Shown here piece by piece: positions 1 through 40,599 of a DNA stretch of 40,599 bases (positions are counted from its first letter, which is position 1; every line of letters begins with the position of its first letter). Below the pieces are notes generated by a model. That model was given only the letters and a program-made list of their open reading frames with translations, ran no database searches and was not told where the DNA came from. The stretch lies in NCBI GenBank assembly GCA_020725425.1, contig DYFA01000001.1, positions 1 to 40,599 of the forward strand. Direction: 5' to 3'. Source of the DNA: Aneurinibacillus sp. (lineage in GTDB: Bacteria; Bacillota; UBA5301; DYFA01). The position numbers were made by a program, and so were the translations under genes.

Positions 1-137
1 AGCAGGCGTGCGTGGAGGTTTGTCCGATGAAGGCGATCGCCTTCACGACAAAGATTCCGACCCAGGTCGGCGATGTGGGTTACCACGTGAACCTGAGGAC
101 GGCGAGCTGGAAGCAGCTCGGCCTTCCCGTGGACTGA
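1..137 (+). CDS. Iron-sulfur (4Fe-4S) subunit of a membrane oxidoreductase, C-terminal end only
   Basis: The gene enters from the left edge; codons begin at base 3 and the stop is TGA 135-137. The visible 44 residues start with ACVEVCPMKA, the second half of a 4Fe-4S binding motif, and end in GYHVNLRTASWKQLGLPVD. From family knowledge, this type of tail follows the last cluster in the electron-transfer subunit of molybdopterin oxidoreductases such as formate dehydrogenase. The next gene is a b-type cytochrome membrane anchor, which fits a catalytic / Fe-S / cytochrome b operon whose catalytic subunit lies outside the window. The Fe-S call is firm; the exact enzyme is inference. Confidence 0.75.
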   Translation, partial: QACVEVCPMKAIAFTTKIPTQVGDVGYHVNLRTASWKQLGLPVD

Positions 138-245
138 GGGACTCCCGTTATGAGGCTACGCCCCGGGCCGTCTGGGCCCTTCAAGGCAAGCAGCCGGACC
201 GTGATCGACGAGCTTGAGCAAAACGGGAAGTTGGGAGGGACGACA

Positions 246-1166
246 ATGGCCAGAAGGTTATCCATCGTGGTGGTCCTGGCGGCGGTGCTGGGCGTCGGAG
301 TGTACCTGGCCTTCGCGCTGTCGCAGCTGTACCTGTTCCGGCCGGGCTTCGGCGGTTCCTATACCTACCACCTGCTGTTCAAGTCGGCTCCCTGGGCCGT
401 CCTGGCCGCGGCGGCGCTGGGGGTCTTCTTCGGGGCGTCGGTGGAGGGGCGGAGGGAGCCGGAGATCCGCCACGGCAAGGTCCTGCGCCACGACGAGGTG
501 GCGTTCCTGGAGCACTGGTCGCACGCGGTATCGACCCTGTTGCTCCTGGGGACGGGGATCTACCTTGGGTTCCTGTTCTTTCCGCGGCTGGTGCACACGC
601 CGCAGGCGACTGGCTTCGTCTTCAACCTGCACTACGTGGGGGTGGTGGTCTTCCTGTTCAGCGTCTTCTACCACCTCACGGAAGCCTGGCTGAGCGGCCG
701 GATCGGAGAGCACCTGCCGGAACCCGGCGACTTCAAGGCGGCCATCGCCCACTACGCGGCGAAGCTGAGCGGGCGGAAGGAGCCTCCGGAGGGGAAGTAC
801 CTGGCGAGCGAGCGGTTATCGTACGTAGGCTGGATCGTGGGGGTCGGGATGATGGTGGTGACCGGGGCGATCAAGGTCTCAGCGCACGTCTGGTCGCTAC
901 CGTCCGCTTTCATGGGAGGGGTGACGTTCCTGCACGATCTGTTCGCCCTCCTCATGCTGGTGATGCTCTTGGTGCACGTGGTGGCGTCGTCGGTGGTACC
1001 GTGGTCCTGGCCGCTGTTCCGGTCGATGCTGACGGGGTACGTGCCTGAGGAGTATGTGCAGAAGCACCACGCCAAGTGGTATGCGGAGCTCAAGGAAGGG
1101 CGCCGGGGCAAGGAGCCGGCAGGGAAGCCGGTACCGGAGAAGCCGGGTGTGCCCGTCACGCCGTGA
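246..1166 (+). CDS. Membrane cytochrome b subunit (formate dehydrogenase gamma / b561-like)
   Basis: This 306-residue integral membrane protein probably passes electrons between the Fe-S subunit encoded just upstream and the quinone pool. ATG 246 is chosen because GGGAGGGA lies a few bases upstream; a longer frame from 150 has no such site. About six hydrophobic helices are visible: two near the N-terminus (RRLSIVVVLAAVLGVGVYLA and APWAVLAAAALGVFFG), then four with the heme-binding pattern of the family (HWSHAVSTLLLLGTGIYLG; NLHYVGVVVFLFSVFYHL; RLSYVGWIVGVGMMVVTGAI; FLHDLFALLMLVMLLVHVV). Histidines in the first, second and fourth of these are candidate heme ligands. The C-terminal tail is charged and proline-rich. 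The partner enzyme could be formate dehydrogenase, thiosulfate reductase or a relative. Confidence 0.8.
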   Translation: MARRLSIVVVLAAVLGVGVYLAFALSQLYLFRPGFGGSYTYHLLFKSAPWAVLAAAALGVFFGASVEGRREPEIRHGKVLRHDEVAFLEHWSHAVSTLLLLGTGIYLGFLFFPRLVHTPQATGFVFNLHYVGVVVFLFSVFYHLTEAWLSGRIGEHLPEPGDFKAAIAHYAAKLSGRKEPPEGKYLASERLSYVGWIVGVGMMVVTGAIKVSAHVWSLPSAFMGGVTFLHDLFALLMLVMLLVHVVASSVVPWSWPLFRSMLTGYVPEEYVQKHHAKWYAELKEGRRGKEPAGKPVPEKPGVPVTP

Positions 1167-1194
1167 TGGGAAGCTGGGAGAAGGGGGTGAGCGG

Positions 1195-1385
1195 ATGAGT
1201 GACCAGGAGAAAGGGGCGTCGGGGGCGCAAGAGGTCTCGCGCCGAAGTGCGCCGGCTGTCAGTCCTGTATGCTGGTCTGCTCGCTGGTCCACGAGGGGGA
1301 GGAGAACCTGTCGCTCTCCCGGATCCAGATCCTCCAGGACCCGTTCGGCCGTTGGCCGGACGACCTGACCCAGGAGCAGACCTGA
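1195..1385 (+). pseudogene. Truncated, frameshifted 4Fe-4S ferredoxin of an AOR locus
   Basis: ATG 1195 has a GGGGGTGAG ribosome site and begins a peptide MSDQEKGASGAQEVSRR. The recognisable protein continues in another frame from about 1245, where KCAGCQSCMLVCSLVHEGE appears, a CxxCxxCxxxC 4Fe-4S motif, followed by LSRIQILQDPFGRWPDDLTQEQ. That frame has no start codon of its own after the TGA at 1200, so a frameshift joins the two pieces. It stops at TGA 1383, where intact homologs would go on into a second cysteine set (EQCxxC). From family knowledge, this is the ferredoxin encoded beside tungsten aldehyde:ferredoxin oxidoreductases. Most of its C-terminal half is missing, so it is a relic. 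Confidence 0.75.
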
Positions 1386-1433
1386 CGAACCAACGGGTCT
1401 CCAGTCTCCGGACTGCCGACTACGAACAGTGAG

Positions 1434-1844
1434 GTGGGAGCCACGGAATGGGCTCAGCCATCTTCTGGAGGGACGGAAGTCCAAGGAATCGGCGTCCAGG
1501 CCTATCCCTCGGGCTCGCCAACGGATCCCACCAGTCGATGGAGACGATGCAGCGGTTGCCAGGAGGTCTTCGCCGACTACATCTACGAGCGACCGGCGAC
1601 GCCGGGGTACACGACCTTCGAACCGCCCTACTTCATGCCGGTCTACGAGAACGGGCAGTGGCAGTACAAGAGTGTAGCCGGCCGGGTGCTCGACCGGAAG
1701 AAAGTCGAGGAGTTCAAGACCAAATTCTACAAGCTTGAGGGGTGGGATCCCGAGACGGACTGGCCCACCCGGGCTACGCTGGACTCCCTCGGTCTGGCGC
1801 ACGTCGCCGACGCGCTCGACCAAGCCGGAAAGCTGGGGAAGTGA
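1434..1844 (+). pseudogene. C-terminal remnant of aldehyde:ferredoxin oxidoreductase (AOR family)
   Basis: The frame from GTG 1434 encodes 136 residues, of which about the last 85 (from roughly 1600) read like the extreme C-terminus of the AOR/BamB family: TFEPPYFMPVYENGQW, then FKTKFYKLEGWDPETDW and WPTRATLDSLGLAHVADAL. Whole enzymes are around 600 residues, so the pterin- and cluster-binding parts are absent. The first 50 codons show no AOR similarity that I recognise. It shares a frame with the ferredoxin remnant, separated by TGA 1383, as expected if one large deletion fused the two genes. A terminator follows at 1964. It could still be expressed as a short peptide, but not as an active enzyme. 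Confidence 0.75.
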
Positions 1845-1963
1845 GAAACATGACAAGGCTGACCGGACCATCTCCCGAGTTGGCGGTCACGGCAGCCGGG
1901 GATCGGTCGGGTACATCGACCCGCAGGTGCTCAAGGTGAGCAAGAACGAATCCGGCGAACGGG

Positions 1964-1990
1964 AAAAGGGCTCCCCTGCGGGGCTCTTTT
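1964..1990 (+). terminator. Rho-independent terminator after the AOR remnant
   Basis: AAAAGGG pairs with CTCTTTT (one G-U), then CCCC pairs with GGGG around a TGC loop with a two-base bulge. The distal T-rich arm runs into CTATT. It lies 120 bases after the AOR relic. Apart from this hairpin the stretch 1845-2146 shows no gene I can support. Confidence 0.65.
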
Positions 1991-2146
1991 CTATTGAGGC
2001 TCCTATCGCCCCTACTACGACCCCGAAGGGCACGGACTTGGACAGGCTCCTGCAGGACCCCTGGCCGAACCGATCTTCGGTCAGCTTCTCAGACGGGCAG
2101 GGACGATGGCCTCGCATGAGAAATGTCACCTGCGAGGAGGGTTCCT

Positions 2147-2596
2147 ATGCTATCCCTACAGGCTGCGACGGGAAAAGACCTGCCGGTCCTGGCCCGGATG
2201 AGCTGCGAACTCATCGAAGACGAAGGCGCCACGACGTCCCGCTCCCTGGCCGAGGTGGAACACCGCCTCGCTGAGTGGCTTGAGGACGGCTGGTCCATCG
2301 ACCTTTTCCTTCACGACGGGGACATCGCCGGGTACGCCATCTACCAGTTCCGCCCCGACGAATACTACCCCGAACGAACCGTGGCCTACCTGCGGGACTT
2401 CTTCATCGCACGGCCGCTGCGCCGGCAAGGCCTGGGCCGTCTCGCCTTCGACGCCCTGATCCGCGAGCGCTTCCCGGCGGCGAGCGCGGTGGTCCTCGAG
2501 GTCCTGGTCTCCAATGACAAGGGGCGGGAGTTCTGGTCCGCCCTCGGGTTCCAACCCTTCAGTATCACAATGAAGTTGCCCCTCCAAGGAGCGTAG
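2147..2596 (+). CDS. GNAT-family N-acetyltransferase
   Basis: This 149-residue single-domain protein has the GNAT fold signature. The acetyl-CoA pyrophosphate-binding motif is RPLRRQGLGRLAFDAL (R/Q-x-x-G-x-G), preceded by the beta-4 strand AYLRDFFIA and followed by AVVLEVLVSNDKGREFWSALGF, the usual beta-5 / helix-4 end. ATG 2147 is chosen because GAGGAGG sits 6 bases upstream; an in-frame ATG at 2123 would put that site inside the gene. It stands alone between the AOR terminator and the sugar cluster. The substrate (amine, amino acid or protein N-terminus) cannot be read from the sequence. Confidence 0.85.
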   Translation: MLSLQAATGKDLPVLARMSCELIEDEGATTSRSLAEVEHRLAEWLEDGWSIDLFLHDGDIAGYAIYQFRPDEYYPERTVAYLRDFFIARPLRRQGLGRLAFDALIRERFPAASAVVLEVLVSNDKGREFWSALGFQPFSITMKLPLQGA

Positions 2597-2684
2597 GCCG
2601 GCCAGCTAGCCGAGAGTTCCATCACCATATTCGCGAAAAGGCGGCGGAAGTGGCAGGAGTAACGGAAGCTCCAGCGAATATTAA

Positions 2685-2700
2685 TTAGTAAACAAAACTA
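2685..2700 (+). promoter_or_regulatory. Candidate ROK-repressor operator ahead of the sugar cluster
   Basis: The sequence TTAGTAAACAAAACTA contains TAGT and ACTA as inverted half-sites 7 bases apart, in an AT-rich island just before the ROK gene. XylR-type ROK repressors of Bacillota bind operators built from TTAGT half-sites. A separate perfect inverted repeat, ATATTCGC (2627-2634) and GCGAATAT (2674-2681), lies immediately upstream. I see no convincing -35/-10 pair, so the promoter itself is not placed. Confidence 0.35.
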
Positions 2701-2735
2701 CCAAATACCTCTTGGTGCCGAAAAGGAGCGGTTTC

Positions 2736-3947
2736 GTGAGGGAGAAACGCCGCGGGGCAACCCCCACCTTGTTGCGAGAACTCAACGGCCAGGCCATTGT
2801 CGACACTTTGCGTAAGAAGGGGCCGCTCTCCCGCGCCATGCTGGCCAAGACGCTCGGCCTTAGCCGCCCCACCGTGTCCAACCTGGTGGACCGGCTTATC
2901 GCCGACCGCTGGATCGAGGAGATCGGGGAGGGCCACTCCCCGGTCGGCCGGAAACCCATCCTGCTCAAGTTCAACCAGCGCGCCGGCTTCGTGCTGGGCG
3001 TCGATCTGGGAGGCACCAAGGTGCTCTGCGGCGTGGCCGATCTGGAGGGAAACCTTTTGTCCCGGGTCAAGCAGCCGAGCCGGGCGGCGGAGGGGACCGA
3101 GGTGGCGCTGCCCGCTTTGAAGGAAGCGATGAGGAAAGCGCTCTCCGAGGCGGGTGTACCCCCCGGGGCGCTCTTGGCCATCGGCCTCTGTTGTCCTGGG
3201 GTGCTGAATCCCGAGACGGGGACCTTCGCTCTGGCGCCCAACCTCAGTGGCTTCGATCGCCTCCCCCTGGGGAGCCTGCTCGAACAGGAGTTCGGCGTGC
3301 CCGTGCGGGTTGCAAACGACGTCAACGCCGCGGCGGTCGGCGAAAGCTGGCGCGGAGCCGCCCGCCACCGTCGCCATGTGGTGTTCGTTTCAGTCGGCAC
3401 CGGCCTCGGTGCAGGAGTGCTGATCAACGGGGAGGTCTTCGAGGGGGCCGCCGGGGCGGCCGGAGAGATCGGCTACATGGCCTTCGACCGGCGGGGGAGA
3501 GAAACCCGAGAACATGGCTTTTTGGAGACGGTGGCCTCGGGTTACGGGTTGGCCAGGGCGGCGGCCGCGGTGGCTTGGCCGCCACAGCCGCCGCGGGGAT
3601 TTGCGGAATGGCCGCCGCAGCCGCCGGTTACCCCGGAGCGCCTGATGGAACTGGCGAAACTCGGCCAGCCGGACGCGCTGGGGATCGTCGACCAGCTCAC
3701 CGAGTACCTGGCCCTGGGCCTCAACAACATCGTGAGCATACTCAATCCCGAAGTGATAGTCCTCGGGGGTAGCGTGATCTGCCGGAACCCCTGGTTGAAA
3801 GAGGCCATCGCAGAGAAGTTCCGGCAACTCACGCCCGTTGAGACGCCCATCGAGCTTTCCCAGCTTGGAGAGAACGCGGCGCTCCACGGAGCCACTAAGC
3901 AGGCGATTGACCAGGTCTTTGCCTCTTTGGGGAGGGCGACCTCATGA
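2736..3947 (+). CDS. ROK-family transcriptional repressor (NagC/XylR-like)
   Basis: This 403-residue regulator has an N-terminal winged helix (about 15-70: GPLSRAMLAKTLGLSRPTVS is the HTH core) followed by a ROK sugar-kinase-like domain. That domain carries the phosphate motif GVDLGGTKV, ANDVNAAAVGE and VGTGLGAGVLINGEVFEGA. The zinc motif of most ROK proteins (CxCGxxGCxE) is replaced by REHGFLE, so no cysteine metal site remains. A proline-rich repeated segment (WPPQPP twice) sits in the C-lobe. GTG 2736 is preferred, with AAGGAG 8 bases upstream, over TTG 2712. It opens the 11-gene cluster and overlaps nagB by 4 bases, suggesting a local, inducer-responsive repressor. Confidence 0.85.
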   Translation: MREKRRGATPTLLRELNGQAIVDTLRKKGPLSRAMLAKTLGLSRPTVSNLVDRLIADRWIEEIGEGHSPVGRKPILLKFNQRAGFVLGVDLGGTKVLCGVADLEGNLLSRVKQPSRAAEGTEVALPALKEAMRKALSEAGVPPGALLAIGLCCPGVLNPETGTFALAPNLSGFDRLPLGSLLEQEFGVPVRVANDVNAAAVGESWRGAARHRRHVVFVSVGTGLGAGVLINGEVFEGAAGAAGEIGYMAFDRRGRETREHGFLETVASGYGLARAAAAVAWPPQPPRGFAEWPPQPPVTPERLMELAKLGQPDALGIVDQLTEYLALGLNNIVSILNPEVIVLGGSVICRNPWLKEAIAEKFRQLTPVETPIELSQLGENAALHGATKQAIDQVFASLGRATS

Positions 3948-4693
3948 ACGTCATCGTCGAAGAGGATTACGCCGCCTTGAGCCAGCGGGCCGCCGGTATC
4001 GTGGCGAGCCAGGTGGCCCGGAAGCCGGGCTGCGTTTTGGGCTTGGCGACGGGGGTTACTTCCATCGGCTTGTATGAGGCTCTGGTCGAGCGTTACCGTG
4101 CGCAGGAGATCAGCTTCTCCCGGGTGACCACGTTCAACCTGGACGAGTACCTGGGCCTAGGGCCGGACGACCCCCGGAGTTTCGCCTACTTCATGCGGCG
4201 CCACTTTTTCTCCCGGGTGGACCTGGACCCGGCCCGCGTGCACCTGCTGAACGGTGTGGCGGCGGACCCCGAGGAAGAATGTGCCCGGTACGAGACGGCC
4301 ATCGCTGAGGCCGGGGGAATCGACCTGCAAGTTCTCGGAGTCGGCCAAAACGGGCACATCGGCTTCAACGAGCCAGGGACTCCTCCGGGCAGCCTCACCC
4401 GGGTGGTGCGGCTGTCACCGGAGACGGTGCGCCGGAACAGCCGGCTTGCCGGGCAGCCCGTTCCGGATCGGGCGCTCTCCATGGGCATCAAGACGATCAT
4501 GCAAGCCCGCCGGATACTGCTTCTGGCGAGCGGTCGGGACAAAGCGGCGGCGGTGGCTGAAGCCCTGCAAGGCGAAGTGACACCGGCGGTGCCCGCCTCC
4601 ATCCTGCAGTTGCATCCGGGGGTGACGGCGGTCCTGGACCGTGACGCGGCAGCGTTGCTGCGAAATTGGCGCGAATTATGTGAAGGATTATGA
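3944..4693 (+). CDS. nagB: Glucosamine-6-phosphate deaminase (NagB family)
   Basis: This 249-residue protein is the usual length for Bacillus-type NagB, which converts glucosamine-6-phosphate to fructose-6-phosphate and ammonia. Visible active-site blocks are LGLATGVTS (phosphate loop), FNLDEYLGL with Asp67 as the base, and LGVGQNGHIGFNEPGT with His138 and Glu143. Asn replaces the E. coli Asp just before the His, as in the B. subtilis enzyme. MGIKTIM and PASILQLH also fit. It starts inside the ROK stop (ATGA overlap), so translation is probably coupled. With a kinase and an aminotransferase downstream, its substrate here may be GlcN6P itself or a related amino-sugar phosphate made by this pathway. 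Confidence 0.88.
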   Translation: MNVIVEEDYAALSQRAAGIVASQVARKPGCVLGLATGVTSIGLYEALVERYRAQEISFSRVTTFNLDEYLGLGPDDPRSFAYFMRRHFFSRVDLDPARVHLLNGVAADPEEECARYETAIAEAGGIDLQVLGVGQNGHIGFNEPGTPPGSLTRVVRLSPETVRRNSRLAGQPVPDRALSMGIKTIMQARRILLLASGRDKAAAVAEALQGEVTPAVPASILQLHPGVTAVLDRDAAALLRNWRELCEGL

Positions 4694-4764
4694 GTGACTC
4701 CGGAGTAAATATCAATCAAATAGTTGCAAAAGGTGTCAGATTTGCGCGGCGGGGTGAGGCAGAA

Positions 4765-5553
4765 GTGTCCGGCTCCACTCAAGTTTCGCTCATCCCTGCG
4801 GAACGGCATCGGCGCATCGTGGAGTACATCGAGGCTAGGCGCAGCGCCAAGATCGAGGAGTTGGCGCAGGCGCTCGGCGCTTCTCCGGCGACCATCCGGC
4901 GCGACCTGGACCGCCTGGCCGCCCGGGGAGTGATCAGCCGGACCCATGGCGGAGCCGTACTCGCTACGGCGAGCACGGCGTTTGAGCAGCTCTACCCGGA
5001 AAAGAAGCGGATCCATGCCGCGGAAAAGCGCCGCATCGGAGTGGAGGCGGCCTCCCTGGTGGCCGACGGTGAGACGTTGATCCTCGATTCGGGCTCCACT
5101 ACGCTGGAAATCGCCCGGAACCTGACCCGGCGCAAGAACCTGACGATCATCACCAACGATCTCTTCATCGCCTGCGGGGTAGCCTTCGACCCCTCGACGG
5201 TGCTGATGGTCACCGGCGGAGTGCGGAGGGAAGGCTTCAACGTTCTCATCGGGCCGGTGGCGGAGGATTTTCTGCGCCAGGTGAGCGTGAACAAGACGTT
5301 TCTCTCTGCGGACGCCGTCGACCTCCAGCACGGCGTGACCAATGCCACCTTTGCCGAGGCGGCGCTCAAGCGGCTGATAATCGAGGCCGCCCAGGAAGTC
5401 GTGCTGGTGGCGGATCATTCAAAATTCGGGAAAGCAGCATTGGCCAAGGTATGTCCCGCCGAGCGACTCCACCGGGTTATCACCAGCACCGGGATTCCGG
5501 AGTCCCTGCTCAAGGGGTTCGAGAAGCTCGGTATCCCGGTGACAGTGGTCTGA
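4765..5553 (+). CDS. DeoR-family transcriptional regulator
   Basis: The 262-residue product has the DeoR layout: an N-terminal winged helix (ERHRRIVEYIEARRSAKIEE, then the recognition part SPATIRRDLDRLAARGVI and RTHGGAV), then the DeoRC sugar-phosphate sensor (DGETLILDSGSTTLEIA, TIITNDL, GGVRREGF, FLSADAVD, VLVADHSKFGK). GTG 4765 is preferred because GGGGTGAGG lies 5 bases upstream and the domain starts soon after. ATG 4690, overlapping the nagB stop, would add 25 residues encoded by AT-rich DNA that does not look like neighbouring coding sequence. Together with the ROK gene this gives the cluster two sugar-responsive regulators, perhaps one sensing the free substrate and one a phosphorylated intermediate. 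Confidence 0.85.
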   Translation: MSGSTQVSLIPAERHRRIVEYIEARRSAKIEELAQALGASPATIRRDLDRLAARGVISRTHGGAVLATASTAFEQLYPEKKRIHAAEKRRIGVEAASLVADGETLILDSGSTTLEIARNLTRRKNLTIITNDLFIACGVAFDPSTVLMVTGGVRREGFNVLIGPVAEDFLRQVSVNKTFLSADAVDLQHGVTNATFAEAALKRLIIEAAQEVVLVADHSKFGKAALAKVCPAERLHRVITSTGIPESLLKGFEKLGIPVTVV

Positions 5554-5589
5554 GCGACGCGGTCCAAACGAAACAAGGAGGGGATCCCT

Positions 5590-6390
5590 ATGTCAGGAGT
5601 GTTCACAGAATTGTTCGGAACCGAGAAGGCGATCATCGCAATGGCTCATTTCTTGCCGATGCCGGGATCCCCTCTCTACAACGAGGCCGGCGGGGTAGAG
5701 GCGATCCGGGAGTGGGTGCGGCGGGACGTCCACGCCCTGCAGGACGGTGGCGTCGATGCCATCATGTTCTGCAACGAGGGGGATCGACCGTACAACTTCA
5801 AGGCCAGCCCGGCCACCCTGGCCACCATGGCCGCCGTCATCGGCCAACTGCTGCCGGAAATCCGGGTGCCGTTCGGGGTGGACATCCTGTGGGACCCCCA
5901 GGCGGCGATCGCTCTGGCCAAGGCTACCGGGGCCCGGTTTGTGCGGGAGGTGTTCACCGGCACCTACGCCAGCGACATGGGCTTGTGGGACACGTCCTGC
6001 GGCGAGGCGCTGCGCTTTCGCCGGAACATCGGCGCCGGCGAGGTCCGGCTCTTCTTCAACATCAACGCCGAGTTCGCCGCCCCGATCGGCCAGCGCCCGT
6101 TGAGCCTGATCGCCAAGAGCGCGGTCTTTTCCTCTCTGGCCGACGTGGTTTGCGTCTCGGGGCCGATGACCGGGCAGTCGGTTGAAGTCTCCGACCTGTC
6201 CGTGATCAAGAACGCCCTCCCCGATACGCCCGTCGTGGCGAATACCGGGGTCAGGGCCGAAAACGTCCGGGAGATCTTGAAGATTGCCGACGGGGTCATC
6301 GTGGGTACCACCCTGAAACAGGACGGGAACACCTGGAACCCAGTGGATCCCGACCGGGTGCGCCGGTTTGTGGAGGCCGCCCGGGGCTGA
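5590..6390 (+). CDS. BtpA/SgcQ-family TIM-barrel protein
   Basis: This 266-residue soluble protein belongs to the BtpA family, named for a cyanobacterial photosystem I factor. SgcQ of an E. coli sugar gene cluster is a member. Family segments visible are IAMAHFLPMPGSPLYN near the N-terminus, GGVDAIMFCNEGDRP, PFGVDILWDP, FVREVFTGTYASDMGLWD and PVVANTGVRAENVREILKIADGVIVGT at the C-terminal phosphate-binding end of a barrel. A good site (AAGGAGG) precedes ATG 5590. Its reaction is not known; its place between a DeoR regulator and a sugar kinase argues for a lyase, isomerase or epimerase-like step on a phosphorylated intermediate. That last point is inference. Confidence 0.8.
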   Translation: MSGVFTELFGTEKAIIAMAHFLPMPGSPLYNEAGGVEAIREWVRRDVHALQDGGVDAIMFCNEGDRPYNFKASPATLATMAAVIGQLLPEIRVPFGVDILWDPQAAIALAKATGARFVREVFTGTYASDMGLWDTSCGEALRFRRNIGAGEVRLFFNINAEFAAPIGQRPLSLIAKSAVFSSLADVVCVSGPMTGQSVEVSDLSVIKNALPDTPVVANTGVRAENVREILKIADGVIVGTTLKQDGNTWNPVDPDRVRRFVEAARG

Positions 6391-6418
6391 AAGCTTGCGA
6401 AAGGTGACGCTGAGGCAC

Positions 6419-7966
6419 ATGGCTGAGGGCCGTACGCTGCTCATCGGAATCGACATCGGAACGACCGCCGTCAAGGGGACCCTCATCGACACCGAGGGAC
6501 ATCTCCTGGCCGAGGCGTCCCATGCCCACGACCTCTTCTCCAAGGAGATCGGCTGGGCGGAGGAAGATCCGGCGGACTGGTGGCAAGGGACTCTGTCGGT
6601 GCTCCGGGAATTGGCCGGCCGCCAGCGGGAGTTCGGCGGGACCGCGGCCGCCTTGTCCACCAGCGGGATGGTCCCCGCCCTGCTCTTGTTGGACGGCGCC
6701 GGAACCCCCCTTCGCCTCTCCATCCAGCAGAACGACGGGCGCTGCCACGCGGAGATCGCGGACCTGAAGGAACGGCTCGACGAGAAACAGTTCTTCACCC
6801 TGACGGGTGGCAGCCTCAACCAGCAAACCATCCCGCCGCGGACCCTCTGGCTGCGGCGGCATGAGCCCGAGACGTGGGGACGTCTCTCGTGGGTGCTCGG
6901 GTCCTACGATTATGTCACTTACCGCCTCACCGGCCGACTGACACTGGAACGGAACTGGGCACTCGAGAGCGGTATGTACGACGTGCGGAGGGAGGACTGG
7001 GTCGACCACCTCCTGGCAGCAGCCGGGTTGACGCGGGCCAACCTGCCGCCGGTCGTCCGGCCCGGCGAGGTTGTGGGGACGCTGGCGCAGCCCGTAGCGG
7101 AGGCCGTGGGCCTCTCCCCGCGGACCGTGGTGGCGGCGGGGTCGGCGGACCACGTGGCCTCCGCCTTTTCGGCCGGCGTGCGGGAGGAAGGCGACGTCCT
7201 CCTCAAATTCGGGGGGGCGGGCGACATCCTCATGGCGAGCGACACCCTCCGCTATGACCGGCGGCTGTTCCTCGACTACCACCTGATTCCCGGGAAGTAC
7301 TTGGTCAACGGATGCATGGCTGCCTCTGGCTCACTGGTGAAGTGGTTCGTCACCAACTTCACCGGCGGTGACGGGGAAGCCAAGGGCAATCCCTACGCCG
7401 CGCTGGACCGGTTGGCCAGCCAGCTTCCGCCCGGCGCGGACGGGCTCGTGATCCTGCCCTACTTCCTCGGCGAGAAGACGCCCATCATGGACGCGACCGC
7501 TCGCGGGTTGTTCTTCGGCCTCTCCTTGCACCACCGGGCGGAACACCTCTACCGGGCCATCCTGGAAGCGGTGGGCTACGGCTTCTATCACCACCTCGAG
7601 GTTATGGCGGAGATGGGGCTGACCGGGCGCCGCTACTTCATGAGCAACGGCGGCTCCCGGAGCGTCGTCTGGCGGCAGATCGTGACCGACATCGTGGGGG
7701 CGCCGGTCGAGTACATTGTCAAGCACCCGGGGTCCTCGCTGGGAGCGGCGTTCCTGGCCGGCATGGCGATCGGAGCCTTCCGCTCCTGGGACGAGGTGGG
7801 GCGCTACAGCGCCGAGCGGGAACGGGTTACCCCCGACCCCGCCAGGCACCGGGTCTACCGGGAGTATTTCAAGCTCTACAAGGAACTGTACGAGCGGCTG
7901 AAGCCAGCCTACGCCACGCTCAACGACCTCGTGACAGGAGGGCGGGCAGATGTCCATCCAGCTTGA
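6419..7966 (+). CDS. FGGY-family carbohydrate kinase (xylulokinase-like)
   Basis: The 515-residue product has both FGGY kinase halves: the N-terminal ATPase-fold motif LLIGIDIGTTAVKGTLID and the C-terminal block MSNGGSRSVVWRQIVTDIVG with KHPGSSLGAAFLAGMAIG. The catalytic-base region is GSADHVASAF, where the Asp is kept. The sugar-contact segment SIQQNDGRC differs from the WNDxR form of true xylulokinases, so the substrate may be another ketose or polyol. ATG 6419 with GAGG just upstream is chosen over longer frames. Its 3' end overlaps the aminotransferase gene by 17 bases. It probably phosphorylates the substrate or its oxidised ketose before the downstream steps. Confidence 0.85.
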   Translation: MAEGRTLLIGIDIGTTAVKGTLIDTEGHLLAEASHAHDLFSKEIGWAEEDPADWWQGTLSVLRELAGRQREFGGTAAALSTSGMVPALLLLDGAGTPLRLSIQQNDGRCHAEIADLKERLDEKQFFTLTGGSLNQQTIPPRTLWLRRHEPETWGRLSWVLGSYDYVTYRLTGRLTLERNWALESGMYDVRREDWVDHLLAAAGLTRANLPPVVRPGEVVGTLAQPVAEAVGLSPRTVVAAGSADHVASAFSAGVREEGDVLLKFGGAGDILMASDTLRYDRRLFLDYHLIPGKYLVNGCMAASGSLVKWFVTNFTGGDGEAKGNPYAALDRLASQLPPGADGLVILPYFLGEKTPIMDATARGLFFGLSLHHRAEHLYRAILEAVGYGFYHHLEVMAEMGLTGRRYFMSNGGSRSVVWRQIVTDIVGAPVEYIVKHPGSSLGAAFLAGMAIGAFRSWDEVGRYSAERERVTPDPARHRVYREYFKLYKELYERLKPAYATLNDLVTGGRADVHPA

Positions 7967-9257
7967 ACGGCGGCACTACCTCCAGTCCTACCGCTCCCAG
8001 CCGGCGGTCATGGCGGGGGGGAAGGGCAATTACCTCCGGGATGAGCAGGGCCGCCAGTACCTGGACTTTTCCGCCCAGTTCAGCGCCTGCGCGGTTGGGC
8101 ATGCCCACCCGGAGATGATCCGGGCGCTCGAGGACGAACTCCGGCGGGGCGTCGGTATCACCTCGCAGTTCGTCACGGAGGTCCGGGCGGCCCTCGCGGC
8201 GCGGCTCGTGTCCCTGATGCCCGCTCCCCTCGACGCCTGCCTCTTCGGGGTCACCGGCTCCGACGCTAACGAGTACGCCCTGAAGGTCGCCAAGATGGTC
8301 CGGGGCGGGGGCGACATCATCGGCTTTTACCGGGCCTACCACGGAGCGACCGCCGGTTCGGCCGCCGCCACCGGCAAGACCGAGACGATCCAGCGGCACC
8401 AGGGGATCCGCCAGCTCCTGCCGGCCGGCTTCGCTCACGCCAGCCCCCCGTACTGTTACCGATGCGACTTCGGCCAGACCTATCCCGGATGCGGACTGCT
8501 CTGCCTGGAATACCTGAAGACCCAGATTCTCCACCGCGGCCCGGATAACATCGCTGGGATCATCGTGGAGCCGATCATCGCCGGTGGCGGGGTCATCGTG
8601 CCTCCTCCGGGCTATCTCACCGAACTCGTCCGGTTCTGCCAGGCCCATGGGATCGTCGTCATCTTCGACGAGGTCGTCACCGGCTTCGGCCGTACCGGAC
8701 GCATGTTCGCCTTCGAGCACGAAGGGGTGGTGCCCGACGTGGTCGTCCTCGGTAAGGCTTTAACCAGCGGTTACATCCCCGGCGCGGCGGTGGTGGTCCG
8801 CCACGAGTACAAGGGCATCGTGGACCGGTTCCACCTGCATGGCCACACCCATTCCGGCTACCCACTCATGTGCCGGGCGGCCCTCGCGACGCTCGACCTG
8901 CTTTCCCGGGACCGTTTGGTGGAACGAGGAGCGGCGGTCGGGGAGCGGCTCGGGGCGGGCCTGCGGGAACTCCAGAAACACCACGCCTCCGTCGGCGATG
9001 TGCGCGGACTGGGCCTGCTCTGGGGCCTGGAGATCGTGCGCCCCGGAACCAAGGAACCCGATCTTCCGGGGGCCGACCGGCTCGGCGGGCTTCTCCTGGA
9101 GGAGGGCCTGGTCGTAGAGGTGGAGGCCCAACCGGAGCTGGAGAGCTCGGTCATCGTGATGCATCCGCCCCTGACCATTACGGACGCGGACGCCGACGCG
9201 GCTCTTTCCATGTTGGACAAGGCACTGGCCAGGTTTGAGCGTAGTGCGGCTGATTGA
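7950..9257 (+). CDS. Class III PLP-dependent aminotransferase
   Basis: This 435-residue fold-type I enzyme has the omega-aminotransferase signature: FGVTGSDANEYALK for phosphate binding, FYRAYHGAT, IVEPIIAGGGVIVPPPGYL, IFDEVVTGFGRTG with Asp240, and VVLGKALTSGYIPGAA with Lys269 as the Schiff-base lysine. A Cys cluster, C169-x2-C172-x8-C181-x3-C185 (YCYRCDFGQTYPGC), resembles that of the dialkylglycine decarboxylase / AGXT2-like branch. ATG 7950 has AGGAGGG upstream and lies inside the end of the kinase gene. It could remove or add an amino group on a sugar or polyol aldehyde or ketone. A decarboxylating variant is possible. The amine partner is unknown. Confidence 0.88.
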   Translation: MSIQLERRHYLQSYRSQPAVMAGGKGNYLRDEQGRQYLDFSAQFSACAVGHAHPEMIRALEDELRRGVGITSQFVTEVRAALAARLVSLMPAPLDACLFGVTGSDANEYALKVAKMVRGGGDIIGFYRAYHGATAGSAAATGKTETIQRHQGIRQLLPAGFAHASPPYCYRCDFGQTYPGCGLLCLEYLKTQILHRGPDNIAGIIVEPIIAGGGVIVPPPGYLTELVRFCQAHGIVVIFDEVVTGFGRTGRMFAFEHEGVVPDVVVLGKALTSGYIPGAAVVVRHEYKGIVDRFHLHGHTHSGYPLMCRAALATLDLLSRDRLVERGAAVGERLGAGLRELQKHHASVGDVRGLGLLWGLEIVRPGTKEPDLPGADRLGGLLLEEGLVVEVEAQPELESSVIVMHPPLTITDADADAALSMLDKALARFERSAAD

Positions 9258-9349
9258 GAAGGGGAGGTGAAAGCTGGCGTATTCAGCCCGGAGGGAAGGT
9301 TGTCTCAGGAGGATTTGGAGGTCGCGAATCCAGAACAGGAGGGTTGAAA

Positions 9350-10741
9350 GTGAAAATGCGTCGGTTTCTTTCGGTGGCCACCGTGGCGCTTACCTTGTCA
9401 CTCCTGGTAGCGAACGGGGTTGCAGCCGCACCGCTGCCGCCGAGCAAAGCAAAGATCAATTGGCGCCAGTTTGAAGGCCAGTCCATCACGGTCCTCATGG
9501 TTGCTCACCCGTGGCAGAAGGCGGTCGAACCCCTTATCCCGCAGTTTGAGAAGTTGACTGGAATCAAGGTCAACGTGGTGGTCCAGGCGGAAGACCTCTT
9601 CTGGGACCGCTCGCAATTGGGGATGAGTTCTCCCAACCCGCCGTTTGATGTCACCTACCTGGCCATGGGCATCAACGGCCTGACGGCGTACAAGAACGGC
9701 TGGCTCGAGCCCCTGGACGAGTACTTGAACAACCCCAAACTCACCGACAAGAACTGGTTCGAGTTCGACGATTTCTTCCCGGCAGACGTGGCGGGCTTCC
9801 GCATGCCCAAACCGGATCAGGGCAAGGTCTACGGCATCCCCATGGCTGGCGAGGTCTACTTGAACTTCTACCGCAAGGATCTCTTCAAGCAGCACGGCAT
9901 CGACGTCAGGAAGCTCAAGACCATGGACGACTGGCTCAAAGCCGTCAAGTCCCTGAATCTCGATACCAACAAGGACGGCAAGACCGACATCTACGGCGCC
10001 ACCATCCGCGGCGCCAACGCCGGCATCATCGACGAACTCAACGCCATGGTGGCCGACTACTGGGGCGACGCCCCGTATCAGACCGACCGGTTCGTGTACT
10101 TCGACGAGAACTGGCGCCCGCGCTTCACCGACCCGCGCATCGTGGCGGCCTTCGCTACCTGGGGCGAACTCATGAAAAACTCCGCTCCGGGCGTCACCTC
10201 CTTCGACTGGTATGAATGCACCACCCAGTTCGCACAGGGCCGCGCCGCCACTTACTGGGCGGACGCCAGCCTGTTCGCCAGCATCTTCGAGGACCCGAAG
10301 CAGTCCGCGGTGGTGGGCAAGGTCGGGTATGCGCCGCTGCCGGCCACCAAGAACGGCCATAACACGGCCCTCTTCACCTGGGGCCTCGCCATTCCGGCCC
10401 GCTCGAAGCACAAGGGACCGGCTTGGCTCTTCATCCAGTGGGCTACCAGCCAGGCGATTGATCTCGAAGTGAGCCAGAAGACTTTCGCCTCGCCGCGCAA
10501 GTCCACCTGGGATAACCCAACGTTCAAGAAGGCCCTGCCGGAAGGTCTGGGCGAGGCGGTCGCGGCTTCCTTGGCCGTGGCTCGCCCCTCCATCATGTAC
10601 GTGGATGCCGCCGATAAGGTGATCTTGCGGATGCTGGACGCCCTGCACGCCATCGCCCTTGGCACCCCGGCCGAGAAGGCCATGCAGAAGCTGCAGGATG
10701 AGGCGACCCAGATCGTCAAAGAGGCCGGCCTGTACAAGTAG
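9350..10741 (+). CDS. Extracellular sugar-binding protein of an ABC importer (family 1 SBP)
   Basis: This 463-residue protein has a signal peptide (KMRR, then LSVATVALTLSLLVANGVAA) ending in an A-x-A type site and no lipobox cysteine. The mature part looks like a CUT1 maltodextrin-type binding protein: GQSITVLMVAHPWQ, PQFEKLTGIKVNVV, NGWLEPLDEYL, KVYGIPMAGEVYLNFYRKDL, DTNKDGKTDIYG, FAQGRAATYWADASLF and TPAEKAMQKLQDEATQIVKE. GTG 9350 follows AGGAGGG with 6 bases spacing. The missing lipid anchor is unusual for a monoderm Bacillota and would be natural for a protein free in a periplasm or bound to a wall. It feeds the two permeases downstream. Confidence 0.88.
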   Translation: MKMRRFLSVATVALTLSLLVANGVAAAPLPPSKAKINWRQFEGQSITVLMVAHPWQKAVEPLIPQFEKLTGIKVNVVVQAEDLFWDRSQLGMSSPNPPFDVTYLAMGINGLTAYKNGWLEPLDEYLNNPKLTDKNWFEFDDFFPADVAGFRMPKPDQGKVYGIPMAGEVYLNFYRKDLFKQHGIDVRKLKTMDDWLKAVKSLNLDTNKDGKTDIYGATIRGANAGIIDELNAMVADYWGDAPYQTDRFVYFDENWRPRFTDPRIVAAFATWGELMKNSAPGVTSFDWYECTTQFAQGRAATYWADASLFASIFEDPKQSAVVGKVGYAPLPATKNGHNTALFTWGLAIPARSKHKGPAWLFIQWATSQAIDLEVSQKTFASPRKSTWDNPTFKKALPEGLGEAVAASLAVARPSIMYVDAADKVILRMLDALHAIALGTPAEKAMQKLQDEATQIVKEAGLYK

Positions 10742-10752
10742 CCGCTGGCAAA

Positions 10753-10778
10753 GGGGGCGGGGCTCCGCCTCCGCCCCC
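10753..10778 (+). terminator. Intercistronic GC-rich hairpin behind the binding-protein gene
   Basis: GGGGGCGG pairs perfectly with CCGCCCCC, and inside it GGC pairs with GCC around TCC, with one bulged T. No T-run follows, so it is more likely a 3'-end stabiliser or partial terminator that raises binding-protein mRNA above the permease mRNA, as in many ABC operons, than a full stop. Confidence 0.6.
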
Positions 10779-10821
10779 GCCTGCCCCCTCGTGCATGGAT
10801 TGAGAATGGAGAGTGGTAAAG

Positions 10822-11850
10822 ATGACCCGCCAACACGAAAACGTGAAGCGCATCGAGTACGGGGAAGGCATCCTCCGGGATGCGCTGGCCGGAGTCTCAT
10901 CCTACGTCGTGGTCTCCATGGAGGTGCCCTGGTCGCTCGCCCGCCCCCAGGTTGCCAAGGAGCCGGAACAGGTCTTTCTCATCCCCAATGTTCAGGAAAC
11001 GACGGTCGAGAAAGTCATCGCTGAAGCACCCGAAACCGAATGGGTCGTGGGCATCGGCGGGGGCCAGGCGATCGACGTGGCCAAGTACCTCGCTTTCCGT
11101 CGGGGGGCCAAACTCATCAACGTTCCCACCATCGTTTCCACCAACGCCTACGTCACCCCGCTGTCCGGCATCCGGCGGGGAGACCGGGTTGACTACATCG
11201 GCGGGATCGCCCCCGAGCTGGTCGTCGTGGATTATTCCCTCATCCGGACCGCCCCGAAGTGCCTGAATGTGGCCGGAGCCGGCGACGTTCTCTCCATGCA
11301 CACCGCCAGCTTCGACTGGGAGATCGCCGCGCGGGCCGGGGAGAAAGCCAAGGGACGGACCTACGAGTTCAATCCGGAGGCCGTCAAGACCGCTCGCGCC
11401 ATCCTGGCCGAGTTCATCGCCGGGGCGGAGGAGATCGGGAAGGTCACGAACGAGGGCATCAAGCTGATTGTCGACTCCTACCTCCGCATCAACGACCTCT
11501 GCCTCCCGCTCGGCCACTTCCGGCCGGAGGAGGGTTCCGAGCACTTCTTCGCCTACAACGCGGAGCATGTCGCCAAGCACGAGTTCCTGCACGGGGCCAT
11601 CGTGGGGCTCGGTATCGTCCTCATGAGCGCGGTGCAGGGCAACGACCCAAAGGGTATCCGCAAGGTGCTTGACACCATAGGGCTTGACTACTCTCCGGCG
11701 GCCTCGCAACTCACCCGAGAGCAGGTCATCACGAGCCTGGCGACGGCCAAGGAGTACGCTCTCTCGAGGAACCTCTGGTACAGCGTGATCGACGAGGCCA
11801 ACCTGACCGAGGCCTCCGCCACGGCCCTGGTGAACGACCTCGGACTATAA
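10822..11850 (+). CDS. Glycerol-1-phosphate dehydrogenase-like (Fe-ADH_2 family) oxidoreductase
   Basis: The 342-residue product belongs to the dehydroquinate-synthase-like metal dehydrogenases, closest in pattern to sn-glycerol-1-phosphate dehydrogenase (AraM/EgsA). The NAD-binding part carries VVGIGGGQAIDVAKYLAF and INVPTIVSTNAYVTPLSG; metal-ligand regions are GAGDVLSMHTASFDWE and EHVAKHEFLHGAIVGLG. Dehydrogenases of this group use Zn, Ni or Fe. ATG 10822 is preferred to GTG 10813, which sits too close to the GGAG site. In archaea and some Bacillota the family makes glycerol-1-phosphate. Placed inside a sugar operon, it is more likely to oxidise or reduce a polyol phosphate of this pathway. 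Confidence 0.82.
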   Translation: MTRQHENVKRIEYGEGILRDALAGVSSYVVVSMEVPWSLARPQVAKEPEQVFLIPNVQETTVEKVIAEAPETEWVVGIGGGQAIDVAKYLAFRRGAKLINVPTIVSTNAYVTPLSGIRRGDRVDYIGGIAPELVVVDYSLIRTAPKCLNVAGAGDVLSMHTASFDWEIAARAGEKAKGRTYEFNPEAVKTARAILAEFIAGAEEIGKVTNEGIKLIVDSYLRINDLCLPLGHFRPEEGSEHFFAYNAEHVAKHEFLHGAIVGLGIVLMSAVQGNDPKGIRKVLDTIGLDYSPAASQLTREQVITSLATAKEYALSRNLWYSVIDEANLTEASATALVNDLGL

Positions 11851-11863
11851 GGAGGGCTGGCGC

Positions 11864-12745
11864 GTGCCGCGACAGAGAGCCATCACCGCTTACGGCTACC
11901 TTCTGCCATCCATCGCCGTCCTGGGCGCCGTCGTTCTGTATCCGGTGCTGTTCGGCCTGTACGCCAGCTTTCATGATTGGAACTGGGCGCTGGGCCAGGC
12001 TGAAGGATGGAAGTGGACGGGCCTCGGAAACTACCTGACGTTGCTGCGGGACGGCTACTTCTGGCATTCCGTGGGGGTGACGCTCTACTTTACCGTGGTC
12101 GCGGTGGCAGTCGAATTCATCCTCGGGTTCGCCATCGCCCTGCTCCTGGCGCAGGACATCAAGGGCGCCTGGTTCTTCCGGGCGGCGACCGTCTTCCCGC
12201 TCATGGTCTCGGACATCGTGGCGGCCCTCCTGTGGGGGATGATCCTCAACCCCTCGCTCGGGATTCTCAACTACGGCTTAAGCGTGTTGCATCTTCCCGG
12301 GCCGGACTGGGTAGGCAACCCCCAGCTCGTGGTACCCACCCTGGCCGCCGTGGACGCCTGGTGGCAGACCGGGAACATCGTCCTCATCCTCTTGGCGGGG
12401 CTGAGCGGCATCCCGAAGGATCGCTTCGAGATGGCGTCAATCGACGGCGCCCACGGTTGGCGGATGCTGTGGCACATCACCATCCCGAGCCTTATGCCGT
12501 TCATCCTGGTGGCCCTCGTCTTTCGGACCATCGACTGCCTGCGGGTCTTCGCCCTCGCCTGGGGGATCACCTCGGGCGGGCCGCTCCGGGCGTCCGAGTT
12601 TAGCCAGTTGTTCATCTACACGCAAGGGTTCGGGCGCCTGTTCAACATGGGCTATGCCGCGGCCGCTTCGGTCGTGTTCGCCCTCATCGTCGGGGTGGTC
12701 GTGATCTTCTATGTCGGCCCCATGCAAAGGAGACTGAGCGCATGA
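11864..12745 (+). CDS. Sugar ABC transporter permease (MalF/UgpA type)
   Basis: This 293-residue inner-membrane protein has about six hydrophobic helices. It carries the EAA loop that contacts the ATPase, seen as FEMASIDGAHGWRMLWHITI followed by PSLMP, the CUT1 pattern. TM1 is YGYLLPSIAVLGAVVLYPVLF, typical of MalF-like subunits without the long periplasmic loop. GTG 11864 follows GGAGGG. Its stop overlaps the next permease start by 4 bases, so the two subunits are probably made in equal amounts. It forms the transmembrane channel with the following gene product. Confidence 0.9.
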   Translation: MPRQRAITAYGYLLPSIAVLGAVVLYPVLFGLYASFHDWNWALGQAEGWKWTGLGNYLTLLRDGYFWHSVGVTLYFTVVAVAVEFILGFAIALLLAQDIKGAWFFRAATVFPLMVSDIVAALLWGMILNPSLGILNYGLSVLHLPGPDWVGNPQLVVPTLAAVDAWWQTGNIVLILLAGLSGIPKDRFEMASIDGAHGWRMLWHITIPSLMPFILVALVFRTIDCLRVFALAWGITSGGPLRASEFSQLFIYTQGFGRLFNMGYAAAASVVFALIVGVVVIFYVGPMQRRLSA

Positions 12746-13578
12746 GCCGGGTCGGCCTGAAGAAACGCCTGACAAACCTGCTGCCATACGTCGCCCTGAC
12801 CGCGGTCGCCCTGGTCTTCCTGGCGCCTCTGGTCTGGACTATCCTGACTTCTCTCAAGAGCCAGCTCGACGCCCTGGCGATCCCGCCGGTGTGGAAGTTC
12901 GCGCCTATCTGGCGCAACTACCTGGATGCCTGGCAGTCCCGGGATTTCGCCATGTCCTTCTTCAACACGACCTACGTGGCGCTGTTCTCCATCGGGATAA
13001 GCCTGCTGTTGGGCATCCCCGCCGGCTACGCCCTGGCCCGCTTCCGGCTGAGCGGGAACAACACCGTCGAGGTGGGCCTGCTAGTGGTGCGCATGTTGCC
13101 CGAGATGCTGTTCATCATCCCGATGTACGCCCTGTATCGCAAGTTCGGGCTATACGACACACCGCTCGGCCTGGTTCTGGCGTTTCAGATCTTCAACCTG
13201 CCCTACACCATCTGGCTGCTCCGGCAGTTCATCAGCGAGGTTCCGCTCGAGATCGAGGAGGCCGCCCGCATCGATGGCTGCAGCACCAACCAGATCCTCT
13301 GGCGGGTCATCCTGCCCCTCATCGCCCCGGGGGTGGTCGCCACAGCCATCCTGGCCTTCATCGTGGTCTGGACGAACCTGCTCATCCCCCTGGCGCTGAC
13401 CTACACCGACTCGCCGCTCATCGCCACCACGATCGCCAACTTCCGGGGATATGGAGGTTTCAACTGGCCGGTGATGGCCGCCGGTTCGGTGATCGCCATC
13501 ATTCCTCAGTTCATCTTCTTCCTCTTCGCTCAGAAATACATCATCCGCGGCCTGACTCTAGGCGCGGTGAAGGAGTGA
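12742..13578 (+). CDS. Sugar ABC transporter permease (MalG/UgpE type)
   Basis: This second channel subunit is 278 residues with about six helices. The first is YVALTAVALVFLAPLVWTIL followed by TSLKS, a hallmark of MalG-type permeases. The EAA loop reads EIEEAARIDGCSTNQILWRV followed by ILPLIAPG. The gene starts with ATGA overlapping the previous stop. No ATPase gene lies in the cluster, so the pair probably uses a shared multi-sugar ATPase (MsmX-like) encoded elsewhere, as is common for CUT1 importers in Bacillota. Confidence 0.9.
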   Translation: MSRVGLKKRLTNLLPYVALTAVALVFLAPLVWTILTSLKSQLDALAIPPVWKFAPIWRNYLDAWQSRDFAMSFFNTTYVALFSIGISLLLGIPAGYALARFRLSGNNTVEVGLLVVRMLPEMLFIIPMYALYRKFGLYDTPLGLVLAFQIFNLPYTIWLLRQFISEVPLEIEEAARIDGCSTNQILWRVILPLIAPGVVATAILAFIVVWTNLLIPLALTYTDSPLIATTIANFRGYGGFNWPVMAAGSVIAIIPQFIFFLFAQKYIIRGLTLGAVKE

Positions 13579-13583
13579 CGACG

Positions 13584-14612
13584 ATGAAAGCAGCTGTGTT
13601 GCACGGACCGAGGGAGTTGCGCGTCGAGGAGCGCCCCCGGCCGGCCCCGGGCAAAGGCGAGGTCCTGCTCCGGGTCGGAGCGACCGGAGTCTGCGGATCC
13701 GACCTGCACGTGGTGAACGGGGTCAGCCCGGAGCCCATGGCTCCCAACCCGGTCCTGGGACATGAGACGATGGGGACCGTGGTGGCGGTGGGCGAAGGTG
13801 TCCAGGCCTTCCAGCCCGGGCAGCGGGTGGGTGTCGAACCCCTCATCGGTTGCGGGCAGTGCGATTTCTGCCGCAGCGGCAACTACCACCTCTGCACCAG
13901 ACTTGAGCTGATCGGCATGGAGCGGCTGGGTGGCTTCGCCGAGTACCTCGTGGCCCCGCAGGACAAGGTGTTCACCCTGCCGGATTCGGTGAGCGACGAG
14001 GCGGCGGCCATCCTGGACTGCGTAGCGGTAGCGGTGCACGTCCTCAACCGGGCCCCCCTCGAGCTGGGCGACACGGTGGTGGTCTTGGGCGGCGGGACCA
14101 TCGGTCTCATCATCGCCCAGTTGGCCAAAGCCCGGGGCGCGGCGCGCGTGGTCGTCACCGACCTCTCCGAGAGGCGGCTGGCCCTCGCCCGGGAGGTGGG
14201 CGCCGACGAGGCGGTCAACGCCGGCAGCCAGCCCTTCGAGGAACTGAAAGCCCGGTTGGGTGGCCGGGTCGACGTGGTCATCGAGGCGGTGGGCGGAAAG
14301 GCTCCGACCATCAACCAAGCGCTGCAGCTCGTCCGGCCCCGGGGAACGATTGTGTTCATGGGCATCTTCATCGAGCCGGTACCGGTCGACCTGTGGCAGG
14401 CCCTCCGGTATGAGGTGACCATCCGGGCAGCGTGGAGCTACGCTTACCACGACATGAAGCGGGAGTTTGCCACGGCGCTGGAGCTGGCGGCCGGCGGCCA
14501 GTTGAAGCTCGATCCGCTGGTCACGCACCGCTTTACCCTAGACCGGGTGGCGGAGGCCTTCGCCCAGGCGGGACGGGCGTCAGAAGCGGTCAAGGTCGTC
14601 GTCCGGCCCTAA
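13584..14612 (+). CDS. Zinc-dependent alcohol/polyol dehydrogenase (MDR family)
   Basis: This 342-residue medium-chain dehydrogenase resembles sorbitol and threonine dehydrogenases. Catalytic zinc ligands are seen in GATGVCGSDLH (Cys) and GHETMGTV (His-Glu). The structural zinc site is in CGQCDFCRSGNYHLC (four Cys). The Rossmann motif is VVVLGGGTIGLIIAQLAK, followed by the Asp of VVVTDLSERR, which suggests NAD rather than NADP. ATG 13584 follows AAGGAG, five bases after the permease stop. As the last gene of the cluster it probably oxidises the imported polyol or sugar to a ketone, which would then be open to amination or phosphorylation. Confidence 0.88.
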   Translation: MKAAVLHGPRELRVEERPRPAPGKGEVLLRVGATGVCGSDLHVVNGVSPEPMAPNPVLGHETMGTVVAVGEGVQAFQPGQRVGVEPLIGCGQCDFCRSGNYHLCTRLELIGMERLGGFAEYLVAPQDKVFTLPDSVSDEAAAILDCVAVAVHVLNRAPLELGDTVVVLGGGTIGLIIAQLAKARGAARVVVTDLSERRLALAREVGADEAVNAGSQPFEELKARLGGRVDVVIEAVGGKAPTINQALQLVRPRGTIVFMGIFIEPVPVDLWQALRYEVTIRAAWSYAYHDMKREFATALELAAGGQLKLDPLVTHRFTLDRVAEAFAQAGRASEAVKVVVRP

Positions 14613-14638
14613 TTCCGCACCTCCGGGACGAGCGGAAT
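14612..14638 (+). terminator. Hairpin at the end of the catabolic cluster
   Basis: ATTCCGC and GCGGAAT form a 7-bp stem around 13 bases directly at the stop of the last dehydrogenase gene. There is no clear T-run behind it, so terminator function is only likely. Confidence 0.4.
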
Positions 14639-14689
14639 CAGGTGAGGAAAAGCTTTTGCTACACCATAGTAGCGGCTTCGCTCTGAGGC

Positions 14690-15238
14690 TTGACCGGGAC
14701 CGTGGCCAAGCCCCTTCTGCAGGGCGGCGTCACCCCCGCCAAGTTCTTGGCACTGGCCCTCACCTTCGGGGGCAACGTCCTGATGCTGGGGGCCGGCCGT
14801 CCCAGGGTGACGCCCGACCCTTTGGGCCTCGGAGCAGGGCTCCTATCGGCCGCCTCGGCGGCTTTCTACACCCTTTACAGCAAGCGGGCGCTCGCCAGGT
14901 ACCATCCACAGACCGTGCTCTTCTGGGCCCTCGTCTTTGCGGCGCTCCCCTGGGTGTTTCTCCACCCCCCGACACTTTTTCTGAGCCGCACCTGGCACCC
15001 TTTCGAACCGCCGCTCTTCTTCCTCTTCGCCGTGTTCGCCACGGTCATCCCCGACAGCCTCTACTTCCGCGGCCTGCGGGACCTCACCTCGAGCCAGGCG
15101 GGGCTCATCTCGACCCTTGAGCCGGTGGTGGCGGCCTTCACGGCCTACCTCGCCCTGGGTGAGCAGCTTACGCTGGCCGAGGCCGGCGGCGCCCTGCTGG
15201 TACTCGCCGGCATCGCCCTCCTGCGGCGGGATTCGTAG
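14690..15238 (+). pseudogene. 5'-truncated EamA/DMT-family transporter
   Basis: The frame encodes the end of the first EamA repeat (TPAKFLALALTFGGNVLMLG) and the whole second repeat (GLGAGLLSAASAAFYTLYSK, LRDLTSSQAGLISTLEPVVA, TLAEAGGALLVLAGIALL). Intact DMT transporters have about 290-300 residues and ten helices; here the first four helices are missing and the first available start, TTG 14690, falls mid-domain. The truncation coincides with the end of the sugar cluster, as if the cluster had been inserted or a deletion had occurred there. A five-helix half protein is not known to work for this subfamily, so I call it a remnant. Confidence 0.65.
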
Positions 15239-15262
15239 TCCCCGCACCATACGGCTGTATAC

Positions 15263-15312
15263 TTGACGGCCGGCCATGCATCACGATATGATGCAATTGG
15301 TGATGCATCATG
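15263..15312 (+). promoter_or_regulatory. vapBC promoter with overlapping palindromic operators
   Basis: TTGACG (15263-15268) and TATGAT (15287-15292), 18 bases apart, make a good sigma-A promoter. The -10 box lies inside an inverted repeat TGCATCA-cgata-TGATGCA (15277-15295), and a second palindrome TGATGCATCA (15301-15310) touches the antitoxin start codon. The spacing of these repeats fits autorepression by the VapB-VapC complex. Transcription would start near 15299, leaving about 10 bases before ATG 15310 and no ribosome site. Confidence 0.7.
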
Positions 15313-15642
15313 CCAACCAAGACCAGGAAAGGAGCCAACCGGGGCGGGGTTCGCCGGGGGATTGCGGCGATCACCGTACGGCTTCCGCAGGAGGACTACG
15401 AAAGTCTTCGCAAGCAGGCGGAGGCCCGGGGCGTCTCCTTGAACTGCCTCGCCGCGGAGGCATTGGCGCAGTACAGGGTGGGTCAGCAACGCCTCCAGCT
15501 CCTCAAGGAGATCGATGCGTTTCGGAAAAGACTCGAGGAGCGGCACGGAGTGGGCGAGGACTCCGTGCATGCACTCCGCGCCATGCGGCTCGCACGGGTG
15601 AAGCATCTGTGCGGGGAAGAGGAAGGCCCGGAAGAACCATGA
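15310..15642 (+). CDS. VapB-like antitoxin (ribbon-helix-helix type)
   Basis: The 110-residue product has a basic N-terminus and a CopG/Arc-like segment, AAITVRLPQEDYESLRKQAE with ARGVSLNCLAAEALAQY, that fits a ribbon-helix-helix DNA-binding domain. The acidic C-terminus (KEIDAFRKRLEERHG to the end) is suited to wrapping the toxin. It is followed by a PIN-domain gene with an ATGA overlap, the standard antitoxin-first order. ATG 15310 has no Shine-Dalgarno and lies about 10 bases from the predicted transcription start, so translation may be leaderless or nearly so. Autoregulation through the overlapping TGATGCA repeats is likely. Confidence 0.75.
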   Translation: MPTKTRKGANRGGVRRGIAAITVRLPQEDYESLRKQAEARGVSLNCLAAEALAQYRVGQQRLQLLKEIDAFRKRLEERHGVGEDSVHALRAMRLARVKHLCGEEEGPEEP

Positions 15643-16058
15643 CTCTATGCCTCGACGCAAGCCTGATCGTCAAGCTCGTCACGCCCGAACCCGGCAGTGA
15701 CCAGGTGCGGGGGTGGTTCGGGCCACACGCCGAGGAAGAGATCGTCGCCCCTCATTTTCTTTTGGCCGAGGTCCTCTCCACTCTACGCCGCAAATGCCGC
15801 AACGGCGAGTTGACTCCCGCGGAGGCCAGGGAAGCCATCCGCTTCCTGGATGGACTAAGCCTGCGCTTGATGTGGAGTTGGACCCTGGCGGAGAGGGCGC
15901 TCGCCCTGGCGGAGGAACTGGACCAACCTACGGTCTACGATACCCTCTACCTGGCGGTGGGTGAAGCCGCCGGCTGCGAGTTCTGGACCGCGGACGAGCG
16001 GTTCGCCAGGTGCGCCGCTCCCCGCTACCCGTTCGTCCGGCTGCTCGGCTCGGCTTGA
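15639..16058 (+). CDS. PIN-domain ribonuclease toxin (VapC-like)
   Basis: The 139-residue protein has the PIN fold with the expected acidic quartet: Asp6 in CLDASLIVKL, Glu44 in LLAEVLSTLRR, Asp101 in TVYDTLYLAVGEA and Asp119 in FWTADERF. From family knowledge VapC toxins are Mg-dependent RNases that cut tRNA or rRNA. The start overlaps the antitoxin stop by 4 bases. All active-site residues are present, so the toxin is probably functional. Its last 34 bases overlap the relic of the membrane LuxR gene on the other strand, which suggests that the module landed on or eroded that gene. Confidence 0.85.
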   Translation: MTLCLDASLIVKLVTPEPGSDQVRGWFGPHAEEEIVAPHFLLAEVLSTLRRKCRNGELTPAEAREAIRFLDGLSLRLMWSWTLAERALALAEELDQPTVYDTLYLAVGEAAGCEFWTADERFARCAAPRYPFVRLLGSA

Positions 16059-17097
16059 GCCTTGATCAGCGCCGCCAGAAGCTCATACTTGTTGGCGACG
16101 CCCAGCTTGCGGTTGATGTTCTTGATGTGGGCCTTGACCGTGTTTTCACTGATGTACAGCTTAGCCGCGATCTCGGCGTTGGTGGCCCCCCCGACGATCA
16201 ACTCCACGATCTCCGACTCCCGCCCGGTCACGGACCCGGCAGCGGGAAGGCAGGCAGTCCATCCGGGAAGCGGCGCCAGGAGTCCGGTGAGCAACGGGTA
16301 CTCCGGGCCGAGGCGGCCGAGCCTCTCTCCCAACACCCCCCATGAACAGAGCCAGGACGTTGACGGCGAGGCCGAAGCCGAAGACCCGAAACGTATGGCC
16401 ATGCAATTCGCTTATCTCCGCCAACAGGGTCCAGACGAACACGTCAAGCCAGGCGAAGGCCGAGAGAATCAGCGTTTCGGTGAGGAGGTACCCGGCCGGC
16501 GAAGACGGCCAGAGCCCAAAAGAGACGAAGCCCAGTCCAAGGAGGGCCACGCCGGCGTAGATGGTGAATCGCCGGTTGTATCTGGCGCTGAACCGCCAGA
16601 TCAGAGCCAGTGTAGCGAGGTAGGGAACCAGTTGGTAGTACCGGTCGAGGTCACGAAACGCCTGAAAAGACGGGTAAATGAGGTTGTAGAGCAAGCCGCC
16701 GTTGATGTACAGGCCCAAAATCAACAGGCAGAGAATCCATAGCAGACCGGTCGGGAAGCCTGTTTCTCCGGGAACGGCGGGCTTGGCTTCCGGCACGGTT
16801 TGGCCTCTGGAGAGCCAGAAGGAGGCCACGAGCGTCAAGGCCGCCATGAACCCGACCCGGTTTCCCGTCACCGCAGCGACGTAAGGGTGACTCCATCCGA
16901 CGATGAAGAGGGCCGAGGCCAGACCCAGGCCGCCAGCCCAGCCCGTGAAGGAGGGTGAAGCTGAGCCCCAGGGCGGTTCCGTCGCCGCCGCGCAGGGAAG
17001 CCAACTCGCCCAGCAGCGGACCGTGCAGGGGGAAGCTCAACAGCCACCCGAGGAACAGGGCGAACGACCCCGTGTCGGACGGGCAGAGCACCACCAC
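16025..17097 (-). pseudogene. Frameshifted LuxR regulator with MFS-like membrane domain
   Basis: Three minus-strand frames join into one protein: GSFALFLGWLLSFPLHGPLL (from about 17097), then ALFIVGWSHPYVAAVTGNRV and several more helices (LLWILCLLILGLYINGGLLY, LVPYLATLALIWRF, FRVFGFGLAVNVLALFMGG), then a C-terminal LuxR helix-turn-helix (TGRESEIVELIVGGATNAEI, AAKLYISENTVKAHIKNINR, KLGV). Frame changes fall near 16935 and 16340. The family, a multi-helix membrane sensor fused to a LuxR output domain, usually has 450-500 residues. The first helices are also missing. If both shifts were sequencing errors the gene would still be short at its 5' end. Confidence 0.7.
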
Positions 17098-17129
17098 TCA
17101 CAACTGGGCCGTCACCACCAGCGGGGCCA

Positions 17130-17356
17130 CGGGCGCCTTCCCGGGGACCTGGCGCAGCATCTGGGCGGACCCGGAGGTCACCGTCGAGGTCACGGGGCTG
17201 TACGTGTCCACGGGCCCGGCGACCGACTCTGACCGGGTCGTGCTGGAGAGAGCGCGGCTGGAGAGTCCCAACCAGCTCTATCTAGGCCAGACGATCCATG
17301 ATAACGGCGCCTTGATCTACAATGCGGACACGAGCTTCGACCGGGTGACACCCTAG
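17130..17356 (+). other. Possible 3' remnant of an unidentified gene
   Basis: The plus-strand frame ending at TAG 17354-17356 reads like protein in its last 60 residues (WADPEVTVEVTGLYVSTGPA, RLESPNQLYLGQTIHDNGAL, IYNADTSFDRVTP). It has alternating polar and hydrophobic residues and little of the Arg/Gly/Pro bias of shadow frames. It has no credible start and opposes the LuxR relic. I do not recognise the family; it may be the end of a secreted or beta-rich protein. Nothing else is visible between 17100 and 17395. Confidence 0.25.
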
Positions 17357-17395
17357 GCGAGGCAGCAGCCCAGACGCCGTCCAGCTCCCCGCAAA

Positions 17396-19051
17396 TCACG
17401 CCGGGCTGGCTTCCAGCTTCCGCTTCCGCTCCAGCTCCCGCAACTCGACCCGGCGGATCTTGCCCGAGATGGTCTTCGGGAGCTCGGTCGTGAACTCGAT
17501 CTCCCGCGGGTACTTGTACGGGGCGGTGGTCTGCTTCACGAACTCCTGGAGTTCGTGGGCGAGGGCGTCGGAGGGCGCGTGGCCCGGGGCCAGGATGACG
17601 AAGGCCTTGACGATCTCGCCGCGGACCGGGTCGGGGCTGGCCACCACCGCCGCCTCCTGCACCGCCGGGTGTTCGATCAGGGCCGACTCCACTTCGAAGG
17701 GGCCGATGCGGTAGCCGGCCGAGATGATGACGTCGTCCGCCCGGCCGACGAACCAGAGATACCCGTCCTCGTCCTGATAGGCCCGGTCGCCGGTGAGATA
17801 CCAGTCGCCCAGCATCCGGCTCTCGGTGGCCCCGGGGTCGTGCCAGTACTCGGCGAAGAGGCCCGCCGGGCGGTTCGGCGCGACCTTAATCGCGATGTCT
17901 CCCTCCTGGTTGGGGGGGAGGACCGCGCCGTCGTGACCGATGACCGCCACCTCGAACCCGGGGGCCGGCTTGCCCATCGAGCCCGGCTTGATTTCCATGA
18001 AGGGCAGGTTGGCCACGCAGACCACCGTCTCCGTCTGCCCGTAGCCGTCGTAGATGAGTTGACCCGTTCCTTCCTGCCAGGCCTTGACCACCTCCGGGTT
18101 GAGCGGTTCGCCGGCGCTGGAGCAGTGGCGGAGGTTACGCAGGTCGAAGGCCTTCAGGTTCTCCTGGACGAAGAGGCGGTAGGCGGTCGGCGGAGCGCAG
18201 AGGCTCGTGACGCCGTACTCGGACACCAGCTCCAGGGTGTGGACCGGGTTGAACTTACCCTTGGCGGCGTGGACGAAGAGGCAGGCGCCCTGGTGCCACG
18301 GGCCGTAGAGGCTCGACCAGGCGGCCTTCCCCCACCCGGTGTCGGAGAGGTTGCAGTGGAGGTCGGTCGGCCGCAGGGCGAGCCAGAACTTGCCGGTGGT
18401 CCGGTGGGCGAAGGGGTACGAGGCGTGGGTGTGGAGCACCATCTTCGGGAAGCCGGTGGTCCCGGAGGTGAAGTAGACCAACGCCGGGTCGTTGGAGCGG
18501 GTCCGGACGGCGGCGAAGTAGCGGGAAGCCCTGGCCGCCTCGGCCTGGAGGTCCACCCAGCCCTCCCTGGCGCCGCCGACCACAAGCAGGTGCTTCACGG
18601 TGGGGCACTCGGAGACAACGGCCTCGATCTTCGGGGCGTTCTCGAGGTCGGTGACGACCGCTGCGGCGTCGGACGACGTCAGGCGGTACTTCAGGTCCTT
18701 CGGGGTGAGCTGGGTGGTCCCGGGCATAGCGATGGCGCCCAGGCGGTGGAGGGCCAGCATGGTGTCCCACCACTCCGCCACCCGGGGGAGCATCACCAAG
18801 ACGGGGTCGCCCTGGCCGAGGCCGAGGCCTTGGAGGACGTTGGCCACCCGGTTCGAGCGGCACTGCATATCCCAGAAGGTCAGGCGCTGCTCGTGACCGG
18901 CATCATCCACGATGAGCAAAGCCAGCTTGCTGCGGTCGGCAGCCCAGCGGTCCACGACGTCGGTGGCGAAGTTGAAGTGCTCGGGCACGTTCCAGGAGAA
19001 CTCCTCGACTTCTCGCTTCAGGTCCTCGACGGGGCTGGCATCAGGAAACAT
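17396..19051 (-). CDS. Acyl-CoA synthetase (medium-chain, ACSM/AcsA-like)
   Basis: This 551-residue adenylate-forming enzyme activates a carboxylic acid with ATP and CoA. Motifs in order: YFTSGTTGFPKMVLHTH (P-loop), CSSAGEPLNPEVV, YDGYGQTETVVC, WYLTGDRAYQDEDGYLWFVG with the ATP-ribose Asp, GRADDVIISAGYRIGPFEVE (hinge) and LPKTISGKIRRVELRE with the C-terminal catalytic lysine. The overall pattern fits the ACSM medium-chain/aromatic acid group better than acetyl-CoA synthetase. ATG 19051 is chosen because GGAGGAGGGAG lies just upstream; the open frame continues further but without a start of this quality. It stands alone, divergent from the next gene. Substrate length cannot be told. Confidence 0.88.
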   Translation of the reverse strand: MFPDASPVEDLKREVEEFSWNVPEHFNFATDVVDRWAADRSKLALLIVDDAGHEQRLTFWDMQCRSNRVANVLQGLGLGQGDPVLVMLPRVAEWWDTMLALHRLGAIAMPGTTQLTPKDLKYRLTSSDAAAVVTDLENAPKIEAVVSECPTVKHLLVVGGAREGWVDLQAEAARASRYFAAVRTRSNDPALVYFTSGTTGFPKMVLHTHASYPFAHRTTGKFWLALRPTDLHCNLSDTGWGKAAWSSLYGPWHQGACLFVHAAKGKFNPVHTLELVSEYGVTSLCAPPTAYRLFVQENLKAFDLRNLRHCSSAGEPLNPEVVKAWQEGTGQLIYDGYGQTETVVCVANLPFMEIKPGSMGKPAPGFEVAVIGHDGAVLPPNQEGDIAIKVAPNRPAGLFAEYWHDPGATESRMLGDWYLTGDRAYQDEDGYLWFVGRADDVIISAGYRIGPFEVESALIEHPAVQEAAVVASPDPVRGEIVKAFVILAPGHAPSDALAHELQEFVKQTTAPYKYPREIEFTTELPKTISGKIRRVELRELERKRKLEASPA

Positions 19052-19226
19052 GCTACTCCCTCCTCCACTACTCGCTCCAGCAGTGCGTGCTACTCGACAC
19101 TCCCTGCTGGCGGGATAAATTATCGGTACATTCCACGAGGCTGTTGGAAATCCTGCCTTCTGCTCTGACTTCCTTTTGGCAGGTATGCCACCCCTGGCGG
19201 CCGAAGTAGTCCCAGGGGGTGAGACC

Positions 19227-20573
19227 ATGCGGACGAAGTGGCTGCTCGGAGTGGTGCTGGCCGCGCTCCTGGTGGCGCTGGGTAGGGAAACGACCCTGGC
19301 CGTGCCGCGGCCGTCATGGAACTTCGCCTGGATCGAGAGTCTGCTGCCCGCCGACCCGCTCAGCGTGGTAGCCGAGCTGGACCAGCAGTTCACGGTTGGG
19401 CCGACGATTGCCGGCGGCGAGTTCATCGACCCTCGGGAGAGCAGGGCGACGCTGGAGGCGCCGCTGCTCGTCTGGCTCACTCATGTGGCTGCTCTGCGCG
19501 ACGGCTACCTGGACGAGGAGGATGTGACGAGGTACTGGGAGCAGGATAAGGAGGCCATGGCCGACCGCCTGACCTTCCTCGTCTGGCTGAAGGCACCGGT
19601 TCGGGAGTACGCCGACCTCCGCAGCGAGAGCAGCCGCTCCCGGGCGTTCCTCGTGGACGATGCCGGCCGCCGGTTCGAGCAAGCACCCGAGTCTCTCCCC
19701 GACCTCGGGGAATCGCCGGAGTCCGAGGTCGTCCTGAACCGGCTCGAATTCCCCCTGACGGACGCCGAGGGGAAGCGGATCATCACGTCTCTCACGAAGC
19801 ACATCGACCTGTGTGTCGTCTCAGACCTGGGCGAGGCCAGATTCCGCTTCAAGTTCCCCGCCGAGGAGCTGGCAAGCGAGCAAGACCTCCGCCGCTGGAT
19901 GACGTACTACTACGGCGAGCCCCGGCCGGAACTGCTGGTCCCCGCCGTCAAGCTGCTGGCCGCCACCGGCGCCTTGGACAAGCCCACCGCCGTGGCGCCG
20001 CTCGCCACTTTCCTGGGCCAGGTGTTCCGCCAGAACCCGGAGAAACTGTCCGCCTGGGTGGAGGAGCTGGGTGGACTCAGGTCGGACCACCAGAAGGTTC
20101 TCTGGCGGGCGCTGTGGTCGGCGGGCATTCCCGAGGCCACTGCGTTGCTGCAGGCGATCGCGGACGAGGCGGCCGGAGAGAACCGGGGATACCTGGCCAA
20201 CCTCCTGCAGCAGACGCCGCCCGACCTGCTGACCATGGCCATCGATTCGCCCGCAGCCCTCGACATGCTCTGGGCGGCCTTTCTGGCCACTGGGGACGGG
20301 AAGTACGTGGCCAGGATCATCGAAGTCCTGCCGTGGGCGGCCCAGACCGCCGACCAGCCCAAGTTCTACCTGGGGGCGGCAGCCCGGTGGTCGTTGACCA
20401 GCAACGCCCTGCAGCATCAGCGGGTGCTCGAAAGCTGCGTGGAGCAAGCCGCCCACCAGCCGGAGGAGGGGAAGGCTGCACTCGAGGAGATCATCCGGAA
20501 CGTCCGGGAAGAGCGGAGCCGGCGGTTGAAGGAGAGGCCGCAGGTGGAGTATAAAGAAGAACAGGCCTTTTGA
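19227..20573 (+). CDS. Exported protein of unknown function
   Basis: The 448-residue product starts with a signal peptide or anchor (RTKWLLGVVLAALLVAL). I do not recognise the family. The N-terminal half is mixed alpha/beta with KHIDLCVVSDLGEARFRFKF. The C-terminal half looks like an all-helical repeat domain (PELLVPAVKLLAATGALD; HQKVLWRALWSAGIPEATAL; LDMLWAAFLATGDGKYVARI), which resembles conserved helical domains of bacterial proteins that measure length by repeated helices. ATG 19227 follows GGGGGTGAG. Its end overlaps a hairpin. No neighbour suggests a role. It is a real gene by length, start site and codon pattern. Confidence 0.75.
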   Translation: MRTKWLLGVVLAALLVALGRETTLAVPRPSWNFAWIESLLPADPLSVVAELDQQFTVGPTIAGGEFIDPRESRATLEAPLLVWLTHVAALRDGYLDEEDVTRYWEQDKEAMADRLTFLVWLKAPVREYADLRSESSRSRAFLVDDAGRRFEQAPESLPDLGESPESEVVLNRLEFPLTDAEGKRIITSLTKHIDLCVVSDLGEARFRFKFPAEELASEQDLRRWMTYYYGEPRPELLVPAVKLLAATGALDKPTAVAPLATFLGQVFRQNPEKLSAWVEELGGLRSDHQKVLWRALWSAGIPEATALLQAIADEAAGENRGYLANLLQQTPPDLLTMAIDSPAALDMLWAAFLATGDGKYVARIIEVLPWAAQTADQPKFYLGAAARWSLTSNALQHQRVLESCVEQAAHQPEEGKAALEEIIRNVREERSRRLKERPQVEYKEEQAF

Positions 20574-20586
20574 CGCGAAAGGCCTG
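20562..20586 (+). terminator. Hairpin between two convergent genes
   Basis: CAGGCCTTT and AAAGGCCTG form a perfect 9-bp stem around TGACGCG, spanning the stop codon of the plus-strand gene. The convergent DUF1657 gene ends 35 bases away. The paired AAA/TTT lies at the loop side, so T-tract termination is weak; the element may serve both genes. Confidence 0.45.
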
Positions 20587-20620
20587 CTCCAAGGGCTCCG
20601 ACTGCTTCGCTCTTCGCCGC

Positions 20621-20857
20621 CTACGCCTGCGGTTGCGGCGACTTGGCCTGCTGCTTCACCTTGTACTGCGGCTCCTGGTTCTCCGTGTAGTTGATCCGGC
20701 CCTCGAACCGCTTGATCATCTGGCCCAACTCCTCGGCCATCTCGAAGTACATCTTCTGGGCGTTCTTGTCCTGGCTGTCCAGGCCGAACTGTTCGAGGCT
20801 GGCTTTGGCGGACTCCAGGTTGGTCAGGGCCATGTGCATCTTCTCACCGACGGTCAT
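20621..20857 (-). CDS. DUF1657 domain protein (sporulation-associated family)
   Basis: This 78-residue protein matches the DUF1657 family along its length: MTVGEKMHMALTNLESAKAS, LEQFGLDSQDKNAQKMYFEM and AEELGQMIKRFEGRINYTEN. The tail QEPQYKVKQQAKSPQPQA is usual for it. Family members occur in endospore-forming Bacillota, often near spoVA-type genes. The start ATG (minus strand, at 20857) follows GGGAGGTGGAG. The function is unknown; the protein looks helical and may be a small spore or envelope component. Its presence is one of the better hints that this organism forms spores. Confidence 0.85.
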   Translation of the reverse strand: MTVGEKMHMALTNLESAKASLEQFGLDSQDKNAQKMYFEMAEELGQMIKRFEGRINYTENQEPQYKVKQQAKSPQPQA

Positions 20858-20940
20858 CGCTCCACCTCCCATTTTGGTTTGCGCCCCTAGCTTAACCGCC
20901 GGCCGGCCGGACATACCTCCTGTTTGGCGCGCGGATACTA

Positions 20941-20991
20941 GGGGGCCACCCACAGGGCGCCCTTGAGGGCGTTGGATCAGGGCAGGTGACG
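20941..20991. repeat. Direct-repeat copy 1 (decayed end of an ABC ATPase gene)
   Basis: This stretch matches 21571-21620 closely (GGGCCACCCACAGGGCGCC, then TTGAGGGCGTTG and GGTGACG shared). Read on the minus strand it is the C-terminal coding end of the transporter ATPase relic, but with a one-base deletion and a stop. The two copies flank the thioesterase gene. Confidence 0.65.
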
Positions 20992-21156
20992 CTTGGGGAG
21001 CCGCCACCCGGTAGGTGGTGTAAGAGGATTCCAGGCGGTGGGGGGTGAACCACGCGTCGGGAAACTTCGCCGGCTACACCGGGGAGTCGGGGGCGAGTGG
21101 GAGTTCGGGCCACCGCCGCGGGTGGCGAGGTTCATGGTGACGGAGGAGGAGCGCGA

Positions 21157-21594
21157 GTGACGGAAGCAGGACGACCTGGATTGACGCCGGGGGTGAAGGC
21201 CACCCTCCGCCACACGGTGGCGCCGGCGGACTGCGCTGACGCCATCGGGTCGGGGGGCGTCCGGGTCCTCTCGACCCCGCACCTCATCGCTCTGATGGAG
21301 CGGGCGGCCATGGCCGCGGCGGCGCCCCACCTGCTGCCCGGCGAGACGACGGTGGGAACCCGGGTCGAGGTGGAGCACCTGGAGGCCTGTCCGCCCGGTG
21401 TGGAGGTCGTGGCCGAAGCGAAGCTCCGGGAGGTGGATGGGCGGCGGCTCCGGTTCGACGTGGCAGTGACCGCCGGGGAGCGGGTGCTCGGGCGGGGCCG
21501 CCACGAGCGGTTCGTCGTCGAGCGGGAGCGCTTCCTGACCCGGCTCAAGGAGAAGTGGCCTGCGGATGGAGGGCCACCCACAGGGCGCCTTTGA
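21157..21594 (+). CDS. Thioesterase of the FlK (fluoroacetyl-CoA thioesterase)-like family
   Basis: The 145-residue hot-dog protein has the FlK-like catalytic set: Thr40 in VLSTPHLIALMERAAM, Glu48 in the same helix and His74 in RVEVEHLEACPPG. Starting LTPGVKATLRHTVAPADCAD and GRHERFVVERERFLTRLKEK near the end are family-like. Proteins of this group hydrolyse small or aberrant acyl-CoAs; only a few act on fluoroacetyl-CoA. GTG 21157 follows GGAGGAG. The last 15 residues run into repeated DNA that belongs to an ABC ATPase relic on the other strand, so the natural C-terminus may have been altered on insertion. It lies 2 kb from an acyl-CoA synthetase gene. Confidence 0.82.
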   Translation: MTEAGRPGLTPGVKATLRHTVAPADCADAIGSGGVRVLSTPHLIALMERAAMAAAAPHLLPGETTVGTRVEVEHLEACPPGVEVVAEAKLREVDGRRLRFDVAVTAGERVLGRGRHERFVVERERFLTRLKEKWPADGGPPTGRL

Positions 21595-22012
21595 GGGCGT
21601 TGAACTCGGGGCGGGTGACGATAGAGCGGGGCCGCGGCCGCGGCAAGTCCACCGGGAGCTCGAGGACGACCCGGGCGGGGCGGGCGGAAAGGACGTAGAC
21701 CCGGTCGGCTAAGAAGAGGGCCTCCTCGATGTCGTGGGTGGTGAAGAGGATCGTCCGGCCGAGGCGCTGCCAGACGCCGAGCCGGTTGACGCCCCAGAAC
21801 AAGAGCAGGCTCAGAGCGGAAATGACCGCGATGGCGGCGAAGACCCGGTCGGGGGTGGCATCCATGGTGCGGGCCAAAGCGATCAGCTCTGGATCGGCCG
21901 CCTCCAACCCGTCGACCACGCCGACCGCCACCGGGAAGAAGCAGGCGAGGCCGACCAGGAGCACCTTCGGCAGGATGCCGTACCCGAACCAGAGGGTGAG
22001 CAGCGGCGCCAC
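21545..22012 (-). pseudogene. Fused relic: ABC permease middle plus ATPase C-terminus
   Basis: The frame joins two proteins of a nitrate/taurine/HMP-type ABC importer. The first part (LLTLWFGYGILPKVLLVGLA, CFFPVAVGVVDGLEAADPEL, ARTMDATPDRVF) is the middle of a permease up to its EAA loop. It then jumps to a last-helix-like segment (SALSLLLFWGVNRLGVWQ) and directly to ATPase C-terminus (GRTILFTTHDIEEALFLADR, VYVLSARPARVVLELPVDLP). Walker A and B and the signature motif are gone. At least two internal deletions are needed. Its end overlaps the thioesterase gene and holds copy 2 of the direct repeat. Confidence 0.75.
21571..21620. repeat. Direct-repeat copy 2
   Basis: This is the better preserved copy of the repeat at 20941-20991; on the minus strand it encodes VTRPEFNALKGALWVALH, the C-terminus of the ATPase relic. 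Confidence 0.65.
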
Positions 22013-22019
22013 GACGGGC

Positions 22020-22192
22020 CGCCGCCCGGAGGGTGTGGAGGGTGTGCCAGAGGAGCAGCCCCCGAGTCTCCCAGGCGGCGCGGAGGACGAGCGACGGGCC
22101 GGGAACGAGCCACGCCGGGGTGTGGGTCAACCGGACCGCCCCTTCCCAGGCCAGAAACAAGGCGAACAGGCCGGCTGCCCCCAGAAGGCGCG
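22020..22192 (-). pseudogene. N-terminal relic of the ABC permease (ThiX-like)
   Basis: The minus-strand frame reads LLGAAGLFALFLAWEGAVRL then THTPAWLVPGPSLVLRAAWE and TRGLLLWHTLHTL, the first helix and the periplasmic start typical of SsuC/ThiX permeases. It then shifts frame and loses about two helices before the segment that continues at 22012. It has no start codon of its own and lies in a frame overlapping the preceding relic. Confidence 0.65.
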
Positions 22193-22357
22193 GCGAGGGC
22201 AGGCGGCCTGGGCCCGGTAGACGATCTCCAGGAGTTCCTTGAGATCTCCCTCCATCGTCGTTTCGAAGGGCCCCACCTCGTACTTCACCCCCGAAGCGGC
22301 CACCACGGCGATCGCCCGGTCCACCGCGGCGTGGAGCCGCGACTTCGGCCCCTCCAA
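22193..22357 (-). pseudogene. Relic of a thiamine-binding protein (YkoF/MTH1187 family)
   Basis: The 55 readable residues (KSRLHAAVDRAIAVVAASGV, KYEVGPFETTMEGDLKELLE, IVYRAQAAC) match the second half of the small thiamine-binding proteins found with HMP/thiamine ABC transporters. The N-terminal strand is missing, and the frame runs on into permease sequence instead of stopping. It sits right behind thiT, so it once belonged to the same riboswitch-controlled operon. Confidence 0.6.
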
Positions 22358-22398
22358 GAGCGGTAGGACTTAAAAGGCCACGCTTCCCCAGGGCATCG

Positions 22399-22992
22399 CT
22401 ATCGGACTCCTTCCCCGAAGAGATCCTTGCGGCCGGCCAGCCACCACATGACGGCGGCCGTGATCAGGGTCTCCGGCACCATGTACCCTCCGTTGTACAA
22501 GGCGGAATAAACCCAGACATTCTGGCCTTTCGGGGCGTACTGGGCGAAGAAGACCACGCCGGAGACCAAGTGTGCCACAAAGCGCAGCGCCGACCCGGCG
22601 ATGACCCCGGTCAGGACTGCGGGACGGCTGACCCGGACCTGGCCCCCGGCGCCTCGCCTGGCGAACCAGCCGGCGACCCCCAGCACGCCGAAGGCTACCG
22701 GGTAGTCCAGCGCGAACTGCACCGGTGTGACCACGTACGGTTTGAGCAGCAGGTTGAAGAAGCCGAAGAGCGCTCCCGCCAGGACGCCGGTGCCGGCGCC
22801 CCGGCGCAGGGCCACGAAGAACAGCGGCAGCATCTCCAAGGAGACGGACCCGCCCTGGGGGGCCTCAAAGACTTTGATGAAATGGAGCACGGCAGCCAGG
22901 GCCACCGCCAGTCCGACCTCGGTGATGGTCTGTGCGGGGATCCGCGGTCGGGCGGGGGCCGGGGCCGCCCGGTCGCCTGTCTTACTGTTCAT
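22399..22992 (-). CDS. thiT: ThiT, thiamine-specific S component of an ECF transporter
   Basis: The 197-residue membrane protein has about six helices and the ThiT pattern: AVALAAVLHFIKVFEAPQGG, SVSLEMLPLFFVALRRGAGT, PVQFALDYPVAFGVLGVAGW and VYSALYNGGYMVPETLITAA, the last two carrying the Tyr/Asn/Glu pocket residues of the family. It binds thiamine outside the membrane and needs a shared ECF module (EcfT, EcfA, EcfA') encoded elsewhere. The start ATG at 22992 follows GAGGAGGAG. A TPP riboswitch and terminator lie in its leader, so high TPP should stop transcription. It is the only intact gene of the operon; the ABC transporter behind it has decayed. Confidence 0.88.
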   Translation of the reverse strand: MNSKTGDRAAPAPARPRIPAQTITEVGLAVALAAVLHFIKVFEAPQGGSVSLEMLPLFFVALRRGAGTGVLAGALFGFFNLLLKPYVVTPVQFALDYPVAFGVLGVAGWFARRGAGGQVRVSRPAVLTGVIAGSALRFVAHLVSGVVFFAQYAPKGQNVWVYSALYNGGYMVPETLITAAVMWWLAGRKDLFGEGVR

Positions 22993-23032
22993 CCCGTTCT
23001 CCTCCTCGTTTTCTCCGGGAGAGCGGGCCCGG

Positions 23033-23073
23033 CCGCAAGAGAAAGCGCCGCAACCCTCCCCGGGTTGCGGCGC
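23033..23073 (-). terminator. Riboswitch-linked terminator (attenuator) of thiT
   Basis: GCGCCGCAACCC pairs perfectly with GGGTTGCGGCGC around a 5-base loop (23045-23073), followed on the minus strand by TTTCTCTT. It lies between the TPP aptamer and thiT, the standard place for a transcription-off switch. Confidence 0.85.
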
Positions 23074-23081
23074 ATATGGTC

Positions 23082-23175
23082 TCGTTCCATCCCTACGCTG
23101 GCATTACCCAGATCAGGTTGACGGGTCGGCAGCAGATGCGGCTGCCCTCTCAGCCGGCTAAACCAGCTCCCCGGG
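23082..23175 (-). ncRNA. TPP (THI-box) riboswitch aptamer
   Basis: The minus strand carries the conserved elements in order: GGGGAGCTGG at the 5' stem, GGCTGAGAGGGCAGC, a variable P3 arm with GCATCTGC, ACCCGTCAACCTGATCTGGG, and TAATGCCAGCGTAGGGA at the 3' side. These are the CTGAGA and CCTGATCTGG...TAATGCCAGCGTAGGGA signatures that bind the pyrimidine and pyrophosphate ends of TPP. It is followed by a terminator and thiT. Confidence 0.93.
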
Positions 23176-23194
23176 AATATGTGGTTGCAGGACC

Positions 23195-23200
23195 ATTATA
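23195..23200 (-). promoter_or_regulatory. -10 element of the thiT promoter
   Basis: The minus strand reads TATAAT, a perfect -10 box, about 20 bases before the aptamer. The expected -35 position holds TGGTGT, a poor match, so a weak or extended promoter is likely. Confidence 0.6.
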
Positions 23201-23242
23201 CCACCGCCCGGCGCGGGACACCACCTCTTTTGAAGGGACGTA

Positions 23243-23309
23243 TTTACCGAATTCCCCCGGTGTCGGGACAGGGGCCCGGGCGGCGGATGGCGAATTATTT
23301 TTCGGTAAA
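23243..23309. repeat. 9-bp perfect inverted repeat upstream of the SDH-peptidase gene
   Basis: TTTACCGAA (23243-23251) and TTCGGTAAA (23301-23309) are exact reverse complements 49 bases apart in the AT-rich intergenic region between the divergent thiT and SDH-peptidase genes. It may be a pair of regulator half-sites or whole sites read from each side. Confidence 0.5.
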
Positions 23310-23349
23310 TCCGCATCCTGGGTGGTGACTGTCCGGAAGGAGGGCGTCC

Positions 23350-24207
23350 ATGAGTTTCTCCGATCTTTTCTGGTGGTTCCTGATTCTCTCCTCGCTTCAA
23401 CCGCTGGTCAAGCAGAGGATGATCAACGCCCGCCGGATGCAGGTGATGCGCCGGATCGAAGCCAACCGAGGATCCCGGGTGATCGTCCTCATCCACCGGC
23501 AGGAAACCTTGAGCCTCTTCGGGTTGCCGGTCTTCCGCTACATCGACATCAACGATTCGGAGGAGGTCATCCGGGCCATCCACCTGACCGATCCGGACGT
23601 TCCCCTCGACATCGTCCTGCACACCCCGGGCGGGCTGGTCCTGGCCGCCCTCCAGATCGCCTGCGCCATCAAGAAGCATAGAGGGAAGGTCACGGCCTTC
23701 GTCCCCCACTACGCCATGTCGGGCGGGACCTTGATCGCTCTGGCGGCCGACGAGATCGTGATGGACGAGCACGCCGTCCTGGGCCCGGTCGACCCGCAAC
23801 TGGGGAAGTACCCGGCGGCCTCGCTCCTCCGGGTGGTGAAGGAGAAGCCCATCGCCGAGATCGACGACGAGACGTTGATTTTGGCTGACGTGGCGGAGAA
23901 GGCGACAAACCAGCTGCAGAAGACGGTGATCGAGCTCCTGGCCGATCACCTGGAGCGGCCGAAGGCAGAAGAGCTGGCTCGGATCCTCTCCGAGGGGCGG
24001 TGGACCCACGATTATCCGCTGACCGCCACCGAGGCGGCGTCGCTCGGGCTGCCCGTCCGGACCGGGATGCCGGTGGAGTTCTACCGGCTCATGGAGCTTT
24101 ACCCGCAGCCCATGCGCCGGCAGCCATCCGTCGAATACCTGCCGGAGCCCCGCTTCCGCGAGCGTACGCCCATCCCCGACCGGCGCGGCCAGGGGGGCAA
24201 CACATGA
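23350..24207 (+). CDS. Membrane-anchored SDH-family serine peptidase (ClpP/crotonase fold)
   Basis: This 285-residue protein has an N-terminal helix (LFWWFLILSSLQPLV) and a catalytic domain of the SppA-like SDH proteinase family. Visible are VIVLIHRQE, DVPLDIVLHTPGGLVLAALQ and the nucleophile loop HYAMSGGTLIALAADEIVMD with Ser124, then AVLGPVDPQLGKYPA. From family knowledge these use a Ser-Lys type or related dyad and may act on membrane or misfolded proteins. ATG 23350 follows GGAAGGAGGGCG. It overlaps mrfA by 4 bases, so all three genes to 27748 are probably translated as one coupled unit. A link between this peptidase and the repair helicase is inference from position only. Confidence 0.85.
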   Translation: MSFSDLFWWFLILSSLQPLVKQRMINARRMQVMRRIEANRGSRVIVLIHRQETLSLFGLPVFRYIDINDSEEVIRAIHLTDPDVPLDIVLHTPGGLVLAALQIACAIKKHRGKVTAFVPHYAMSGGTLIALAADEIVMDEHAVLGPVDPQLGKYPAASLLRVVKEKPIAEIDDETLILADVAEKATNQLQKTVIELLADHLERPKAEELARILSEGRWTHDYPLTATEAASLGLPVRTGMPVEFYRLMELYPQPMRRQPSVEYLPEPRFRERTPIPDRRGQGGNT

Positions 24208-26477
24208 ACCTCCAGCAGTTCCTGGATCGCCTGAACGCCCGGGACGCCCTCAGGGAGGCCCTGGGGCGGGAGGACGGGATCACCGCGTGGAAGGTGGCGC
24301 CGGCCCGGGAGGCGGTTTACGGGGAGTGGCCGGCGGCGCTCGACCCGCGCCTGGCCGACGTCCTGGCCCGCCGCGGCGTCTCCCGCCTCTACTCCCACCA
24401 GGCGGAGGCGGTCAACCACGTGCTGGAGGGGCGGAACGTGGTCGTGGTCACTCCGACTGCCTCCGGGAAGACGCTCTGCTACAACCTGCCGGTGGTCAAC
24501 GCCGTCCTGGCCGACCCCGCGGTCCGGGCGCTCTACCTCTTCCCGACCAAGGCCCTCTCCCAGGACCAGGTAGCCGAGCTGCACGACCTCGTCACGGCGC
24601 TGGGAGCGGAGATCAAGACCTTCACCTACGACGGAGACACCTCCCCCTCGGCCCGCCAGGCCATCCGCCAGGCCGGCCACATCGTCGTCACCAACCCGGA
24701 CATGCTCCACTCCGGCATCCTGCCCCACCACACCAAGTGGGTCAAGCTCTTCGAGAACCTGCGCTACGTGGTGATCGACGAGATCCACCAGTACCGGGGG
24801 GTTTTCGGGTCCCACGTGGCCAACGTCCTCCGCCGCCTGCGCCGCATCTGCCGCTTTTACGGCACTGACCCGGTCTTCATCTGCTGCTCCGCCACGATCG
24901 CCAACCCGACGGAGCTTGCCGAGAAGCTGGTCGGGGCCCCGGTGGCGCTGGTGGACCGGAACGGCGCCCCCTCAGGTGAACGCCACTTCATCTGCTACAA
25001 CCCGCCGGTGGTCAACAAGGAGTTGGGGATCCGGCGCAGTTCCCTGCTCGAGGGGAAGCGCTGGGCAGCGGAGCTCCTAAAGAACGGGATCTCCACCATC
25101 GTCTTCGCCCGGAGTCGGATCGCGGTGGAGGTGCTCCTCGTGTACCTCCAGGAGGCGCTGGGGAAAGACGGCGCCAAGCAGGTGCGGGGCTACCGGGGCG
25201 GATATCTCCCTCTGGAGCGCCGGGCGATCGAGCAGGGGTTGCGCAACGGGAGCGTACGGGGGGTCGTAGCCACCAACGCCCTGGAGCTGGGGATCGACAT
25301 CGGGTCCCTGGAGGCGGCGGTGCTGGTGGGCTACCCGGGCTCGGTCTCCTCGACCTGGCAGCAGGCGGGACGGGCCGGGCGCCGAAGCGGCGTCTCGCTG
25401 TCCGTCCTGGTCGCCAGCTCGAATCCGCTGGACCAGTACCTGATCACTCACCCCGACTACTTCTTCGGGCGCCCGCCGGAGCACGGCTGGATCAACCCGG
25501 ACAACCTCCCGATCCTCATCTCCCACCTGAAGTGCGCCGCCTTCGAGCTGCCCTTCGCCGACGGCGAGCAATTCGGCGTCGAGACTACCGGCGAGATCCT
25601 GGAGTTCCTGGTGGAGGAGAAGATCCTCCACCACACCGGCGGCCGGTACTACTGGACGCAGGAGAGTTTCCCCGCGGAGGAGGTCTCGCTCCGCTCGGCC
25701 AGCCGGGAGAACTTCGTCGTGGTCGACCTCACCCGCCGCGACCAACCCCGGGTCATTGGCGAGGTGGATCGCTTCTCCGCGCCGATGCTCATCCACGAGC
25801 AGGCGATCTACCTCCACGGAGGCGAGCAGTACCAGATCGAGCGGCTGGACTACGAGAACCGGAAGGCCTACGCCCGCCGCGTCGAGGTGGACTACTACAC
25901 CGACGCCAACCTGGCAGTGAACCTGAAGGTGCTTGATGTGGCGCGGGAGGAGCGGTTGGAACTCGGCGCCTTCCGGGCCTGGGGCGAGGTCCAGGTGAAC
26001 GCCCTGGTCACGATGTTCAAGAAGATCAAGCTCCACACCCACGAGAATCTGGGATTCGGCCAGGTCCACCTGCCGGAGGAGGAGATGCATACCACCTCTT
26101 TCTGGCTGAGCTTTCCGTCTGAGGTGGAGCAGGGCTTCCGGGCCGACGAGCTGCAGGGGGCTCTGGCCGGGCTTGCCAACGTCCTCCACCACGTCGCCCC
26201 GCTGTACCTCCTTTCCGACCCCCACGACCTGCGGGTGGCCTGCCAGGTGAAATCCCCCTTTACCCAGCGTCCGACGGTCTTCCTCTACGACAGTTACCCC
26301 GGCGGGGTAGGCCTCTCTCAGAAGCTCTTCGAGAACTGCGCGGACCTCCTCCGCTCGGCCCGGGAGCTCATCGCCGGCTGCGCTTGCGGGGGCGGATGCC
26401 CCTCCTGCGTCGGCCCGGCGGAAGAGGTCGGCGCGGCGGGGAAGGCCGGCGCCCTGCGCCTTCTGGAGGGGGTGTGA
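24204..26477 (+). CDS. mrfA: MrfA/YprA-type DExH helicase with C-terminal zinc-binding domain
   Basis: This is a 757-residue superfamily 2 helicase of the Hrq1/YprA type. Motifs: VVTPTASGKTLCYNLPVV (Walker A), YLFPTKALSQDQV, TNPDMLHSGILP, VVIDEIHQYRGVFGSH (DEIH box), CCSATIANP (motif III), IVFARSR, VATNALELGIDIG (motif V) and QQAGRAGRRSG (motif VI). The C-terminal DUF1998 region ends in CACGGGCPSCVG, the metal-binding cysteines. From family knowledge MrfA unwinds 3'-tailed DNA and works with MrfB in mitomycin C damage repair in B. subtilis. The start overlaps the peptidase stop (ATGA), and its own stop overlaps the mrfB start (TGATG). Confidence 0.9.
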   Translation: MNLQQFLDRLNARDALREALGREDGITAWKVAPAREAVYGEWPAALDPRLADVLARRGVSRLYSHQAEAVNHVLEGRNVVVVTPTASGKTLCYNLPVVNAVLADPAVRALYLFPTKALSQDQVAELHDLVTALGAEIKTFTYDGDTSPSARQAIRQAGHIVVTNPDMLHSGILPHHTKWVKLFENLRYVVIDEIHQYRGVFGSHVANVLRRLRRICRFYGTDPVFICCSATIANPTELAEKLVGAPVALVDRNGAPSGERHFICYNPPVVNKELGIRRSSLLEGKRWAAELLKNGISTIVFARSRIAVEVLLVYLQEALGKDGAKQVRGYRGGYLPLERRAIEQGLRNGSVRGVVATNALELGIDIGSLEAAVLVGYPGSVSSTWQQAGRAGRRSGVSLSVLVASSNPLDQYLITHPDYFFGRPPEHGWINPDNLPILISHLKCAAFELPFADGEQFGVETTGEILEFLVEEKILHHTGGRYYWTQESFPAEEVSLRSASRENFVVVDLTRRDQPRVIGEVDRFSAPMLIHEQAIYLHGGEQYQIERLDYENRKAYARRVEVDYYTDANLAVNLKVLDVAREERLELGAFRAWGEVQVNALVTMFKKIKLHTHENLGFGQVHLPEEEMHTTSFWLSFPSEVEQGFRADELQGALAGLANVLHHVAPLYLLSDPHDLRVACQVKSPFTQRPTVFLYDSYPGGVGLSQKLFENCADLLRSARELIAGCACGGGCPSCVGPAEEVGAAGKAGALRLLEGV

Positions 26478-27748
26478 TGCTCACCCTCAGGGAGCGCCTC
26501 CAGGCGCTCAAGGACATCCAGGCCCTGAAGCCGGAGAGCCGCCCGACCGCCGACGAGTCGCCAGCCGTCCCGCCGAGATGCGCCCAGCGGGTCGACATCG
26601 CCACGGTCGTGCCCCGGCAGGAAGCCGGGGAACTGGAGACTCCGTTCGGCCCCTGCTTCCACCGGGTGGTGCGCTACCCCCTCGCCTACCGGCGCGGCTG
26701 CCACGCGCTCGGGGAGGCGCTGGCTCTCCCGCCCGAGGTCGGGGGCCGGCTGGCCCGGCCGCGCCTCGCCGGCGCCGACCTGGCCCAGGCGGCCTTCCTG
26801 GACACGGAGACCACCGGGCTCGCCGGGGGAACGGGTACCTTCGTCTTTCTGGTGGGTCTCGGCCACTTCGCCGGGGAGGGGGAGGCCCAGGAGTTCGTGC
26901 TCCACCAGTTCTTCCTGCGCGACTACTCCGCCGAACCCGCCTTTCTCTGGGCGGTCGGCCAAGAGCTCGCCCCCTTTCCCTACCTCGTCACCTTCAACGG
27001 CCGCCGTTTCGACTGGCCGCTCCTGGAGGCGCGATTCACGGTGGCCCGGCTCCGCTCTTCCCTGCCCAGCCCGGCCCACCTCGACCTGCTCTACCCCTCC
27101 TGGACCCTGTGGAAAAGGCGCCTGGGCACCTGCCGCCTCAGTCACCTCGAGGAGGCCGTCCTCGGGGCGCCGCGGGAGGAGGACGTGCCAGGGTGGCTGA
27201 TACCCCGGCTGTACTTCGCCTACCTGCGCTCGGGCGATGCCGGGCCGCTGGCGCCGGTCCTCCGCCACAACCTCCTGGACATCCTGTCGCTGGTGTCGCT
27301 CACGGCCGCAGTGGGAAGCCGGCTGCACGCCCCGGAAGGGCGCCTCCCGGCCGGCGACCTCGTGGCGGTGGGCCACTTCTACGAGCGGCAGGGGGAAGCC
27401 GGGGTGGCCGCCCGCTGCTACCAGGAGGCGAGCCGCGACGGCTCCTGCTGCCGGGAAGCCCTTTGGCGCCTCGGGATGCTGGCCAAACGCCACAAGGAGT
27501 ATCGCCTGGCCGAGGAGGCCTGGACCCGTCTGGCCGAGGAGTTCGGATCGATCGAAGCCCTGGTGGAACTGGCCAAGCTATACGAACACCGGTACGGGGA
27601 TCCGGCCCGGGCAAGCGAAGTCACGGAACTGGCGATGCGGGTGGCGCGCTGCCGAGCGGAGCGCTTCTGCCAGCGAGAAACAGAGGCGCTGTCAGCGCTG
27701 ACCCTCCGCCGGGAGCGGCTTGCCCGTAAGTTGGCGAAAAAGGCCTGA
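26477..27748 (+). CDS. mrfB: MrfB/YprB-type DEDD exonuclease with C-terminal TPR-like helices
   Basis: The 423-residue product has an RNase H-like 3'-5' exonuclease domain. ExoI is AAFLDTETTGLAGGTGTFVF with the Asp-x-Glu pair, ExoII is LVTFNGRRFDWPLLEARF, and ExoIII is LRHNLLDILSLVSL with the last Asp. The C-terminal third is a TPR-like helical part (GHFYERQGEAGVAARCYQEA; LAKRHKEYRLAEEAWTRLAE). In B. subtilis YprB (MrfB) is the nuclease partner of MrfA. ATG 26477 shares its A with the mrfA stop. The order and coupling match the B. subtilis pair, so a joint role in crosslink repair is likely. Confidence 0.88.
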   Translation: MLTLRERLQALKDIQALKPESRPTADESPAVPPRCAQRVDIATVVPRQEAGELETPFGPCFHRVVRYPLAYRRGCHALGEALALPPEVGGRLARPRLAGADLAQAAFLDTETTGLAGGTGTFVFLVGLGHFAGEGEAQEFVLHQFFLRDYSAEPAFLWAVGQELAPFPYLVTFNGRRFDWPLLEARFTVARLRSSLPSPAHLDLLYPSWTLWKRRLGTCRLSHLEEAVLGAPREEDVPGWLIPRLYFAYLRSGDAGPLAPVLRHNLLDILSLVSLTAAVGSRLHAPEGRLPAGDLVAVGHFYERQGEAGVAARCYQEASRDGSCCREALWRLGMLAKRHKEYRLAEEAWTRLAEEFGSIEALVELAKLYEHRYGDPARASEVTELAMRVARCRAERFCQRETEALSALTLRRERLARKLAKKA

Positions 27749-27860
27749 CAGCTCTTGCGGTTTTATTAGAGGATTCCCGTTCCCCGGGACGAATGAGGTA
27801 TAAAGGAGTGCGGAGACTGTATCTGCCTAAAGACGTGCTCGGAGTGAGGGGGAGCGTTAG

Positions 27861-28259
27861 GTGGAGAACTGGCGGCGTCGGGTGAAAAAGGACAGCAGCC
27901 TTCGCTCCGGGCGGCGGCCGGCCGCGGCGGAGCCGGAGACGGGCAAGAGAGAGAGGGAGCCTGTGAAGGCGACCGTCAGGACGGCTCAGCCGCTGACGCC
28001 GGAGATGACGGAGATGCTTGCCGCCCGACTGCAGAAGTTCTCGCGGCAGCCGGTGGAAGTCGTGAACGTCGTCGATCCGGCGGTAGTGGCCGGAATGGTG
28101 GTCCAACTGGGCTCGCGCCTGGTGGACATGAGCCTGCAGGGGCAGTTGAACGAACTGGAGCGGAGGATCGAGAAGGCCCTCGCCGAGAGTATGCGTACAC
28201 TCTCGTCATGGGACGTTTCGGTCGAGGAGCTCATCAAGCGAGCCCGCGCTCAGAAATAG
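27861..28259 (+). CDS. Orphan ATP synthase delta-subunit C-terminal-like protein
   Basis: Residues 35-105 of this 132-residue protein read like the C-terminal domain of AtpH: VKATVRTAQPLTPEMTEMLA, VEVVNVVDPAVVAGMVVQLG and SRLVDMSLQGQLNELERRIE. In AtpH this domain (pattern A-PL-E, V-VD--V-AG-V--G---D-S--G-L--L) ties the stator b subunit to F1. The N-terminal six-helix bundle of AtpH is absent and replaced by a basic, disordered leader (MENWRRRVKKDSS). No atp genes are near. GTG 27861 has GGGGGAG upstream; GTG 27963 is an alternative. It may be a moonlighting homolog or a split stator piece. Confidence 0.65.
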   Translation: MENWRRRVKKDSSLRSGRRPAAAEPETGKREREPVKATVRTAQPLTPEMTEMLAARLQKFSRQPVEVVNVVDPAVVAGMVVQLGSRLVDMSLQGQLNELERRIEKALAESMRTLSSWDVSVEELIKRARAQK

Positions 28260-28269
28260 CGCATGAGTA

Positions 28270-28902
28270 TCAGAAGGGCAGGATCAAACGCCCGAGGACG
28301 TTCAGCTCGGCGCCTTCCAGGTACGCCTTGACTTCGGCATTCAGGAGCGAGAGCTTGGCCCCAAACCGGGTCGTCCCATCCTCGTATTCGGCCAGGGCGT
28401 GGAGCGGGCCGAAGACGGCCAGGTCGGCGCCGGCGAAGACGGGGTCCTCCGAGCCGGCGACCAGCTCGTCCAGACGCACGCCGGCGGTCAGCTCGACGTT
28501 CAGAATGCCCTTGGTCACGACGGCGTAGGGCGAGACGGCCTGGCTTTTCGTGTTGTAGGTGGCGCCGACCGCCACGGCCGGGGTGACCAGGTTTCCCTCG
28601 ACCAGGCGGTACCGGAGGTCGGCGGTCAGTCCCTCGGCGTATGTCCCGCCGGGGGGAACAGCCGCGGCGAACTGAAAGCCGTGAGGCAGGCCCACCGTGG
28701 CTTTCTGCACGGTTGATTCGAAAGGCAGGCCGGCCTCGAGCGCCAGGCGGAGAAAGGGGAGGACCTCCGCGGTCGGAACCCGCAAGACCTCGGTCGAGAC
28801 GGCGAGGGCCGGCGGCGGAGTCAAGGCGGGAAGGGTCACGAAGAGCAGAGCCAGTGCAGCGACCGCGGTGGTGCGGCGGATGGAGTTCGTCCGTTGCAGC
28901 AT
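28270..28902 (-). CDS. Exported protein, possible outer-membrane beta-barrel
   Basis: The 210-residue product has a signal peptide (RRTTAVAALALLFVTLPALT, then PPPALA). The mature part is rich in short amphipathic strands (GLTADLRYRLVEGNLVTPAV; AVGATYNTKSQAVSPYAVVT; ILNVELTAGVRLDEL; GADLAVFGPLHALAEYEDGT) and ends AELNVLGRLILPF. A terminal Phe after alternating hydrophobics is the classic beta-signal of outer-membrane proteins. The start ATG follows GAGGTGA on the minus strand. I do not recognise a named family. If the reading is right the cell has an outer membrane; a secreted beta-rich protein is the alternative. Confidence 0.7.
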   Translation of the reverse strand: MLQRTNSIRRTTAVAALALLFVTLPALTPPPALAVSTEVLRVPTAEVLPFLRLALEAGLPFESTVQKATVGLPHGFQFAAAVPPGGTYAEGLTADLRYRLVEGNLVTPAVAVGATYNTKSQAVSPYAVVTKGILNVELTAGVRLDELVAGSEDPVFAGADLAVFGPLHALAEYEDGTTRFGAKLSLLNAEVKAYLEGAELNVLGRLILPF

Positions 28903-29041
28903 AGATTTCACCTCACGAGCTACTTCGGCCCGGCCAGGGATGGTTCCTGGGGGGAAAGGATGGCGCCCGAGACCGTCTCTGCCAGCATTGGCAGGCGGTG
29001 GCGGAGGCGCGTCGAAGTATCGGCGAGAGGTATTCAAAGCA

Positions 29042-29075
29042 AGGGGGCGCACCGCCGGCTGACGGTACACCCCCT
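29042..29075 (-). terminator. Hairpin between the SLH gene and the barrel gene
   Basis: On the minus strand AGGGGGTGTACCG pairs with CGGTGCGCCCCCT (13 pairs, two G-U) around 8 bases, followed by TTGCTTTG. It lies just behind the SLH gene and probably ends or lowers read-through into the barrel gene. Confidence 0.55.
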
Positions 29076-29097
29076 AAGTCGTTGCAGGAAGGGACTG

Positions 29098-29772
29098 CTA
29101 CTTCACCGCGATGCCCAGCACCGCGGCGGCGCCGATGAGCAGGTACATGCGGTTGAGCGCCGCCTTCTGCTCAGCCACCTCCGCCTTCAGCGCGCTGTTC
29201 TCTTCCGCCAGCTTGCTCACCTGGTCCTTCAGCGGCGCTGTCTCCGCCTGGATCAGGGACTTCACGCCATCGGGCCCGAAGGCGGCCAAGCGGCTCTTCA
29301 ACTCGTCCACCAGCTTCTCCAGGTCGTCCAGCCGGACCTTGTCCGCTTTGACGGTTCTCTCCAGGGCCAGAACGGTGGCGGTGAGGTCGTTCAGCGCCTT
29401 GTCCTGCCGGGCGTCCATCTGGTCGTTGTGTTTGACTGCCTCGTTCAGGGTGTCGATCAGGTTCCGCAGTCTGATGGTCTCGGCTCTCACGGCCTCCGTC
29501 TCCTTGGCCCCTTCCGCCAGCCCGGCCACCCGGGTGTTGGCAGCCAGGCCGCGGACGACGTTCTCCAGCCGTTTCAGGGCGACGGCCAGCTCGTACCGTG
29601 TAGCCGGGTTAGCCCCCCGGAAGGTCCCGTCGGGATAGCCGATGAGGACCCCTTCGCTATGCAGGTCTTCCACCGCCAGGGCGGCCCAGTGGCCGGACGG
29701 GATCGTCTCGAACGCCCAGACGGCCGGAGAGAAGGCCAAGAGTGCCGCTACCACCAACACGGTCGTGCGCAT
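29098..29772 (-). CDS. SLH-domain, coiled-coil envelope protein
   Basis: The 224-residue protein starts with a signal peptide (RTTVLVVAALLAFSPAVWA). One S-layer homology domain follows (IPSGHWAALAVEDLHSEGVL, IGYPDGTFRGANPATRYELA). A long coiled coil comes next (about 75-200: heptads in LRNLIDTLNEAVKHNDQMDA and VRLDDLEKLVDELKSRLAAF), and a C-terminal hydrophobic segment ends it (MYLLIGAAAVLGIAVK). SLH plus coiled coil is the front part of OmpM-type tethers that tie the outer membrane to peptidoglycan in diderm Bacillota; here a single helix replaces the barrel. ATG 29772 follows GGGAGGTG. It lies next to a barrel-like gene, so the two may act together. Confidence 0.78.
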   Translation of the reverse strand: MRTTVLVVAALLAFSPAVWAFETIPSGHWAALAVEDLHSEGVLIGYPDGTFRGANPATRYELAVALKRLENVVRGLAANTRVAGLAEGAKETEAVRAETIRLRNLIDTLNEAVKHNDQMDARQDKALNDLTATVLALERTVKADKVRLDDLEKLVDELKSRLAAFGPDGVKSLIQAETAPLKDQVSKLAEENSALKAEVAEQKAALNRMYLLIGAAAVLGIAVK

Positions 29773-29912
29773 CGGAGACAACACCTCCCGTTTTGTTAGG
29801 GATAGACTTCTCAGGCCAGGCGAGAATTTCCTGCCCGAAGAGGCACTTTTTTTCTCAAAGCTTCTTTAATTTCGTTGTCAGGCAAGGCCGGGTAAGGCCG
29901 CGCCGCCCAGGA

Positions 29913-30632
29913 TCACTCCCGGCTGTCGCCCGTCTCCGCCGCTCCCTGTCCCGCCGCCTCGAGGGCGCTCGGCGGCTGGTGGCTGACCACGTGGCCCGTC
30001 ACCATGTAGACGACCCGCTCGGCCAGGTTGGTGGCGTGGTCGCCGATTCGCTCCAGGTGGCGCGCCGCCATCAGCAAAAGGAAGGCCTGCTTCGCCTCGC
30101 GCATCGACTGGAACCGCATGGTCATCTCGACCAGCTCGTCGTTGAGGGCGGCGTAGATGGCGTCCACGGCGTTGTCGCTCCGCCGGACCTCCGCCGCCAA
30201 CTCCACGTCCCGCCGGACGAAGGCGTCCAGCCCCTTCCGGACCATAGCCTTGACCAGCTCCGCCATACGCGGGATGTCGATCAGGGGCTTGATCAGCGGC
30301 TGGTCACCGACGCGGAGCGTGATCTCGGCGATGTTGGCCGCCTCGTCGCCCATGCGCTCCAGGTCGGTGATGGTCTTCAGCACCGTGCCGATGATCCGAA
30401 GGTCCCGGGCCAGCGGCTGCTGTAGGGCGAAGAGCCGCATGCACTCCGTCTCCAGCTCCGACTCGAGCCGGTCGATCTGGTCGTCGGCCCGGAGGACCTG
30501 CTCGGCCAGGGCCAGATCCTGGCGACGGAGCGAGTCCACCGCGTTGTAGATGGCGTCCTCGACGAGACTGCCCATGTGGAGCAGGTTCTGTTGGAGCTGC
30601 TCCAGGTCCTGGTGAAACGAGATCCGGGTCAT
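29913..30632 (-). CDS. phoU: Phosphate transport regulator PhoU
   Basis: The 239-residue all-helical protein has two PhoU repeats. The first contains LVEDAIYNAVDSLRRQDLAL and ITDLERMGDEAANIAEITL; the second repeats the pattern with FVRRDVELAAEVRRSDNAVD and ARHLERIGDHATNLAERVVY. The metal-cluster motifs E-R-x-G-D-x-A-x-N are complete in both. PhoU links the Pst transporter to the PhoR kinase and keeps the Pho response off when phosphate is plentiful. It is the last gene of the operon, starting 1 base inside the pstB stop. A short Glu/Ala-rich tail follows the fold. Confidence 0.93.
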   Translation of the reverse strand: MTRISFHQDLEQLQQNLLHMGSLVEDAIYNAVDSLRRQDLALAEQVLRADDQIDRLESELETECMRLFALQQPLARDLRIIGTVLKTITDLERMGDEAANIAEITLRVGDQPLIKPLIDIPRMAELVKAMVRKGLDAFVRRDVELAAEVRRSDNAVDAIYAALNDELVEMTMRFQSMREAKQAFLLLMAARHLERIGDHATNLAERVVYMVTGHVVSHQPPSALEAAGQGAAETGDSRE

Positions 30633-31414
30633 CAGCCAAACCTCCCGGTGATGTAGTCCTCTGTCCGCCGGTCCCGGGGGCTTTCGAAGACCTCGGCAGT
30701 CAGGCCGTACTCGATGAGTTCCCCCGAGAGGAAGAAGGCGGTGCGATCGGAGACCCGTCCGGCCTGCTGCATGTTATGGGTCACGATAAGGATGGTGTAG
30801 CGGTTCTTCAACTCGTCGATCAGGTCCTCGATCTTCCCTGTGGAGATCGGATCCAGGGCCGAGGCCGGCTCATCCATCAGCAGGACCTCCGAGTCCACGG
30901 CCAGAAGCCGGGCGATGCAGAGGCGCTGCTGTTGCCCGCCGGAGAGGTCGAGGGCCGATTTGTGCAGGCGGTCCTTCACCTCGTCCCAGAGGGCGGCGGC
31001 GGTCAAGCTCCGCTCGACGATAGCCGAGAGGCGGTCCCGGTCGGTCACCCCGTGGATGCGCGGGCCGTAGGCCACGTTGTCGAAGATCGACATCGGGAAG
31101 GGGTTGGGGCGCTGAAAGACCATGCCCACCCGTTTCCGCAAGTTTACCACATCCACCCCCGGGGCGTAAATATCCTCTCCTTCCAGCAGGATCCGGCCCT
31201 GGGTGGTCACGCCCGGGATCAGGTCATTCATGCGGTTGAGCGCCCGCAGGAAGGTGGACTTGCCGCAGCCCGAGGGGCCGATGAAGGCCGTCACCGAGCG
31301 CGGGTAGAGGTCGAGGCTGACGTTCTTGATCGCCGGGTTGCCGGAGTAGGCGATCGTCAGGTTGCGGACGGTGAACGTCGGCGCCGGGACCGGGGGGGCG
31401 TGAACGTGATCCAT
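30632..31414 (-). CDS. pstB: Phosphate ABC transporter ATPase PstB
   Basis: The 260-residue ATPase has Walker [21 protein letters not shown]-loop [20 protein letters not shown], signature [16 protein letters not shown], Walker [16 protein letters not shown] and the switch His in [11 protein letters not shown]. The FPMSI and LNRMND segments are specific for PstB. It powers phosphate uptake through PstC and PstA. The start ATG at 31414 shares one base with the pstA stop, which shows tight coupling. The longer open frame upstream is a shadow of pstA. Confidence 0.95.
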
Positions 31415-32265
31415 CAGGCGTGGCCTCCTTTCGGGGTGAGCCGGCGTACCAGCCGGGTGGCCAAGAGGTTCAGCAGCAGGATGGTGATGACCAGGACGGC
31501 AGCGGTGGCGTAGGCCCGTTCGAGCGAGATCCCCTCGACCGCCAGGAGGTAGAGGTGGACGGACATGGTGCGAGCCGGGTCGAGGGGGGAGAGCGGGATA
31601 GTCAGGGAGCTGCCGGCGGTCAAAAGCACCGCGGCAGTCTCGCCGACTGCCCGGCCGAGGCCCAGGAGGAGGCCGGTGAGGATGCCGGGCAGGGCGGAGG
31701 GAAGGACGACATGCCACACAGTCTGCCAACGGGTGGCCCCCAGAGCGAGGCTCCCTTCCCGGTAGGCGCGGGGGACGGCCTTCAGCGCCTCCTCCGCAGT
31801 GCGGATCACCGTGGGGAGGATCATCAGCGCCAGCGTTAGCCCGCCTGACAGGACCGACCATCCGAGACCGAGGAAGATCACGAACGTCGCAAAGCCGAAG
31901 AGACCGAAGATGATGGAGGGGACGCCGGCCAGCGTCTCGCTGCCGAAGTGGCAGAGCCGGGTCAACCGCCCGGGCGGGGCGTACTCGGCGAGGTAGACCG
32001 CAGCCGCCACGCCGAGAGGGGCGGCCACGCCCAGCGCCACGGCCGAGAGGTAGAGCGTGCCGACGATGGTCGGCCAGATGCCGCCGAGCCGGCCCATGCG
32101 TCGGGGCAGCGCCGTCAGGAACTCCCAGGAAACCAGGGGCAACCCTTTGACCAGGACGTAGAGGAGGAGGGCCAGGAGGATCGCCACCGTGACGGCCGCC
32201 GCCAGAACGAGCAGACCCCGGCCGGCCAGGTCGGCCAGGCGGTTGCGCCGCCGCCGGTCCCTCAC
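31414..32265 (-). CDS. pstA: Phosphate ABC transporter permease PstA
   Basis: The 283-residue membrane protein has about six helices and PstA signatures: [51 protein letters not shown] and the loop [23 protein letters not shown] 32265 overlaps the pstC stop (GTGA) and has GGAAGGAGGAG upstream. It forms the phosphate channel with PstC. All parts look intact. Confidence 0.93.
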
Positions 32266-33044
32266 GCCCGCTCCTCCTTCCGCCGGGCCAGGGCGGCTGC
32301 GGCGTTCAGCGCCATGATGACGAGGAAGAGCACGATTCCTGTGGCGAAGAGGGCCTCCTGGTGGCGCCCGGAAGCGTAGCTCATCTCCAGAGCGATGTTG
32401 GCGGTGAGGGTCCGGGCAGGAGCCAGGAGCGAGTCGGGCAGGGCGGTCACGTTCCCGGTGACCATCAGAACGGCCATGGTCTCCCCGATGGCCCGTCCCA
32501 TGCCCAGGACGACCGCGGCGACGATCCCGGGCCGGGCGGCGGGGAGGACGACGCGGGTGAGCGTCTGCCACGGGGTGGCCCCCAGGGCGAGGCTCCCCTC
32601 CCGGTAGGTGCGGGGGACGGCCCGGATGGCGTCCTCGGCCACGGCCACGATGGTCGGCAGGACCATCACCCCGAGCAGCAGCGCCCCGGCCAACACGGAG
32701 AACCCCGGCCCGCCGAAGGCGGAACGGATCCAGGGGACGAGCACGGCCAGGCCCACGAAGCCGTAGACCACTGACGGGATGCCGGCGAGCAGGTCCACCG
32801 CCGGACGGAGCGCCCGGGCGAGCGGCGCCGGCGCCAGCTCCGCGAGGAAGGCCGCCATCCCCACCCCCAGCGGAACGGCCAGGAGCAGAGCGCCGGCGGT
32901 CACCAGAAGGCTCCCGGCGATCATCGGGAAGACGCCGAACAGGCCCTGCGCCGGCTCCCACTGGGAGGAGGCGATGAAACGCCAGGCTCCGAAGGAGAGG
33001 AAGAGGGGGAGTCCGCGGGCTGCCACAAAGAGGCCGATGATCAA
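32262..33044 (-). CDS. pstC: Phosphate ABC transporter permease PstC
   Basis: The permease motifs are complete: [39 protein letters not shown] and [20 protein letters not shown]. From TTG 33044 it has 260 residues and lacks most of TM1. The same frame stays open upstream to about 33226 and encodes plausible N-terminal sequence (AERAVERFLAFSAILAASAI), giving about 301 residues, the usual length, if translation starts at CTG 33167. An AAGGGGG site lies 8 bases before that codon. No ATG or GTG occurs in that stretch in any minus-strand frame. No pstS lies upstream; phoR does. I list the conventional TTG start but think the longer form is real. Confidence 0.85.
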
Positions 33045-33261
33045 GATCGCGGAGGCGGCGAGGATCGCGGAGAAGGCCAGGAACCGCTCGACGGCCCGCT
33101 CAGCGCGGCGGCTCCGGGTGACCGCCGGGCGGGAGCGGGCGGCCTCCGGGAAGAGCTGCAGGAGCAGAGCGATCGCCCCCTTGTCTCGCTTCTCTTTCCA
33201 GGCTACAGGCGGGAGTTTGCCAGCGCTTTAAGAGGAAGTTAAGTTTTTGTTACAGCCGCGG

Positions 33262-35043
33262 TCAAGGAAGGGGAAGGGCGACGGAGAAGCGGGCGCCGGC
33301 GCCGGGGGCGCTTTCCAGCCAGACCCGCCCGCCGTGTCGCTCGACGATGTGCTTCACGATGGCGAGGCCGAGGCCGGTCCCCCCGAGCTGGCGGGAGCGG
33401 GCCCGGTCCACCCGGTAGAAGCGTTCGAAAAGGCGGGGCAGGTGTTCCGGCGGGATGCCCGGCCCGGTGTCGGCCACCCGGACCACCACCTCCCGCCGCC
33501 GGTCAGGATAGGAGACCTGCTCAGCGGCCACCTCCACCCGCCCCCCTTCCGGCGTGTACTTCACTGCGTTGTCCACCAGGTTGCGCAACACCTGCTCGAG
33601 CAGGTCCTCGTCACCCGGAACGGGCGGCAGGTCGGGGGGCACCGCTGCCTCCAGGGTCACCCGCTTGGCCTGGGCGGCCGGCTCGTAGAAGGCGAGAGTG
33701 CGCTGGATGAGGGCGCCCAGGTCCACGGGGCTCGAGCGCAGCGCAAGAAGGCCCGACTCGAGACGGGAGAGATCCAGAAGGTCGTCGACCAGGCGAGCCA
33801 GGCGGGCGGTCTCGGCGGCGATGATCCCGAGGAAGCGGTGGAGGGTGGCGGGGTCGTCGGCCGCCCCGTCCTGCAATGTCTCAACGAACCCCTGGAGCGA
33901 GGTGAGGGGGGTCCGGAGCTCGTGGGAGACGTTGGCCACGAATTCGCTGCGCACCCGTTCCAGGCGGCGAATCTCCGTCACATCATGGAGGACAGCCACG
34001 GCCCCGCTGATGGTGCCGTCCGGCCGCCGGACCGGAGCGAGGTGCGCCTCGTAGAGGCGCTCCGCAGGGGTGGTGGTAGCGATCTCCTTGACTTCGGCAG
34101 GCTCTCCGGCGAGCACAGCCGAAAACCCCTCCGCCAGGCTCGCCAGGCGGGCCACCGCCAGCACCGGCTGGCCGAGAGCCTGCTTCTCCTCGACCTGGAA
34201 GGCCCGTTCGGCAGCCGCGTTGAAGAGCGCGATCCGGCCACGGGCGTCGGTAGCGATGACCACGTCGGACAGGCTCTTCAAAACCGCCTCCACCTCGCGT
34301 CGCTCCTCCTCCGTCTGGGCCAGCATGGCCGTGAACTCGCGGGCGAGGTTGTTCAGCGACTCCGCCAATTCTCCGAGTTCCCCCGGGAGGCCGGCGTAGA
34401 CCCGGCACCCGAGGTCGCCCGCCGCCATACGCTTGGCGACCCGGCTCATCTCTGTCACCGGCCTGGCCAGCGCCCGGGCGAGGAGGTAGCCGGCGCCGGC
34501 CGAGAGAGCGGCTGCCGCCAGGGCGGCCAGGAGGATGTTGGCGGCAAGGCGGCGGAGCAGGCGGGCCTGGCTGGTAAGGCTGATCGCCAGGCGGACGACG
34601 GCCGCCGGGGTTGCGGGATCGGACCGGACGAGGCGGGCAGCATAGAGCATAGGGGCGTCCAGGGTCGCGCTCCACCGGGTGGCGCGGCCGGTGCCGGCGG
34701 CCAGGGCCTGCCGGACCTCGGGCCGGCCGGCGTGGTTCCCCAGGGTGGCAGCCGGCGCCTCCGAGTCGGCCAGGACGGTGCCGTCGGGGGTGATCACGGT
34801 CAGCCGGGCCTGAGCGAGCCGCCCCAGCCGGACTACCTGCCGCTCCAGGGCGGGGCCGCGTTCCCCCGCCGCCAGCGGGGCGGCGAGGCTCTCCGCCACC
34901 ACTTCGAGGCGGGCTTCCAGGTCCGCCTCGCCCTGGCGCACCAGGTAGCTGCGGGCGGTCAGGAGGCTGGCCGCGCCCACAAGGCCTGAAGTGAGCAGGA
35001 TCAGGAACAGATAGGAGCGGCTGATGCGCCTCAGGAGACCCAC
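33262..35043 (-). CDS. phoR: Phosphate-sensing histidine kinase PhoR
   Basis: The 593-residue membrane kinase contains TM1 (about 11-30, YLFLILLTSGLVGAASLL), an extracellular region 31-165 of PhoR type, TM2 (about 169-190), HAMP (190-245), PAS (255-355, SDVVIATDARGRIALFNAAA) and HisKA with His374 in FVANVSHELRTPLTSL. The ATPase domain has N box NLVDNAVKYTPEGG, G1 VADTGPGIP, F box LFERFYRVDRARSR and G2 GTGLGLAIVKHIVERHGG. GTG 35043 lies 4 bases behind the phoP stop. It should phosphorylate PhoP at low phosphate and be checked by PhoU and Pst. The presence of a large extracellular domain follows the Bacillus/Clostridium PhoR layout. Confidence 0.92.
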   Translation of the reverse strand: MGLLRRISRSYLFLILLTSGLVGAASLLTARSYLVRQGEADLEARLEVVAESLAAPLAAGERGPALERQVVRLGRLAQARLTVITPDGTVLADSEAPAATLGNHAGRPEVRQALAAGTGRATRWSATLDAPMLYAARLVRSDPATPAAVVRLAISLTSQARLLRRLAANILLAALAAAALSAGAGYLLARALARPVTEMSRVAKRMAAGDLGCRVYAGLPGELGELAESLNNLAREFTAMLAQTEEERREVEAVLKSLSDVVIATDARGRIALFNAAAERAFQVEEKQALGQPVLAVARLASLAEGFSAVLAGEPAEVKEIATTTPAERLYEAHLAPVRRPDGTISGAVAVLHDVTEIRRLERVRSEFVANVSHELRTPLTSLQGFVETLQDGAADDPATLHRFLGIIAAETARLARLVDDLLDLSRLESGLLALRSSPVDLGALIQRTLAFYEPAAQAKRVTLEAAVPPDLPPVPGDEDLLEQVLRNLVDNAVKYTPEGGRVEVAAEQVSYPDRRREVVVRVADTGPGIPPEHLPRLFERFYRVDRARSRQLGGTGLGLAIVKHIVERHGGRVWLESAPGAGARFSVALPLP

Positions 35044-35046
35044 GCG

Positions 35047-35748
35047 CTACACCTTCTCCCGCAGCCGGTAACCGAGGCCGTGGACCGTCTCGATGAGCTG
35101 GGGATCGGCCGGATCCTTCTCCACCTTCTGCCGGAGCCGGCGGATGTGTACGTCGACGGTGCGGGTGTCCCCGGCGAACTCGTAGCCCCAGGCGCGGTCG
35201 AGCAGGGTTTCGCGGGAGTAGACCCGGCCCGGATGGGCCATGAGGATGGCCAGCAGGGCGAACTCCTTCGGCGTCAGGTAGACAGGGCGGCCCTCGACGA
35301 AGGCCTCGTGGCGCTCCTGGTCGAGCAGGAGCGGCCCGTGGCGCAGCACGAAGCCTCCGGTGTCGCCCGTCGCCGGGCGCTCGTCCGCTCTCCGCAGGAC
35401 AGCCTTCACCCGCGCCACCAGTTCCCGGGGGCTGAACGGCTTGATCAGGTAGTCGTCGGCTCCCATCTCCAGCCCCTCGACCCGGTCCTGCTCGGCCGTC
35501 CGGGCGGTGAGCATGATGATGGGGACCGGGCTCTCCTCCCGGATGCGCCGGCAGACGGTAAAGCCGTCGAGCCGGGGAAGCATCAGGTCGAGCAGGACCA
35601 GGTCAGGCTGCTCGGTGCGGAAGAGAGCCAGTGCCTCCTCGCCGTCCGCCGCGGACACGACGGCCAGGCCCGCCCGCTCCAGGTTGAACTGGACGAGCTC
35701 CCGGATGGCCGGCTCGTCATCGACTATCAGAACCTTGCGGGGCGCCAT
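35047..35748 (-). CDS. phoP: Response regulator PhoP (OmpR/PhoB family)
   Basis: The 233-residue regulator has a receiver domain (VLIVDDEPAIRELVQFNLER; phospho-acceptor Asp54 in LVLLDLMLPRLDG; Lys103 in DDYLIKPFSPREL) and a C-terminal winged helix (LTPKEFALLAILMAHPGRVY; SRETLLDRAWGYEF; TRTVDVHIRRLRQKVEKDP). It should activate the Pho genes under phosphate limitation. The start at 35748 lies 32 bases inside the end of the upstream phosphatase gene, so translation may be coupled and phosphatase and regulator share one transcript. Confidence 0.93.
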   Translation of the reverse strand: MAPRKVLIVDDEPAIRELVQFNLERAGLAVVSAADGEEALALFRTEQPDLVLLDLMLPRLDGFTVCRRIREESPVPIIMLTARTAEQDRVEGLEMGADDYLIKPFSPRELVARVKAVLRRADERPATGDTGGFVLRHGPLLLDQERHEAFVEGRPVYLTPKEFALLAILMAHPGRVYSRETLLDRAWGYEFAGDTRTVDVHIRRLRQKVEKDPADPQLIETVHGLGYRLREKV

Positions 35749-37174
35749 CGGCCTCCTCCTCCGCGGTATAGTTCGCCAGTGCCTCCACCAACACCCTTCC
35801 TTGCGCCCCGGCCGGGGCCGGCAGGTTCAGCAGGTGGGCCAAGGTGGGGGCGAGATCGACGGCGTAGACGGGCGTGTCGATGATAACGCCCTTCCGGATG
35901 CCCGGCCCTGCCAGCGCCAGGAAGATGCGGTGGGACGAAGGGTCCAGCGTGTCGTGTTGCCCCCGCGCCGGATAGGACCGGGCGCTATCTGCCTTGAAGT
36001 GGTTCGGCGGCTTCGGCCAGACCACCAAGTCGCCGCTCTGGGGGTGGGCCCCGCGCCGGGCCAGCTCCTCCCGGTCCAGGTGCCCGCCATAATACTCCTT
36101 CCCCGCCAGGGACTCCACCACTCGCCGGTACCCCTCGCTCCCGGGGTCCTCGCGGAAGGTCAGGTGGGCCTGGAGCCCGGCGGACCAAACCACGACCTGC
36201 GTGTCGGGGAAAGCGCTCTGCCCGGGGCGGAGGAACTGGACCCGGTAGCCGAGCCCGGCCACTGTCGCCAGAAGGTCCGGCAGGCTCGAGCGGCCGCTGA
36301 ACCCCGTCATCCCGTGATCGGAGGCGAGGGCGATGATCGTGCGTTCGTAGATCCCCCGATCCCGGAGAGCCTGCAGGAGCCGCCCCAGGAGTTCGTCCAT
36401 CCCTCCGAAGCCATAGGCCTCCGGGTCTTCGCCGGTGAGGTGCCGCACCGTGCGGTCGAGCCGCCCGGCCTCGTCGGGAGCGGTCGGGAGACCGAAGGCG
36501 GGGTGCTCGTTGTGGCCGAGGACATCCAGGTCGTCGGCGTAGATCGCCAGAAGGCGGGGGGGTTCCGGCATGACCACCCACTCATGCAGAGACTCGACCG
36601 GCGTCCCCTGAAGCAGGTCGACGGCTCGCGCCACCCGCTCGGCGAATCTCCCGCCCGGCTCGAGGTAAAGGTGTCGCGGGTTGTCCCACCACACTCCCCG
36701 GTCGAGCAGGGCGAACTGCTGGATGGAGGCAGTCGGCAGGCCGGCCCGGACGAAGACCTCCCCCAGCGTCTCGGCAGCGTTCTCCCGGCCCGTCTGCCGC
36801 AGGAGGTTCGCCTCCCGGTCGTAGCCCCGGTAGTAGTTGCCGTGGACGGCGGGCCAGGCGCCTGTCAGCAGGGTGGTCTGCATCGGGGCGGTGAGCGACG
36901 GCACCCCGGCCGAGGCGTTGGTGAACAGGACCCCCTCGGCGAGGAGCCGGTTCAGGTTGGGCGTTCCCGGGTAGGGCGGCTGGTTCGCCCGCTCGTACAG
37001 GTCGTACCCGAAGCCGTCCCAGTTGAGGTAGAGCACGTACAAGGAGCCTTCGTCCGCGGGCGGGAGGGCCGGAAGAACCGTATCTTGCGCGGCCGCCACC
37101 GGGCCGCCCAGGCAAAAGCCGAGGATAAGGCCGAGCAGGAGCCGATTCCCGGGATTGACACGTTGCGTCTTCAC
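35717..37174 (-). CDS. Secreted alkaline-phosphatase-superfamily phosphodiesterase/phosphatase
   Basis: The 485-residue protein has a signal peptide (NRLLLGLILGFCLGGPVAAA). It has the type I phosphodiesterase / nucleotide pyrophosphatase fold: LYLNWDGFGYDLYERA with metal-binding Asp53, the nucleophile region AGVPSLTAPMQTTLLTG (Ser93/Thr95), YADDLDVLGHNEHP, ALASDHGMTGFSG with the Asp-His metal pair, and a late His in RGQHDTLDPSSH. It probably frees phosphate from outside phosphoesters, which suits its place at the head of the Pho operon. GTG 37174 has AGGAG with 6-base spacing. The open frame continues far upstream as antisense to the cytochrome gene and is not part of the protein. Confidence 0.87.
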   Translation of the reverse strand: MKTQRVNPGNRLLLGLILGFCLGGPVAAAQDTVLPALPPADEGSLYVLYLNWDGFGYDLYERANQPPYPGTPNLNRLLAEGVLFTNASAGVPSLTAPMQTTLLTGAWPAVHGNYYRGYDREANLLRQTGRENAAETLGEVFVRAGLPTASIQQFALLDRGVWWDNPRHLYLEPGGRFAERVARAVDLLQGTPVESLHEWVVMPEPPRLLAIYADDLDVLGHNEHPAFGLPTAPDEAGRLDRTVRHLTGEDPEAYGFGGMDELLGRLLQALRDRGIYERTIIALASDHGMTGFSGRSSLPDLLATVAGLGYRVQFLRPGQSAFPDTQVVVWSAGLQAHLTFREDPGSEGYRRVVESLAGKEYYGGHLDREELARRGAHPQSGDLVVWPKPPNHFKADSARSYPARGQHDTLDPSSHRIFLALAGPGIRKGVIIDTPVYAVDLAPTLAHLLNLPAPAGAQGRVLVEALANYTAEEEADGAPQGSDSR

Positions 37175-37459
37175 GCGGTTATCTCCTGGTTTGCCAGCTT
37201 TTTTCGCAAGTGAATTCCGGCTTTCGCCGAGGAATCCTCCTCGGTCCGACCGGCCGCCGCAGGAAGGAAATGGCCGCCTTGGCGGGCGGCCGCAATGTAA
37301 GGGAAATGTCCAGGCGGTGCTCGGGGAGCTGTGCGACGCCGGGGAGATCAGAGCCGTCTGCCGGTCCAGCCGCCTCCTCTGGGAGAGACTGGCGAGGCGG
37401 TAGGATTTAGGGAGGAGAGAAGTCCGCCGGCGCCGAAAAATGTCCGGCGGAGGGGCAAG

Positions 37460-38971
37460 ATGTCGAGGGGCGTGGCTGGTTTGGTCAGAGCGCCGAGAAC
37501 AGGCAGGTTCGCTGCAAGAGCGCCGATGAGGGCGCTGGCAGTGGCTCTGCTGTTGCTGCTGCCCGCCGCCATAGGGACGGCCGCCGCTGTCCGCAGACCC
37601 TCGCCGCACGGGACCCCCGGGGGGAAATCCCTCTGCCTCGACTGCCACGACCCCCACAGCGCAGGATTCAGCCGTCTGCTCCGCTTCCCGGCCGGGGACG
37701 AGGCTTGCTGGGCCTGTCATGGGAAAGACCCGGCCCTGCCGTTCCAGAGGGGCCAGTACGAGGTCTCGCCGCACTTCCGGGGCTTCGGCGGCCAGCCGCT
37801 CCCTGCCGCTCCGGCCCCTCTGACTCCGGCCCAGGCGGAGGAGCAGGCGGAGGAGGACGGCGCCTTCCCTGGATACGCCGCCGGACCGAACACCTCGACC
37901 TGCACCCGCTGCCACCAGCCACACGGGCGGGTCGCCCCCGGGCCGAAGCTGTTGCGCGCCGGCTCGGCCACCCCAGGACCGGAGGGCGGGATCAACGCCG
38001 CCTGCGGCTCCTGCCACCCGGCCAGAGTCCCGGAGCGGGCTGGACGGCGGAGCTTTGCAGGCCTGGCCGTGTACCGGGAGGTGCGCCACGCCGATCCCCG
38101 GCGGGGGGCGGTCTGGCCGGGGGCTACCGCCGCGCCGGGCCAGTGCACCGCCTGCCACGACCCCCACGGGACGCCCGACCCCTGGCTCCTGCGGGCCCGG
38201 TCCGGGACGGTCTGCTACCCCTGCCACCCCAAGCCCGACAGCCCAGAGAACCTCTGGACCGGCGAGAAGACGTTCCGACGGTCGGCCCACGCCGAGGTCT
38301 GCCTGGAGTGCCACAACCCCCACGGGGCGGTGAACCCGCAGACCGGCGCGGTTTACCCGAAGGCGCTGGTGGCGGGCGGGGCGGACCTGTGTTTCAAGTG
38401 CCACCCGCAGGTCGGCGAGCGGTTTGCGGAGAGCCGGAGAGTCACTGTCGCCTCCGGGCTGCGGTCCCGTCACCCGGTCGACCAGCCGGGATCCACGATC
38501 CGCTGCGTCTCCTGCCACAACCCCCATCAGGTGCGCGCCAAGTCGTCCGGCACCTATGCCGCTGCCCTGACCGACCCCGACACCGGAAAGCTCTTCGCCT
38601 GGCTGGGCGGAAGCGCCTCGCAGGAGTTCTGCCTCAAGTGTCATGACGGGAGCTGGCCGGGGGCGGCCAACATCGCCGCGGAGATGGCGAAGCCCACCAC
38701 ACTCGTCTCAGGGTTCGTCTGGTCGGGGAAGGGGATCAACCTCCATAACCTTCATCTGACCAGGTATCACAAGCAGAAATGTTCCGGCTGCCACGACCCG
38801 CACGCTACGGCGGTGTTGGAGGGGATCAACCGGGGTCACCTGCTCACCGGCTTAGTGGTGACCGCATACCAGGGCGGCTACCCTGGATATGAGGCCTGCG
38901 CGACGAACTGCCACCACGTACGGTGCGCCTCCTGTCACCCGGCGCCTCCCCAGTGGATCCGTGACCGCTAG
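37460..38971 (+). CDS. Multiheme cytochrome c (12 CxxCH plus one CxxxCH)
   Basis: The 503-residue exported protein has an N-terminal signal helix (MRALAVALLLLLPAAIGTAA). Twelve canonical heme sites are present: CLDCH, CWACH, CTRCH, CGSCH, CTACH, CYPCH, CLECH, CFKCH, CVSCH, CLKCH, CSGCH and CASCH. A thirteenth, CATNCH, has a three-residue gap. Several sites are followed by DPHG or NPHG-like turns, the pattern of doubled-CxxCH decaheme-type proteins that pair hemes. ATG 37460 follows GGAGGGG; ATG 37526 at the signal helix is an alternative. It should carry electrons outside the membrane, perhaps to a metal, a reductase or a partner cell. No reductase gene is adjacent. Confidence 0.88.
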   Translation: MSRGVAGLVRAPRTGRFAARAPMRALAVALLLLLPAAIGTAAAVRRPSPHGTPGGKSLCLDCHDPHSAGFSRLLRFPAGDEACWACHGKDPALPFQRGQYEVSPHFRGFGGQPLPAAPAPLTPAQAEEQAEEDGAFPGYAAGPNTSTCTRCHQPHGRVAPGPKLLRAGSATPGPEGGINAACGSCHPARVPERAGRRSFAGLAVYREVRHADPRRGAVWPGATAAPGQCTACHDPHGTPDPWLLRARSGTVCYPCHPKPDSPENLWTGEKTFRRSAHAEVCLECHNPHGAVNPQTGAVYPKALVAGGADLCFKCHPQVGERFAESRRVTVASGLRSRHPVDQPGSTIRCVSCHNPHQVRAKSSGTYAAALTDPDTGKLFAWLGGSASQEFCLKCHDGSWPGAANIAAEMAKPTTLVSGFVWSGKGINLHNLHLTRYHKQKCSGCHDPHATAVLEGINRGHLLTGLVVTAYQGGYPGYEACATNCHHVRCASCHPAPPQWIRDR

Positions 38972-39413
38972 CGGCGGTCGCTTGGTTCGCCTGCGCCTTC
39001 AGCGTGTCCATGTGCCGGACCGGCACCATCTCGATCTCGGCCGCCAGAAACCAATATGACCGGTAGAAGCCGTCTTCCCGGGAGAGCCACCGCCGGTGCT
39101 CGTAGAGGTCGAAGGTTCCTTCTCTGGTCTTAACCCGGTACCACCGGCGGCGCCACTCGTCGCTCCACCGCTTGACCACCCGGTAGATAGGGTAGGCCAT
39201 CTCTCCCTTCCAGAAACATCGGGGCTTGTAGCGGTCGTGCAAACAGAAGCCGACGTGGATCGGCTCATGCATCGTCCGGACGACCCGGGGCTCCTGGGCC
39301 TTCCCGAACCGCTCCAGGAAAGTATGCTGCTTGCGCTTCCGGATGGTCTTGCCCATCGCCACCATCCTCTTCTGGATGGCCAGTATGATTTCGTTGTTAA
39401 CGGTCTCCGCCAA
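38844..39413 (-). CDS. DUF6504-like protein
   Basis: The core (EPIHVGFCLHDRYKPRCFWK, YPIYRVVKRWSDEWRRRWYR, TREGTFDLYEHRRW, GFYRSYWFLAAEIE) looks like the small DUF6504-type fold: a beta-rich, Arg/Trp-rich domain often found near DNA polymerase and repair genes. TTG 39413 is chosen because AGGAGG lies 4 bases upstream; an ATG at 39362 has only a weak site. The last 50 residues (QATAASGHGSTGEAP onward) are low in complexity and run 128 bases into the antisense of the cytochrome c gene, so the true domain probably ends near 39000. Function unknown. Family assignment is from memory of the pattern. Confidence 0.6.
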   Translation of the reverse strand: MAETVNNEIILAIQKRMVAMGKTIRKRKQHTFLERFGKAQEPRVVRTMHEPIHVGFCLHDRYKPRCFWKGEMAYPIYRVVKRWSDEWRRRWYRVKTREGTFDLYEHRRWLSREDGFYRSYWFLAAEIEMVPVRHMDTLKAQANQATAASGHGSTGEAPGDRRRTVRGGSSSRRPHIQGSRPGMRSPLSR

Positions 39414-39467
39414 AAATCCTCCTGGCTTGGCAGGAGAATGGAAAAGAGCGCCCAATATTTAATAAGC

Positions 39468-39483
39468 ATTTGGATATGCAAAT
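39468..39483. promoter_or_regulatory. Near-perfect 16-bp palindrome between DUF6504-like gene and yedE
   Basis: ATTTGGATATGCAAAT is palindromic except at one central pair and lies in an AT-rich divergent promoter region. It is a candidate operator for either gene. A clear -35/-10 pair is not evident. Confidence 0.4.
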
Positions 39484-39522
39484 CATAAAGATATCTTCTA
39501 GACAAGGGGAGTGGCAAAGGGA

Positions 39523-40599
39523 ATGAGTCTACGCAGGGGGCTCTTTTCGACGGCCGTCGGGCCGGTCTTGACCGGCGCGGTAGTGGGGGTGCTCGCCCCG
39601 ATCCTGGTCAAGCTCGGGAACCCCGGGAACATGGGGGTATGTGTGGCGTGCTTCACCCGGGACATCGCCGGTGCCCTGGGCCTGCACCGGGCGGCCGCGG
39701 TGCAGTACCTCCGGCCGGAGATCGCGGGGATCGTGCTGGGGGCGCTCGTGGCTGCCTTGAGCTTCCGCCAGTTCAAGCCGCGGACGGGGTCGGCCCCGCT
39801 GATCCGCTTCCTCCTGGGGGCGTTCGCCATGATCGGGGCGCTGGTCTTCCTGGGCTGCCCGTGGCGGGCGTACCTGCGGCTGGGCGGCGGCGACTGGAAC
39901 GCCCTCCCCGGCATCGCTGGCCTCGCCGCCGGGGTTTGGGTGGGCGCAACCTTCCTGAAGCAGGGGTTCACCCTGGGCCGGAGCCACGCCGCGCCGGCGG
40001 GGCTGGGGTGGGTGATGCCGCTTCTGATGGTAGGCGTGTTGATCCTTCTGGTCGCCGCACCGCAGCTCGGCCGGGACGCCGACGGCAACGCCACCGGCCC
40101 GGTCTTCTTCTCCCTAAAGGGGCCGGGGAGCCAGCACGCGCCGTGGCTCGCCGCCCTCGGCGCGGGTCTGGTCGTCGGCTTCCTGGCGCAGCGCAGCCGG
40201 TTCTGCACGGTGGGCGGGATCCGTGATCTCATCCTCTTCCGCAACCCCCACCTGTTCAACGGTGTCCTGGCCCTGCTGGCGACGGCCTTCGCCACCAACC
40301 TGCTTCTCGGCCAGTTCCACCCCGGCTTCGCCAACCAGCCGGTCGCCCACACCGACGCCCTGTGGAATTTCGGCGGCATGGCTCTGGCCGGCCTGGCCTT
40401 CACCCTGGCCGGCGGGTGCCCCGGGCGGCAACTGGTCATGACTGGCGAGGGCGACGGCGACGCGGCGGTCTTCGTTCTGGGGATGCTCACCGGAGCGGCC
40501 TTCGCCCACAACTTCACCCTGGCCGGCTCGCCGGCGGGTCCGGGGGTGAACGGGCCGGTGGCCGTGCTCGCGGGGCTTGTGGTCTGCGTGGTGCTGGGG
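39523..40599 (+). CDS. yedE: YedE-type selenium metabolism membrane protein (YeeE/YedE), 5' part
   Basis: The gene runs off the right edge after 359 codons. It begins GLFSTAVGPVLTGAVVGVLA followed by LVKLGNPGNMGVCVACFTRD and IAGALGLHRAAAVQYLRPEI, the block that marks the YedE selenium-related subgroup. Further family cysteine sites are LGCPWRAYLRLGGGDWNA, QRSRFCTVGGIRD and LAGGCPGRQLVMTGEGDGDA. It is a polytopic inner-membrane protein of about ten helices thought to import a selenium (or sulfur) compound. ATG 39523 follows AAAGGGA and GGGGAG. Related loci place a TusA-like and a DUF3343-like gene right behind yedE; that would lie outside this window. It fits an organism with Se-dependent formate or AOR-type enzymes. 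Confidence 0.87.
   Translation, partial: MSLRRGLFSTAVGPVLTGAVVGVLAPILVKLGNPGNMGVCVACFTRDIAGALGLHRAAAVQYLRPEIAGIVLGALVAALSFRQFKPRTGSAPLIRFLLGAFAMIGALVFLGCPWRAYLRLGGGDWNALPGIAGLAAGVWVGATFLKQGFTLGRSHAAPAGLGWVMPLLMVGVLILLVAAPQLGRDADGNATGPVFFSLKGPGSQHAPWLAALGAGLVVGFLAQRSRFCTVGGIRDLILFRNPHLFNGVLALLATAFATNLLLGQFHPGFANQPVAHTDALWNFGGMALAGLAFTLAGGCPGRQLVMTGEGDGDAAVFVLGMLTGAAFAHNFTLAGSPAGPGVNGPVAVLAGLVVCVVLG

Follow-up and report, generated by a model that had tools for sequence, protein, structure and literature searches.

A bacterial gene cluster that possibly joins a transaminative entry module to a DeoR-BtpA-FGGY polyol core

Proteins of the BtpA/SgcQ family are widespread, and in the open-access literature we found no assigned reaction for them and nothing on their function. 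In Escherichia coli, SgcQ is encoded together with a DeoR regulator in the sgc operon, a sugar operon with PTS import; we know of no FGGY kinase and no aminotransferase in that operon. Several other described systems share components with the locus analyzed here. The nagAB-type catabolism of GlcNAc combines NagB with a ROK regulator. Bacterial azasugar clusters consist of a class III aminotransferase, an aminopolyol dehydrogenase, and a phosphatase, and the pairing of the first two enzymes is established for azasugars (PMC8382821); the named example used for comparison is GabT1-phosphatase-GutB1 on a Paenibacillus polymyxa plasmid. An aminotransferase followed by an iron-type alcohol dehydrogenase that reduces the resulting aldehyde has been demonstrated for Tpa-SarD, the taurine module of Bilophila (PMC6386719).

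The window, by which we mean the whole stretch of 40,599 nucleotides that was analyzed, is the entire contig C15 of a draft genome (2.38 Mb, 97% complete) from a class with only seven genomes. It contains the cluster listed in Table 1, for which families were assigned using Pfam and NCBIfam profiles, with curated cut-offs where given. All 11 genes are open on the plus strand and match the families named in the original prediction. Overlaps between genes measure 4, 4, 17, and 4 bp, and with a start at GTG 13575 the MDR gene would probably add another of 4 bp; the 17 bp overlap is at the FGGY/AT3 junction, and the widest intergenic gap is 98 bp, between the AT3 and SBP genes. Terminator-like sites across the cluster are at chance level (8 observed, 7.9 expected). 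The hairpin listed in Table 1 has a counterpart at the matching position in G003, a genome from the same class (L026), where GGGCAGGAGG...CCTCCTGCCC was read directly. A ROK-operator-like sequence, TTAGTAAACAAAACTACC, occurs once within the window, at 2685-2702, which is too little for a claim.

Table 1. Genes and other features of the cluster, with the profile matches that identify them.
Feature	Position	Strand	Support
ROK-family regulator, N-terminal winged helix and ROK domain, NagC-like	2736..3947	+	Pfam ROK 186 bits plus MarR/HTH matches
NagB-type glucosamine-6-phosphate deaminase	3944..4693	+	TIGR00502 264.3 bits, cut-off 236.9
DeoR-family regulator, core	4690..5553	+	Pfam DeoRC/HTH_DeoR
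BtpA/SgcQ protein, core	5590..6390	+	TIGR00259 281 bits, cut-off 153
FGGY kinase (xylulokinase-like), core	about 6419..7966	+	Pfam FGGY_N/C
Class III PLP aminotransferase (AT3), entry block	7950..9257	+	Pfam Aminotran_3 296 bits
CUT1 solute-binding protein (SBP), entry block	9356..10741	+	Pfam SBP_bac_1
GC-rich hairpin after the SBP gene, possible 3' stabilizer	10754..10786	+	GGGGGCGG...CCGCCCCC
Fe-ADH, glycerol-1-phosphate-dehydrogenase (G1PDH) type, entry block	10813..11850	+	Pfam Fe-ADH_2
CUT1 permease A (PermA), entry block	11864..12745	+	Pfam BPD_transp_1
CUT1 permease B (PermB), entry block	12742..13578	+	Pfam BPD_transp_1
Zinc MDR dehydrogenase, polyol/threonine dehydrogenase type	13575..14612	+	Pfam ADH_N/ADH_zinc_N

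The cluster is a genuine bacterial one, and its gene order is conserved beyond chance: the order AT3-SBP-FeADH-PermA-PermB recurs in G003 and DeoR-BtpA, with or without FGGY, recurs in several phyla. The relatives divide it into three parts: a DeoR-BtpA-FGGY core, an AT3 entry block, and a local ROK-NagB part. A described pathway with this gene set was not found among open-access papers, as had been anticipated. Compared with the sgc operon, the window has BtpA/SgcQ and DeoR in common, and it differs in having an FGGY kinase, an aminotransferase, and CUT1 rather than PTS import.

The core comprises three adjacent genes that are orthologous to those of the relatives. DeoR-BtpA or DeoR-BtpA-FGGY is found in G005 (same class) and G082 (same phylum, as BtpA-FGGY), on two plasmids of Thermus thermophilus, and, among alphaproteobacteria, on plasmids of rhizobia and Salipiger, while in Labrenzia and Shinella the core genes lie within one cluster and are not all adjacent. 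In these relatives the core is always accompanied by an SDR (short-chain dehydrogenase) and a CUT1 transporter of its own, and in some of them also by an HAD or inositol-type phosphatase. The SDRs are 50-79% identical to each other across phyla. For the set of Thermus, Labrenzia, Shinella, G005, and G082, the SDRs span 53-79% and the binding proteins 48-72%; the binding protein of Rhizobium is the exception. Given this conservation, the SDR-type cluster is a coherent system, probably one that oxidizes polyols; no substrate is assigned to it in any open-access paper that we found.

The SDR-type clusters, including those of the T. thermophilus plasmids, Rhizobium, Labrenzia, Shinella, and Salipiger, share with the window orthologous BtpA and FGGY proteins, a DeoR regulator, and CUT1 import. 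The window differs from them in that no SDR was detected among its 11 genes by Pfam or NCBIfam; in place of the SDR and its transporter are an aminotransferase, an Fe-ADH, an MDR, and an unrelated CUT1 transporter, with NagB and ROK as additions. The window BtpA, which is the sole BtpA of this genome, is 64-66% identical to those of G003, G005, G006, and G082, 59% to those of Thermus, and 52-55% to those of rhizobiales. The FGGY kinase is 64% identical to that of G005 and 61% to that of G082 (43-64% over all relatives compared). DeoR is 54-59% identical to the proteins that adjoin BtpA in G003, G005, and G006, and is weakly conserved outside the phylum (about 28-42% outside the class). The importer behaves differently: the window SBP shares just 26-32% identity with binding proteins of SDR type (30% for G005 and G082) and falls outside their clade, and PermA and PermB are 33-38% and 31-38% identical to the SDR-type permeases (33-38% for G005 and G082). 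Importer and entry enzymes thus differ together, while the kinase and BtpA stay.

The FGGY kinase reaches 335 bits with TIGR01312, under the cut-off of 380, and its nearest PDB entry is 3ifr, an unassigned FGGY kinase (440 bits). A single-sequence structure model of BtpA had a pLDDT of 45, so it was not taken to a fold search. No relatives of BtpA or of the Fe-ADH were found in viral contigs.

The AT3 entry block is complete in two genomes only, that of the window and G003. In G003 it occupies a 5.5 kb contig in the same order as in the window, with identities of 58% (AT3), 63% (SBP), 55% (Fe-ADH), 62% (PermA), and 62% (PermB); this contig then ends, so no MDR gene is seen there. The window proteins group with those of G003 in trees of both the SBP, where the pair stands apart from all other binding proteins (100/100), and AT3, where G003 is the only partner (100/100). 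More distant AT3 relatives in G187 and G350 (36-37%) lie in another neighborhood, with branched-chain ABC genes, and were set aside. On another contig of G003, DeoR-BtpA (59 and 65% identical to the window proteins) stands at the very end, in an orientation that would place FGGY and AT3 next. From the ends of these two contigs we infer that the blocks are linked in G003 as well; a search of G003 for FGGY gave no close ortholog, and the gene is either within the contig gap or absent. The G003 BtpA is 82-84% identical to that of the SDR-type G005 and to that of G006, whose contig starts with the tail of a binding protein of SDR type; BtpA is thus almost unchanged inside a single family in which the entry block varies. 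These comparisons are most simply read as a swap of importer and entry enzymes, as a block, over a constant kinase-BtpA core.

The separate occurrence of the three parts in other genomes could also indicate a composite locus. A remnant of nag genes (ROK-NagB), a polyol unit made up of DeoR-BtpA-FGGY, and an amine importer that works independently with AT3-FeADH would then act on unrelated compounds. We regard this as unlikely, given the 17 bp overlap of FGGY and AT3 and the operon-like spacing throughout. In G003, moreover, the DeoR-BtpA and AT3 blocks lie at contig ends in compatible order, and no SDR-type binding protein was found in that genome (best match 30%).

We suggest, with a confidence that stops a little short of an even chance, that the cluster joins a transaminative entry module to the DeoR-BtpA-FGGY polyol core. 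Its import and catabolic character, and a substrate that is an amino-containing polyol or sugar, had been predicted originally and are supported here. The imported compound would probably be a nitrogen-bearing sugar alcohol from which the nitrogen is removed, the rest being burnt through a kinase and BtpA route that, in several unrelated bacteria, appears to serve ordinary sugar alcohols. The CUT1 importer would take up an amino polyol of the deoxy-amino alditol kind, with perhaps four to six carbons, and AT3 would transfer the amino group from it to a 2-oxo acid. With a terminal amine the product would be an aldehyde, which the Fe-ADH would reduce to a polyol, and the MDR, proposed here as the replacement of the SDR, would then oxidize this polyol to a ketose; with a C2 amine, AT3 would yield the ketose directly. 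The FGGY kinase would phosphorylate the ketose and BtpA would convert the ketose phosphate toward central metabolism, under regulation by DeoR and, here, ROK. The substrate, the order of steps, and the role of BtpA are our reading of gene content and homology. The model is consistent with the high identity of BtpA and FGGY to their SDR-type orthologs alongside the low identity of SBP and permeases. Against it are the location of the G003 AT3 block and DeoR-BtpA on two contigs, the missing FGGY ortholog and MDR gene in what is seen of G003, the restriction of the complete AT3 block to two genomes, the lack of an assigned reaction for BtpA, and the presence of two regulators and NagB, which do not follow from it. 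The more general proposal, that an amino-polyol transaminative route feeds a BtpA-dependent ketose-phosphate pathway of several phyla through importers and entry enzymes that can be exchanged as one unit, is made more tentatively. If true, it would define a bacterial route for amino polyol use. Two cluster types with a common kinase and BtpA but different importers and entry enzymes offer a direct way to the shared ketose, and the main interest of the cluster is that it makes the BtpA reaction testable.

The aminotransferase carries Lys269 in the motif LGKALTSG, and its nearest solved structure is dialkylglycine decarboxylase. At the position matching the carboxylate-binding Arg of that enzyme, which we take to be Arg406, AT3 has a residue other than Arg; this is suggestive of an uncharged substrate and was left out of the evidence. 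The combination of a class III aminotransferase carrying PYCxRC with a zinc MDR is common to the window and the azasugar three-gene cluster. Biosynthesis of azasugars was ruled out: in the azasugar consensus SGNxFRxxxFPN...PYCxRC, the SGNxFRxxxFPN motif is absent from AT3, which has the PYCYRC part alone, and no phosphatase was detected by Pfam or NCBIfam within 2736-14612. The cluster may instead run in the reverse direction on azasugar-like compounds. In such catabolism of azasugars, or of amino polyols of azasugar origin, the MDR would reduce or open a cyclic imine and AT3 would make a ketose, and the importer and kinase, which the azasugar cluster lacks, point to uptake. We consider this very unlikely, as AT3 is 33% identical to GabT1 and the MDR 30% identical to GutB1, and the aminotransferase resembles GabT1 no more than it does other enzymes of class III. 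PYCYRC was rejected as a diagnostic motif: two further class III enzymes encoded in this genome carry it, and so do enzymes from unrelated neighborhoods. The value of 33% also counts against the transaminative model, since, of the enzymes compared, this is the one with proven amino-polyol chemistry.

Among the remaining entry proteins, the SBP is nearest to a sorbitol-binding protein in the PDB (4rya, 3.5e-26), and the MDR is nearest to a ketose reductase (1e3j), followed by sorbitol and threonine dehydrogenases; both matches favor the transaminative model. The Fe-ADH has a predicted G1PDH fold together with Asp158, His244, and His260, the expected metal ligands, which are invariant in seven sequences. 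Its AF2 model (pLDDT 85) finds the G1PDH structures 5fb3 and 4rgq as best PDB folds, along with glycerol dehydrogenases, and it scores 159 bits against the G1PDH equivalog model NF002022, below the cut-off of 413. A sugar cyclase resembling DHQ synthase is disfavored, as DHQ synthase comes far below G1PDH and glycerol dehydrogenases among the folds matched by this model. The Fe-ADH subfamily occurs near amine chemistry in other phyla: in four Bacteroidota contigs its members adjoin a GNAT enzyme and an APC (amino-acid-type) permease, an Aerophobetes contig has CUT1 genes and a PIG-L deacetylase next to one, and in two further genomes the neighbors are RidA and PIG-L (both recognized by eye). 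Oxidation by the MDR ahead of the aminotransferase, as first predicted, is possible, but this order is disfavored because of these amine neighborhoods and the precedent of an aminotransferase preceding an Fe-ADH in Tpa-SarD (PMC6386719). That same pairing could suggest a sulfonate- or phosphonate-bearing amine handled in a taurine-like manner through AT3-FeADH, and a glycyl-radical-like gene, recognized by eye, lies near another class III aminotransferase of this genome. The cluster has no lyase, however, and its CUT1 sugar-type importer, sorbitol-like SBP, and sugar kinase make such a substrate highly improbable; relative to the Bilophila module, the window has another substrate class and an Fe-ADH of G1PDH type.

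The ROK-NagB part is local. The ROK protein scores 138 bits against the NagC model (cut-off 650), and no ROK gene was seen next to DeoR-BtpA in G003. NagB is the genome's only match above the family cut-off, with 2bkv as best PDB entry (224 bits) and the motifs GQNGHIGFNEP and FNLDEYLGL. An amino-sugar pathway, in which an imported amino sugar is brought to glucosamine-6-phosphate and then converted by NagB to fructose-6-phosphate, with BtpA and FGGY acting at steps before NagB, would fit its 4 bp overlap with DeoR and its single copy. It would also fit G003, where NagA lies just upstream of DeoR-BtpA at the place of ROK-NagB in the window, giving both genomes a nag gene there. We judge this pathway improbable: no NagB was found in the G003 genome (99% complete) and no NagA match in the window genome, in contrast to nagAB-type catabolism and to G001 and G002, where nagA and nagB are adjacent; SDR-type clusters were seen with neither gene beside the core; and removal of the amino group by AT3 would make NagB redundant for the same nitrogen. 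The single linear pathway ending through NagB in fructose-6-phosphate, which had been the original prediction, therefore loses its final drain, as this step is not conserved. Under the transaminative model NagB would be a local addition that salvages glucosamine-6-phosphate from a co-supplied amino sugar; it may serve such a sugar or a glucosamine moiety. The plasmid binding protein nearest to the window SBP (37%) adjoins ROK and SIS genes in Ensifer, which is compatible with an amino-sugar pathway; together with the nag genes of both AT3-type genomes, this neighborhood favors an amino-sugar habitat.

A genome search found NagB without NagA in the Aneurinibacillus genome, whereas the genome of a same-class relative with a matching aminotransferase block (G003) has NagA without NagB, a reciprocal loss of nag genes. 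Amine-linked sugar catabolism may be a recurring theme in the Aneurinibacillus. Elsewhere in its genome, class III aminotransferases occur together with an FGGY kinase and CUT1 transporters on contig C44 (L075, 70500-90400), along with KDPG-aldolase-like, glycyl-radical-like and AOR-like genes, and on contig C24 (L074, 64000-83900) an FGGY match lies near two aminotransferases; several of the gene assignments at these two loci were made by eye.

A sugar kinase accompanies BtpA in most of the contexts seen. On plasmids of Agrobacterium vitis and Pantoea (L048 and L049), genes for more distant BtpA proteins (32-34%) are adjoined by a ribokinase-type kinase and are found with phosphotriesterase-like and amidohydrolase genes, to which the Pantoea locus adds a TenA gene. 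Four Bacteroidota loci (L002, L003, L004 and L006) keep a conserved three-gene unit of a glycerol-1-phosphate dehydrogenase-like Fe-ADH, an amino-acid-type permease and a GNAT acetyltransferase; in two further genomes (L063 and L064) Fe-ADH adjoins threonine-synthase-like, RidA, PIG-L and ceramidase-like genes, as judged by eye.

The EamA fragment is probably a truncated gene, and the rest of the aldehyde ferredoxin oxidoreductase gene is missing. The thiamine locus has an ordinary arrangement.

Gene fragments and thiamine locus in the window
Feature	Position	Strand	Remarks
Aldehyde ferredoxin oxidoreductase, C-terminal piece	1434-1844	+	only model positions 652-700 matched
EamA transporter fragment, 182 aa	14690-15238	+	single EamA domain; immediately 3' of cluster
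ThiT thiamine ECF transporter gene	22399-22992	-	preceded by TPP riboswitch
TPP riboswitch	23072-23183	-	73 bits; upstream of ThiT gene
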